Source: an uncultured SAR116 cluster alpha proteobacterium (GTDB taxonomy: Bacteria > Pseudomonadota > Alphaproteobacteria > Puniceispirillales > Puniceispirillaceae). From it: a stretch of DNA of 64,000 bases. The DNA lies in contig CACNSW010000001.1 of the NCBI GenBank assembly GCA_902623185.1, forward strand, positions 53,273 to 117,272. The letters run 5' to 3'. A model generated the notes under the pieces. The model was not told where the DNA came from, searched no databases, and saw only the letters and a list, made by a program, of their open reading frames with translations. A program made the translations under genes and the position numbers. Shown in pieces: positions 1-64,000 of the stretch; position 1 is the stretch's first letter, and each line of letters starts with the position of its first letter.

Positions 1-1
1 A

Positions 2-361
2 TTGGATGTTGTGGTTTTAGCCGCTCCTCAATTATCACTCGTCGAAATGCGCCAGGTGGCAACTCATTGTGCTGGTCGACAGGTAAAAAAACCCCTGATC
101 GTTTGTACTTCACCACAGGTCTATGGCGATGCGACTCGGATGGGATTTGTTGAAATGATCGAGGATGCAGGTGGAACCGTTCTCCAGGGCACCTGTTTCT
201 ATAATCAATATGCTCGTGAGATTGGCGAAGTAAATGGTTGGGTCAATCTCCTAAGCAATTCGGCGAAAATCGTCAATATTCTTGGTGGCTATGGCTATCG
301 GCCTTCGCTGGCCAGTATGGAAAATTGCATTGAAGCAGCTATTACGGGGAAAATGGCGTGA
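2..361 (+). CDS. Aconitase X catalytic (large) subunit, C-terminal part, truncated by window start
   Basis: Motifs YGDATRMGFVEMIEDAGGTVLQGTCFYNQ and GYRPSLASMENCIEAAITGK are typical of AcnX (DUF521) C-termini; the next gene encodes the swivel subunit. Confidence 0.8.
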   Translation: MDVVVLAAPQLSLVEMRQVATHCAGRQVKKPLIVCTSPQVYGDATRMGFVEMIEDAGGTVLQGTCFYNQYAREIGEVNGWVNLLSNSAKIVNILGGYGYRPSLASMENCIEAAITGKMA

Positions 362-771
362 CCCAGATATTCCTCTGCCACGCCGGCATTGGCCCCATCG
401 TCAGTGGCGAAGCTCTTGTAGCCGCAGATAATTTCTCCGCCCGTTATGATCTTGACCGCATTAATGGCGTGTTTTCACGCCCACAGCACTTGCTGTTCGG
501 TCAATCCTACAAGAACAAAATTTTGGTGTTGAACACGGCCAAGGGAGGTGTAGCAACTGCCTGGATGCTTAATGAGATGGTAGCCAGGGATGTCGCGCCA
601 AAGGGTCTGGTTCTCAACAGAGCAAATACAGTGTTGGCGCAAGGAGCAGCGATGGCCAACATGACACTTGTTGATAGGTTTGCAGATGGCGACATCACCA
701 AGCTGATCAAAACTGGACAGATTATCACAGTCGTTCCAGAAGCAGGCCGTGTCGAGCTAGCGTCCGGATGA
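358..771 (+). CDS. Aconitase X swivel-domain (small) subunit, DUF126-like
   Basis: GEALVAADNFSARYDLDRINGVFSRPQHLLFGQSYKNKILVLNTAKGG resembles the DUF126 swivel domain; overlaps the upstream ORF by 4 nt. Confidence 0.8.
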   Translation: MTQIFLCHAGIGPIVSGEALVAADNFSARYDLDRINGVFSRPQHLLFGQSYKNKILVLNTAKGGVATAWMLNEMVARDVAPKGLVLNRANTVLAQGAAMANMTLVDRFADGDITKLIKTGQIITVVPEAGRVELASG

Positions 772-913
772 TTATCTAGCGAAAGACAACGAGCATTTTG
801 GCCCGCTTATTGCAAGAAATTTTAAGTATCGTCAAATATTGACGGAGATAAACACGAAATTGTAACGTCTGCGCAGATTTTAGTGGCTCGATTATTTGGT
901 ACTGGGGTCAATA

Positions 914-1675
914 ATGAATGAAGAGTTAGAGGTAGAAGGTCACCTCATTGAGATTATCGAGGAAGATTCATACGCTGAAGCCGCATCACATCGGATCAGC
1001 GACAAAATTACTGCGTACATTCCTCAGCTTCTAGAAATCGGTTCGATCAAGCAATTCAAAAATCTTTTCTATGGTGAGAGAACCAAGGTCGATGAACAAA
1101 TTCGTGTGATTTCTGATTTTGCACAGATTGAAATCGAAATCATTGGCGAAACAAAATGGATTGTTGTTGACGTTTACATCCCAGAAATTCTTGAACGCGT
1201 GCAGGAGATCTTGGTCGAAGCTGAACTTGAAATGCGCCAAACAGGGGAAGACCCAATCAAATTGCGCGGCCAAATCCCTAATCCAAATGATACGGAACTT
1301 ACTGTGATGCTCGATGGCTTGGATACCACTGCGTCTCGAACACTGAGCGCAATCAATTCCGTAAAGGGTGACGCGCTATCAAGATTGAGGTCAGCCATGG
1401 ACAAAGAGTTCATCGAACCAATTGATGCAAAAGAAGCTGGGATTGGAATAACACGCGTTCATGCCGAAGCAACTGAGGTCGTTAAAGTACTGAGACTAAA
1501 AAAACGAATGGAATTATTAGGACGGCGTTTTCAAATATCCAGCGATGAGGAAAAGGGCCTGATGCCCAAACTCGAGCAAGAAAAATATATTGAAATCGCA
1601 GTTACCGAGAGCCTGGAGACAGTAAAACAAGAGCAAGCTGCAGAAAAGGCCCCGGTTGAGGTCGAGGATGCTTAA
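914..1675 (+). CDS. Hypothetical protein, charged and helical
   Basis: Long ORF with acidic/helical composition; ATG at 914 preferred over TTG at 896. Confidence 0.6.
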   Translation: MNEELEVEGHLIEIIEEDSYAEAASHRISDKITAYIPQLLEIGSIKQFKNLFYGERTKVDEQIRVISDFAQIEIEIIGETKWIVVDVYIPEILERVQEILVEAELEMRQTGEDPIKLRGQIPNPNDTELTVMLDGLDTTASRTLSAINSVKGDALSRLRSAMDKEFIEPIDAKEAGIGITRVHAEATEVVKVLRLKKRMELLGRRFQISSDEEKGLMPKLEQEKYIEIAVTESLETVKQEQAAEKAPVEVEDA

Positions 1676-1791
1676 GTATTTTGCTCTCTCTACTACCTGT
1701 TAGATACACCGGTACCCTCACATTTCTTGGCCGACAAGAAATGTAAGATTTGCTCCTCTATTATATTGATCCAAATGTCGTAGCCAACTTT

Positions 1792-2138
1792 CTATGCCAT
1801 TTTCCATGTGATGGTCTGCAACGTTTTCTTGCATTGCCTGGTGCCACCAGCTCCTAGGCAACCTATCCCAATTTTACATTTGGCATCCGAAATGTTGACC
1901 ACTTTGCCTCTGCTGTCTTGAACCATCACAGAAACTCTTTCAACAACGCTTAAACTATTGTTCCTATCTTGTGACCTTAGAATGAGAGCGATTAACAATC
2001 CTTGTTGGTTATCGCCAAAAACAACTTCTTTGGCGGATGAGGTCGTTTCCCTTTCATGGGCGGAACTTTCTCTATGGCCCGTCCCAAAATAACGACAAGG
2101 AAACAGGATACGCAGAAAAACCCTTTGAAAAGTTGCAT
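1792..2138 (-). pseudogene. Possible frameshifted small secreted protein
   Basis: Signal-peptide-like MQLFKGFFCVSCFLVVILGRA in one frame (ATG at 2138) and a plausible mature domain in another overlapping frame (ORF 1792..2151). Confidence 0.3.
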
Positions 2139-2482
2139 GCGACCACCCCAAAAAAAAATTGGAGATATAGTTTTTAGCAATGAAATAAACTATATTCTAT
2201 GAGTCGCCGTTATTAGTCCAAGCTCAGGTCTTCCCCGTTGTGCTTATGTTTTAGAAAAAAATAAATCTATTTTTTAGGTCGTCTCTAACAACTTTTTTAC
2301 ATCTTCGATTGGTCTCACGAATAGATTAGCGAGATGAGACGTATAAAAGGATTGCAAAACGATTTCATAACATTGGATCAGTGTTGAGTCAGCGAGGTCA
2401 AAGACGTTAAAAAAAGACATGAATGCTTAGCGGTTGAAAATCAAAATTTCTTGAAGCACCGTTTCCGCCGAAGAGTTAACAT

Positions 2483-3106
2483 ATGCAAGAATCATTTGAT
2501 GATAAAACATGGGCCAACAAACTGGAAACTGGGTTGGAAGCCATAACCTTTCTTGAAATTAATGATCCTACGAATGTGATCAATGACGCCGTTGACAGCC
2601 TTTATGCGAATATGGCGGAGAACGTTGCCATCTGCGAGACCACTATTAATCAAATCAGCAATGATGCCTATCGGAGTATTGCGCTAGCGAGGCTTCACTA
2701 TAAAAAGATCGAACGGTTTGCTTTGGTTTTACCGGATGAATTCATGTATCCTGACGACAACAACATTCTATTTTCAGAAGAGTTTGACAGCAAGGTGTTT
2801 CAACTCTGGGCTAATGTAAACCGAAGTATTCTTGGATTAGAAGAAATCTTGGCCTGCCTTAGCGATGACATCGCAACTGCCATAAGACAGCGTGTCGAGA
2901 TGCTTAATTTTGCCGAGGATTTTGACGAGTGGATGCAAAAAACAGATGAAAATATTCTCCAAGGGTCAGATAGGGAAAAAAAGCACGTCGACATAGATGA
3001 CACAATTTCCAATGCTGTACAGAGCGGTGCTGCGAGTTCGATCATTTTTCTCCTTGTCGCTGCTGCTCTCTTGGCGCCGCTTCTGAGTATGTGTACACAA
3101 ACATGA
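2483..3106 (+). CDS. Hypothetical helical protein with C-terminal transmembrane anchor
   Basis: No N-terminal signal; hydrophobic C-terminus SSIIFLLVAAALLAPLLSMC. Confidence 0.6.
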   Translation: MQESFDDKTWANKLETGLEAITFLEINDPTNVINDAVDSLYANMAENVAICETTINQISNDAYRSIALARLHYKKIERFALVLPDEFMYPDDNNILFSEEFDSKVFQLWANVNRSILGLEEILACLSDDIATAIRQRVEMLNFAEDFDEWMQKTDENILQGSDREKKHVDIDDTISNAVQSGAASSIIFLLVAAALLAPLLSMCTQT

Positions 3107-3127
3107 ACCTCAGATCGAGAAAAAGGC

Positions 3128-3724
3128 ATGGCAGACAAACAAACGCTTAACGTTTATGACGATAATGTGGATAAATACCGACAGCTCGTCGATAAGCTAC
3201 CAGAACTTGAGTCGATTACTCAATTCACCAGACAACTTAACCCTGGGGCGCTGATACTTGATTTAGGCTGCGGCATAGGCAATGCGGCGGCTCGGATGCG
3301 TGAACGGGGGTTTAACCTTGAATGCATTGATGGATCGCCCGAGATGGTCAAGGCCGCAAATGACACCTTTTCTTTGAATGCCAAGACGGCTTTTTTCAGT
3401 GACCTAGATACGATTGCGCATTACGACGGGATATGGGCCAACTTCAGCCTACTGCACACGCCCAAAGCAGATTTTCCAGCGAATTTACAGGCGATTAATA
3501 CTGCCCTAAAACCCGGAGGCTATTTTTTCATATCGCTAAAAACTGGAGAAGGTGAAAACCGTGATGTGCTTGGCAGATTCTATGCCTATTATAAGGAAGA
3601 TGAACTGAAAAACCTATTGCTACAAACCGGCTTCAAGCCGGGTCACACAAAGCGAGGTAAGTTGCGCGGCATGGCCGGCGATTTAGAGGATTGGTTTAGT
3701 GTCATCAGTTGTAAACAAAGGTAG
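3128..3724 (+). CDS. Class I SAM-dependent methyltransferase
   Basis: Motif I LILDLGCGIGNAAARM, plus LNTALKPGGYFFISLKTG. Confidence 0.85.
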   Translation: MADKQTLNVYDDNVDKYRQLVDKLPELESITQFTRQLNPGALILDLGCGIGNAAARMRERGFNLECIDGSPEMVKAANDTFSLNAKTAFFSDLDTIAHYDGIWANFSLLHTPKADFPANLQAINTALKPGGYFFISLKTGEGENRDVLGRFYAYYKEDELKNLLLQTGFKPGHTKRGKLRGMAGDLEDWFSVISCKQR

Positions 3725-3926
3725 ATGATGCCCAAGTTTTTATGAACCTCCAGCTATTCGCAGATTTCAAAGAAACTACTTCGCCGGCAGATTCAAGCAC
3801 AATATACGAATAATTGAAAATATCTGACAGAAGGGTCACACATTTTCATATTCACCCCGCAATGACATATGCAAAAAAATCATGTATCACAGCCTTTCAT
3901 AAAGAATTCAATTTAAGGGCCACCCC

Positions 3927-4757
3927 ATGAAGTCAATTTTGATTACAGGCTGTTCAAGTGGTATTGGCCTTAATGCCGCGCTTTCCTTTCGCGATGCAGG
4001 CTGGGTCGTGATCGCCAGTTGCCGCAAGTTGGAGGATTGCGAAACAATGCGCAGTACATATGGAATGCAGAGCGTCCGCATTGACTATGAGGACGAGGAG
4101 AGCATCCGGAGTGGCTTTGCCACCACACTCGAAATCACGAACAAACAGCTTGATGTGCTATTCAATAATGGAGCCTACGCAGTTCCTGCTCTTGTCGAAG
4201 ATCTACCAACCGATGCGCTACGAGCGATTTTTGAGGCAAATTTCTTCGGTTGGCACACGCTTACACGACTTGCCATCGCACAGATGCGCCAACAATCCGA
4301 GGGCCGAATCATTCAGAATTCATCAGTGCTTGGCTTCGCTCCCTTGAAGTTCAGAGGGGCCTATAATGCCACCAAATTTGCACTAGAGGGATTGACAGAT
4401 ACTATGCGTTTGGAACTGCACCGAACTAATATTCACCTTATCCTCGTCGAACCTGGACCGATCCGAACACGTATCAGAGAAAACGCCTATGAACAATTTA
4501 AACATTGGATTGACTGGAGGGATACCGTTAGCAAATCTTGGTATGAAAATATCGCAATCCCTCACCTTTCTGCCATTAACCCACCGCCTGAAACTTTTGA
4601 ATTGATGCCGGATGCAGTCACCAACGCAGTGATACAAGCCGCTACCGCATCACGCCCAAAACTACGGTACAGAGTTACCACCAGTACAACTTTAATGATG
4701 ATCTTTCGGCGTATCCTCACCTCCCGTGCCTATGACAGGCTAGCGCGTCGCCTATAA
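3927..4757 (+). CDS. Short-chain dehydrogenase/reductase
   Basis: N-terminal ITGCSSGIGLNAALSF and YNATKFALEGLTD active-site region. Confidence 0.9.
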   Translation: MKSILITGCSSGIGLNAALSFRDAGWVVIASCRKLEDCETMRSTYGMQSVRIDYEDEESIRSGFATTLEITNKQLDVLFNNGAYAVPALVEDLPTDALRAIFEANFFGWHTLTRLAIAQMRQQSEGRIIQNSSVLGFAPLKFRGAYNATKFALEGLTDTMRLELHRTNIHLILVEPGPIRTRIRENAYEQFKHWIDWRDTVSKSWYENIAIPHLSAINPPPETFELMPDAVTNAVIQAATASRPKLRYRVTTSTTLMMIFRRILTSRAYDRLARRL

Positions 4758-4809
4758 CAATAGTGGCCAAGCATCAGAAACAAACAAGTTAATAGCCTTC
4801 GCTGTATTG

Positions 4810-5280
4810 TCCCAGGCATAATGGGGAGTGGATTACGGAACCATCATTATGTTGATGCTAGCCTCCCTTCTAACAGAAACATCAAAAGCATTATTGGCCT
4901 TTGACTGCCCACAGTAAGCCTCTGTATACTAATACTTTTCAATGATCTGGAGACAGCGATAATACTTATACTTGTCCTTTAATTTGTGCCCAATCTCCAG
5001 CAAGCGCTTGTTGGTGTTATGGCTGGAACGTTACTGAGATGGTTTTAGCCACTATTGTTACCTGCGACAGTTGCTGTCTGTCTGGAGATAGCCCTATTTA
5101 CGCTATTTCATCCACATTGGCTCCAGTCGATGATTGAAATTCTTATACTTCTGTATGCCGCCTTAGGCCTTATCGCCCCGCAGTAGCTAATTGAATAACA
5201 ATCATGAACGGCCAGTCGGTGTGGTTTGTGAGCTAATGAACGGTGTTCTAACCGGCTTCTTCGAAGCGTATATGGATAGT
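4810..5280 (+). pseudogene. Remnant of a TauE/SafE-like membrane permease
   Basis: Forward reading gives FVPNLQQALVGVMAGTLLRWF*PLLLPATVAVCLEIALFTLFHPHWLQSMIEILILLYAALGLIAPQ, then after a frame change PVGVVCELMNGVLTGFFEAYMDS; has in-frame stops and a frameshift. Confidence 0.45.
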
Positions 5281-5524
5281 TAAGAATAGAAGAACCTCAG
5301 CGAAATGGGTTCGATCGAGGGGAAGTAGAGAAATACGAGTAAGACATGTGTCACCGAATGTTTAATTATCTATATCAAGTGGATGAATTTGGAATCAAAC
5401 ATGCAGCTACTAACCCCTTGAACTTGCTTTTGGTAACTTTATTGAGTGAGTGTCTGTTTGATGCAAACCGACGGCTTAGCAACCATAAGTCCCTTGCTAT
5501 TGGTTTTAAAGTACTAAGGGAAAG

Positions 5525-6475
5525 CTATTGATCCCCTAGCCAAATACCACGACCCAGATCATTTAGCGCCCCAACGATTCGCGCAAAACTTTGCTTTGCG
5601 CGAGATACAGTATGGCGGCCCCGCAAATAGCCATGCACCAGCCCCGGTTCATTGATCCACAGGGATTTGCCACCCGCAGCGGCAATCCGCTGACAATATT
5701 CACGACCATCATCACTCAATGGGTCACACTCGGCCGAGACCACGATCGTTGGCGGCAACTCGGAAAACTCCCGGTCCGTTAAGGGCGCAAAGGTTGGATC
5801 ATGGCGCGGTGGTTGGCCTTTTACCCTGATTCGCTCAAAAAACATTACATCATCAAGTGACAGCATAGGTGCGGCAGCATGAACTAAATAGCTACCGCGG
5901 CCAGGATCACCGCCAAGAGCTGGGTAAATTAACAGCTGGCCTACAATTTGTGCAGTCCTGTCTCGAAGAGTATGCGCAACCGCTGCTGCTAAATTACCCC
6001 CGGCGCTGTCACCACACAAAAGGAGGGGCAGATTCTCCATCTGAAGCACATACCGGGTGGCAGCCAGTGCATCATCAAACATTGATGGGTGGCGGTATTC
6101 CGGTGCGAGCCGGTAATCAACGGCAAACAAATCATAGTTAGTCGCTGCACAAATCTCAGCGCACAAATCATCATGGCTCTCCAACCCACCCATTATAAAG
6201 CCGCCACCATGAAAATATACAATGCGGGCACCACTACCACCAGCACTGTAGTGTCTTAGACCAACACTGCCTGTCCTGCGCTCTTTAACCTTAATGCGCT
6301 CGGGTCGGCCCACAGCAAAAGCTCTACACATTGCATCATAAAGGCGGCGCTGCTCAAAAACTGAGAGCTGCACTGCGCTCTTAGGGTAGTAGCTATACGA
6401 AACACGTATGAATCTCCATGTCTCAGAGTCAATCATCGCGTCGTAATCCATAATCTTCCTCCCAACTGATGACAC
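5525..6475 (-). CDS. Alpha/beta hydrolase, HSL/acetyl-esterase type
   Basis: YFHGGGFIMGGLESHD (HGGG oxyanion motif), LCGDSAGGNLA nucleophile elbow, C-terminal ..VHGYL histidine. Confidence 0.9.
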   Translation of the reverse strand: MSSVGRKIMDYDAMIDSETWRFIRVSYSYYPKSAVQLSVFEQRRLYDAMCRAFAVGRPERIKVKERRTGSVGLRHYSAGGSGARIVYFHGGGFIMGGLESHDDLCAEICAATNYDLFAVDYRLAPEYRHPSMFDDALAATRYVLQMENLPLLLCGDSAGGNLAAAVAHTLRDRTAQIVGQLLIYPALGGDPGRGSYLVHAAAPMLSLDDVMFFERIRVKGQPPRHDPTFAPLTDREFSELPPTIVVSAECDPLSDDGREYCQRIAAAGGKSLWINEPGLVHGYLRGRHTVSRAKQSFARIVGALNDLGRGIWLGDQ

Positions 6476-6634
6476 TCAGGCAAACAAATTAGCAATGAAC
6501 CTAGCCCAAATCTCAGCATAAAGGTAATCGATGCTCACCCTGATATTTTTCACACAATTTATAATTTAACGGGGTAGATTACAGAAAGTGATTGTCAACC
6601 CTCTACGGGCTAATCCAGAAAAGGTAACAGGTCG

Positions 6635-7564
6635 ATGTTAAAAAACATATCACCTTCAAGTAAAGGTGCCATCATGCTCGTTACTGGTATCTCAATTTTC
6701 GGTTTTTCCGACAACCTCACCCTAATGGTCTCTAATCAGGTAGGTGTTGGTCAGTTTCATTTTAGTCGATCAATGTTTGCAATTATAATAGTTGCTTTTT
6801 TGGGCCGAGTGTGGGGTTTGTCTGTAGTTCCGCGCTATTGGAAGCCAGTATTGGCAAGAACAGGTTGTATGGTCACATCAATGCTTCTTTATTTTGGCGT
6901 TATGCCGATGATGCCAATTGCCGAAGCTGGAGCAGGATTGTTTTCCTCACCAATTTTTGTTCTACTGTTCTCAATTTTCTTTTTAAAGGAGCGCATTGGC
7001 TGGCGGCGGATTTTTGCGGTAATTATAGGTAGCGTTGGCGTTCTGCTAGTGTTGCGCCCTGGGAGTGTTGGATTTTCCATCTACCACATGCTGCCCATAC
7101 TTGCCGGCGCATCCTATGCCATCGGATCCATCATCACTTATCGTTACCTGCGTGAAGAGAGCTGTCTCGCAATCTTAATGAGTTTTCTTGTTAGCATTGG
7201 GGCAGTCGGAGCATTTGTCACAACAGGACTGACTTATTTTCCTGTCGCCACCGAACTGTATGATCAGGCACCGTTTTTGTTCTCTGGTTGGCAGGCTGTT
7301 TATGGCATGTTTTGGGTCTGGATCGTAGCGATTGCTGTTGGTGCATCTATCGCGCTGTCACTGATGACACGAGCGTATCAGCTAACAAAGACAAGTTACG
7401 CGGCAATTTATGAGTATGCTTATTTGCTCTCGGTAGGGCTTTTTAGTTGGCTATTTTGGGACGTGATCCCTAACGCTATCAGCATTGTTGGGATATTTCT
7501 GATTATTCTGGCAGGTGTTATAATCATGTTGGCGCAGCAACGCCACAGTGAATACCTAAGCTAA
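6635..7564 (+). CDS. DMT/EamA-family transporter
   Basis: About 10 hydrophobic helices with EamA-type duplication (FSSPIFVLLFSIFFLKERIGWRRIFAVIIGSVGVLLVLRPG). Confidence 0.85.
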   Translation: MLKNISPSSKGAIMLVTGISIFGFSDNLTLMVSNQVGVGQFHFSRSMFAIIIVAFLGRVWGLSVVPRYWKPVLARTGCMVTSMLLYFGVMPMMPIAEAGAGLFSSPIFVLLFSIFFLKERIGWRRIFAVIIGSVGVLLVLRPGSVGFSIYHMLPILAGASYAIGSIITYRYLREESCLAILMSFLVSIGAVGAFVTTGLTYFPVATELYDQAPFLFSGWQAVYGMFWVWIVAIAVGASIALSLMTRAYQLTKTSYAAIYEYAYLLSVGLFSWLFWDVIPNAISIVGIFLIILAGVIIMLAQQRHSEYLS

Positions 7565-7948
7565 CTGACTGACTACAAAAGTTCGGTAGTAGGAACATTT
7601 ACCGTTATAGATTGGCATTAAAGTCAATGGCTTGTCGACTTGCTCGGCTTTCCCTTGCTTGTAAAAAGAACCAAAAGTTATAAGCAAAGAAAGCATACCA
7701 AAGATCGAACCAACTGTGTCACCGATCAAATATCCCCCGATAATCCCCAGAACATCGCCAGTTGGTTCCATATAGGCCTTAATGAGTGCTCCAGTCATCG
7801 AATTGAAAACAAATACCAAGATCACCGCAAATGCAATACCTCGCCAATTTGGCGTTTGATGAGCTTTAGGGTAAACACTAAGATTCATCAATTTCATGAA
7901 TTCAAAAGCAATGACCGTCGATGAAGCGGCAATTTTCGCACGCAACAT
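7556..7948 (-). CDS. Hypothetical small membrane protein; start uncertain
   Basis: Two to three hydrophobic segments; likely starts at an internal Met. Confidence 0.4.
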   Translation of the reverse strand: MLRAKIAASSTVIAFEFMKLMNLSVYPKAHQTPNWRGIAFAVILVFVFNSMTGALIKAYMEPTGDVLGIIGGYLIGDTVGSIFGMLSLLITFGSFYKQGKAEQVDKPLTLMPIYNGKCSYYRTFVVSQLA

Positions 7949-9065
7949 ATCCTTTATTGACGACGAAGAACCAATAAAACTCTACGTTACAGCATACGTG
8001 ACGGTGATTTTAGTCTACACAAGAGCAAGTAAAGCTTTAGAGCCCAATAGCCTGGACGCAAGTACTCTACAGGCATGAGATAGAAAGAATACGCTGGCGT
8101 ATGCAGTCAGTGAGCCAAGTATCTTTTCTTCAATTGGTCGTATCAAAAATATTTGCATAAACAGCACACAGATATGGATTAGAGCGACAATGCCCAACCA
8201 ATTTGAAATAAAATTTGTCAGAAATAACTTCACAGAATTCTATCTTGCTTGACCAACAGCCATAATGATAAGCCGCAACGATAATTTCATTATCAAATTT
8301 GCACAAATGTTACCATTCCGATGCGACTTTAATTAAGTGTTATAATTTCAGATAATTAGTTGAAGCGATCATTGTTTATTTTGGAACAAGTAATAAGAAT
8401 AAGGCCTTCGTTTGGCTTGAGCTCTGTCAAACCAAGCAAGAGCATCCCTACAAAACTATAGGCTATGGCACCGCAAACTCGCGGATAAAGATGAATTGCT
8501 TTTTTAAACATTGGTGACAATTCACTCCAAAGGTAAGGACTAACGTCAAACTATCCAATATTTGGTATTTCAACGCCACAAAGTGCGATACAAGACCACG
8601 CAAAACTTAATGGGAAGGGTATCTGCTTCAGACTCAAAACAGCGCGGTTGATCATTAATTACCTCACCAAAAGCAACTCTGCCATGTGGATATGAATCCG
8701 GGCGCGCCCCAGGTTTGCTCATCAGCTTAATCATAACAGGTGTATGAGGCATCTATTTCGTGACGCATAAAGGCCTTGGTTTGTGTTAACCACCATAAAT
8801 AGATACTATATGTCAGCAAACTGCAGGTGAATAATACGCGATATACTCTAGTAAAAAACAATCATACGGCTCTACATATCCTTATAGTTATTCGTACAAC
8901 GTAGATCGTACATATTGAGAACTCTAAAAATGCTTAACACTCGGCCAGGGGGCATACAGAGACAAAGACAGATGTTAAGGTTAGTTTGAACCAAAGGCTA
9001 ATTTTCATTATTTAGGACTTGGCGCGCGTCACCTAAAGTAGATGAGTAAGATATTGGTGATGCAA

Positions 9066-9497
9066 TTAGACAGATGTGGTCAAGACCGCCACGCCCACTA
9101 AAACAATAAAAAGCGATGCTCTAGCTATTGGAGAAACTATTTTAATTACTTTCGGATTGGGTGGATTACCTTGCTTAGATTGTTTTGTTAAATGAAGGTT
9201 CAAAAAAGCCACTGTGCCAATTAGGGAAGTCGCACCTAAAAGCTTGAGGTGGAAAGGCCAGCCTAAATCAAAGCTACCGTATACTTTGTAGGTTAAAGGC
9301 ATTCCGGTAACCCAAAGTATGACTATTGCGATTAGGCCAAGTCTTGCTAACGTTTTCATTGTCTTTTGGACTGGCGGTGCTGGTGGGATTCCCGCTTTTT
9401 GGTGATTCTTAAACAACATAACATTTGCAACACCCAACCCGCCTGCCAAAAATAGCGATAAATAATGCAAGACTTTCAATACAATAACTGTGGTCAC
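9066..9497 (-). CDS. Hypothetical four-helix membrane protein
   Basis: From GTG at 9497: VTTVIVLKVLHYLSLFLAGGLGVANVML..., four hydrophobic segments. Confidence 0.6.
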   Translation of the reverse strand: MTTVIVLKVLHYLSLFLAGGLGVANVMLFKNHQKAGIPPAPPVQKTMKTLARLGLIAIVILWVTGMPLTYKVYGSFDLGWPFHLKLLGATSLIGTVAFLNLHLTKQSKQGNPPNPKVIKIVSPIARASLFIVLVGVAVLTTSV

Positions 9498-10704
9498 CCT
9501 AAACTCCCTTTTCCTTTTCAACAGCGGCCTTGCAAACCGCCACAATTTGCAGAATAGGATTGCCTGTACGGATGAGTTTTGCAATAGACGTAAGAGTTGA
9601 AGGGCCGTTTATAGCAGGGATGGGGATTGCTACCTTGATTGACAGATAGCCTTCATTAACCGGCCGATCTCCAAATGGCCTTCTCCTTACTTTAACATCG
9701 GCGATAGCCGCTTACCTTAAAGAAACGGGGGAGCTAATCAATATTACCAATATTTGTTTCATAATTTTAAAAGTTTTATTATTTCTATAAATACCTAGGT
9801 GAATAGCCTCGAAAAGTTTTGAATGATTAAGCTAAAAAATATTCTGCATAATTTTACGTCTACAGATTATTTAAGGTGTATTCTTTGTAAAAGTAATTAG
9901 TTCTCAGGTAGAATCATAATGGCTCTATCTATTAAAAAATTTAAGATTTACAGGGTCTTGCCTCTCAAGAACAACGAGCAACGAGATTGCTGGCCCAATA
10001 GACCGTGTCACATCGATCTTTTGTCTGAAGTTATTTACAGACAAACTAACAGCCGTAATAGCCAATAAGCCTCATCGGAATATTATTTCGAAAGTGATAT
10101 AAGCCACGTCTGAGGGCACAATGAGTATTCCATAATTCAGATACTTGGATACCGCGATTTAAATATTGCCGAAAAACACAGGGAATCAACGAGTTTTTAA
10201 AAGAAAGAATGGTGCAGCCAAATAAAACTGCGTTCTATTTTTCGCCGTAATCTTAAAAAGCCTGCCTCGCCAACCATTAATAAAACCGCCCTGTATACTA
10301 CCATCTGTCAAACCCTAATACCGTCGGGAAAATTTGTTGTGCTATACTAAACACCCAAAGATTACTCCAAAGTACAAAAATAGATTTCCACGAAGAGTGC
10401 CCAATTACCCCCGCCACAAAACATCACGTAGGTAATTCATTGCTAGCAATTCGAGAGGGCCTTTAGATGATCACTTATGGACTGCAACCCTACGAAAATG
10501 ACTTCAAATTACTAATCAAATTACAGCAACTTTATGCAGCTTCATTTTAAACTTGGTTGTAATTTCTAATAACCAACTCTGCAGGAGCGATTGCTGGAAG
10601 ACCATGTTCAGAAAACTAACGATGTTTTAAATCTGGTTTTCAAATCAGATGACGAATAATCAGGGTTTGAATACAAAACGACCCAAGTATAACAAGGAGA
10701 GTTA

Positions 10705-11502
10705 ATGAATAACAAAAAGGTTTTGGTATGGGTAACGACCTTCAGTTTTTTAACTGCTTGTCAGACCATTAGATCGCACCCCGGGTATGATTTGGCACCA
10801 GTTGAAATTGACGTATCTAGCTACAGGATTTCATGCCCGCCAGTGATCGCCGATGACGCCTTCATAGCGAAGGGAAACAATTTTAAGTTCAAATTGGATA
10901 AGGGGGATATTGGTGGATGTCCATCAGACAGGAAAAGGTACTCAGATAGCTATGTGTCCTTTGATCATAGTGAACGGCAGGAGATTAATTGGCGGTTGCC
11001 AAAAGGAATTACCACCTTTGCTGCCAAGTTCCGTTATGAAGGAAGTGATAAGTTCCATCGGAACACAATATTCCAAGTACACGGCGGTGAGACAGTTTCG
11101 TTTTGGACCGGCTTTAATGACACGGGGTCTCGATATCATATAAATGACGGAGCTAACAAAAAATTCATAAGTAGTGAACGGCGCTGGGTTGAAGGCAGAA
11201 GCTACGACGTAAAAGCCGTAATTTTGTATAATGATACACTCTCAGTTAAGTGGTTTGTTAATGGTGATTTAAGGTTCTTTGCTCAAGGACTGACCTTTCG
11301 CCTAGGCGAGGGACCCTATGGTCGTGCACTATATATCAAGATTGGTCAATATAGGATCGCGGCGGAGGGCACCACAGTTTATTGGTATAATGACGTAAGC
11401 ATTACAAACGCAGGTCTTACCAAAGTATCCGAATTTGATTATTTAAATCACTCACCTAATAACGCTTTTCCTATTCGGTACTTTGGGGTCAGATCAGATT
11501 AG
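10705..11502 (+). CDS. Lipoprotein resembling heparin-lyase-I-type polysaccharide lyases
   Basis: Lipobox FLTAC near N-terminus; jelly-roll-like pattern HSERQEINWRLP...FQVHGG...WFVNGDLRF...ALYIKIGQYR. Confidence 0.5.
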   Translation: MNNKKVLVWVTTFSFLTACQTIRSHPGYDLAPVEIDVSSYRISCPPVIADDAFIAKGNNFKFKLDKGDIGGCPSDRKRYSDSYVSFDHSERQEINWRLPKGITTFAAKFRYEGSDKFHRNTIFQVHGGETVSFWTGFNDTGSRYHINDGANKKFISSERRWVEGRSYDVKAVILYNDTLSVKWFVNGDLRFFAQGLTFRLGEGPYGRALYIKIGQYRIAAEGTTVYWYNDVSITNAGLTKVSEFDYLNHSPNNAFPIRYFGVRSD

Positions 11503-11676
11503 TTCAATAAGCCAAAACCAGATTTGAAGAAGATCATTTTGTTGGGTTGAGATCCAAGGATCCTTCGTGTAGCGCGATATGGTTCGGTTTCTTAATGAAA
11601 CCCACTTATCTCAGTTTCTGCCCTTTGCGGTTGAGATAAAAAGACTGTCTGTATTCCGGGGTTTTTTGGAAGGTGA

Positions 11677-11763
11677 TGGTGCGGCCGAGAAGACTCGAAC
11701 TTCCACGGGGGTTAGCCCACAGCGACCTCAACGCTGCGCGTCTACCAATTCCGCCACGGCCGC
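11677..11763 (-). tRNA. tRNA-Leu (anticodon GAG), CCA encoded
   Basis: Minus strand GCGGCCGTGGCGGAATTGGTAGACGCGCAGCGTTGAGGTCGCTG...GTTCGAGTCTTCTCGGCCGCACCA folds as class II tRNA. Confidence 0.95.
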
Positions 11764-11918
11764 ACTTTCGATATTTGATTTGTATGTCATCATGACCATA
11801 TTAAATCAAGCGGTTATTGGTGGAAACGTGCCTGGCTGACTTCGCCTTTGCTTTTGTCTGTGCTATGATTCACCCAGTTTTTTTCCGGCTAAACCTGATT
11901 TTTTGGAATATACACCGT

Positions 11919-12803
11919 ATGCCCACATCGAATGAAACATTTCTGCCCCCGAAACATGCCGAACTGTCACGCCACTATTACGCGCCAACAGGCGGGTTGT
12001 CTTCACAGGAGAGACAACCCGATGATAAAGCTATTTTCACCACAGCCTATATGTTAATGCCTAAAGCGGTGATGAGCGATATAGTTACTAGCCTTCTGCC
12101 GCGCTGGCAGCGCACGCGCCTTTGGGTGCTGGCTCGCCCGCTCAGTGGCTTTGCCGAGACCTTTTCGCATTATCTAGTCGAAACCGAGTCGGGAGGTGGT
12201 AGCACTAACCCAGATGATGATGACAGCGCCCAATCGGTGCTATTTGTCGTGGATGGTTGTCTGCGCCTACAGTTCGACGGCACGACATATGTTCTTGAAG
12301 CCGGTGGCTACGCCTATATTCCGCCTGGAGTAGACTGGCAGGCTTTTAACATTGGCTACAAGAATGCGCTGTTTCATTGGATCCGTAAACGCTATCAGGT
12401 AGTCGTGGGGATTGACACGCCACCGGCATTCGTTACCAGCGATGCCGCCATCGCTCCGATCCAGATGCCAGATTGTGACGGCTTGTGGGCAACAACGCAC
12501 TTTGTTGACCCAACTGATTTGCGCCACGACATGCATGTTAATATTGTCACTTTCCAGCCGGGTGGCCGCATCCCTTTTGCTGAGACCCATGTCATGGAGC
12601 ATGGACTCTATGTTCTGCAAGGAAAGGGACGCTATCGGCTCAATGATGACTGGGTTGATGTAGAGGCCGGCGACTACATGTGGTTGCGGGCTTTTTGTCC
12701 GCAGGCCTGTATAGCCACCGGTCATGAACCATTTCGCTATCTGCTTTATAAAGATGTTAACCGCCACATGCCACTTGCTTTATTGGATCCAGGAGATGGT
12801 TAA
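11919..12803 (+). CDS. (S)-ureidoglycine aminohydrolase-like double-cupin protein
   Basis: HYYAPTGGLSSQ start, two cupin domains (FVVDGCLRLQFDG; HVMEHGLYVLQGKGRYRLNDDWVDVEAGDYMWLRAFCPQAC). Confidence 0.8.
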   Translation: MPTSNETFLPPKHAELSRHYYAPTGGLSSQERQPDDKAIFTTAYMLMPKAVMSDIVTSLLPRWQRTRLWVLARPLSGFAETFSHYLVETESGGGSTNPDDDDSAQSVLFVVDGCLRLQFDGTTYVLEAGGYAYIPPGVDWQAFNIGYKNALFHWIRKRYQVVVGIDTPPAFVTSDAAIAPIQMPDCDGLWATTHFVDPTDLRHDMHVNIVTFQPGGRIPFAETHVMEHGLYVLQGKGRYRLNDDWVDVEAGDYMWLRAFCPQACIATGHEPFRYLLYKDVNRHMPLALLDPGDG

Positions 12804-13482
12804 CAGTCTTTTGGGCTCGGTTGATCAACCCAATTTTCTTACCTTTACAGGGCTGTGCGAATATTTATCAACTGTTGAAAGAATGCGTGCCCATGCTGCA
12901 GCAATTCGAGCTGAAGGCGCAACAGAAGCAGTCTGGCTGCTCGAACACGCTTCTGTTTATACAGCCGGCACCTCGGCACGTCACGCCGATCTATTGACAC
13001 CCAGCGATGTCCCAGTTTACCAAACAGGGCGCGGTGGCCAATGGACCTATCACGGTCCTGGCCAGCGTGTAGCGTACGTTATGCTTGACCTGCAAAAACG
13101 CGGACGAGACGTACGTTGCTATGTGAATAAATTGGAGAGCTGGATCATTGAAGTACTAGGCGGATTTGGCGTTATAGGCCAGCGACGTGCCGGTCTGCCT
13201 GGAATTTGGGTAAAAACGGGCAAAAGCACTTCTGGACTCGACAAAATTGCTGCGATCGGTATTCGGATCAGCCGCTGGGTAAGCTGGCATGGTATCGCCA
13301 TAAACAATGATCCTGACCTTGACGCCTTTCATGCGATTGTTCCCTGCGGGGTACAAGATGCCGGCGTCACCTCGCTTGCCAAACTTGGTATATCTGTCAG
13401 CATGGACGAACTTGACACCATGCTGAAAACATCTTTCGAAAAATATTTCAATCACTTGGAAACATCCAAATCTACCAGATAG
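12796..13482 (+). CDS. lipB: Lipoyl(octanoyl) transferase
   Basis: QTGRGGQWTYHGPGQRVAYVMLDL and KIAAIGIRISRWVSWHGIAINN; AGGAG just before ATG at 12796. Confidence 0.95.
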   Translation: MVNSLLGSVDQPNFLTFTGLCEYLSTVERMRAHAAAIRAEGATEAVWLLEHASVYTAGTSARHADLLTPSDVPVYQTGRGGQWTYHGPGQRVAYVMLDLQKRGRDVRCYVNKLESWIIEVLGGFGVIGQRRAGLPGIWVKTGKSTSGLDKIAAIGIRISRWVSWHGIAINNDPDLDAFHAIVPCGVQDAGVTSLAKLGISVSMDELDTMLKTSFEKYFNHLETSKSTR

Positions 13483-13856
13483 TCAAGTACAGTAAGAATG
13501 GCCTTTTCGGCATCCTTGATAAGCCACTCTTCGGCCTTTGACTCACCCATTAGCCCATCGCTCGGACCCTCGTGATGCAAAAGTAAATTGCGTCGGCCCC
13601 GCAACCATGACAGGGCCGCCTTGTTTCCTGCGTAGGTAAAAGTTATCCTATCAAGATAACCGGCGGGGCCAGCCTGTTCATTTGCGATCACATCGACAAG
13701 CGTCTGTGCTAAGACAATGCAGGCCACCGGTAGGCCAGCGTACGCAGCTGCCTTTAACTCAATTGACACGACTGACGCGTGTGGACCAAAATATTCCGTT
13801 TCAAGGCAAGATAAACGGTTCATGACAGCGGCACCCAATGACGGATAATTGCCCAT
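13452..13856 (-). CDS. Hypothetical protein
   Basis: ORF converging on lipB with a 31-nt overlap; directly upstream gene is the ATP12-like ORF. Confidence 0.5.
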   Translation of the reverse strand: MGNYPSLGAAVMNRLSCLETEYFGPHASVVSIELKAAAYAGLPVACIVLAQTLVDVIANEQAGPAGYLDRITFTYAGNKAALSWLRGRRNLLLHHEGPSDGLMGESKAEEWLIKDAEKAILTVLDYLVDLDVSK

Positions 13857-14557
13857 TAACGTACCGCGCCCAGAAGGCTCAAAAATCCAGCAATATCACT
13901 CAATTCGTCCTGAATGAAGCTGCGCCTTTTCGCGGCCTCTGGATCATTTCCCCATTTCTCCGCCTGCCAAAGCTCATCAAGGAACGCCGTTTCAAACAAA
14001 GTCTGATGATCCATTTTGCCACGCAGGAACCCGAGACTAAGCACCAGTGAGCCACCCAGCGTTACGGTACGATGAAGCATTCCAAGCTCCCAGTCATCAT
14101 GTTGCCCAAGGGCAACATCCAACTGAGCAAGGGAGGCGCTGGGCTGATTCACTGGCATAACACCCGACGCCACATTCAGTGGCGCACCAAGGGCTTTATC
14201 TGCCCAATCAAGCCATGGTTGCCATTGTCTCGTCTGCCGGTGGGAAAGCTCTGCGTCGTCAGCGCGGTAACACAACAGATCATTGCCTCCATAGGCAAGT
14301 ATTTCGTCCGATATGTGTGCACGCCTTGGTGTCACCCGATCAATCACTGTCACAGCCAGACTGAAAAATGGCATCGCCGTGGGATCAATCTCACCCTGTT
14401 GCGATTCCCACTCAAACGCAATCGTATTTGCTAGTTCTTTACTTGGCAAGCTGCACTCGCGTTTTTCAGGCGATCGAACAATCTGTCCATCTAACAATAC
14501 GCGATGGCCGTCGCCATGACTCTCAGTCGTTACTGTCCTGTAACACCGTTTTTTCAT
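13856..14557 (-). CDS. ATP12-family chaperone
   Basis: VLLDGQIVRSPEKRECSLPSKELANTIAFEWESQQGEIDPTAMPFFSLAVTVID. Confidence 0.9.
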   Translation of the reverse strand: MKKRCYRTVTTESHGDGHRVLLDGQIVRSPEKRECSLPSKELANTIAFEWESQQGEIDPTAMPFFSLAVTVIDRVTPRRAHISDEILAYGGNDLLCYRADDAELSHRQTRQWQPWLDWADKALGAPLNVASGVMPVNQPSASLAQLDVALGQHDDWELGMLHRTVTLGGSLVLSLGFLRGKMDHQTLFETAFLDELWQAEKWGNDPEAAKRRSFIQDELSDIAGFLSLLGAVR

Positions 14558-14618
14558 TGTCTCCCGCCTATGCGCGAGACTGCCAAATTTAGCATCAAAC
14601 TAAAAATTTCTCGACGTA

Positions 14619-15674
14619 TCAGCATGTATAAGACTCAAAAGGCCAGTCCCCCGATGGCAGTTTTAAGCCAAGATCAAACAAACTGGTTTTCATGTGACCG
14701 GTCATTGGTGCCTCAATCAACACATCATCACCAAACTGCAGCCGCCAAGCATGCAGATGAAGCCGCTTTGAAACAAGTCCTCCAGGATGCGCGTCAGCGC
14801 CGCCATATTTGCGATCACCGACAATTGGGTGGCCCTCATGTGCCATGTGGGCGCGCAGTTGATGCATTCGTCCTGAATGAGGTCGTAGTGCCACTAATGC
14901 CAGTTTCCGGCCCATTACATTAATACGCCGCGCTTCGGTATAAGCAGATTGTCCTTCAGTCGTTACGTACATTTTCTCACCGCTTCGTCCGACCTGTTTT
15001 TCTAAACGGTGCCTTATGTGCATAGTTAGCCTTGGGATACCAACTGCCAACGCTAAATAGGTCTTGGTAACACGATGATGATAAAAGTCATTAATGAGCC
15101 GTCGTGCTGCGGGCCTGGTCTTTGCCAGCAACAAAATTCCTGATGTATCCTTGTCGATGCGATGAACAAGCCGCAACCGCTTCGCATCATTACCTTCCGC
15201 AAGCGCTACAAGCATTCCATCAATATGGGAGTTTATGCCGGTGCCGCCTTGCACAGCTAAACCCGATGGTTTGTTCAGTGCCAGCCAATCTACGCCCTCG
15301 GCAATCACCATCGACTCAAACCGCCTGATTAGCTTGTCGTCACAATTCGGTATCCTTTTTGGCCGTATCGCGGTATCAAGGCGCGGCGGCAAACCACTGC
15401 GCAGATGTGGTGGGAGACGAACTTCCTGCCCGGTTGTAAGGCGCGCAGATGGCTTCGCCTTGTTACCATCAAGACGAATCAAACCTGAACGCAACATTCG
15501 TATTATATCACCCTGCGGTAAACCTGCTATAAGGCGCCGTAGAAAACGATCAAGGCGTGTGCCATCCTCATCTTCAGGGACCATCTCATACCACCACTGG
15601 GGTACGTCCTTCCACGTTGGTTCACCGTCAGGCGTCACCGTATTCATGACGAAACCCTGACGAGCCAGTAACAT
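14619..15674 (-). CDS. RluA-family pseudouridine synthase
   Basis: S4-like N-terminus and LRLVHRIDKDTSGILLLAKT catalytic motif. Confidence 0.92.
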   Translation of the reverse strand: MLLARQGFVMNTVTPDGEPTWKDVPQWWYEMVPEDEDGTRLDRFLRRLIAGLPQGDIIRMLRSGLIRLDGNKAKPSARLTTGQEVRLPPHLRSGLPPRLDTAIRPKRIPNCDDKLIRRFESMVIAEGVDWLALNKPSGLAVQGGTGINSHIDGMLVALAEGNDAKRLRLVHRIDKDTSGILLLAKTRPAARRLINDFYHHRVTKTYLALAVGIPRLTMHIRHRLEKQVGRSGEKMYVTTEGQSAYTEARRINVMGRKLALVALRPHSGRMHQLRAHMAHEGHPIVGDRKYGGADAHPGGLVSKRLHLHAWRLQFGDDVLIEAPMTGHMKTSLFDLGLKLPSGDWPFESYTC

Positions 15675-16030
15675 GGTGAAAAACTAGCAAGTAAAGAACA
15701 CAATGACTTCGCAATATAAACCAGGGCAATGCCGAGTGCGCCGTTTTGCGACAGGTTGACACCGTGTAGCGCAGGGTTGTTGCATATTATCAGCAAACCA
15801 ACCAGTCCAACCGCCAAAAAAGCATACGACGCTTCAAGCAGCATCAAGCCAAAAGCCACCAAGCAAGCAGAAACACCTATCACAGCACTGACCAAAACGT
15901 TCAGTCTCAGCGCGGCATGAGTGCCATTAAAGCCAAAAACTCCAGCTCTCAAAAGCAACGACGCGCTGTTTCGAAACTTCGTGCCAAGAAACTCGCAAGC
16001 AACGATTATTACGAACATCAATAGCCTCAT
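15644..16030 (-). CDS. CrcB/Fluc-like small membrane protein, divergent
   Basis: Four hydrophobic helices between rarA and rluA-type genes, the usual crcB position; GT...LNVL core present, FSTF-type motif absent. Confidence 0.5.
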   Translation of the reverse strand: MRLLMFVIIVACEFLGTKFRNSASLLLRAGVFGFNGTHAALRLNVLVSAVIGVSACLVAFGLMLLEASYAFLAVGLVGLLIICNNPALHGVNLSQNGALGIALVYIAKSLCSLLASFSPCYWLVRVSS

Positions 16031-17344
16031 CTAGCTGTCTCTATCCCATAGAGACCATTTCTTTGCTCGGATCTTTTCCCAATAGGCTAGCCGTTTGACG
16101 AGCTCGCGTTCAAAACCGCGTTCGACTGGATGATAGAAACGCTGGCGCCCCATACCTTCGGGGAAACAATTCTGTCCAGAAAAACCGTCCGGATCATCAT
16201 GGTCATAAGCGTAATTCGCCCCATATCCGAGATCTTTCATCAATTTTGTCGGTGCGTTCAGAATATGAGCAGGCGGACAAAGCGATCCAGTATCCGCAGC
16301 CGACTTTTTGGCTGCCTTGAAAGCTACATAGGAGGCGTTTGATTTAGGTGCCGTTGCAAGATAGATTACCAAACCGGCGATGGCCAAATCACCCTCAGGA
16401 CTCCCGAGCCGTTCATAGGCCTGCCAGGCAGCAAGTGCCCGAGGCACCGCTTCTGGCTCAGCAAGTCCGATATCCTCCGTAGCGAATCGTGTCAACCTGC
16501 GTAGAATGTAATGTGGATCCTCTCCACCAGCAATTATCCGCGAGATCCAGTACAGACCCGCATCAGCATCTGACGCACGCAAGGCCTTATGCAGAGCCGA
16601 CATCAAATTGTAATGCTGATCCCCAACGCGATCAAAAGAGGGTGCACGGCCAGAGACGATCTTAACTACCGTAGCTTTATCCAATAAAGGCTTTGCAGGC
16701 AGCCCTAAGAGCAACGAAGCCATAGTAATCAGATATCTGCCATCGCCATCCGCCATAGCGATCAACGTCGCGCGCGCTTCCTCGTCAAGTGGTAGAACAC
16801 CGCCCTGATCATGCTCAACCCGCGCTAACAGTAAACCCAAAGCGTTTGCACTAAGGCGCTCGACCACTAGCACTTGCGCCCGTGACAACAATGCCCCGTT
16901 TAAAGCAAAGGACGGATTTTCCGTTGTTGCGCCAATTAATGTGACAGTGCCGTCCTCTACCCGTGGCAACAAACCGTCCTGCTGAGCCTTGTTAAATCGA
17001 TGCACCTCGTCAACAAATAACAAGGTTTTCTGACCCTTACGTAAACGATCCCCTGCTCTAGAAAACACCTTACGGAGATCAGCCACTCCGTCAAACACCG
17101 CCGAGACCGGCTCAAATACCATCTTTGCCTCGGCAGCAAGCAATCTTGCAATTGTCGTTTTGCCAGTGCCAGGCGGCCCCCAAAAAATAATTGACGGCAA
17201 TGTACCAGCATTCAGCATCCGACGCAGACCACCCTCGGGGCCAAGGAGCGCCTCTTGACCAACGACATCTCCAAGCCGCTGTGGGCGCAATCTTTCAGCC
17301 AACGGGATAACATAATCACCGGATCTAAAATCAAGTTCGTTCAT
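16031..17344 (-). CDS. rarA: Replication-associated recombination protein A (AAA ATPase)
   Basis: PLAERLRPQRLGDVVGQEALLG, IFWGPPGTGKTTIARLLA, LFVDEVHRFNKAQQDGLLP. Confidence 0.95.
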   Translation of the reverse strand: MNELDFRSGDYVIPLAERLRPQRLGDVVGQEALLGPEGGLRRMLNAGTLPSIIFWGPPGTGKTTIARLLAAEAKMVFEPVSAVFDGVADLRKVFSRAGDRLRKGQKTLLFVDEVHRFNKAQQDGLLPRVEDGTVTLIGATTENPSFALNGALLSRAQVLVVERLSANALGLLLARVEHDQGGVLPLDEEARATLIAMADGDGRYLITMASLLLGLPAKPLLDKATVVKIVSGRAPSFDRVGDQHYNLMSALHKALRASDADAGLYWISRIIAGGEDPHYILRRLTRFATEDIGLAEPEAVPRALAAWQAYERLGSPEGDLAIAGLVIYLATAPKSNASYVAFKAAKKSAADTGSLCPPAHILNAPTKLMKDLGYGANYAYDHDDPDGFSGQNCFPEGMGRQRFYHPVERGFERELVKRLAYWEKIRAKKWSLWDRDS

Positions 17345-17380
17345 GGGCATATCTTTGCCCATAATTACTGTCATCCGCAA

Positions 17381-17413
17381 AGAAAAAGCGCTGCCAAGGG
17401 CAACGCTTTTTTC
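17381..17413 (-). terminator. Rho-independent terminator downstream of rplQ
   Basis: AAAAAGCG..TGCC AAGG GCA..CGCTTTTT hairpin with T-run on the minus strand. Confidence 0.75.
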
Positions 17414-17433
17414 ATTTTTAATTCGGAAGCGAC

Positions 17434-17865
17434 TTATGCCGCAGTTTCTTCAACATCGGTTTCATCCGGGCCAACCAACGGACCAGAATTTTGTCCACGA
17501 GCGTCCTCATCGCGATCAACAAGTTCAATAACCGCCATAGGTGCCGCGTCACCATATCGAAAGCCTGCCCTAAGAACACGTGAATAACCACCCAGACGCT
17601 CTTTATAGCGTGGACCAAGAACATCAAAAAGCTTTTTAGTCATCGCATCGTCACGCAAGCGCGCGAATGCTATGCGGCGGGCATGAAGGTCACCGCGTTT
17701 GCCAAGTGTTATTAATCGTTCAACAACAGGGCGAAGCTCCTTAGCTTTTGGCAGCGTTGTTACGATCTGCTCATGCTTAATCAATGCCTGAGCCATGTTT
17801 CTGAATAGCATTTGACGATGCTGTGATGTACGGTTCAGCTTCCGTCCTGAAGTACGATGACGCAT
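17434..17865 (-). CDS. rplQ: 50S ribosomal protein L17
   Basis: [34 protein letters not shown]. Confidence 0.97.
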
Positions 17866-17911
17866 TGTTATTCTCCTTAACCCATCTCGGGTCCAAATCC
17901 GGCTCCAACAA

Positions 17912-18928
17912 TTAAAATGGTTCATCCAGACGCCTGGCTAATTCCTCAACGTTATCTGGTGGCCAATTTGCGATATCCATCCCAAGTTCGAGGCTCATGC
18001 CTTTCAACACTTCCTTAATCTCGTTCAAGGACTTACGGCCAAAATTTGGGGTGCGCAGCATCTCATATTCTGTCTTCAGCACTAGATCACCAATATAAAC
18101 AATGTTGTCATTCTTAAGACAATTTGCCGACCGCACTGATAATTCAAGCTCATCAACTTTACGCAGCAGGTTACGGCTAAACGGAAGATCCTCTGCCTCA
18201 TCCGCTGGACTCTGATCCTTCGGTTCTTCAAAATTGATAAAAGTCTGCAACTGCTCCTGTAAAATCCGTGCGGCATAAGCAACCGCATCCTCAGGCGTGA
18301 CCGAACCATTTGTCTCGATGGTAAGTAATAACTTATCATAATCTGTAATCTGACCTATACGGGCGTTTTCTACCTTGTAGGCTACCTGTCGGACAGGGCT
18401 GAAAATTGAGTCAATAGGGATAAGGCCAATAGGTGAGTCCTCACTACGATGGACACTAGCTGGCACATAGCCCTTGCCGGATGCCACTGTAAGCTCCATG
18501 GATAAGGTGCCTCCTTTGTCAAGGTGACAGAGGACATGATCAGGGTTCATGATCTCGACACCAGCAGTTTCATTGATCATCCCAGCAGTGACAGTAACGG
18601 GTCCATCAATAGATAAGCGCAGACGCTTAGGCCCCTCATCATCAAGGCGAATGGCAACGCCTTTCAAATTCAATACCAAATCCGTCACATCCTCGCGTAC
18701 ACCAGGGATAGACGAGAATTCGTGAACAACACCTTGTATCTGGACAGCTGTTATCGCAGAACCCTGCAGTGATGATAGTAGAACACGACGCAGCGCATTA
18801 CCAATCGTTACTCCAAAACCGCGTTCAAACGGGCCAACCGCAACCACGGCCTGGCTTGGATTATACTCGGATACCTTGACTTCAAGTTCGTCAGGCTTTT
18901 TCAAATCAAGCCAGTTCTTCTCAATCAT
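17912..18928 (-). CDS. rpoA: RNA polymerase alpha subunit
   Basis: Full-length Rpo[41 protein letters not shown]. Confidence 0.98.
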
Positions 18929-19019
18929 TGGCGATGTCCCTTCAAATAAGAGCAATATTCTTTAAACACCTATGCGACTAGTAGCCCCGATGGTGTATGG
19001 AAAAGTTGGTGACGCTATC

Positions 19020-19415
19020 TCAAACTCGGCGGCGTTTGCGTGGACGGCAACCATTATGTGGGATTGGTGTAACATCACGGATCGATGTCACGTTGAACCC
19101 CACCGATTGAAGAGCGCGAAGCGCTGATTCACGTCCAGACCCTGGACCACGAACTTGAACGTCAAGTGACTTCATTCCGTGTTCAGCCGCTTTACGACCT
19201 GCATCCTCAGCTGCCATCTGCGCTGCAAATGGTGTAGATTTGCGAGATCCTTTAAAACCCATGCCACCCGCTGAAGCCCAGGCGATAGTATTACCCTGCA
19301 CATCTGTAATAGTGATCATTGTATTATTAAAGGTCGAATTCACGTGAGCAACGCCACTCGTGATGTTTTTGCGCTCGCGACGACGAACACGGCTTTGGCT
19401 TGGTTGTTTTGCCAT
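19020..19415 (-). CDS. rpsK: 30S ribosomal protein S11
   Basis: [22 protein letters not shown] and [15 protein letters not shown]. Confidence 0.98.
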
Positions 19416-19439
19416 TTTCTGACTCCTCGTCTTTCGCTG

Positions 19440-19808
19440 TTATTTCTTCTTACCAGCAATAGCCTTTGCGGGGCCTTTGCGAGTACGGGCATTTGTATGA
19501 GTACGTTGGCCGCGAACGGGTAGATTACGACGATGTCGTAATCCACGAAGACAGCCCAAGTCTAAATAACGCTTAATGTTCATTGATGTCTGGCGACGAA
19601 GATCACCCTCCACCAGAAAATCTGAATCAATAATGTCACGTAACTTTGTCAACTCATCTTCTGACAGATCCGCTACGCGGCGTTCATCGGGGACACCCGC
19701 CTTAGCGCAGATGGACCGAGCACTAGTCGTGCCAATACCATGAATGTAGGTCAGTGCGATCTCGACCCTCTTTTTGGTCGGAATATTTACACCAGCAATT
19801 CGTGCCAT
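19440..19808 (-). CDS. rpsM: 30S ribosomal protein S13
   Basis: [26 protein letters not shown]. Confidence 0.98.
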
Positions 19809-19981
19809 TGTCTGGCTCCTTTACTAAAAAGACTGTCTAGAATAAAATCTGAAAAAGTCCCTATCGTGCTACCGATCAACTTCGTGAAAGGCGCCGAATT
19901 ATAGGCTCTTCCCCTGTACAGTCAACCTCAACGCTTTTCAAAATCAAGTTTATCAACATCATGGGCTATGTTACTCTTGCG

Positions 19982-20548
19982 TCATCCAACAATCTCTGCG
20001 ACATGGCTGGCAACGTCCTCAACAGGCGCCATCCCATCAACACTGCGAAGTAAACCTTGTGTCTCGTAATAGGGAAGTAAAGGTGCTGTATTCTCATGAT
20101 AAACAGCTAGCCGTTTGCGCAAGGTGTCAGCGTTATCATCACTTCTCCTGGCACTACTTTCAGCAGCACGGGTTTCGATGCGGGCAAAAAGCGCATTTTC
20201 ATCAACCTTAATCTCGATCACGTGGTCAATAGCGGCGCCACGTGCATGTAGCATGTCATCAAGTGCTCGCGCTTGCGCTACCGTCCGAGGAAAACCGTCT
20301 AAAATAACGCCATTTGCGCAATCCGGTGAGTCCAAGCGTTCACTAACCATTCCAACAATAATTTCGTCAGACATCAGATCACCACGGTCCATAATTTCCT
20401 TGGCACGTAATCCGAGTTCACTCCCCGCAGCAATAGCGCTGCGCAACATTTCGCCGGACGACAACTGTACCAAACCAAGCTCCTCTACCAGCCGAAGTGC
20501 CTGGGTTCCTTTCCCGCATCCCGGTGCTCCAAATAAAATCAGAATCAT
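19982..20548 (-). CDS. adk: Adenylate kinase
   Basis: ILFGAPGCGKGTQA; DGFPRTVAQA. Confidence 0.97.
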   Translation of the reverse strand: MILILFGAPGCGKGTQALRLVEELGLVQLSSGEMLRSAIAAGSELGLRAKEIMDRGDLMSDEIIVGMVSERLDSPDCANGVILDGFPRTVAQARALDDMLHARGAAIDHVIEIKVDENALFARIETRAAESSARRSDDNADTLRKRLAVYHENTAPLLPYYETQGLLRSVDGMAPVEDVASHVAEIVG

Positions 20549-21882
20549 CGGCCACGACCTTTAATTCTGGATTTTTTTACCAGCCCCTCGTACTGATGGG
20601 CCAGAAGATGTGATTGCACTTGACTAACCGTATCAAGCGTCACCGTCACGACGATTAGTAATGACGTACCACCAAAGTAAAAGGGCACCGCATACTTGCT
20701 AATCAATATTTCCGGCAGGATACAGACCGCCGCCAAATAAGTGGCACCAAGCACTGTTAGACGGGTTAGAATCGAATCTAAATAGTCAGCTGTCGTCTTG
20801 CCAGGACGTATGCCAGGAATATACCCTCCATATTTACGCAAATTCTCTGCTGTGTCTTCAGGATTAAAAACGATTGCCGTGTAAAAAAAGGCAAAGAAAA
20901 CAATCAAGCCTATATAAATCGCAAGATAAAGTGGTTGGCCACGACCGAGTAGCGCGTTGAGGGTCACAAGCCATTCGGCACCACCATCTTGACCACCACT
21001 AAGGTTGATAATCGAGACCGGCATCAAAAGTAGCGATGAAGCAAAGATAGGAGGAATTACACCCGGAACGTTAATTTTTAGCGGCAGAAATGACTGGTCA
21101 CCACCAAATACCTTGTTTCCGTGCTGGCGTTTTGGATATTGAACGACGATTTTGCGGACCGATCTTTCAATAAAAACGATAAAAGCGATGACTGCAGTGG
21201 CCATCAAGAACAAGCCGAGGATGAGCACGACGGACAACGCACCGGTGCGGCCCAACTCCAGCGTTCCCGCTAACGCTGTCGGTAATTCTGCAACAATGCC
21301 AGAGAATATAATAAGTGAAATGCCATTACCAACACCACGACTGGTGATCTGCTCGCCAAGCCACATCAAGAACAAGGTTCCACCAACAAGCGTAACCACA
21401 GTTGTTACGCGGAAGAACATGCCAGGATCAGAAACAACACCTGACGCAGATTCAAGACCAACGGCAATGCCATAGCCCTGCACGGTAGCCAATAGAACAG
21501 TCAAATAACGCGTATATTGGTTGATCTGCTTGCGGCCGGTTTCCCCGTCTTTTTTGAGAGTTTCCAGTGTTGGTACAATCGCCGTCATCAACTGCATGAT
21601 AATCGACGCCGTGATATAGGGCATAATATTGAGCGCAAAAATCGTCATCCTGCCAAGCGCACCTCCTGAGAACATGTCGAACATTCCTAGGATACCGCTT
21701 GATTGTTGTGAGAACACATCGGCTAACGCACCTGGATTAATACCAGGGAGCGGAATATAAGTGCCTAGACGATAAATGATCAAAGCGCCAAGGGTGAAAA
21801 GTAGACGTTTCTTCAATTCATCAGCTTTCGCCAATGCACCGAACCCTGCTCCTGCTGCCATACGATCTGCTGCTGATGCCAT
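20545..21882 (-). CDS. secY: Preprotein translocase subunit SecY
   Basis: IYRLGTYIPLPGINP, canonical 10-TM SecY. Confidence 0.98.
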   Translation of the reverse strand: MASAADRMAAGAGFGALAKADELKKRLLFTLGALIIYRLGTYIPLPGINPGALADVFSQQSSGILGMFDMFSGGALGRMTIFALNIMPYITASIIMQLMTAIVPTLETLKKDGETGRKQINQYTRYLTVLLATVQGYGIAVGLESASGVVSDPGMFFRVTTVVTLVGGTLFLMWLGEQITSRGVGNGISLIIFSGIVAELPTALAGTLELGRTGALSVVLILGLFLMATAVIAFIVFIERSVRKIVVQYPKRQHGNKVFGGDQSFLPLKINVPGVIPPIFASSLLLMPVSIINLSGGQDGGAEWLVTLNALLGRGQPLYLAIYIGLIVFFAFFYTAIVFNPEDTAENLRKYGGYIPGIRPGKTTADYLDSILTRLTVLGATYLAAVCILPEILISKYAVPFYFGGTSLLIVVTVTLDTVSQVQSHLLAHQYEGLVKKSRIKGRGR

Positions 21883-21922
21883 TAGCTAAATTACCCTGAT
21901 CTCGGTTAACTGGTAAAAACGA

Positions 21923-22396
21923 CTATTCAGCGGTCACAGTTGGAGTCACAATCTTTCCACCCGCCGCCTCAACCGCCGCAATCGCCGCCTTCGATGCACC
22001 TACTGCGTGGATTTCTAACTTCTTCGCTTTCAACTGGCCCTTGGCAAGGATCCGCACACCATCACGTTCCTTAGAAATCACGCCAGCACTGACGAGGGCT
22101 GGAACATCAACAGGTTTACCCGCGTCCAACCTTCCCATATCTATAGCTGCCTGCACACGGCCAAGATTAACCTCGACATAGTTTTTGCGGAAAATATTGG
22201 TGAAGCCGCGCTTTGGCAGACGCCTGTGGATCGGCATTTGACCACCCTCAAAACCATTGATCGAGACGCCTGAGCGTGATTTCTGCCCTTTGTGCCCGCT
22301 ACCTGATGTCTTGCCAGTACCCGAGCCAACACCACGCCCCACACGTTTACGATCTCTCGTCGCGCCCGGATTGTCTCTGACGTCATTTAGTTTCAT
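21923..22396 (-). CDS. rplO: 50S ribosomal protein L15
   Basis: [27 protein letters not shown]. Confidence 0.98.
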
Positions 22397-22441
22397 GTCC
22401 TACTCCTAGCGGGGGCCAACACCCACCCCAATTACCATTCT

Positions 22442-22630
22442 TTAATCGCTTTCAACGCGGATGAGATGTTTTACTTTCTCGATCATGCCGCGAACGGACG
22501 GAGTGTCCTCAAGTTCCCGGCAGCGGCCAATTTTATTGAGACCGAGACCAATCAATGTCTGGCGCTGGTCATCCATACGACCGATAGCACTTCTTATTTG
22601 CGTTACACGCACTGTTTGTTTTGCAGCCAT
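22442..22630 (-). CDS. rpmD: 50S ribosomal protein L30
   Basis: [27 protein letters not shown]. Confidence 0.97.
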
Positions 22631-22644
22631 CTTAAACTCCTCTT

Positions 22645-23214
22645 TTAAGACGCAGCGGCTTGATCTTCACCACTTTTTTCAGCCCGTTTGCCCAGAACAT
22701 CCGCAACTCGCTTACCACGCTTTTGCGCGACTGAACGGGGTGCCTGCATATGATTCAGAGCCGAAAATGTGGCCTTGATCATATTATGTGGATTAGAACT
22801 ACCGATTGATTTGGCAACAATATCTTGAATGCCAAGAACCTCAAAAACAGCGCGCATCGGGCCACCGGCGATAATACCAGTACCTGCAGATGCGGCGCGC
22901 AGAAGCACACGGCCTGCGCCATAGGTGCCTTTAATATCATGATGAAGTGTACGACCATCGCGAAGCGGTACACGAACCATGTTTCTTTTGGCGCCTTCAG
23001 TCGCTTTGCGGATCGCTTCGGGAACCTCGCGAGCTTTACCTGTGCCAAAGCCGGCACGGCCCTTGCCGTCACCCACCACAACCAAAGCCGCAAAACCAAA
23101 ACGACGACCTCCCTTAACAACTTTGGCTACCCGGTTGATCCCAACCAGCTTTTCGAGCATTTCCGGTTCATCACGCTGAGCGCTACGGTCATGCCTTTCA
23201 TTGTTGCGTGCCAT
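22645..23214 (-). CDS. rpsE: 30S ribosomal protein S5
   Basis: [35 protein letters not shown]. Confidence 0.98.
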
Positions 23215-23227
23215 TATTTGGTGCTCC

Positions 23228-23590
23228 CTAGAATTTCAGGCCGGCTTCACGCGCGGCATCTGCAAGTGCTTTCACACGGCCATGGAAAATGTAACCACCA
23301 CGGTCAAAAACAACGGTTTCAACACCATTCGCCTTTGCCCGCTCGGCAACAAGCTTGCCAACCTCAGCGGCTGCAGCAATGTTACCGGTAGATTTGACAG
23401 ATTTTTTGATCCCAGCGTCCAAAGTCGAGGCAGCAGCAAGTGTATAACCCTGCGCGTCGTCAATAACCTGCGCATAAATATGCTGCGACGATCGATGCAC
23501 TGACAGGCGTGGGCGACCCGATGAAGTCTTACGGAGAACTACTCTGGTACGGCTTCTGCGTCGCGCGAAAAGATCTCTTGATGTTTTCAT
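23228..23590 (-). CDS. rplR: 50S ribosomal protein L18
   Basis: [20 protein letters not shown]...[26 protein letters not shown]. Confidence 0.97.
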
Positions 23591-23600
23591 TGAAATGACC

Positions 23601-24134
23601 CTACTTCTTCTTACCTTCTTTGCGGACAACATGCTCTTCAGCAAATTTCACGCCCTTGCCCTTGAACGGCTCCGGCGGGCGCTTCGCCCGAACCTCAGAT
23701 GCAAATTGACCGAGCAGTTGCTTGTCGGCGCCGCTGATAATGACAGTGGTGTTACTCTCAACAGATACTTTGAGGCCAGCTGGAATTTCCATCTCAATGG
23801 GATGGCTAAAGCCTAGATTTAACACCAGCTTGTTACCCTGAGTCGCTGCACGATAACCAACACCATTGATATGAAGGTTACGTGTAAACCCTGTCGAAAC
23901 GCCAACGACCATGTTTTTGATCATGGCTCGCATGGTTCCCCAAAGCGCTTTCGACTGGCGTGTTTCACGCAGCGGCTTCAATGTGGCCAAATTGTTTTCT
24001 ATTGAGAGTGAAACTTCGCTATGAAGCGGTGCACTCAACTCTCCATTCTTTCCCTTCACGACGACTGAACCACCCTCATGCAACATAGTCACATCAGCAG
24101 GAATAGTAATCGCATTGCTTCCGACTCGAGACAT
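23601..24134 (-). CDS. rplF: 50S ribosomal protein L6
   Basis: [43 protein letters not shown]. Confidence 0.98.
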
Positions 24135-24146
24135 GCCAATCGCTCC

Positions 24147-24545
24147 TTAAAATACGTGACAGAGAACTTCGCCACCAACTTTGGCTGTTCGTGCCTCATT
24201 GTCAGAAAGAACTCCACGTGGTGTTGATAGAATGGCAATACCAAGCCCGTTGTAAACGCGGGGCAAATCACGAATGCCGTAATACACGCGACGTCCAGGC
24301 CTGGACACCCGCTTTATTTCAGAAATGACGGGTTCACCCTCGTGGTATTTCAGTTCGATCTGCAATTCCTTAATACCTGGACGTACATCGACACTGGAAT
24401 AATTGCGGATATAGCCTTCGCGCTTCAGTACCTCAAGCACATTGGTCCGAAAACGCGATGATGGGCTAGAAACAATGGTCTTACGGGCGTGCTGACCGTT
24501 GCGGATACGTGTCAGCATGTCGCCAAGAGGATCACTCATGGACAT
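24147..24545 (-). CDS. rpsH: 30S ribosomal protein S8
   Basis: [18 protein letters not shown]...[18 protein letters not shown]. Confidence 0.98.
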
Positions 24546-24561
24546 TAAATTTCTCCTCTTT

Positions 24562-24867
24562 CTACCAGCTTGATTTCACGACGCCCGGCACCTGACCCAT
24601 TGAGGCCAAATCGCGCAGCGCAATCCGTGACATTCTAAGTTTGCGGTCGTAGCCACGAGGACGACCTGACACCTCGCAACGGTTACGTATACGTATTTTC
24701 GAACTATCACGAGGCTCTTTGGAGAGCTTCATAACAGCTTGAAACCGTTCCTCCATAGGCAGTGATTTGTCTTTGATGATCACCTTAAGCGCTTCTCGTT
24801 GAGCACCTCTCCGCTCAACAATACGCTTACGCTTGTTGTTTTTTTCAACGGCGCTTTTCTTAGCCAT
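24562..24867 (-). CDS. rpsN: 30S ribosomal protein S14
   Basis: [14 protein letters not shown]...[28 protein letters not shown]. Confidence 0.97.
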
Positions 24868-24886
24868 TACATAAACCCCTTTGCCC

Positions 24887-25432
24887 TTACGCTGATACGA
24901 ACGGAAATTGAAACCCGGAGAGTAACTCGCGGGCTTCCTCATCTGAACGCGCGGAGGTCACGACAATGATGTCCATTCCGCGAACTTCATCGACCTGATC
25001 ATAATCAATCTCTGGAAAAACAATCTGCTCTTTTATGCCCATGGCGAAATTTCCACGACCATCAAAACTTTTGCCATTCAAACCACGAAAATCGCGGACA
25101 CGTGGTAAAGCAATATTGACCAGACGATCAAGAAATTCGAACATCTGCTCACGGCGCAAAGTGACCTTGCATCCTATCGCCATGCCTTCGCGAAGTTTAA
25201 ACGCAGCATTAGCTTTCTTAGCACGGGTAATGACCGGCTTCTGACCTGTGATAGCCGCCAGTTCACGCGTGGCACTATCAATTTTCTTTGAGTCGCGAAC
25301 GGCTTCACCAACACCCATGTTGATGACTACCTTTTCTAGCTTTGGAACCTGCATGACGTTCTTATAACCAAATTTTTCCACGAGAGCCGGGCGAACTGCC
25401 TTCAGATAATGCTCTTCTAAACGCGTCTTCAT
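24887..25432 (-). CDS. rplE: 50S ribosomal protein L5
   Basis: Full-length L5; LRDRL-type [20 protein letters not shown]. Confidence 0.98.
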
Positions 25433-25456
25433 TTCAGCTTTTTCTCCTTACCCTAA

Positions 25457-25774
25457 CTAGCTCAGGGCCTTGCCAGAACGACGAGCGATCCGGATTTTTA
25501 CACCGTCCTTGATCTCAAAACCAACGCGGGAACCCTTTCCGCTTTCTGGGTCAATGTTGGCAACATTTGAGATATGCAGAGGCGCCTCCTTACTTATGAT
25601 CCCACCAGCGTTTGTCTGTGTAGGCCGGGTATGCCGCTTGACCATATTACATCCCTGCACAAGCACGCGTGACTCCGAACGAAGGACTTCCAAAACCTCA
25701 CCGGTCTTTCCCTTATCACGACCGGTTGTAATAACAACCCGGTCGCCTTTCTTAATTTTGAATTTCTGCGCCAT
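25457..25774 (-). CDS. rplX: 50S ribosomal protein L24
   Basis: [23 protein letters not shown]. Confidence 0.98.
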
Positions 25775-26142
25775 TACAGCACCTCCGGTGCCAGTGAGAC
25801 AATTTTCATGAATTTGCGGCTACGTAATTCTCGGGTCACAGGCCCGAAAATACGTGTGCCAATTGGCTCATCTTGCTTGTTTAGCAACACGGCTGCATTT
25901 CGGTCAAAACGGATAGCGCTGCCATCAGCGCGGCGAATTTCCTTGGCTGTGCGAACGATAACGGCACGATGCACGTCGCCCTTTTTCACCTTACCGCGTG
26001 GAATAGCCTCTTTCACCGAGACGACGATGACATCACCCACGCCGGCAACCTTCCGCCCTGAACCGCCAAGAACCTTGATACATTGAATGCGGCGTGCACC
26101 AGAGTTATCAGCAACTTCAAGATTGGACTGCATTTGAATCAT
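25774..26142 (-). CDS. rplN: 50S ribosomal protein L14
   Basis: [28 protein letters not shown]. Confidence 0.98.
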
Positions 26143-26153
26143 GTCAGTCTCCC

Positions 26154-26399
26154 CTAAGCATTTGTTAAATCGTCATAAACCACCTCATAAGTCTTCGACT
26201 TTGAAATGGGTGCGCATTCTCGAATTCGCACTGTGTCCCCTTCCTTACAGCGGTTCTCAGCATCATGTGCCGCAAACTTCTTGGAGCGGGTAATAAATTT
26301 CTTATAAACGGGATGCATGATCCGACGTTCGACACGAACTGTGACAGTCTTGTCTGCCTTATCACTTACAACAGTTCCCTGCATGGTACGCTTTGGCAT
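26154..26399 (-). CDS. rpsQ: 30S ribosomal protein S17
   Basis: [26 protein letters not shown]. Confidence 0.98.
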
Positions 26400-26411
26400 A
26401 ACTCGCTTCCC

Positions 26412-26627
26412 TTACTTTTCGGCATCAACTGTCTGGACCTTCTGGCCAAGAACAGTCTTGATGCGGGCGATTTCGCGGCGCACGATCCGCGCACGCGACG
26501 GATTTTCATTCTGTCCGTTAGCGGTCTGAAAACGCAGATTGAATAGTTCCTGCTTCAGCCCAACTAACTGGGTCTTCAGTTCGTCTAATGTTTTAGCGCG
26601 GAGGTCTTCAGCTTTAACAGTTGCCAT
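26412..26627 (-). CDS. rpmC: 50S ribosomal protein L29
   Basis: ELKTQLVGLKQELFNLRFQTANGQ. Confidence 0.97.
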   Translation of the reverse strand: MATVKAEDLRAKTLDELKTQLVGLKQELFNLRFQTANGQNENPSRARIVRREIARIKTVLGQKVQTVDAEK

Positions 26628-26641
26628 AATACCAACCTCTC

Positions 26642-27061
26642 CTAACCGGCATCGCCAAGACGACGAATAATACGAGTATCAAGTGGCAATTTCGCAGCAG
26701 CAAGGCGTAGTGCCTCCTGTGCAAGTTCCCAAGAAACACCATCAATCTCAAACATGACACGCCCAGGCTTGACTCTGGCCACCCAATATTCTGGATTACC
26801 CTTACCTTTACCCATTCGAACCTCTGCTGGTTTTGATGACACCGGCACATCAGGAAAAATCCGGATCCACACCCGACCTGCGCGGCGCAAGTGGCGAGTA
26901 ATTGCTCGGCGAGCAGCTTCAATTTGGCGTGCGGTTACGCGCTCAGGCGTTACTGCTTTCAAACCATAAGCACCGAAATTCAGTTGCGTTCCTCCCTTAG
27001 CAACACCATGGATGCGGCCCTTGTGGGCTTTACGAAATTTTGTACGTTTTGGCGAAAGCAT
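26642..27061 (-). CDS. rplP: 50S ribosomal protein L16
   Basis: [19 protein letters not shown]. Confidence 0.98.
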
Positions 27062-27079
27062 CTAAATGTCTCCTTCGTC

Positions 27080-27775
27080 CTAACCGCTAGCGCGCTGTGC
27101 AGGGCCAGCTTGCTGTTCGGCCAGACGTTTGTCCTGTGCCATAGGATCATGGGCCATTACCTCACCTTTGAACACCCATACCTTAATACCACACGCACCG
27201 TAAGTGGTGAAAGCAGTGGCCTCACCATAATCAACTTCCGCGCGCAGCGTATGCAGAGGCACGCGGCCCTCACGATACCATTCGGTCCGAGCGATCTCAG
27301 CACCGCCAAGACGGCCGGCGCAGTTGATGCGGACACCGAGCGCCCCAAGCCTCATTGCTGACTGAACGGCGCGTTTCATAGCGCGACGGAAACCAACCCG
27401 GCGCTCAAGCTGCTGAGCAATGTTTTCGGCGACCAGCTTAGCGTCGATTTCGGGCTTTCGCACCTCAACAATATTTAAACTGACGTCGCCGCCTATACGC
27501 TTTGCAAGATCAACACGCAGCTTTTCTATATCCTGGCCCTTTTTACCGATGATTAAACCCGGGCGACCAGCATGGATTGTAACACGCGCGCGTCCGGCGG
27601 GCCGCTCAATGACAACGCGACTAATAGCAGCCTGCTTGAGGCGGTCCATCAGATGTTTACGAAGCTGAATGTCCTGATGCAAAAGCGTACCGTAATTGCG
27701 GCCAGCATACCAACGCGAATCCCACGTGCGATTTATACCAACACGAAGGCCAACTGGTTTAACTTTCTGACCCAT
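27080..27775 (-). CDS. rpsC: 30S ribosomal protein S3
   Basis: [24 protein letters not shown]. Confidence 0.98.
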
Positions 27776-28153
27776 TTACCGCTCTCCTCTTTCGCCAACA
27801 ACAATTGTTAGGTGTGAAAATGGTTTCAAGATGCGGGCGCCACGACCACGCGCGCGCGCTTTAAAACGCTTCATAACGAGTGCCTTGCCGACATATGCTT
27901 CTTTTACATACAGGCGATCAACATCAAGGGAATGGTTGTTCTCTGCATTAGCAATCGCTGAATGCAATGCCTTCTTCACATCGCCAGCAATGCGACGACG
28001 AGAAAACGTCAGCGCAGCAATCGCTTTATTAGCATCCATTCCACGAATCATTTCCGCAACAAGATTCAACTTTTGCGGGCTTATGCGTACGTTGCGCAAT
28101 ACCGACTTAGCCTCCGAATCCGCTAGCGCTCTTGGTTTAGCTGGCTTACCCAT
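27776..28153 (-). CDS. rplV: 50S ribosomal protein L22
   Basis: [20 protein letters not shown]. Confidence 0.98.
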
Positions 28154-28162
28154 AATACCCCC

Positions 28163-28438
28163 TTAACGCTTTGATTTCTTATCAGCGGCGTGACCGTAAT
28201 AGGTACGCGTTGGAGAAAATTCACCAAACTTGTGACCTACCATCTCCTCGGAGACCAAAACAGGAATAAACTTATTCCCGTTATGAACACCAAAGGTAAG
28301 CCCAACAAATTGGGGCAAAATAGTGGAACGTCGAGACCATGTTTTGATCACATCATTACGGCCTGACTCACGAACCTTTTCTGCTTTTTTTAAGAGATAC
28401 CCATCTACAAACGGGCCTTTCCATACTGAACGTGCCAT
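28163..28438 (-). CDS. rpsS: 30S ribosomal protein S19
   Basis: [21 protein letters not shown]. Confidence 0.98.
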
Positions 28439-28452
28439 GCTTATCAAAACCC

Positions 28453-29277
28453 TTATGGTTTGCGACGCCGCACGATCAGGCGGTCAGTCTTCTTGTTTGA
28501 ACGAGTGCGCTTGCCCTTGGTTGGCTTACCCCACGGTGTCACCGGATGGCGGCCACCTGAGGTTCGACCCTCACCACCACCATGCGGATGATCAATCGGG
28601 TTCATGACAACGCCGCGTACATGCGGGCGATTGCCAAGCCAGCGATTACGGCCAGCCTTGCCGATCTTAATATTCTGCTGATCCGGGTTTGACACGGCAC
28701 CGATTGACGCCATGCATTCGGCGCGGACGAGGCGGACCTCACCAGAGGTGAGGCGGAGGATTGCATAACCACGATCGCGGCCAACAAGCTGTATATAGGT
28801 GCCGGCTGAACGGGCCATTTGGCCACCTTTACCCGGTTTAAGCTCAACATTATGTACTAGCGTGCCTACCGGAATATGGGACAACGGCATCGCGTTACCC
28901 GGCTTAATATCAGCACCAATACCCGACATTACCTTATCACCAACAGTAAGACGTTGCGGGGCAAGAATATATGACTGCACACCATCTTCATAGGTAATCA
29001 ACGCAATAAAGGCTGTGCGGTTTGGGTCATATTCAACGCGCTCCACAGTTGCTGAAATGCCGGTTTTGGTCCGCTTAAAGTCCACAATGCGATACCGACG
29101 CTTGTGGCCACCACCCTTGTGCCATGAAGTGACATGACCAGAATTGTTCCGGCCACCGGATTTTGTTAAACCTTCGGTCAGTTTCTTTACCGGACCACCC
29201 TTGTGGAGATCGCCCTTATCAACAAGCACAAGATTGCGTTGGCCCGGTGTTGTTGGGTTAAATTTTTTCAGTGTCAT
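28453..29277 (-). CDS. rplB: 50S ribosomal protein L2
   Basis: [36 protein letters not shown]. Confidence 0.99.
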
Positions 29278-29607
29278 TTAGTACACTCCCATTAGGTCAA
29301 TGGTTTGACCCTCAACCAATGTCACCATGGCCTTCTTCATGTCGGAGCGGCGCCCCCTACGACCCTTCCACATTTTTGACTTGCCTTTAAGCAGGATCGT
29401 GTTGACCGCCTTAACTTCAACATTAAACAACAATTCGACCGCCGCTTTGATTTCAGGCTTACTTGCCGTCACAGAAACCGCAAATGTCACTTGGCCATTT
29501 TCATTGGCCATTGTTGCTTTCTCAGTTATGACGGGCCGCTGAATAATGTCATAAGCAGTTGCCTTACTGATTTTAATTTGGCCGACTTTGCGCGCGCGAA
29601 TACTCAT
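29278..29607 (-). CDS. rplW: 50S ribosomal protein L23
   Basis: [24 protein letters not shown]. Confidence 0.97.
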
Positions 29608-30236
29608 TTCAAGCGCTCCTCAAGGTGGGCCGCTGCATCCTTGGAAAGTACCAGCACATCGCGACGCAGGATGTCATACACATTGATGCCCTGCTGAGGC
29701 AGCACGTCAACAAAAGGCAGGTTATTTGCAGCCTTAACAAAACCCTCATCAAGCTCAACACCACCTACAAAAAGGGCGTTTTCGGCACCCAGCTTGGCTA
29801 GTTTTGCTCTCAACTTCGCCGTCTTTACAGCGTCCTTGCCACTAGTACTTAGCTTATCGACAATGATCAGCTTACCGTCAGCCGCCTTTGAAGACATCGC
29901 AGACCTTAGCCCTAGTGCTCGTAATTTCTTCGGCAAAGCATGGCTGTGATTACGAACGACTGGGCCATGCACAACCCCACCACCACGGAATTGGACAACT
30001 GACGCGGCACCATGACGGGCACGACCTGTGCCTTTCTGGCGGAACATCTTAGCTGTTGTACACGCGATTTCAGAACGACTTTTGACCTTGTGTGTGCCGG
30101 CACGGCGCTTTGCCAGTTGCCACTTAACCACACGGGCGACAATGTCCTCGCGTGGAGGCAATGCAAACACCTCGTCAGCTAGCGTGATATCCCCAGCAGC
30201 TTTATTATCAAGCGTTGTAACTTTAACCTTCATCAC
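29604..30236 (-). CDS. rplD: 50S ribosomal protein L4
   Basis: [30 protein letters not shown]. Confidence 0.98.
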
Positions 30237-30237
30237 T

Positions 30238-31044
30238 CTATTCCTTATCCGCGTCAGCCTGCTTGGAATTGTCTGCAGGCGCTGAATCGGAAGCAGTTTT
30301 GGTGGTCATGACCTCGCCATCAACAGCAACTTCGACGGGCTCTTTCAATGTGGTGGCCTCTTGGCTGGCATGACCTATTAAACCCGCTGGAAAAGGAGCC
30401 GTATCTGGAACCGGCGCCTTAATTGCATCACTGATTAACACCCAGCCATTTTTTGGTCCAGAGACAGCACCATGGATGAGCACAATCCCCTCTTCGTCAT
30501 CAACAGCGACAACCTCGAGATTCTGGGTTGTGTTTCTAACGGCACCCATTTGGCCAGCCATCTTCTTACCCTTAAACACTTTACCTGGATCCTGACATTG
30601 GCCGGTCGAACCATGTGAACGGTGGGATATAGACACGCCATGTGATGCACGCAGCCCACGAAAATTATGCCGCTTCATCGCGCCGGCGAAACCCTTACCC
30701 TGGGTAGTACCCACACAATCAACTTTCTGACCAACAACAAAATGGCTTGGCGCAAGCTTCGCTCCAACTTGCAGAACTGCATCCTCAGAGACGCGGAATT
30801 CAGCAAGCTTCGACTTAGGCAACACGTTTGCCTTCGCAAAGTGACCGCGCAGTGCTTTTGAAGTATTCTTTGCCTTCGCAGAACCAGCTCCAAGTTGGAC
30901 CGCCGCATACCCGTCCTTGTCCATGCAACGCACTGCAACAACCTGCACGTCGTCGAGCTTCAACACCGTTACAGGCACGTGATGGCCGTTGTCGTTGAAA
31001 ACCCGGGTCATACCCAATTTACGAGCGATAACGCCGCTTCGCAT
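30238..31044 (-). CDS. rplC: 50S ribosomal protein L3
   Basis: [38 protein letters not shown]-type core. Confidence 0.98.
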
Positions 31045-31059
31045 AACTCTGCCCCTTCC

Positions 31060-31368
31060 CTAGAGCTTGATCTCAACATCAACACCAGCAGCCAGATCAA
31101 GCTTCATTAACGCGTCAACCGTCTGCGGTGTTGGATCAACGATATCAAGCAAGCGCTTGTGCGTCCGCATTTCAAATTGTTCGCGACTTTTTTTGTCAAT
31201 ATGCGGCGACCGCAGCACCGTCATCCGGCGCAAGTTTGTTGGCAACGGAATTGGGCCCCTAACTTCCGCTCCGGTGCGCTTGGCAGTGTTAACAATTTCG
31301 TTCGTCGACTGATCGAGAATGCGGTGGTCAAATGCCTTAAGCCGGATCCTGATATTTTGGGTTTCCAT
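31060..31368 (-). CDS. rpsJ: 30S ribosomal protein S10
   Basis: [39 protein letters not shown]. Confidence 0.98.
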
Positions 31369-31392
31369 AGCTACTTACCTCTGTTGATATCC

Positions 31393-31417
31393 AAAAAAAG
31401 GGGCAAGCCACCCTTCT
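31393..31417 (-). terminator. Candidate weak terminator between tuf copy 1 and rpsJ
   Basis: Minus strand AAGGGTGGCTTGCCCCTTTTTTT; short stem, long T-run. Confidence 0.4.
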
Positions 31418-31430
31418 TTATCACTATTCT

Positions 31431-32621
31431 TTATTTTACAACTGATGCAACGACTCCCGCACCTACAGTGCGGCCACCCTCACGTATGGCAAAGCGCAGG
31501 CCCTCATCCATCGCAATCGGGGCGATCAATGTCACCGTCATCGCAATGTTGTCTCCAGGCATAACCATCTCTGTGCCAGATGGAAGTTCAACTGAACCAG
31601 TCACATCCGTTGTCCGGAAATAGAATTGTGGACGATAGTTTGAGAAAAACGGCGTATGACGGCCGCCCTCATCCTTTGTCAAAACATAGGCCTCACATTT
31701 AAACTCAGTATGTGGAGAAATCGAACCAGGTGCACACAAAACCTGACCACGCTCAACTTCCTCACGCTTCGTACCACGCAACAGAACACCAACATTATCG
31801 CCAGCCTCACCCTGATCGAGAAGTTTGCGGAACATCTCAACGCCCGTACAAGTCGTCTTCTGTGTTTCTTTTAGACCGACAATTTCAATCTCCTCGCCAA
31901 CATTCACAATGCCGCGCTCAATGCGACCAGTCACAACTGTACCACGGCCCGAAATCGAAAAAACATCCTCAATCGGCATCAGGAAAGGCTGATCCTTAGG
32001 ACGCTCAGGCTGCGGAATATAAGCATCAACCTGGGCCATTAACTCCTTGATTGCATCTGTGCCAATTGCAGAATCGCCATCTTCCAAGGCTGTCAGCGCT
32101 GAACCTTTTACAATTGGAATGTCGTCGCCAGGAAACTCATATGAAGATAAAAGCTCGCGGATCTCCATTTCAACGAGCTCTAAAAGCTCCTCATCATCGA
32201 CCTGATCAACCTTGTTCATGAAAACACACAAGGCAGGAACACCAACCTGCCGCGCTAGAAGAATGTGCTCGCGGGTCTGTGGCATCGGCCCATCAGCCGC
32301 AGATACAACCAAAATCGCGCCGTCCATCTGCGCCGCACCTGTGATCATATTCTTCACATAATCAGCATGGCCAGGACAATCAACGTGCGCATAGTGACGG
32401 TTTTCAGTCTCATATTCAACATGAGCCGTCGAAATCGTAATGCCCCGCGCGCGCTCCTCAGGCGCCTTGTCAATCTGGTCATATGCCTGAAACTCAGCAC
32501 CACCAGCCTCAGCCATAACTTTCGTAATCGCAGCCGTCAGTGTTGTCTTGCCATGGTCAACATGACCAATAGTGCCAATGTTCACGTGAGGTTTGGAACG
32601 ATCAAACTTTTCCTTGGACAT
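31431..32621 (-). CDS. tuf: Elongation factor Tu, copy 1
   Basis: Full-length EF-Tu ([20 protein letters not shown]) downstream of fusA. Confidence 0.99.
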
Positions 32622-32651
32622 TTCTTCTAGACTCCTATTCTTAACATCTGT

Positions 32652-34790
32652 TTAGGCCAGCTTAGCGCGAACCTCGTCCGCTACCGCCTGTGGCACCTGT
32701 TCGTAATGGTCGAATTGCATCGAGTACTGGGCACGTCCCTGGCTCATTGAACGCAGTGTATTAATGTAGCCAAACATGTTAGCCAGAGGCACCATTGCAT
32801 CGATTGCGCGGGCGTTACCGCGCTGATCCATGCCACCGACACTACCACGGCGGCTATTTAGATCGCCGATTATGTCTCCCATGTACTCCTCTGGTGTGAT
32901 CACTTCAACTTTCATCACCGGCTCCAGCAACTTTGGCCCGGCTTTTTGCATTGCCTCGCGAAAAGCGGCACGACCCGCGATCTCAAAGGCAAGAACCGAT
33001 GAGTCAACATCATGGCTCGCACCGTCAATCAATTCTGCTTTGAAGTCGATTACAGGGAATCCGGCAATTACGCCGCTTTCCTTTGCTTGTTTTAGACCCT
33101 TTTCAACGCCTGGCACATACTCTTTCGGAACTGAACCACCGACAACGGAGTTACTGAATTCAAATCCGCCCTCAGCAAGAGGTGTGAACACAATCTTTAC
33201 TCGGGCAAACTGGCCAGAACCACCCGACTGCTTCTTGTGGGTGTAATCAACCTCGACTTCTTTTGTGATTGTCTCTCGGTAAGCCACTTGTGGGGCGCCA
33301 ATGTTCGCTTCGACCTTAAACTCACGCTTCAAACGATCAACTAGAATATCGAGATGCAATTCGCCCATACCCTTCATGATCGTCTGACCTGATTCAGCGT
33401 CGGAGCTGATCTGAAAGGAGGGATCTTCCGCGGCAAGGCGCTGCAGACCTGTTGACATCTTCTCCTGGTCGTTTTTCGACTTTGGCTCAACAGCAATCTC
33501 AATTACCGGATCGGGAAATGTCATGGTTTCAAGAACAACCGGCTTATTACTATCGCATAATGTGTCACCAGTTGTGGTCTCTTTCATACCAGCCAGGGCG
33601 ACAATATCGCCAGCATAAGCAACATCAATTTCTTCCCGGTTGTTTGAATGCATCATCATCATCCGACCGACGCGCTCGCGCTTACCTTTAGTGGAGTTCA
33701 TAATACTGTCGCCTTTATTTAGAGTACCTGAATAAAGGCGCACGAATGTGAGCGACCCGACGAATGGATCATTCATGATCTTGAAAGCCAGACCCGACAG
33801 TGGCTCGCCATCATCTGCACTGCGTTCAATGTCCCGAGTCTCAGTCTCATCGCCTGGTGCAAAACCCTTGTAAGCAGGCACATCTAGCGGGCCAGGGAGG
33901 TAATCAATCACTGCGTTCAACATTGGTTGAACACCCTTGTTTTTGAAAGCTGACCCACACATCACGGGCACAAAAGACATATTCAACGTTCCAAGACGGA
34001 TAAGACGCTGCAACGTGGCCTCATCTGGCTCCTTACCTTCAAGAAACGCTTCCATCGCCTCATCATCTTGCTCAACAGCCAGTTCTACTAGCTCGGCACG
34101 CATCTCAACTGCTTTGTCAACGAGATCTGGTCGAACATCACGGAGTGACCATGTAGCGCCGAGGTCTTCTGAATTCCACACCCACTCTTTCATTGTGATC
34201 AAATTTACGAGCCCTTCATATTCGTTTTCCGAGCCAATGGGCATGTGGATTGGTGCGGGCACTGCGCCAGTACGATCTCGAATCATATTAACGCAATTAA
34301 AGAAATCAGCTCCAATCTTGTCCATCTTGTTGACGAAAACTACGCGCGGCACTGAATACCGGTCCGCCTGACGCCAAACTGTTTCGGTCTGCGGCTCTAC
34401 ACCGGCATTGGCATCAAGAACACAGACAGCACCGTCAAGGACAGCCAGCGACCGCTCAACTTCAATGGTGAAATCCACGTGACCAGGTGTGTCGATAATG
34501 TTGAAACGAAATTTAGCATCTTCTGGATCAGTGCCATGCTCACCTGATGGCACTTCGCCGTCATTAGTGCGATACCAAAAACAAGTTGTCGCAGCGGAAG
34601 TTATTGTAATACCCCGCTCTTGCTCCTGCTCCATCCAGTCCATAGTTGCGTTTCCATCATGGACTTCGCCAATTTTGTGAGACCTTCCGGTATAATAGAG
34701 GATACGTTCTGTAGCAGTTGTCTTGCCAGCGTCAATGTGGGCCATGATGCCGAAATTACGATAGCGCTCGAGGGGATAGTCGCGTGCCAT
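32652..34790 (-). CDS. fusA: Elongation factor G
   Basis: [24 protein letters not shown], 712 aa. Confidence 0.99.
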
Positions 34791-34816
34791 GGATTGATCT
34801 CCTACCTTATTACAGG

Positions 34817-35287
<471 letters not shown>

Positions 35288-35299
35288 CTATGCCTCTCT

Positions 35300-35671
35300 T
35301 TATTTAGGACGCTTGGCGCCATATTTCGAACGACGCTGACGGCGATCAGAAACGCCCTGCGTATCGAGTGTGCCGCGAATTATATGGTAACGGACCCCAG
35401 GTAGGTCTTTCACACGACCCCCTCGTATAAGTACCACGGAGTGTTCTTGTAAGTTGTGACCTTCACCTGGGATGTAGCTAGACACCTCAAACCCATTGGT
35501 GAGGCGGACACGCGCAACTTTTCTCAGAGCCGAATTCGGCTTCTTTGGTGTGGTCGTGTAGACCCTGGTGCAAACGCCTCGCTTTTGCGGGCAAGCCTCC
35601 ATCGCAGGAACTTTAGTACGGGCAACAGGACGCTTGCGTCCGTGCCGGATCAGCTGATTAATCGTCGGCAT
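35300..35671 (-). CDS. rpsL: 30S ribosomal protein S12
   Basis: [36 protein letters not shown]. Confidence 0.99.
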
Positions 35672-35864
35672 TTCTGCCCCTTTTTGTCTCGACCAATAAC
35701 ACTCAACGTGTGAAAGGGCTGTTTAGCTCAGATTTTACGCTGAGCAAAACACCCATCTATAACCCCAAGAGGGGTATTTGCACCTTTTATAAAAACCTAG
35801 CGTCTGGCTTCATGACCACTTATTAGAATTCACCAACCACTACCTAGATTGAAAAGGTGCCCGG

Positions 35865-35893
35865 AACCTATTTTAACATCGCTGTCGGGTCAA
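35865..35893 (-). promoter_or_regulatory. Candidate sigma-70-like promoter upstream of rpsL
   Basis: Minus strand CTTGACC, 17-nt spacer, TAGGTT (weak -10) in the rpoC-rpsL gap. Confidence 0.35.
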
Positions 35894-35966
35894 GCGCTTT
35901 TTGACTGAACCTGTCTGTTATATTATATTTTTCAAGTTTTGAGGCAAATCGCACCAAAACAGGGGG

Positions 35967-40298
<4,332 letters not shown>

Positions 40299-43200
40299 CT
40301 AGTATTCAGCCTCATGAAGATCTACATTCAAACCAAGTGAGCGCAGTTCTTTGACTAGAACATTAAATGACTCGGGAATGCCAGACTCGAAATCGTCATC
40401 ACCTCGAACAATAGCCTCATATACTTTTGTCCTTCCCGACACATCATCTGACTTTACCGTCAACATCTCTTGTAGCGTGTAAGCGGCACCGTAAGCCTCA
40501 AGCGCCCAGACCTCCATCTCACCAAAACGCTGGCCACCAAACTGCGCTTTACCACCCAGCGGTTGCTGTGTGACCAATGAGTATGGACCGATCGAGCGGG
40601 CATGGATCTTATCGTCAACAAGGTGGTGTAGTTTAAGCATGTAGATGTAGCCCACCGTCACTGGGCGGTCAAACACCTCGCCTGTACGACCATCGGTAAG
40701 CCATTCCTGCCCGGTCTTGCTAAGCCCAGCCTTTTCGAGGAGGCCAACGACGTCTGCCTCGCGCGCACCATCGAAAACCGGTGTGCCCATCGGCACGCCG
40801 CGTTCAAGTATGCTGGCCTGCTCCATAAGCTGAGAGTCATTCATTCCTCTGATTTCACCGGTAAATTGTTCTTCCGGATAGATCTCCGATAAGAGCTTGC
40901 GTAATGGCTTGGTGTCAGCATTTGCTCGGGCGGCTTCTGCGGCCGCCCCAACCTGTTTGCCAAGGCCACGCGCAGCCCATCCTAGATGGGTCTCCAGAAT
41001 CTGCCCCACATTCATACGGGAGGGTACGCCGAGCGGATTTAAAACTATATCGACGGGCGTTCCATCATCAAGATATGGCATATCCTCGGCAGGAACGATA
41101 CGTGAAATCACACCTTTGTTCCCATGACGGCCAGCCATCTTGTCACCTGGTTGCAGCTTCCTCTTGACGGCGACGAACACTTTGACCATTTTCATGACCC
41201 CGGGAAGCAACTCATCACCACCCTGCAACTTGTCAACTTTATCATTGAAGCGTGCTTGTAACTCAGAGACTGCACTTTCAAAATTGGCAACCTGTGCCTC
41301 AATTAGCTGTTGCACTTTATCATCCCTTACAGCAATTTCCTGCCAAGATGATTTCGTTAGTTCGTCGAGCATATTCGCATTCAACTTTGTACCTTGCTTG
41401 ATGCCCTTTGGACCAGACGCAACCTCTTGGTCGACAAGAAGCTCACTCATCTTGCCATAGAAACCACGTTCGAGAATGGCACGCTCATCATCCCGATCCT
41501 TACCAAGACGGTCGATCTCAGCGCGGTCAATAGCAAGAGCACGCTCATCCTTTTCAACACCGCGACGGGAGAAAACTCTTACTTCTACAACCGTACCCGA
41601 ACCACCGGGCGGCAGCTTCAGTGAAGTGTCACGGACGTCCGAGGCCTTTTCACCAAAGATCGCACGCAGAAGCTTTTCCTCAGGCGTCATTGGAGATTCG
41701 CCCTTCGGTGTCACCTTACCAACAAGAATATCGCTTGGCCCGACCTCGGCACCGACATAAACGATACCGGCCTCATCGAGATTCTTCAGCGCTTCCTCAC
41801 CAACATTAGGAATATCGCGAGTGATTTCTTCCTGCCCTAACTTAGTATCACGGGCCATAACCTCGTATTCCTCGATGTGTATCGAGGTAAAGACGTCATC
41901 GCGAACAATCCGCTCGGAAATCAAGATGGAATCCTCGAAATTGTAACCATTCCATGGCATGAAAGCGACAAGAACATTCCGGCCAAGCGCCAGTTCACCA
42001 TCTTCAGTTGAAGGGCCATCGGCGATAATATCCCCACGGCGAACCGTATCCCCAACCTTAACCAACGGACGCTGGTTGACCGTTGTGTTCTGATTAGAAC
42101 GCTGAAATTTCAAAAGAGAATAAATATCGACGGGCGACACATCAGTACCACTTTCTTCAGACGACCTTACCACAATCCGAGTAGCGTCCACCTGATCGAT
42201 AACCCCAGCCCTACGAGCAACAATAGTCACACCCGAGTCACGGGCCACTCGTGCCTCCATTCCAGTGCCAACAATCGGCGCTTCAGATTTGACCAGCGGC
42301 ACGGCCTGACGCTGCATGTTTGACCCCATCAGCGCCCGGTTAGCATCATCATTCTCAAGAAACGGAATCAGCGCCGCAGCAACCGATACCAGTTGCTTTG
42401 GCGAGACATCCATCAATTCGATATCTGTCGGCCGAGCTAGACCAATCTCGCCAGCCCGGCGCACCGGGATCAACTCTCCCAAAAAGGCACCATTGTCGTT
42501 TAACTCAGCATTAGCTTGAGCAATCGTATACCTACCTTCCTCCATTGCAGAGATATAACTCACCTGACGCGTCACCTTGCCGTCCACAACCTTTCGATAG
42601 GGCGTCTCTATGAATCCATAGCGGTTGATCTTGGCGTAAGTTGCAAGCGAATTAATAAGACCGATATTTGGCCCCTCTGGTGTTTCAATCGGGCAAATTC
42701 GACCATAATGTGTCGGATGCACGTCGCGCACCTCAAACCCAGCCCGCTCACGGGTAAGACCGCCTGGCCCAAGCGCAGAAACTCGGCGCTTGTGGGTGAT
42801 CTCAGAAAGCGGGTTTGTCTGATCCATGAACTGCGACAATTGTGAGGAGCCGAAGAATTCACGAACGGCAGCAGCCGCAGGCTTGGCATTGATTAAGTCT
42901 GCTGGCATCACGGTGTCTATCTCGACAGAGCCCATGCGCTCTCGAATAGCGCGTTCCATACGCAGAAGACCAATCCGATATTGGTTTTCCATCAATTCAC
43001 CCACCGAACGGACTCGGCGGTTGCCGAGATGGTCAATGTCATCAATTTCGCCGCGTCCATCCTTAAGTCCGGTCAACACATTCAGTATAGCCATTATATC
43101 CTGCTTACGCAGCACACGTACACTGTCGTCTGTGTCAAGTTCAAGGCGCGAATTCATCTTTACACGGCCAACAGAAGACAAATCGTAACGGTCAGAGCTG

Positions 43201-44477
43201 AAGAACAAACCCTCAAAAAGTGCGTGCGAGCTTTCCAATGTTGGCGGCTCACCCGGCCGCATGACACGGTATATGTCAACCAGCGCTTCTTCGCGACAGG
43301 TGTTACGATCAGCTGCCAATGTGTTGCGCAAATGAGGACCAAAATTCACATTGTCAATAAACAGAACGTTAACCTCGTCAACGCTATTATTTGAAAGCGT
43401 GATCAGCAGATCCTCAGTCAACTCTTCGCCGGCCTCAGCAAACACCTCGCCAGTATTCATATTCACAATGTCATAAGCAACATAACGTCCAAGGAGATCC
43501 GAATCTGGGACATGAATTGCTTTAACGCCACTTTCGGCAAGTTTGCGGAGCGAGCGGGGTGTCATTTTAGTACCGGCTGTTGCCAACACCTTTTTGGTTT
43601 TTGCGTCGACAAGGTCGCGGACCAACTTGCTACCTTTCAGCGAGTCAGCATTAAAGGCGAAGCTCCAACCTTCTCCATCACGCTTATAACTAATCGATTG
43701 ATAAAAATGCGCGAGTATTTCATCCCTACTCATGCCATGAATCTTGGCCGGCTCAACAACCTCGCCGGTCTCGACACATTTTTCAACATACTGCAAAGAC
43801 TCTTCATCAGGAAGCGCCATCATCAATGTCGTTGCCGGCAACTTGCGCTTGCGGTCGATGCGGACATTGAGAATATCCTTGGCATCAAACTCAAAATCCA
43901 GCCAAGATCCGCGATAGGGGATCACCCGGGCGGCGAACAAAAACTTGCCAGACGCGTGCGTTTTGCCCCGATCATGATCAAAGAACACTCCCGGCGAACG
44001 GTGCATCTGCGAGACAATTACGCGTTCCGTACCATTGACAATAAAGGTACCGTTTGGCGTCATCAGAGGCATATCCCCCATGTAAACGTCTTGTTCTTTT
44101 ATATCGCGGATTGACCGCGCGCCAGTATCTTCATCCTCCTCCCACACTTCAAGTCGAAGCGTAACTTTTAATGGCGAAGCGTAAGTTAAGTCGCGCTGTT
44201 GGCATTCTTCAACATCATATTTTGGTGTTTCTAAGTCGTAGGAAACAAATTCCAATTTTGCACGTCCGGCAAAATCTTCAATCGGAAAAACGGATTTAAA
44301 GGTTTCCTGCAGTCCATGATCACCCCTTTCATTAGCGGGGATGTCCATCTGCAAAAACGTGTCATAACTTGAACGCTGAACATCGATAAGGTTCGGCATT
44401 GGCGTGATTTCTTCGAGATGACCGAAGGTACGGCGCACGCGCTTGCGACTGTCAAGTGTACTAATCTGAGATGCCAT
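40299..44477 (-). CDS. rpoB: RNA polymerase beta subunit
   Basis: [54 protein letters not shown]. Confidence 0.99.
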
Positions 44478-44575
44478 TTAGAAAATCCTTTTGAAAACTC
44501 CCGACAAAACAATCTGGTAACAGACAAATTGTTGTCTTTAATCTATGCATTAGACGGATGCTCAAACGCTCGATC

Positions 44576-44620
44576 AAAAAACTATCTTGCACCGAACGGT
44601 AAAACCATCCGGTGCAAGAT
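44576..44620 (-). terminator. Rho-independent-type attenuator between rplL and rpoB
   Basis: Perfect 11-bp arms ATCTTGCACCG/CGGTGCAAGAT, followed on the minus strand by AGTTTTTT. Confidence 0.7.
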
Positions 44621-44659
44621 CAACGTTCAGCGCCCGCTTTAAGTGCTGACACACCAAAG

Positions 44660-45040
44660 TTATTTGACTTCAGCAGTTGCGCCAGCTTCTTCCAGCTTAC
44701 CTTTGATTTCTTCCGCCTCGTCCTTGGCAACACCTTCCTTAACAGCTTTTGGTGCGCTTTCAACCAGATCTTTGGCCTCCTTCAAGCCAAGACCAGTAAT
44801 GGCACGAACTTCCTTAATAACATTGATCTTAGAAGCACCTACGGCTGTTAAGATAACATCAAATTCCGACTTCTCTTCGGCAACACCACCCGCATCTCCA
44901 CCACCGGCTGGCATAGCAACAGCCATCGGAGCAGCAGCGGCAGAAACACCCCACTTTTCTTCCAGCAATGTTGCCAACTCAGCAGCTTCAAGCACTGTAA
45001 GGTTGGATAGTTCTTCTGCAATTTTTTCAATATCAGCCAT
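44660..45040 (-). CDS. rplL: 50S ribosomal protein L7/L12
   Basis: [40 protein letters not shown]. Confidence 0.99.
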
Positions 45041-45078
45041 AATTTACTCCATTGGGCTTAAACTTCTGAATAGGTTTT

Positions 45079-45600
45079 TTATGAACCTTGCTGCAATTGG
45101 TCTTCTCGTGCCTTTATAACGCGCGCTAGCTTGCCAGCCGGAGCTTGAGCAACACGTGCCATTTTGGCTGCCGGTGCCATTACAAGACCGACGAGCATGC
45201 CGCGTAATTCTTGAAGGGAAGGCATTTTGGCCAACGCTTCAACGCCAGCTTTGTCGAGTGTTTCCCCGTCAATACTGCCACCAACGATGGTCACTTTGTT
45301 ATTACCCTTAGCATATTCCACGAGGGTCTTGGCTGCTGCCACCGGATCAGTCGACGTGCCAACGGCGGTCGGTCCAGTGAAAAGTGGCGCAAGTTCCTCA
45401 AAGCGCGTGCCTTTGAGTGCCAGCTTGGCAATCCTGTTTTTGGTTACCTTAAAGCCAGCTCCGGCTTCCCGCATCTTTCCACGCAGGTCGCTACTCTCTA
45501 CAACGGTCATACCCACTTGATGCGCCACCACAATTGTGGATGACGCACTAAAGGTCGATTGCAGCGTTTCGATCAGTTCGGCTTTTTCAGATCTGTTCAC
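45079..45600 (-). CDS. rplJ: 50S ribosomal protein L10
   Basis: MNRSEKAELIETLQSTFSASSTIVVAHQVGMTV. Confidence 0.97.
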   Translation of the reverse strand: MNRSEKAELIETLQSTFSASSTIVVAHQVGMTVVESSDLRGKMREAGAGFKVTKNRIAKLALKGTRFEELAPLFTGPTAVGTSTDPVAAAKTLVEYAKGNNKVTIVGGSIDGETLDKAGVEALAKMPSLQELRGMLVGLVMAPAAKMARVAQAPAGKLARVIKAREDQLQQGS

Positions 45601-45727
45601 CGATCCTCTCCGCTCTCCTAATGAAGATGGGTTTTAATAACCTATCTTCTGTTGCAAAATGAACCGACGATTACCGCCAGCCCGCTGGCCTGCCCATAAG
45701 AAGGTCAAGCAATATTATGCTTTTACT

Positions 45728-45789
45728 CCCCGTCTATTGCAGGATATTAAGCCAGTGTGATTGGTCATTCTGGCCCCTGCAGTCTTGGA
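45728..45789 (-). ncRNA. Ribosomal protein L10 leader core
   Basis: Minus strand CCAAGACTGCAGG...CCTGCAATAGACGGGG, kink-turn-like L10 leader signature in the 278-nt rplA-rplJ gap. Confidence 0.7.
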
Positions 45790-45878
45790 CAGGTTCGAGG
45801 CCAAACTCTTGAGATAAGTTGTAGCCCCTGTTTGCCAACCTGGTTGTCCCGGGTGACAAATTCGTCAACGCCGTCCGA

Positions 45879-46568
45879 TTAAGCGACGTCCTCAACGAAT
45901 ACGCCAACGCCCATAGTTGAGCTGAGCGTAATTTTCCTTATATATGTCCCCTTCGCTCCACTTGGACGCGCCTTTCGGACAGCTTCAATAAAAGCTGCCG
46001 CATTTTCAGTGATCTGTTCAGCGGTAAAACTGGCTTTACCGATTCCAGCATGCACGACCCCAGCCTTTTCGGCACGGTACTGAACCTCGCCAGCTTTTGC
46101 CGCTTTAACCGCCGCTCCAACATCAGAAGTAACCGTGCCCAATTTAGGGTTTGGCATCAAACCTCTCGGACCAAGTACCTTGCCTAGTCGGCCAACAATA
46201 CCCATCATGTCAGGTGTAGCTATGACGCGGTCAAAACCCGACTGACCATTCTGAATGGACTCTGCAAGATCTTCCGCACCAACCAAATCTGCGCCGGCTG
46301 CCTTCGCCTCATCAGCCTTGGTGTCCTTGGCGAAAACTGCCACTCGCATGCTTTTGCCGGTGCCATTTGGCATAGCGACAACGCCACGTACCATCTGGTC
46401 AGCGTGTCGAGGGTCGACGCCCAAATTCATTGCAATCTCAATGGTTTCGTCGAATTTTGTTCCAGCTGCATTTTTTTTGACAAGAGCCGCAGCGTCGGCA
46501 AGCACGTATTCCCTCTTCCGATCAACCGTTTCGCGATTTGCCCTTATCTTTTTCGAAACCTTAGCCAT
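45879..46568 (-). CDS. rplA: 50S ribosomal protein L1
   Basis: [31 protein letters not shown]. Confidence 0.98.
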
Positions 46569-46572
46569 TCGG

Positions 46573-47004
46573 TTAACCCTCCACCACTTCAAGGCCCATC
46601 GCACGCGCTGATCCCACCACCATGTTCATAGCGCCTTCGACATCAACGGCGTTCATGTCGCCCATTTTTTGATCTGCAATCTCTCTGACCTGCGCCATCG
46701 TAACCCTTCCAGAAACGGCGCGACCAGGTTCCTGACCGCCTTTCTGCAGGCCAGCAGCTTTTTTAAGAAAAAAACTAACTGGCGCTGTTTTCGTTGTGAA
46801 GGTGAATGATTTATCTTGGTAGACGGTTATGACAACTGGAATCGGCATATTCTTTTCCAGGGAGTCTGTAGCCGCGTTGAACGCTTTACAAAACTCCATA
46901 ATGTTCACGCCACGTTGGCCAAGCGCCGGGCCTACAGGTGGCGACGGATTTGCGCCACCTGCCGGGATGTTCAACTTGATAAAGCCGTCAATTTTCTTCG
47001 CCAT
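46573..47004 (-). CDS. rplK: 50S ribosomal protein L11
   Basis: [36 protein letters not shown]. Confidence 0.99.
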
Positions 47005-47057
47005 AATCGTTTTTCCCTATCGCCGCGTCGTTATAACCCGGTTTAAAACTTGTAAAA

Positions 47058-47588
47058 TTATATTTTCTCAACCTGTGAGTATTCTAGTTCGACGGGCGTT
47101 GACCGGCCAAAAATTGACACCGTCACCCTGAGACGCGCCTTGTCATCGTCAGCCTCCTCGACATATCCGTTAAACGACGCGAATGGTCCGTCGGACACCC
47201 GAACTTGCTCACCAACATCAAAGGTCATGGTCGAGCGTGGACGCTCGACACCCTCGCTCATCTGTTTGATCAGACGCTCAGCCTCCGCGTTGGTGATTGG
47301 TACAGGCTTGCCCTTGCCACCCAAAAACCCAGTGACACGCGGTTGGCTTGTCACAAGTTGCCATGCTTCATCAGTCAGTTCCAACTTCACTAGTATATAG
47401 CCAGGGAAAAATTTCTTTTCGCTCTGAACTTTTACACCCTTCTTTACTTCAACCACTTCTTCAGTCGGCACCATTACGTCTTCGATCAGTTCGGCCAAGC
47501 CATGCTTTTCGGCCTGCTCACGAATTGACTGAGCCACTTTTTTCTCTGACCCTGAGAAAACATGAACAACAAACCAGCGTCGAGCCAT
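47058..47588 (-). CDS. nusG: Transcription termination/antitermination protein NusG
   Basis: [38 protein letters not shown]. Confidence 0.98.
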
Positions 47589-47639
47589 AATCCGCCTATT
47601 CCAATCCAATTTTTGAACTTAAACCTTGCAGCACTGCCT

Positions 47640-47840
47640 TCAGCTGCCAAGGCCGAGAACAAACTGCACGCCGCCCGACAAAACCATATCCACAAGGAGG
47701 AAAAACAGCGCCGCGATAGTCACCATCACGAAGACAGTCAGTGTGGCCGTCCCGGTTTCACGACGTGTAGCCCAAGAAATTTTTGAAATTTCCTGACGGA
47801 CCTGCCTGACAAACTGTGCTGGTGATGTTGTAGCCATCAA
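47640..47840 (-). CDS. secE: Preprotein translocase subunit SecE
   Basis: FVRQVRQEISKISWATRRETGTATLTVFVMVTIAALFFLLVD. Confidence 0.96.
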   Translation of the reverse strand: MMATTSPAQFVRQVRQEISKISWATRRETGTATLTVFVMVTIAALFFLLVDMVLSGGVQFVLGLGS

Positions 47841-48036
47841 TCAAAGTGCCAATAAGAAGTTCAACAATGACGGCATCTACACGTTCAACCAATTGAAAAA
47901 TCTTGAAAAAAGGTCATCACAAAAGTAATAAATAGCAACAAGCTTATATTAGGTTTCACGCACAATTAAACCGTGGAACCGCGTTCTAGCAAAACATGCA
48001 CCTCAAGGCAACCATCAAATGCACTAATTTTTCTAT

Positions 48037-48079
48037 CTTACCAATGCAGTATCGTCGGCCTTACCAATGCAGTATCGTC
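48037..48079. repeat. Tandem 20-bp perfect direct repeat at 23-bp period
   Basis: CTTACCAATGCAGTATCGTC at 48037-48056 and 48060-48079. Confidence 0.95.
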
Positions 48080-48133
48080 CGCATGCAGCGAAGGGAGAAA
48101 CGGCACCCCGCATGAGCGGCTAATTTCAGCGAA

Positions 48134-49333
48134 TTAGTTTAAACGTTGCAATCGCAACGCCAGAAATGACACGCATACCCCAAAAAAACCAATTCCAACA
48201 ACCGAGCCCATGCCTATAGTAAAGCTAGCATCCCCACCTATCGCCACAATGCCGCTGCCCAACAAGCCGCCAATAAGCATCTGTAACGCTCCTACAAGTC
48301 CCATTGCCGACCCACTATCGCATCCTGCAGCACGCACCGCAGCAACCGCGCTATTGGCAACCGTAAATCCATGGCCAAAACCCATGACCATCATACAACC
48401 AGTAACTGAAAACGCCGAACTCCCGCCAAAGAGGTGTACGAGCAAAGCTAACCCAACGCTCGATGCTGAAACTATTGTGCCCCAAAAAGAGGCTAGTTCC
48501 AGACCAAGTCCGGAAACAAACCGACGGTTGGCATGGTTGCCAGCCATATAGCCGGCAGAACAAAGGCAGAAAAACAGCCCGTATTCTAAAGGAGCAACAC
48601 CGTAGCGCTCATATTCGTATGGCATGATGCCGCTCAACACAAAAAACATAGCCACTGCCATTCCAGATGTAAGCCCATTCGAAATGAAAGTTGGATTGAC
48701 CATCAGACCGGTGTAGGCACGAATAACACGGCGAATGTGCATCCTCGACTCACGCTCAATTTTGGTTTCATGTAGTAGAAAAAAGGTGCTGGCTAGCGTT
48801 ATAAAAGCACTAATCGCCATCATTACAATGCAGCCCTTCCAGCCAATTGATTGTGCGATCGCGCCGCCAAAGGCAAATCCCAGGATTGGCACAATCGCTT
48901 GCACCATAGTTATCGTGGATAACTGACGACCAGCCTCAGCGTCGACAAAGCTATCATTGATGACTACACGTCCCATCACTACACAGGCGGCTGCCCCAGC
49001 ACCCTGAAAAACGCGCATCAACACAAGCATATCAATGCTCGTCACAATTAGTGCTCCAAAACTACCCAGTAGGAAAAGCGTCGACCCAGCCAGCATAACC
49101 GGACGCCTTCCAATCCTATCGGAAAGCGTGCCAGCGATCAGCTGGCCAAAGCCAAGCGCCATCATAAAACTTGTCAATACAAATTGTACCTGATCCGCAC
49201 TCGCCACAAAGCTCTGACGGATCAATGGCACCGCTGGTGCCAGAAGTGATACTCCCACGTTTGAACCCGAGACCGCAAGCACAAGCACCCAGATTGGCGG
49301 CCCCAAAGGCGTGATGGCGCGTGAAATCGGCAT
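48134..49333 (-). CDS. MFS transporter, Bcr/CflA drug-resistance type
   Basis: 12-TM MFS; LIAGTLSDRIGRRPVMLAGSTLFLLGS. Confidence 0.88.
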   Translation of the reverse strand: MPISRAITPLGPPIWVLVLAVSGSNVGVSLLAPAVPLIRQSFVASADQVQFVLTSFMMALGFGQLIAGTLSDRIGRRPVMLAGSTLFLLGSFGALIVTSIDMLVLMRVFQGAGAAACVVMGRVVINDSFVDAEAGRQLSTITMVQAIVPILGFAFGGAIAQSIGWKGCIVMMAISAFITLASTFFLLHETKIERESRMHIRRVIRAYTGLMVNPTFISNGLTSGMAVAMFFVLSGIMPYEYERYGVAPLEYGLFFCLCSAGYMAGNHANRRFVSGLGLELASFWGTIVSASSVGLALLVHLFGGSSAFSVTGCMMVMGFGHGFTVANSAVAAVRAAGCDSGSAMGLVGALQMLIGGLLGSGIVAIGGDASFTIGMGSVVGIGFFGVCVSFLALRLQRLN

Positions 49334-49523
49334 TGAGCCTCCCTTGACTTTGCAGCAACAGCGCAACGAGGTGATAATGACGACCATAGAGCCAATTACA
49401 CGAGCGGCGGTTTTCTCTCGCCAATACTATTTCTACTAGCATTTTGCGTTGCTTTGAAACAAGCTTGGATGAATGTTCTTAGTTTGGTTTGGGTTTACCG
49501 CTTATGTCTATCCGAGAGATGCG

Positions 49524-50414
49524 ATGCGCCTAACCAAAAATATCCATGGCGCTGCCTTGATGACAGGCTGTGTACTGGCATATGTCGTCAATGACGCAGT
49601 GATGAAACTTTTGTTCTCCGATATTGGATTATTTCAAGCAGTTTTTTTTCGTGGGTTGATAACAATTCTACTACTCGCCCTGTTGGTATGGCGCGGCAAA
49701 GTGGCAATCCGTGGCCTCTCACGACAGAGCAAACGACTGGTAGCGCTGCGCGTTGGCGCCGAAATCTGTGCAACGATCGCCTTCCTAACGGCTCTCAAAA
49801 ATATGCCGCTTGCCAACGTCACGGCAATTCTGCAAGCACTGCCGCTTGCTGTGACTATGGCAGCGGCGCTTTTTTTGGCTGAACCTGTGGGGTGGAGGCG
49901 CTGGGCCGCCATTATCATCGGCTTCAGTGGCGTTTTGATCATAATCCGCCCAGGTCTTGAAGGCTTCAATATTTATTCATTATCAGCGCTGATTGCAGTT
50001 GCCTTTATCACCCTCCGTGAAATTGCCACCCGTCGCCTAACAGACGATGTCCCCTCGCTGACCGTGGCGCTCTCAACTGCAATCGGCATTACCTTGTTCG
50101 CTTTGGTGATGATGGTGGGAACTAATTGGGATGCCATGGGTGCAATGTCTTGGCTACTAATAGCTGGAGCGGCGGTTGCCATTATGTTTGGCACTCTGTT
50201 AAGTGTAATGGCGATGCGCGTCGGTGAGATTAGCTTTGTTGCCCCATTTCGCTACACTGCCATGGTCTGGGCGATTGGTCTTGGCATCATAATTTTTGGC
50301 GATTGGCCCGACCAGCCGACGTTGATTGGCACAGGCATCATTATCGCAACCGGCATATATTCGTTTCACCGAGAAAAACAGCGCAAGCATTTGGACAAAC
50401 CAAGGCCAAGTTGA
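49524..50414 (+). CDS. DMT/EamA-family transporter
   Basis: EamA duplication: LFLAEPVGWRRWAAIIIGFSGVLIIIRPG. Confidence 0.88.
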   Translation: MRLTKNIHGAALMTGCVLAYVVNDAVMKLLFSDIGLFQAVFFRGLITILLLALLVWRGKVAIRGLSRQSKRLVALRVGAEICATIAFLTALKNMPLANVTAILQALPLAVTMAAALFLAEPVGWRRWAAIIIGFSGVLIIIRPGLEGFNIYSLSALIAVAFITLREIATRRLTDDVPSLTVALSTAIGITLFALVMMVGTNWDAMGAMSWLLIAGAAVAIMFGTLLSVMAMRVGEISFVAPFRYTAMVWAIGLGIIIFGDWPDQPTLIGTGIIIATGIYSFHREKQRKHLDKPRPS

Positions 50415-50540
50415 GAAAGCCAAATCTCCTTTAAAACGTGTTTAATCACCGGTGACCAATGTTTTCTCACAGATGGCCGAAACACACATAGCACCTTTCT
50501 AGTCCTTGGGTCATTTTTTATCGCCAGCAATCAGCGATCT

Positions 50541-51377
50541 CTAGCGCATCAAAATCATTGGTGGGCGTCGGCGACGTGCAGACTTCGGCTGGTGCCTGTT
50601 AAGATAGCGCTCAATCAATCCCCAAAGCCCTATGATGCACAGGGTCAACACGATAAAATATACCGCTACAATCGGATAGGGAACAAAGGGGTTAAACGTC
50701 TTGTCTGCAAAGTAATTGGCGTAATATAGGGCATCACCCGATTGCCGCCACGCCGGAAAACCTGAGAAAAATACTAATGTCGTGGCATGAAACATGAAAA
50801 TGGCTTCATTGGTGTAGGAAGGCCAGGCAAGACGGAGCATTGTTGGCCAAATTACCCGCCAGAATTTTTGTCGCTGGTCCATGCCATACGCGTCGGCCGC
50901 TTCAAGATCACCAATCGGAATCGAAAGCAGCGCGCCATAGAAAATATTAGCGGTATAGGCGGCAGTGTTCAGGAACAAAACGATCAGCGCGCCAAGCCAA
51001 GCACGCGTCAACCAACGAGTTTGCGCATCAATCTCGACAAAGCCAAGATCAATCACCACGCCCAGCTTTGGCAGCGAGACGAACGTTAAATATGCTATAA
51101 AAAACTGGATGAATAGGGGCGAACCACGAAACAGAAAAATGAAACTCGATGCCGGAAGACGTAAAAATGCCGTTTTAGCAGTCTTTCCCAGGGCAAGCGC
51201 AATCGCCAGCCAAAAGCCAAATGCAAGCGAGAGGATGCCAAAATAAATATTCCAAATCAGGCCACTTCCGATGAGCACCGCTTGTTCGCAAAACGTAATG
51301 TCGGCCTTAGGCAGCAACCGTTCGCCAATGCCTATCGAACGGAGGCTGTAAGCTTGAAATGTCTCAAGGCAACTCAT
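50541..51377 (-). CDS. Polar amino-acid ABC transporter permease (HisM-type)
   Basis: FIFLFRGSPLFIQFFIAYL; GDLEAADAYGMDQRQKFWRVIWP. Confidence 0.92.
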   Translation of the reverse strand: MSCLETFQAYSLRSIGIGERLLPKADITFCEQAVLIGSGLIWNIYFGILSLAFGFWLAIALALGKTAKTAFLRLPASSFIFLFRGSPLFIQFFIAYLTFVSLPKLGVVIDLGFVEIDAQTRWLTRAWLGALIVLFLNTAAYTANIFYGALLSIPIGDLEAADAYGMDQRQKFWRVIWPTMLRLAWPSYTNEAIFMFHATTLVFFSGFPAWRQSGDALYYANYFADKTFNPFVPYPIVAVYFIVLTLCIIGLWGLIERYLNRHQPKSARRRRPPMILMR

Positions 51378-52261
51378 CGTCCAAGTTGCCCCACCAACTG
51401 ATTACCACCAAGGGTCGCCTGACCCAGGTTGTAGCGTTCCATCAATCTTGCAAAGACAATCTCGCTGATCTTGGTAAGCCCCAGATAGAATAGCAACAGA
51501 ACCATAAAATACCATAACCGCCAATCTGGATGTGGAAAAGAGAAGGCACTAGTTTTGGCGCTACCAAGCTCCCGCGCCCAATAGACAATATCCTCAACAC
51601 CAAGCAGGAATAACAAAGGTGTGACCTTGATCAATATCATCCAAAGATTTGACAAGCCTGGAAGCGCGTAAATCCACATTTGCGGCAACAAAACCCGCCA
51701 GAAAACTTGAGTCCTATTCATCCCATAGGCGTCAGCCGCTTCAAGCTGATTGCGCGGCACCGCCTCAAACGCACCGCGGAAGGTATTGCCAGCAAAGGCG
51801 CCAAAAACCAGGGCAAATGACAGAACGGCTAGAGCAAAGCCATAGATTTCATGCAGCCATTGCGGGTCACTGTTTAGTGGCATTTTGGCAATTGTACATA
51901 CAACAAAATCGTTGCCCTGGCGAACCGGTTCCAGAACCTCCGGACACATGATGCGATGCCGCAAATATTCAAATCCCTGGTCGAGAGCGATTGGCACAAA
52001 CAGAAAAAATACGATGTCTGGAACACCCCGTACGATAGAAATATAGCCTCGGCCTATAAGCCGTACCGGCAACAAGCGGGCTCGGCTGCCAACGGCACCA
52101 AGTAAGCCAAAAATGATTGCCATTGGTGCAGTGAACGTAAGTAAAGCCAGCACTGTGCAAAACGACAGGTAAAACGCCATATGCTTTCCCGTCATCAAAT
52201 AGCAGGACAACCAAGCGATCCCCTCAAGAACTGATGGATCTGCACAACTCATAACCATCAA
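51374..52261 (-). CDS. Polar amino-acid ABC transporter permease (HisQ-type)
   Basis: ISIVRGVPDIVFFLFVP; VPRNQLEAADAYGMNRTQVFWRVLLPQMW. Confidence 0.92.
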   Translation of the reverse strand: MMVMSCADPSVLEGIAWLSCYLMTGKHMAFYLSFCTVLALLTFTAPMAIIFGLLGAVGSRARLLPVRLIGRGYISIVRGVPDIVFFLFVPIALDQGFEYLRHRIMCPEVLEPVRQGNDFVVCTIAKMPLNSDPQWLHEIYGFALAVLSFALVFGAFAGNTFRGAFEAVPRNQLEAADAYGMNRTQVFWRVLLPQMWIYALPGLSNLWMILIKVTPLLFLLGVEDIVYWARELGSAKTSAFSFPHPDWRLWYFMVLLLFYLGLTKISEIVFARLMERYNLGQATLGGNQLVGQLGR

Positions 52262-53379
52262 CCGGCTTTCTGCCTTATCCCGTCGGCAGCTTGATCTATG
52301 CCGGCATGTGGCCTAAAAGGCGCCAGAAGCGGACTCGGCATGTTGGTTGCAAGCTCTGCCACACCCTGATCTGCTACTGCGGCGGCATTCGAAATGCCGG
52401 AATGCATTACCGCAATATAGAGGCCAAGAATCTCAGTCCCATCCAATTTTTTGACCCGGCCAATTTGGGGTCGGCCCCCTTTTGGAATGACTCGCCGACC
52501 AAGACTGAAAGACGCTACCTCCAAAGGTAATGGACAATGCAGCGCGCGTTCCACACGGGCCACCAATTCCGCTGCAAACTGCTGACACTGGTCTTCTTTC
52601 AGCGCTTGATGATAGCTAAAAGCGCTGCCGATCAGCAATTGCTCAGTGGCTGTCTGCCGAACATGATAATCCGGCGCAGTGAGCAATTGCGAGAGCAATT
52701 TTGGCAATGGCTGGGTTTTGACAAGCAGGCCTGTATTTGGTGTCATCTCAAGCGAAACACCAACACTTTTAAGCAGTGCAGGCGTTCCATTGCCACTTGC
52801 CAGAATGACTTCATCTGCAGTGCAAGGACCGTCATCAGTCATCACCCCATAGACTCGATCCCCTTCAATTAAAAGGCTTTGAACATATCGCTGTTCAGGT
52901 TTTACTTTAGCCGCGGCAAGAAGCGCGCTAACGGTATCACACGGTTCCACGGCCATTTCCGTTGGCACATAAATGGCAAGATCTGGCACTTCTCGCAAGT
53001 AGGGCAACTTTACTGCAACGGCATCGGCTGATAATAATTCAACTGGATAGCCCCATTCCCTATGACACTTGGCAAAGGCACGCAACTCATCAGGATTCTT
53101 ATCCCAAACAAAACCTCCAATCGATGTGGCTTTAAGGTCGGGAATCATCCGCATCCAACTTCGCCAAAGTTGCATGCTAGCATTGCGCAGGTAGAAATAG
53201 CTTTTGTCATTATCGGTGTTGGCATTAATCCAAGCCCAACTGTTGACCGTTGTAGAACTAACGCTGTTTACCGGCAGGCTAGTTAGCACTCTCTTTGGGA
53301 GTTTGCGTTGTGTAGCCGCATAGGCAACACTAGCACCAATAATACCGCTGCCGATAATCAATACTGACGGTGTGGTCAT
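52258..53379 (-). CDS. FAD-dependent oxidoreductase, DadA/D-amino-acid-oxidase type
   Basis: N-terminal SVLIIGSGIIGASVAYAATQ; C-terminal GLYIAVMHSGISNAAAVADQGVAELAT. Confidence 0.88.
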   Translation of the reverse strand: MTTPSVLIIGSGIIGASVAYAATQRKLPKRVLTSLPVNSVSSTTVNSWAWINANTDNDKSYFYLRNASMQLWRSWMRMIPDLKATSIGGFVWDKNPDELRAFAKCHREWGYPVELLSADAVAVKLPYLREVPDLAIYVPTEMAVEPCDTVSALLAAAKVKPEQRYVQSLLIEGDRVYGVMTDDGPCTADEVILASGNGTPALLKSVGVSLEMTPNTGLLVKTQPLPKLLSQLLTAPDYHVRQTATEQLLIGSAFSYHQALKEDQCQQFAAELVARVERALHCPLPLEVASFSLGRRVIPKGGRPQIGRVKKLDGTEILGLYIAVMHSGISNAAAVADQGVAELATNMPSPLLAPFRPHAGIDQAADGIRQKAG

Positions 53380-53524
53380 AGGGGTCTCCAATGGGCACAC
53401 GCTTGCACAAATACGATATATTTCGGAGAAAGGCCGATCAAAGTCTGATATGGCTTAACAAAATGGTAAAGGCAATCCTTAGAATCGCCTTTACCTGATG
53501 TAGTCAATCAAGTCGCATCAGCAA

Positions 53525-54262
53525 TTAAAATAGATTGGCGTCTTCACCAAACCATTTTGAGATGAGTTGGTTTAACGAGCCATCAGCCTTCATTGAGCTA
53601 ATAGCCGTGTCCATCTTTGCTCTTAAATCACCGTCAGATTCACGGATTCCCATGCCCACACCGCCACCGATGCTGACCTGGCCAACGGTAGTAAGCTCAC
53701 CATCTGATTCGGCAACAATTGGGTTTAAATAGTCACCATCTGCAAGAACGGCGTCGGCCTCACCGTTGCGAACTGCGGCAATGGTCTCATCCGGAGTAGA
53801 AAACTCTACCAGGGTGGCGCCACTTGAAGCTACAAAACCTGCCTGAATTGTGGCTGTCTGGGCGGCAATTACACCCTTGTTGACATCAACCGATTCACCT
53901 TTCAGAGCAACATAGAGTGATGGCGAGGGTGGAAAATATTCCTGCGTGAAATCAATAACCTGGTCTCGCTCATCCGTGATCGACATCCCGGCAATGATAG
54001 TGTCGTAGTTGCCAGATACCAGATTCGGGATAATCGAATCCCACTCATTTACCACCCATTCACATGTGAGATTCGCCCGTTTGCATAGCTCATCACCAAC
54101 TTCCCGCTCGAAGCCATCAACATCGCCCTCATCATTAATGAAGTTATATGGAGGATAGGCTCCCTCCGTTCCCATGCGCACAGTTTGGGCGGTTGCGGTT
54201 GTAGATACAATGGCACAGATTGCTACACCAACAACAAATGCGCTTTTAAAAAATGAATTCAT
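53525..54262 (-). CDS. Amino-acid ABC transporter periplasmic substrate-binding protein
   Basis: Signal peptide, VRMGTEGAYPPYNFINDEGDVDGFEREVGDELCKRA. Confidence 0.93.
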   Translation of the reverse strand: MNSFFKSAFVVGVAICAIVSTTATAQTVRMGTEGAYPPYNFINDEGDVDGFEREVGDELCKRANLTCEWVVNEWDSIIPNLVSGNYDTIIAGMSITDERDQVIDFTQEYFPPSPSLYVALKGESVDVNKGVIAAQTATIQAGFVASSGATLVEFSTPDETIAAVRNGEADAVLADGDYLNPIVAESDGELTTVGQVSIGGGVGMGIRESDGDLRAKMDTAISSMKADGSLNQLISKWFGEDANLF

Positions 54263-54302
54263 TATTCCCTCCCTTAAATATCACCAACTTCACGCTAAAC
54301 AA

Positions 54303-55088
54303 TTAGGCAGTTACAGATGCGCGAAGAAATTTCTGTAACCTCTCTGTTTTTGGACTTCCAAAAACAGTTTCAGGTGGCCCCTCCTCTTCAATAATCCCCT
54401 GATTTAAAAACACAACATGATTTGAAACATCACGCGCAAGCTTCATGTCGTGTGTGACCAAAATCATCGTACGTCCTTCACCTGCGAGTTGTCGTATGAC
54501 CTTGACCACCTCCTGTTCCAACTCCGGGTCCAGTGCTGAAGTTGGCTCGTCAAAAAGCAGAGCCCTTGGCCGCATGGCAAGCGCCCGCGCGATTGCTGCA
54601 CGTTGTTGCTGCCCACCGCTTAGTTGAGCTGGATAGACATTAGCCTTATCAGCAATGCCAACTTTTTCTAAAAGCGCCATTGCCTCGTCAATCGCCTCGC
54701 CACGCTTGAGCTTTAGAACAGTGACCGGAGCCTCGATCACATTTTTTAGTACACTCATATGCGCCCAAAGATTGAATGATTGGAATACCATCGACAGCTG
54801 CGTTCGCATCCTAACAACCTGCGCCTTGTCAGCTGGCACCCGGTCAGGCCCATCTTCTGACCAGCGCACAGTCTCACCACAAAACCGAATTTCACCATGC
54901 TGACAGATTTCCAGCATATTTATGCAGCGCAACAGGGTTGACTTCCCAGAACCGGAGGAGCCGATCAGCGAGATCACATCACCCTCACAGGCTCGCACAT
55001 CAACGCCCCGCAATACTTCCAGATCGTCATAGCTTTTATGAATGCTGCGCAGTGAGATTACTGGCTGAGATGATGATTGCTGGATCAT
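54303..55088 (-). CDS. Amino-acid ABC transporter ATP-binding protein (HisP-type)
   Basis: Walker A SLIGSSGSGKSTLLRCIN; LSGGQQQRAAIARALAMRPRALLFDEPTSALDPE. Confidence 0.95.
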   Translation of the reverse strand: MIQQSSSQPVISLRSIHKSYDDLEVLRGVDVRACEGDVISLIGSSGSGKSTLLRCINMLEICQHGEIRFCGETVRWSEDGPDRVPADKAQVVRMRTQLSMVFQSFNLWAHMSVLKNVIEAPVTVLKLKRGEAIDEAMALLEKVGIADKANVYPAQLSGGQQQRAAIARALAMRPRALLFDEPTSALDPELEQEVVKVIRQLAGEGRTMILVTHDMKLARDVSNHVVFLNQGIIEEEGPPETVFGSPKTERLQKFLRASVTA

Positions 55089-55203
55089 GAGACACCATTC
55101 AATAATTTAAGGCTTACACTCTTTCAGAATTTATCCACGTTTGACATAATTTTTGCTGTTTCCTTGCAGAAAACTGACCAATTTGAAACATTCAATTGAT
55201 TTA

Positions 55204-56475
55204 TCAAGAAGATAAACCAACCAGTCGTAGCGCCGTCTGTCGCCCGGAAATAAAGGCCCCATGACAAGTGCCATAATGCCTGATGCTCGCTGCCTCTCCA
55301 GAAAAAAACAAAGTGTCAGCCACCGCGTTGCGGAGGAACTCCCGCGCAACGGAATACCCCGGCTCTGCGTAGGAATAGGCGCCAAGTGTCATAGGTTCGT
55401 TGTACCAAGCGGTGGTAATAACGTCGGTGATTTTATTGGTAATGGAATTGCCAAATACTGCGGCAAGGCATGTTTCAGCATAATCTCGCATCGCAGCTGG
55501 TCCTTGTTTTTCCAGGTAGATACCAAAACTACCACCAGCGAAAATGATCGCTTGCTGTTTATTGTCAATGTTGACGTCGAATGAAGCAATATCCGCTGGG
55601 CATGCCTCTGCCATCCGGTCCGGCCAAGCAACATGCCAACCAGCCTGATCATCTGCAAAACTATCTGGCTCAAAGCAGAGACCAATCTTATTCAAAGTGC
55701 CGCATGGAAGGTGAGTAATAGCGGCCATCATCTCCTCGGGCAATTCAGGTTCAAACCGTATCATTCCAGCCGCCAAAATATTGGTAGAAACGGTAATAAT
55801 CGCCCATTTTGCCGAAATCCCACCACAGGCAGTGCTCACCTTTACTTTCCCCGGATGCCAATCTATTCCCGACACTGCACAATTTAAAGTTACTGGCACA
55901 TCAGCACCCCATTTTTGAATAAGATGCCCAAGACCCTGATTTACTGGAACATCCAGACCAAAACCCGATTTCAGAAAATCTTCGATCGATTGTTGCGTCA
56001 CGTCCGAACCATTCAAACCTGCCATTAGATGGCTGTAGACTTGCGCATATGGTGAATCCCACTCCATTGCCGACGCAATATCTCGGTCACCACCTATCAA
56101 AAAATCACTAGCGATGGCCGACATCTTTGCCTCACAGGCTTCAACATAAGCCTGATAACCTGCCAAGCAAGCATCGCTGATACCGATTTTATGTAGTTGG
56201 GTTTTTTCAGTCTTAAAACGAGTGCCATCGCCTACACCAAAACCATGCGCTGATGCAATTGGCACAAAAGGGTTGATTTCCGCCTCGTGAAGATAAGAGC
56301 AACCGAGATCAAACCAACTACCGTCAGCGAATTGTTCTGCATAAGCACGACCACCAATACGGTGCGACGCCTCAACAACAACACAAGGAATACCAGCAGA
56401 TATCAGAGTCTTTGCCGCCGCGAGACCTGCCACGCCCGCGCCAATAATAATTACGTCCGTATCCATCTGCTTCAA
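55204..56475 (-). CDS. Flavin-containing amine oxidase
   Basis: VIIIGAGVAGLAAAKTLISAGIPCVVVEASHRIGGRAYAE; C-terminal LFFSGEAASIRHYGTCHGAFISGRQTA. Confidence 0.9.
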   Translation of the reverse strand: MKQMDTDVIIIGAGVAGLAAAKTLISAGIPCVVVEASHRIGGRAYAEQFADGSWFDLGCSYLHEAEINPFVPIASAHGFGVGDGTRFKTEKTQLHKIGISDACLAGYQAYVEACEAKMSAIASDFLIGGDRDIASAMEWDSPYAQVYSHLMAGLNGSDVTQQSIEDFLKSGFGLDVPVNQGLGHLIQKWGADVPVTLNCAVSGIDWHPGKVKVSTACGGISAKWAIITVSTNILAAGMIRFEPELPEEMMAAITHLPCGTLNKIGLCFEPDSFADDQAGWHVAWPDRMAEACPADIASFDVNIDNKQQAIIFAGGSFGIYLEKQGPAAMRDYAETCLAAVFGNSITNKITDVITTAWYNEPMTLGAYSYAEPGYSVAREFLRNAVADTLFFSGEAASIRHYGTCHGAFISGRQTALRLVGLSS

Positions 56476-56597
56476 TTCCTTCAGCCCTAAAGTGTTAGCC
56501 TGTCCACACCCCTTATTCTACACAACGAAAATCTGCAGCCACCTACGATATCCTTCGGGCTCCCAGAAATACTATACATGATCTAGTCTGAAGCGGG

Positions 56598-57926
56598 CTA
56601 ACTGACTGCTTCAGCAATTGCATGACCGAGCCTTTCCACCAACAAATCCATCTCCTCCTCGGAAATGATAAAGGGTGGTGCCAATAGCACATGGTCTCCT
56701 CGCCAACCATCAATAGTGCCCTGCGCTGGATAACAAATCAGGCCCGTCTGCATAGCACTTTTCTTTATACCAGCAGCGATTTTGCGTTCAGGTGCAAATG
56801 GCGATTTAGTCCGCCTGTCGGCCACCATTTCGAGGCCAAGGAATAGACCGCGCCCCCTGATGTCACCAACATGCGGGTGCTCGCCGAGGCTGGAATCTAG
56901 TTTGTCGCGTAGCATGAAACCTTTTTCTGCAACACTGGCACCAATCCCATCATCAACAATACGCGTCAACACCGCGCCAGCCGCTGCGCAGGCCATCGGA
57001 TGTCCGAGATAGGTATGTCCATGCTGAAAGAACCCAGACCCTGCCTCAATCGCATCATGAATGAAATCTTGGCACAACATCGCCCCAATTGGCTGATAGC
57101 CAGCGCCAAGCCCCTTAGCTATAGCCGCTATATCAGGGCTGACCCCATCAGCTTCACAAGCAAACAAGCTTCCTGTTCTTCCCATACCGCACATTACCTC
57201 ATCCAGAATCAGCAAAATGCCATATCGGTCACAGATTTCGCGTATGTGCTGGAAATAACCTGGCACAGGGCAAAGCGCGCCTGCCGTGGCACCAACTACT
57301 GTTTCGGCCAAAAAGGCCATTACTTGTTCGGGCCCAACAGACAAAATTTCAGCTTCCAATTCGTTCGCTACACGCACACCGTAGTCATCGGCACTTTCAT
57401 TGTCACGCTGGTCACGATAAGCATAGCAAGGAGCAATTAGGCTGGTTTCGACAAGCAGTGGTTCAAAATGCCAACGGCGCCATTGATTACCACCTGCAGC
57501 TAGTGTGCCCAGCGTATTACCGTGATAACTCTGTCTCCGCGCTATTAAACGATGCCGCTCCGGCTGGCCAACCTCAATGAAATACTGACGTGCAAGCTTG
57601 ATTGCTGTTTCCATAGCCTCTGATCCACTCGAAACCAGGTAGACCCTGTTTAACCCCTCCGGTGCAACTCTAGCCAATTTCTCCGCTAGAGCCTCTGCTG
57701 GTCTACTGGTAAAAAAGGCAGTATGGGCAAAGGCTAAATCTCCAGCCTGGCTGATAATTGCTTCACGCACAGCTGGATCAGAATGACCTAAACAAGACAC
57801 AGCTGCGCCACCTGATGCGTCAAGGTAGCGATTGCCAGAGTCGTCAATAAGAAAACAGCCATCACCAGCAACAGCCAGCGGCATATCGATATGACAATTA
57901 CGTGCAAAGACGTGACGGCTCTTCAT
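56598..57926 (-). CDS. Class III (PLP-dependent) aminotransferase
   Basis: LILDEVMCGMGRTGSLFACEADGVSPDIAAIAKGLGAGYQPIGAML. Confidence 0.93.
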   Translation of the reverse strand: MKSRHVFARNCHIDMPLAVAGDGCFLIDDSGNRYLDASGGAAVSCLGHSDPAVREAIISQAGDLAFAHTAFFTSRPAEALAEKLARVAPEGLNRVYLVSSGSEAMETAIKLARQYFIEVGQPERHRLIARRQSYHGNTLGTLAAGGNQWRRWHFEPLLVETSLIAPCYAYRDQRDNESADDYGVRVANELEAEILSVGPEQVMAFLAETVVGATAGALCPVPGYFQHIREICDRYGILLILDEVMCGMGRTGSLFACEADGVSPDIAAIAKGLGAGYQPIGAMLCQDFIHDAIEAGSGFFQHGHTYLGHPMACAAAGAVLTRIVDDGIGASVAEKGFMLRDKLDSSLGEHPHVGDIRGRGLFLGLEMVADRRTKSPFAPERKIAAGIKKSAMQTGLICYPAQGTIDGWRGDHVLLAPPFIISEEEMDLLVERLGHAIAEAVS

Positions 57927-58750
57927 TGATAAACTCCTTTCAATACCATTTTCCGACCACTAAACACGCAGCAATCCGTTCACGGTTCTGAGGCATGATG
58001 ATAACCCTTAAGAAGACGATTGCCAGAAATTATGTTACGCAGAGTCTTCCTGAAATCACCTTTCTAACAATCAGCAATCTGGGTAAAGCTGCCGGGCGTA
58101 TCACCGCTGGTAATCACCTGGCTGGCCAGTATACAGTAGGTAAAAAATTATCCCAATTTTTGAAAGGTAGTTCACGCTAATCTTCTCGAACCAAGTCTTT
58201 TGCCTAGGCAAAATCGGTGTTGGTGATTATGGTAGGTCTTAGGAGGATATGACAGCATTTCTCAACAAAACACAGTCAAGCGAGATTGCCGGGTCGCATA
58301 ACGCAAAGGCCAATAGCCCTATATTGAGTATTTCAAACAAATAATGTTTATTCATGCTCACCTAAGGATGCCAGCGGCCTCAATAACGGGAGAGGGTCTG
58401 ACGTAATCATCAATAGATAAGTTCTAATTTGCTTTTCTAAACGTCTCTATCCGACAACAATCTTCGGCTATTTCAAGGGGCTAATTTTCTTAAAATGCCA
58501 ACAATCGCTATAAGCGACAATCTTAGATCACCACCGCTATAAAATGTGACTTTGTCCGTAATTGTTACTATTAGTTATTAAGGAAATGACATTAGGTTAA
58601 ACAAATTTTCAGAAAAAGATTCACGGTGCAAGTTATAGTCGGTTACGAGCGTTTTGAACATTTTTCTTATCGTAGGGTTTTCATTTGGGGTCGCTGGCAA
58701 CAGCTAATATTAGACATTGTAAGCTTTCCTCAAATCAAAATCTAAGGCGT

Positions 58751-58777
58751 AAAAAACCCGGCCAGTGATGGCCGGGG
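58751..58777 (-). terminator. Rho-independent terminator downstream of tRNA-Trp
   Basis: CCCGGCCA GTGA TGGCCGGG perfect stem, minus-strand T-run. Confidence 0.9.
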
Positions 58778-58801
58778 CTGACAAGTTAGGGTGTTATCCA
58801 G

Positions 58802-58877
58802 TGGCAGGAGTGGAGGGGCTCGAACCCCCAGCCCCCGGTTTTGGAGACCGGTGCTCTACCAATTGAGCTACACTCCT
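58802..58877 (-). tRNA. tRNA-Trp (anticodon CCA), CCA end encoded
   Basis: Minus strand AGGAGTGTAGCTCAATTGGTAGAGCACCGGTCTCCAAAACCGG...GTTCGAGCCCCTCCACTCCTGCCA. Confidence 0.97.
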
Positions 58878-58895
58878 AATTTTTATCACTATTCT

Positions 58896-60086
58896 TTATT
58901 TTACAACTGATGCAACGACTCCCGCACCTACAGTGCGGCCACCCTCACGTATGGCAAAGCGCAGGCCCTCATCCATCGCAATCGGGGCGATCAATGTCAC
59001 CGTCATCGCAATGTTGTCTCCAGGCATAACCATCTCTGTGCCAGATGGAAGTTCAACTGAACCAGTCACATCCGTTGTCCGGAAATAGAATTGTGGACGA
59101 TAGTTTGAGAAAAACGGCGTATGACGGCCGCCCTCATCCTTTGTCAAAACATAGGCCTCACATTTAAACTCAGTATGTGGAGAAATCGAACCAGGTGCAC
59201 ACAAAACCTGACCACGCTCAACTTCCTCACGCTTCGTACCACGCAACAGAACACCAACATTATCGCCAGCCTCACCCTGATCGAGAAGTTTGCGGAACAT
59301 CTCAACGCCCGTACAAGTCGTCTTCTGTGTTTCTTTTAGACCGACAATTTCAATCTCCTCGCCAACATTCACAATGCCGCGCTCAATGCGACCAGTCACA
59401 ACTGTACCACGGCCCGAAATCGAAAAAACATCCTCAATCGGCATCAGGAAAGGCTGATCCTTAGGACGCTCAGGCTGCGGAATATAAGCATCAACCTGGG
59501 CCATTAACTCCTTGATTGCATCTGTGCCAATTGCAGAATCGCCATCTTCCAAGGCTGTCAGCGCTGAACCTTTTACAATTGGAATGTCGTCGCCAGGAAA
59601 CTCATATGAAGATAAAAGCTCGCGGATCTCCATTTCAACGAGCTCTAAAAGCTCCTCATCATCGACCTGATCAACCTTGTTCATGAAAACACACAAGGCA
59701 GGAACACCAACCTGCCGCGCTAGAAGAATGTGCTCGCGGGTCTGTGGCATCGGCCCATCAGCCGCAGATACAACCAAAATCGCGCCGTCCATCTGCGCCG
59801 CACCTGTGATCATATTCTTCACATAATCAGCATGGCCAGGACAATCAACGTGCGCATAGTGACGGTTTTCAGTCTCATATTCAACATGAGCCGTCGAAAT
59901 CGTAATGCCCCGCGCGCGCTCCTCAGGCGCCTTGTCAATCTGGTCATATGCCTGAAACTCAGCACCACCAGCCTCAGCCATAACTTTCGTAATCGCAGCC
60001 GTCAGTGTTGTCTTGCCATGGTCAACATGACCAATAGTGCCAATGTTCACGTGAGGTTTGGAACGATCAAACTTTTCCTTGGACAT
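58896..60086 (-). CDS. tuf: Elongation factor Tu, copy 2
   Basis: Protein identical to 31431..32621; the out-of-frame ORFs nested in both copies are also identical. Confidence 0.99.
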
Positions 60087-60785
60087 TTCTTCTAGTCCTT
60101 TTCTTGTCTGTCAGACAGTGCGGTCGCCACAACTGCCCTTTTGAGTTACATTCGAAACTTCGAAAAATGTTCCATCAAGATAGCCGACAATTGTTGAATT
60201 AGAAGCATAAGCAAACACAAATGCCGACTCACCAACTATGACCTGGACGCAAATCCGTTGTTTCTGGCGGTCCTTATGGCATAGCGAGGGTTATCGTGCA
60301 ATAGCGGGATATTACTATACACAATATTTCTGTGGCTTGATAAACGATGCCCAAAAACCAAATGTTCAAGGTCGACAACCTTCACCCGCATATCGAACAC
60401 TAAGGTTTTTCGGACCAAAAATATTCCACCACCTAATAGTGGAATGTGTGGAGGAAATGTTGGTGAGGATAGAATCCTAACCTACAAAAAATATTCCGCC
60501 ATGTCCCTTAATCACTTGAAATGTCATTTTATCATAGATTTTCGAGACTAATGGAATGCCCTATGCAACTCTGGAATGCAAACAGACCTATCTTTTCTGT
60601 GATGCGTCTGTGAAAAAAATTTTGCTCGTGGTGCGGATTAACATGCCTCCGTTTTGATTGACTTTGCAAGAGAATCTGGATCGCTATTTCATTTGCATCA
60701 TCACAATATTTTATCGAGGCTAATTTTTTGCACTTTAATCATTTCGCTTATGTTATGAATGTTTTTACTTTGTGATTGCATCTGT

Positions 60786-60823
60786 TAAAAAAAAGCTCCT
60801 ATTTCTAATAGAAACAGGAGCTT
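60786..60823 (-). terminator. Rho-independent terminator downstream of tRNA-Tyr
   Basis: AAGCTCCT-A-TTTCTA-A-TAGAAA-C-AGGAGCTT hairpin with minus-strand T-run. Confidence 0.9.
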
Positions 60824-60827
60824 AGAA

Positions 60828-60912
60828 TGGTGGTGAGGGTAGGATTCGAACCTACGTACGCTACGCGGGCAGATTTACAGTCTGCTGCCTTTAACCACTC
60901 GGCCACCTCACC
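60828..60912 (-). tRNA. tRNA-Tyr (anticodon GTA), CCA encoded
   Basis: Minus strand GGTGAGGTGGCCGAGTGGTTAAAGGCAGCAGACTGTAAATCTG...GTTCGAATCCTACCCTCACCACCA. Confidence 0.97.
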
Positions 60913-61101
60913 GGATTGCCATTTAGTTTGTTTATCACTAAAAAACTTTGACCTTTCAATAACAGAACAGCCGATAAGCGGATTAAGAAAGCGACGCGTG
61001 TTTGTCAATAAAGAAGTCACTTCATGGCCCCAAAAACAATTAAAAAGCGCCAACGCATTCAAAAGCAACAAGCTAGCCATTGTCCCCCACGAAAGTTAAG
61101 T

Positions 61102-61896
61102 ATGGCAGGCAAAAGTGAACGCGACGCAGCAAAGTCAAGCACAAATGCTCCCAAACCCCCAGTGGGCACATTTTTTATCTGGGGTCGGCATGCTGTATTA
61201 GCTGCGCTGGCCAATCCGAAACGCCGAATAGCAAAGCTGTACGCAACAGCTGATGCAACCAAGGTTCTTGTCCAGGTAATGGCCAAATACAACAATAACT
61301 TGCCTGCGCCAACACCCACTGAACGCCAAATCCTCGATGCCGTCACCAGCGATGGCGAAAAGGCAGTTCATCAAGGCATGGTTGCAGCGGTGTGGCCACT
61401 TGATGCACCACTCCTTAAAGATATTCTGGTCAGCGCCAGCAAAGTGCCGTTCAGATTGGTCCTGCTCGACCAACTATCCGACCCGCGCAATGTTGGCGCG
61501 ATTATGCGTTCGGCTCGCGCCTTTGGTGTAGCCGCGATAATCGTCACTCATCGCAATGCCCCCGAAGAGAATGGCGCTCTTGCCCGCACAGCTGCTGGTG
61601 CACTTGAGCATGTGCCGCTAATTCGCGTTGTCAATTTGGCGCGCACAATCGAAATTTTGCAAAGAGCTGGTATTACCGTTGCCGGTCTGGCGGGAGATGG
61701 GGTGATGGGGGTGCAAACTCTTTCACAATTTCCACGTCTTGCTGTCGTAATGGGTGCTGAAGGGCGGGGTTTACGTCGCTTAACGCGTGATCATTGCGAT
61801 CATCTTGTTAAGATCGAGATAAATGAAGATACAAATAGTTTGAATGTATCGAATGCTGCTGCCATAGCTCTACATGCTGCCAAAACAGGCAATTGA
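61102..61896 (+). CDS. rlmB: TrmH/SpoU-family rRNA 2'-O-methyltransferase (RlmB-like)
   Basis: LVLLDQLSDPRNVGAIMRSARAFG; VMGAEGRGLRRLTRDHCDHLVKIEI; SLNVSNAAAIALH. Confidence 0.92.
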   Translation: MAGKSERDAAKSSTNAPKPPVGTFFIWGRHAVLAALANPKRRIAKLYATADATKVLVQVMAKYNNNLPAPTPTERQILDAVTSDGEKAVHQGMVAAVWPLDAPLLKDILVSASKVPFRLVLLDQLSDPRNVGAIMRSARAFGVAAIIVTHRNAPEENGALARTAAGALEHVPLIRVVNLARTIEILQRAGITVAGLAGDGVMGVQTLSQFPRLAVVMGAEGRGLRRLTRDHCDHLVKIEINEDTNSLNVSNAAAIALHAAKTGN

Positions 61897-62096
61897 GTAA
61901 TCGCTCGAAGAATTCAATGGATTATGTTCTCGTTCGCATGACTTACCCGCTTGTCGGGGTTTTATACAAGGCGCTGAGACTAAGGCACTTAATTTTGAAG
62001 AGTTGAGATAACTCTCAAACACCTAGATTGTGCCGTATCAAAAAGACATCTAAAGCTATTGACGCTAGCCAAAACTCTGTTAAAACGCATTTTAGT

Positions 62097-62172
62097 GCTG
62101 GTGTGGCTCAATTGGTAGAGCACCCGATTTGTAATCGGGCGGTTGGGAGTTCGAGTCTCTCCACCAGCACCA
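62097..62172 (+). tRNA. tRNA-Thr (anticodon TGT), CCA encoded
   Basis: GCTGGTGTGGCTCAATTGGTAGAGCACCCGATTTGTAATCGGGCGGTTGGGAGTTCGAGTCTCTCCACCAGCACCA. Confidence 0.97.
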
Positions 62173-62253
62173 CTTTCCTGCATCACATCTAGTGTAACCG
62201 ATTGTATTGCAACAGATTAACTGTCTGCATGTTGATTGGTATGCAACAAAATG
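62157..62253 (+). repeat. Left arm of 97-bp inverted repeat; starts inside tRNA-Thr T-arm, ends on the integrase ATG
   Basis: CTCTCCACCAGCACCACTTTCCTGCATCACATCTAGTGTAACCGATTGTATTGCAACAGATTAACTGTCTGCATGTTGATTGGTATGCAACAAAATG; 95/97 identical to the reverse complement of 63875-63971. Confidence 0.97.
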
Positions 62254-63417
62254 AGAAACAAATATGATGCTCCCTACGTGCTATTCCGTGATGGTATTTA
62301 CTACTATGTGAGGCGTATTCCACACGACCTCACCACCTTCTACTCAGTCAAACGCTTATGCTTCAGCTTGAAGACCAAGTCGTGTGTCTCAGCTAAGCGG
62401 CTGTCCACTTCTGTTACTCAAAGGCTGGACGATTATTGGCTAGGCTTGCGCCTCCAGAATATGGACATTCCAGCTATTCAGCTTGTAAAAACCGATGACA
62501 AGATAGCTGAAGACACTACTCCCCTGCTCTCTGATGCCCTTGACCTCTATCTCCGCCTAAAAGCAGTCGGTAAGGACAAGGTGTTTGTGAGGACAGCCAA
62601 TAGGAATGTTGGCTATGTGATAAAGGTCTTAGGTGACAAGCCAATCAGACAATACTCATCCTCTGAAGCAGCTACATTCCGTGATTGGTTAATTAAACAA
62701 AGCATGTCCATGAGGACAGTAAAACGAGTCTTTGCGTCTGTCAGAGCCGTTGTAAACCTCACCATAACTGAACATGGATTGGACTGTGTAAATGGCTTTG
62801 CAAAAACTTACTTTCCTGCTGACGAGGCCATCAACGACAGATTGGCTATTCCCAAAGAGGACATAACAAAGGTTCAAGCCCTTTGTGTTGAAATGGATGA
62901 TGACATACGATGGCTCATCGCCTTGATCAGCGATACTGGCATGAGACTGGGAGAAGCTGCCGGTCTTCATATGGATGACATTAAACTGGATGAACCAATC
63001 CCATACATTGATCTCAAACCTCATCCGTGGCGGTCACTAAAGACCAAAGGTAGTCAACGTTGCATTCCACTCATTGGTGCTGCTCTATGGGCTTGTGAGA
63101 GGCTTAGAGAAGCCAATGACGGCAGTTCTCTGGCCTTCCCACGCTACTGCAACAAACAGTCTTGTAATGCGAACTCAGCTAGTGGTGGGTTAAATAAGTG
63201 GCTGCAGACACACGTGCCTGATGGATGTGTAATCCATAGCTTTAGGCATAGTCTTCGTGATCGTCTCAGAGCAGTGGAATGTCCATCAGACATCGTTGAT
63301 GCTATTGGTGGTTGGAAGACTGCTGGTGTGGGGCATGGATATGGAGATGGTTACCCATTGGATGTGCTGGCGAAGTGGATGGCTACCTTTGACCCAAGTC
63401 CTAGGTTACCAAAATAG
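62251..63417 (+). CDS. Tyrosine recombinase/integrase
   Basis: RWLIALISDTGMRLGEAAGLHMDDI, HSFRHSLRDRL, GYGDGY at C-terminus; next to tRNA-Thr. Confidence 0.9.
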   Translation: MRNKYDAPYVLFRDGIYYYVRRIPHDLTTFYSVKRLCFSLKTKSCVSAKRLSTSVTQRLDDYWLGLRLQNMDIPAIQLVKTDDKIAEDTTPLLSDALDLYLRLKAVGKDKVFVRTANRNVGYVIKVLGDKPIRQYSSSEAATFRDWLIKQSMSMRTVKRVFASVRAVVNLTITEHGLDCVNGFAKTYFPADEAINDRLAIPKEDITKVQALCVEMDDDIRWLIALISDTGMRLGEAAGLHMDDIKLDEPIPYIDLKPHPWRSLKTKGSQRCIPLIGAALWACERLREANDGSSLAFPRYCNKQSCNANSASGGLNKWLQTHVPDGCVIHSFRHSLRDRLRAVECPSDIVDAIGGWKTAGVGHGYGDGYPLDVLAKWMATFDPSPRLPK

Positions 63418-63877
63418 AAAAACCAATTCCCAACGATAGACCAAAAATTGAATGCATCATTAACGCCAATGCACACGACAAAATTGGATTAGGGGTTTTA
63501 TTTGCAAGCACACCATTGCCCATTGCTGGCATAAAAAAGAACCACGGCACAACTACACTTGCGATACCAAATGCAAGTCCATCAAGAGGCGTAGAATTCA
63601 AAAAACCTAAATCTATCAGGAAACCAAAAACACCTGCATAGACTACAGCTACTGAGTAGTGCACGAACCAACCCGCAAATGTTTCGTATTTTTCTTTGGG
63701 CTGCCCCGCAAGCTGGCTAGCGAATAATCTGCCTTTGCTTATTAGGCCAATAAACCAACGACCCACAAGAGACCAATTGGTTGGAGGTATGGTTGTAAAT
63801 ACTTGGAACAATCGCTGCCAAAGGTCAAAGACGGCACACGAGCCAATGCCTATAAGCAACCATTCCGTGTATGGCAT
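63401..63877 (-). CDS. DUF2938-like membrane protein
   Basis: WLLIGIGSCAVFDLWQRLF, GRWFIGLISKGRLF, GWFVHYSVAVVYAGVFG, PWFFFMPAMGNGVLANKTPNP pattern. Confidence 0.75.
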   Translation of the reverse strand: MPYTEWLLIGIGSCAVFDLWQRLFQVFTTIPPTNWSLVGRWFIGLISKGRLFASQLAGQPKEKYETFAGWFVHYSVAVVYAGVFGFLIDLGFLNSTPLDGLAFGIASVVVPWFFFMPAMGNGVLANKTPNPILSCALALMMHSIFGLSLGIGFSILVT

Positions 63878-63971
63878 TTTGTTGCATACCAATCAACATG
63901 CAGACAGTTAATCTGTTGCAATACAATCGGCTACACTAAATGTGATGCAGGAAAGTGGTGCTGGTGGAGAG
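63875..63971 (-). repeat. Right arm of 97-bp inverted repeat; ends on the DUF2938-like ATG
   Basis: Reverse complement matches 62157-62253 with two substitutions (CATCACATTTAGTGTAGCC versus CATCACATCTAGTGTAACC). Confidence 0.97.
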
Positions 63972-64000
63972 TAGGTCTGCGCTACTTATAAGCACCACTA

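Follow-up and report, generated by a model that had tools for sequence, protein, structure and literature searches.

What kind of mobile unit is formed by an integrase gene enclosed, together with one convergent neighbour, between two long inverted repeats beside a tRNA gene? The question is raised by the right end of the window, by which we mean the whole 64,000-nucleotide stretch of DNA that was analysed. It comes from an uncultured member of the SAR116 cluster, a lineage of small genomes that is abundant in the surface ocean.

The tRNA-Thr(TGT) gene at 62097-62172 (forward strand, found by ARAGORN) is the integration target and donor of attB. Upstream, an rlmB/TrmH-like rRNA methyltransferase gene (61024-61896, forward; an ORF named from its sequence) constitutes the chromosomal flank, and it adjoins the same tRNA gene in many genomes of the family, some of them without the element. 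The attL core (62157-62175, forward) is made of the final 16 nt of the tRNA gene and 3 nt more, with an inverted copy at 63953-63971. With this core begins the left inverted arm (62157-62253, forward), which overlaps the tRNA by 16 nt and continues as a leader, the inner arm of the attachment site, to the integrase ATG, placed 78 nt past the part of the core inside tRNA-Thr (62157-62172). The right inverted arm (63875-63971, reverse) consists of leader' and the inverted core of a second site, attP-B, and faces the cargo gene. Each arm measures 97 bp; they are identical at 95 of 97 positions (97.9%) and, when lengthened by 7 nt, at 99 of 104. As the next longest inverted pair between 61 and 64 kb has just 13 nt, this match is not due to chance.

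The arms enclose 1,621 bp (62254-63874) and two convergent genes, whose 3' ends share 17 nt. The first (62251-63417, forward) encodes a tyrosine integrase of 388 aa with DUF6538 and Phage_integrase domains, the latter matched in Pfam with E=2e-10; its catalytic residues R232, K264, H329, R332, W355 and Y364 are invariant in 16 relatives. The second (63401-63877, reverse; 158 aa from its ATG) is an ORF of the Pfam DUF2938 family and the cargo gene of the integrase arc. The last triplet of each arm is the ATG of the gene that it faces, and the leader is common to both genes. A sequence-only reading of the locus had described the arms and their identity, the convergent pair with its interior and overlap, and the common leader; our recomputation, the ORFs and Pfam reproduce all of these exactly. 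Also supported is its wider proposal, in which tRNA-Thr harbours a mobile module of integrase and cargo whose recombination sites are inverted.

Past the right arm, the outer flank of attP-B is present for its first 29 nt (63972-64000, reverse), which comprise spacer S and a partial core, AGCACCACTA. They are homologous to the spacer of relatives (for example TAGGTCTGCGCTAC...GCACCA), and no second copy occurs elsewhere in the window's assembly. The contig (C1 of genome G000) ends here at position 117272, which is the end of the window, inside the flank called X below; a repeated X would cause such a break. A search of the same assembly (1.76 Mb, 65% complete) found neither the attR of the element nor its outer arc, so the full structure was read from relatives. 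By its sequence, the window shows the tRNA-proximal half of the element only: attL, the integrase, the cargo and the start of attP-B.

Among 61 genomes of the window's taxonomic family, 38 encode close homologues of the integrase, often more than one. Equivalent arms are present in 74 elements. Elements at unrelated loci have ~115 nt or more of conserved sequence in common outside the distal arm, the flank X. In 14 elements X, S and the core recur downstream in direct orientation; X there matches, in inverted sense, the sequence just outside the distal arm over 189-1148 bp at 96-100% identity. The core reached in this way is attR, which repeats the tRNA 3' end directly and is preceded by X. 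It was found in L057, L059, L063, L081, L082, L145, L186 and L206, then from longer flanks in L055, L062, L064, L065 and L066, and finally on a closed megaplasmid of Ruegeria sp. TM1040 (NC_008043); L062, L063 and L064 all come from one single-contig genome of 2,753,527 bp. These 14 elements measure 3.2-15.8 kb from attL to attR. For L058, L060 and L211, no attR was found within about 20-27 kb.

Since X is conserved outside the arm and attR lies kilobases further on, the limits of the mobile unit are not set by the arms, contrary to what had been supposed from the window: the relatives run on past the distal arm to a direct attR 3-16 kb away. Nor do inverted copies stand in place of direct att repeats, the other part of that proposal, since the relatives have the usual direct attL and attR and the inverted arm is an extra, complete site in the middle of the element. 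The 97-bp arm is thus the core and inner arm of such a site. As read from these alignments, the complete attachment site is X-S-core-leader, the core being the tRNA 3' end, and it is present twice in inverted orientation, once facing the integrase and once facing the cargo. The outer ends of X and of the leader hold short repeats, similar inside one element but not from one element to another (GGTCTACC in L186 and L197, GTACTAC in L209 and L211, TGTACATCA in L081); about half of the elements checked have no exact repeated 6-mer common to both ends. As putative arm sites of the cognate integrase, these repeats are suggestive only.

The element of TM1040, a laboratory strain, lies at tRNA-Phe with TM1040_RS03195 as its DUF6538 integrase gene; over 12.8 kb it shows in order the attL core, the inverted core of attP-B and the direct core of attR. 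Its inner repeats (85 bp) and outer repeats (1,148 bp) are both 100% identical; the outer ones include a BRO gene, annotated twice, and the outer arc is formed by type I restriction-modification genes. The locus (L288, NC_008043.1:565000-600500) contains the element with its type I restriction-modification system and SprT, and its neighbour is a second island, which holds AlpA, an integrase and more genes of the restriction type.

In several SAR116 elements attR leads directly into an older element's leader, which shows that insertion at the core is precise. At tRNA-Thr(TGT) in the family and at tRNA-Phe in Ruegeria, a search for an unoccupied site with the same right flank gave no clean case, as the right flanks are too variable to place a boundary; the precision of insertion rests on the tandem elements.

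Partial forms were also observed. In L136 (G027), tRNA-Thr is followed directly by X without an integrase, apparently a remnant with a deleted integrase arc. Two Ruegeria genomes carry solo X-S-core half-sites (L271:4970-5109, and L272 on the reverse strand near 3543-3690), in which a tRNA-Leu(CAG) 3' end lies amid ordinary genes without leader, integrase or tRNA. A partial direct core inside X, named O*, was considered as the crossover point and rejected: the remnant L136 fits it, but attR is elsewhere.

We propose an integrative element with two attachment sites. The one facing the integrase, attP-A, would be split by integration into attL and attR; attP-B, facing the cargo gene, would stay whole in the integrated element. 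The integrated order reads tRNA-core-leader-int> <cargo-leader'-core'-S'-X'-(outer arc genes)-X-S-core, followed by the chromosome or the next element. What is seen in the relatives is this order, in all 14, with direct attL and attR cores, the inverted second site and near-identical copies within each element. By attL x attR recombination the integrase would excise a circle, in which two inverted recombinase targets would divide the integrase arc from the cargo arc, a layout like that of the yeast 2-micron plasmid. Exchange between the site copies, by homologous recombination or by the integrase, would homogenise them and flip the outer arc. We regard this anatomy, together with integration by attP-A, as very probable, a judgement that leaves the role of the second site aside.

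The two arms of one element are much alike. Their identity has a median of 98.8% and is at least 95% in 65 of 74 elements, against a median of 59% between elements; in 63 of the 74, an arm is closer to its own partner than to any arm of another element. In 55 of 62 relatives, the distal arm reproduces exactly the last 14 nt of the local tRNA. Discordant cores also occur: L055 has the tRNA-Gly(TCC) 3' end at attL and attR and a tRNA-Arg-type core in attP-B, and L087 has one Arg and one Phe core. The same glycosyltransferase-like cargo is found at tRNA-Leu (L065) and at tRNA-Thr (L091), each time with the local core in both copies. Discordant cores and shared cargo at different tRNAs suggest that elements may be retargeted and then homogenised.

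As roles of the second site, retargeting with arc exchange and amplification of the 2-micron kind seem about equally plausible. Tentatively, the excised element may be a full 2-micron analogue, whose integrase would flip the arcs in replication and amplify the circle, while the paired sites would hold different tRNA addresses (as in L055 and L087), retargeting with one and keeping the old address in the other; we think this rather unlikely in its entirety. The second site could also be a functionless by-product, an inverted duplication whose copies stay alike through gene conversion, a reading that concerns its role and not the anatomy. The repeats, with the lengths given above and at times a coding gene (BRO) inside, look as expected from homologous exchange and not from selection on the site alone. 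This reading is an unlikely one to us, since the inverted arms are found in 32 of the 39 relatives with enough flank to be assessed (SAR116, roseobacters and others), across integrases as little as ~45-50% identical to one another, whereas integrase relatives at ~25-40% identity are without them.

An invertible switch, in which the integrase flips the int/cargo segment and causes phase variation of the DUF2938 gene, would also suit the inverted cores and the leader that the two genes share; inversion of this interior had been proposed from the window. Such a switch is improbable. If frequent, it would show both orientations, whereas the integrase is tRNA-proximal in ~60 tRNA-adjacent units, against one clear flipped case, L178 (=L092), with tRNA-Arg at the cargo end, and a doubtful one, L162, with a tRNA on both sides of the unit. 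Many units, moreover, have no cargo in the integrase arc. In L162, from the single-cell genome AG-343-K16, an inverted duplication of 376 bp and 99% identity places a whole tRNA-Leu(TAA) gene at either side of the unit; this could be a chimera from amplification. Equal use of the two sites would make half of the elements int-distal; as few are seen, either the two sites differ in practice or strong selection acts.

The outer arc, relative to the integrase, is found in both orientations among related elements. L183:10702-11772 and L186:12996-11892 match in opposite sense at 87% over 1.1 kb, well past the 241-bp repeat; L080 and L145 are likewise opposite, as are L167 and L183, and L090 and L145 are concordant. 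We infer that the outer arc flips over evolution and the integrase arc almost never. With long outer and short inner repeats, this flipping could proceed by homologous recombination alone; integrase action may contribute but is not needed.

Among 88 arm-bounded units, the integrase is alone in 32, which measure ~1.35 kb and are outwardly insertion-sequence-like; in 56 it is accompanied by further sequence, mostly one convergent gene. Such integrase-only units, and arms that stop exactly at both ATGs, could point to a compact cassette or insertion-sequence-like element, bounded by the 97-bp arms and moving or inverting as a 1.8-kb unit. We find this very improbable, given the sequence conserved outside the distal arm, the direct core copy kilobases on in 14 elements and the almost fixed orientation of the integrase; the arm-bounded segment also has no flanking direct repeat. 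Finally, an assembly or amplification artefact (foldback or chimera), evoked by a contig that stops 29 nt past the right arm, and likewise the misassembly at that arm of which the sequence-only reading had warned, is nearly negligible: the same layout lies inside contigs of many independent genomes (isolates, single-cell genomes, metagenome bins, some of the genomes being single contigs, and a closed replicon), the interior genes differ, and the break is the one that a repeated X would cause.

Two further readings were tried and rejected. An integron-like attC array was suggested by an imperfect hairpin into which the distal site can fold, and was given up since the integrase is not of the IntI type and the logic of an array did not hold. 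The match between distal cores and the local tRNA first seemed to require that each insertion copy the local tRNA end into the distal arm; in a simpler account, the distal arm is a second attP and its core must match the target.

The family as a whole targets tRNA-Leu, Thr, Arg, Gly, Phe, Asn and Ser. Beyond the SAR116 clade, related loci occur, by record names, in Ruegeria, Roseivivax, Thioclava, Maritalea and strain BAL199, and in single bins labelled Cellvibrionales and Gammaproteobacteria. Phage records contain no related integrase above 30% identity, and no phage structural genes were recognised in the element arcs inspected. The window's genome itself holds further copies. On contig C21, the same int/DUF2938 pair, with a decayed integrase, lies at tRNA-Thr(CGT) between inverted arms (78% over 92 bp) that hold the 3' end of this tRNA. 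Contig C7 has a decayed unit with ~370 bp of inverted similarity (81%), extending past the arms into the common flank; its convergent cargo resembles a SOUL-type protein. Several integrase fragments are found on contig C11, where an array of partly decayed like units (L024:1-14100) occupies another core (...ACCTCTCGGGTGCGCC); its apparent convergent cargo includes genes named from their sequence as DsbA-like and LysE-like.

A protein of ~450 aa recurs in the outer arcs (L145:12374-13720, reverse; L081:4463-5809, reverse; L206:15064-16431, forward; L008:2382-3755, forward; and ~15 other loci). It corresponds to phrog_4756, with a weak match to a phage RNA polymerase family, and finds no match in Pfam or NCBIfam. 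Its invariant D-x-S-Q, R-xxx-K and H-D-S-F motifs recall polymerases of the pol A / T7-RNA-polymerase type; its AlphaFold model (pLDDT 49) is too poor for use.

The family is apparently an undescribed kind of mobile island, widespread in marine bacteria: it is present in most sampled genomes of the same family and in cultured roseobacters, carrying, for example, restriction-modification genes. A literature search with partial journal coverage, and hence no proof of absence, found no description of such elements; on two attP sites, the literature consists of engineering papers. Through the discordant cores, the change of target tRNA by an integrase becomes open to study.

For a site-specific integrative element whose two attachment sites mirror each other, no counterpart was found; several known systems share some of its traits. 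Rci/Fim-type invertible segments combine a tyrosine recombinase with inverted sites; unlike them, the present element has a near-fixed integrase arc and direct att sites, and is an island. Mobile integrons likewise have a recombinase beside a primary site, cargo arrays and an imperfect hairpin at the distal site, whereas our element has no attC cassette array, targets a tRNA and has an integrase far from the IntI type (TIGR02249, 13.9 bits against a cut-off of 265). Close in habit are the tRNA-targeting islands with tyrosine integrases (tycheposons and PICMIs among them), alike in the integrase next to attL at the tRNA 3' end, direct attL/attR cores, restriction-modification-type cargo and tandem accretion. 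They are not known to have the traits that set the window's family apart: two complete inverted sites per element, one leader for integrase and cargo, and long homogenised inverted repeats.

Strand-biased circularizing integrative elements (SEs), Tn554, GInt and RIT elements (PMC10214605) are also tyrosine-recombinase elements with inverted repeats. SEs use two recombinases and imperfect repeats of 13-19 bp, RITs three recombinases and 34-bp terminal repeats (PMC10214605); the present element, in contrast, has one integrase, internal inverted repeats and a tRNA 3' end as target. The terminal inverted repeats that mark insertion sequences, SEs and RITs are absent: the inverted arms are internal, and the termini in relatives are direct cores.

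The yeast 2-micron plasmid carries 599-bp repeats holding FRT, exists as isomers and undergoes double rolling-circle amplification (PMC3147054). Like it, the present element has two inverted repeats, each with a tyrosine-recombinase target, and two arcs, one of them with the recombinase gene, and its circle would allow two isomers (PMC3147054). Two inverted, target-bearing repeats separating two arcs are present in the sequence of relatives such as TM1040, and the window shows one arc. Unlike the plasmid, the element integrates in tRNA genes and uses a bacterial DUF6538 integrase instead of Flp; its repeats measure about 0.3 to 1.2 kb, and its circle, with any replication or amplification, is putative. 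Should this circle isomerise, the element would parallel, in bacteria, the way in which the 2-micron plasmid is built to amplify.
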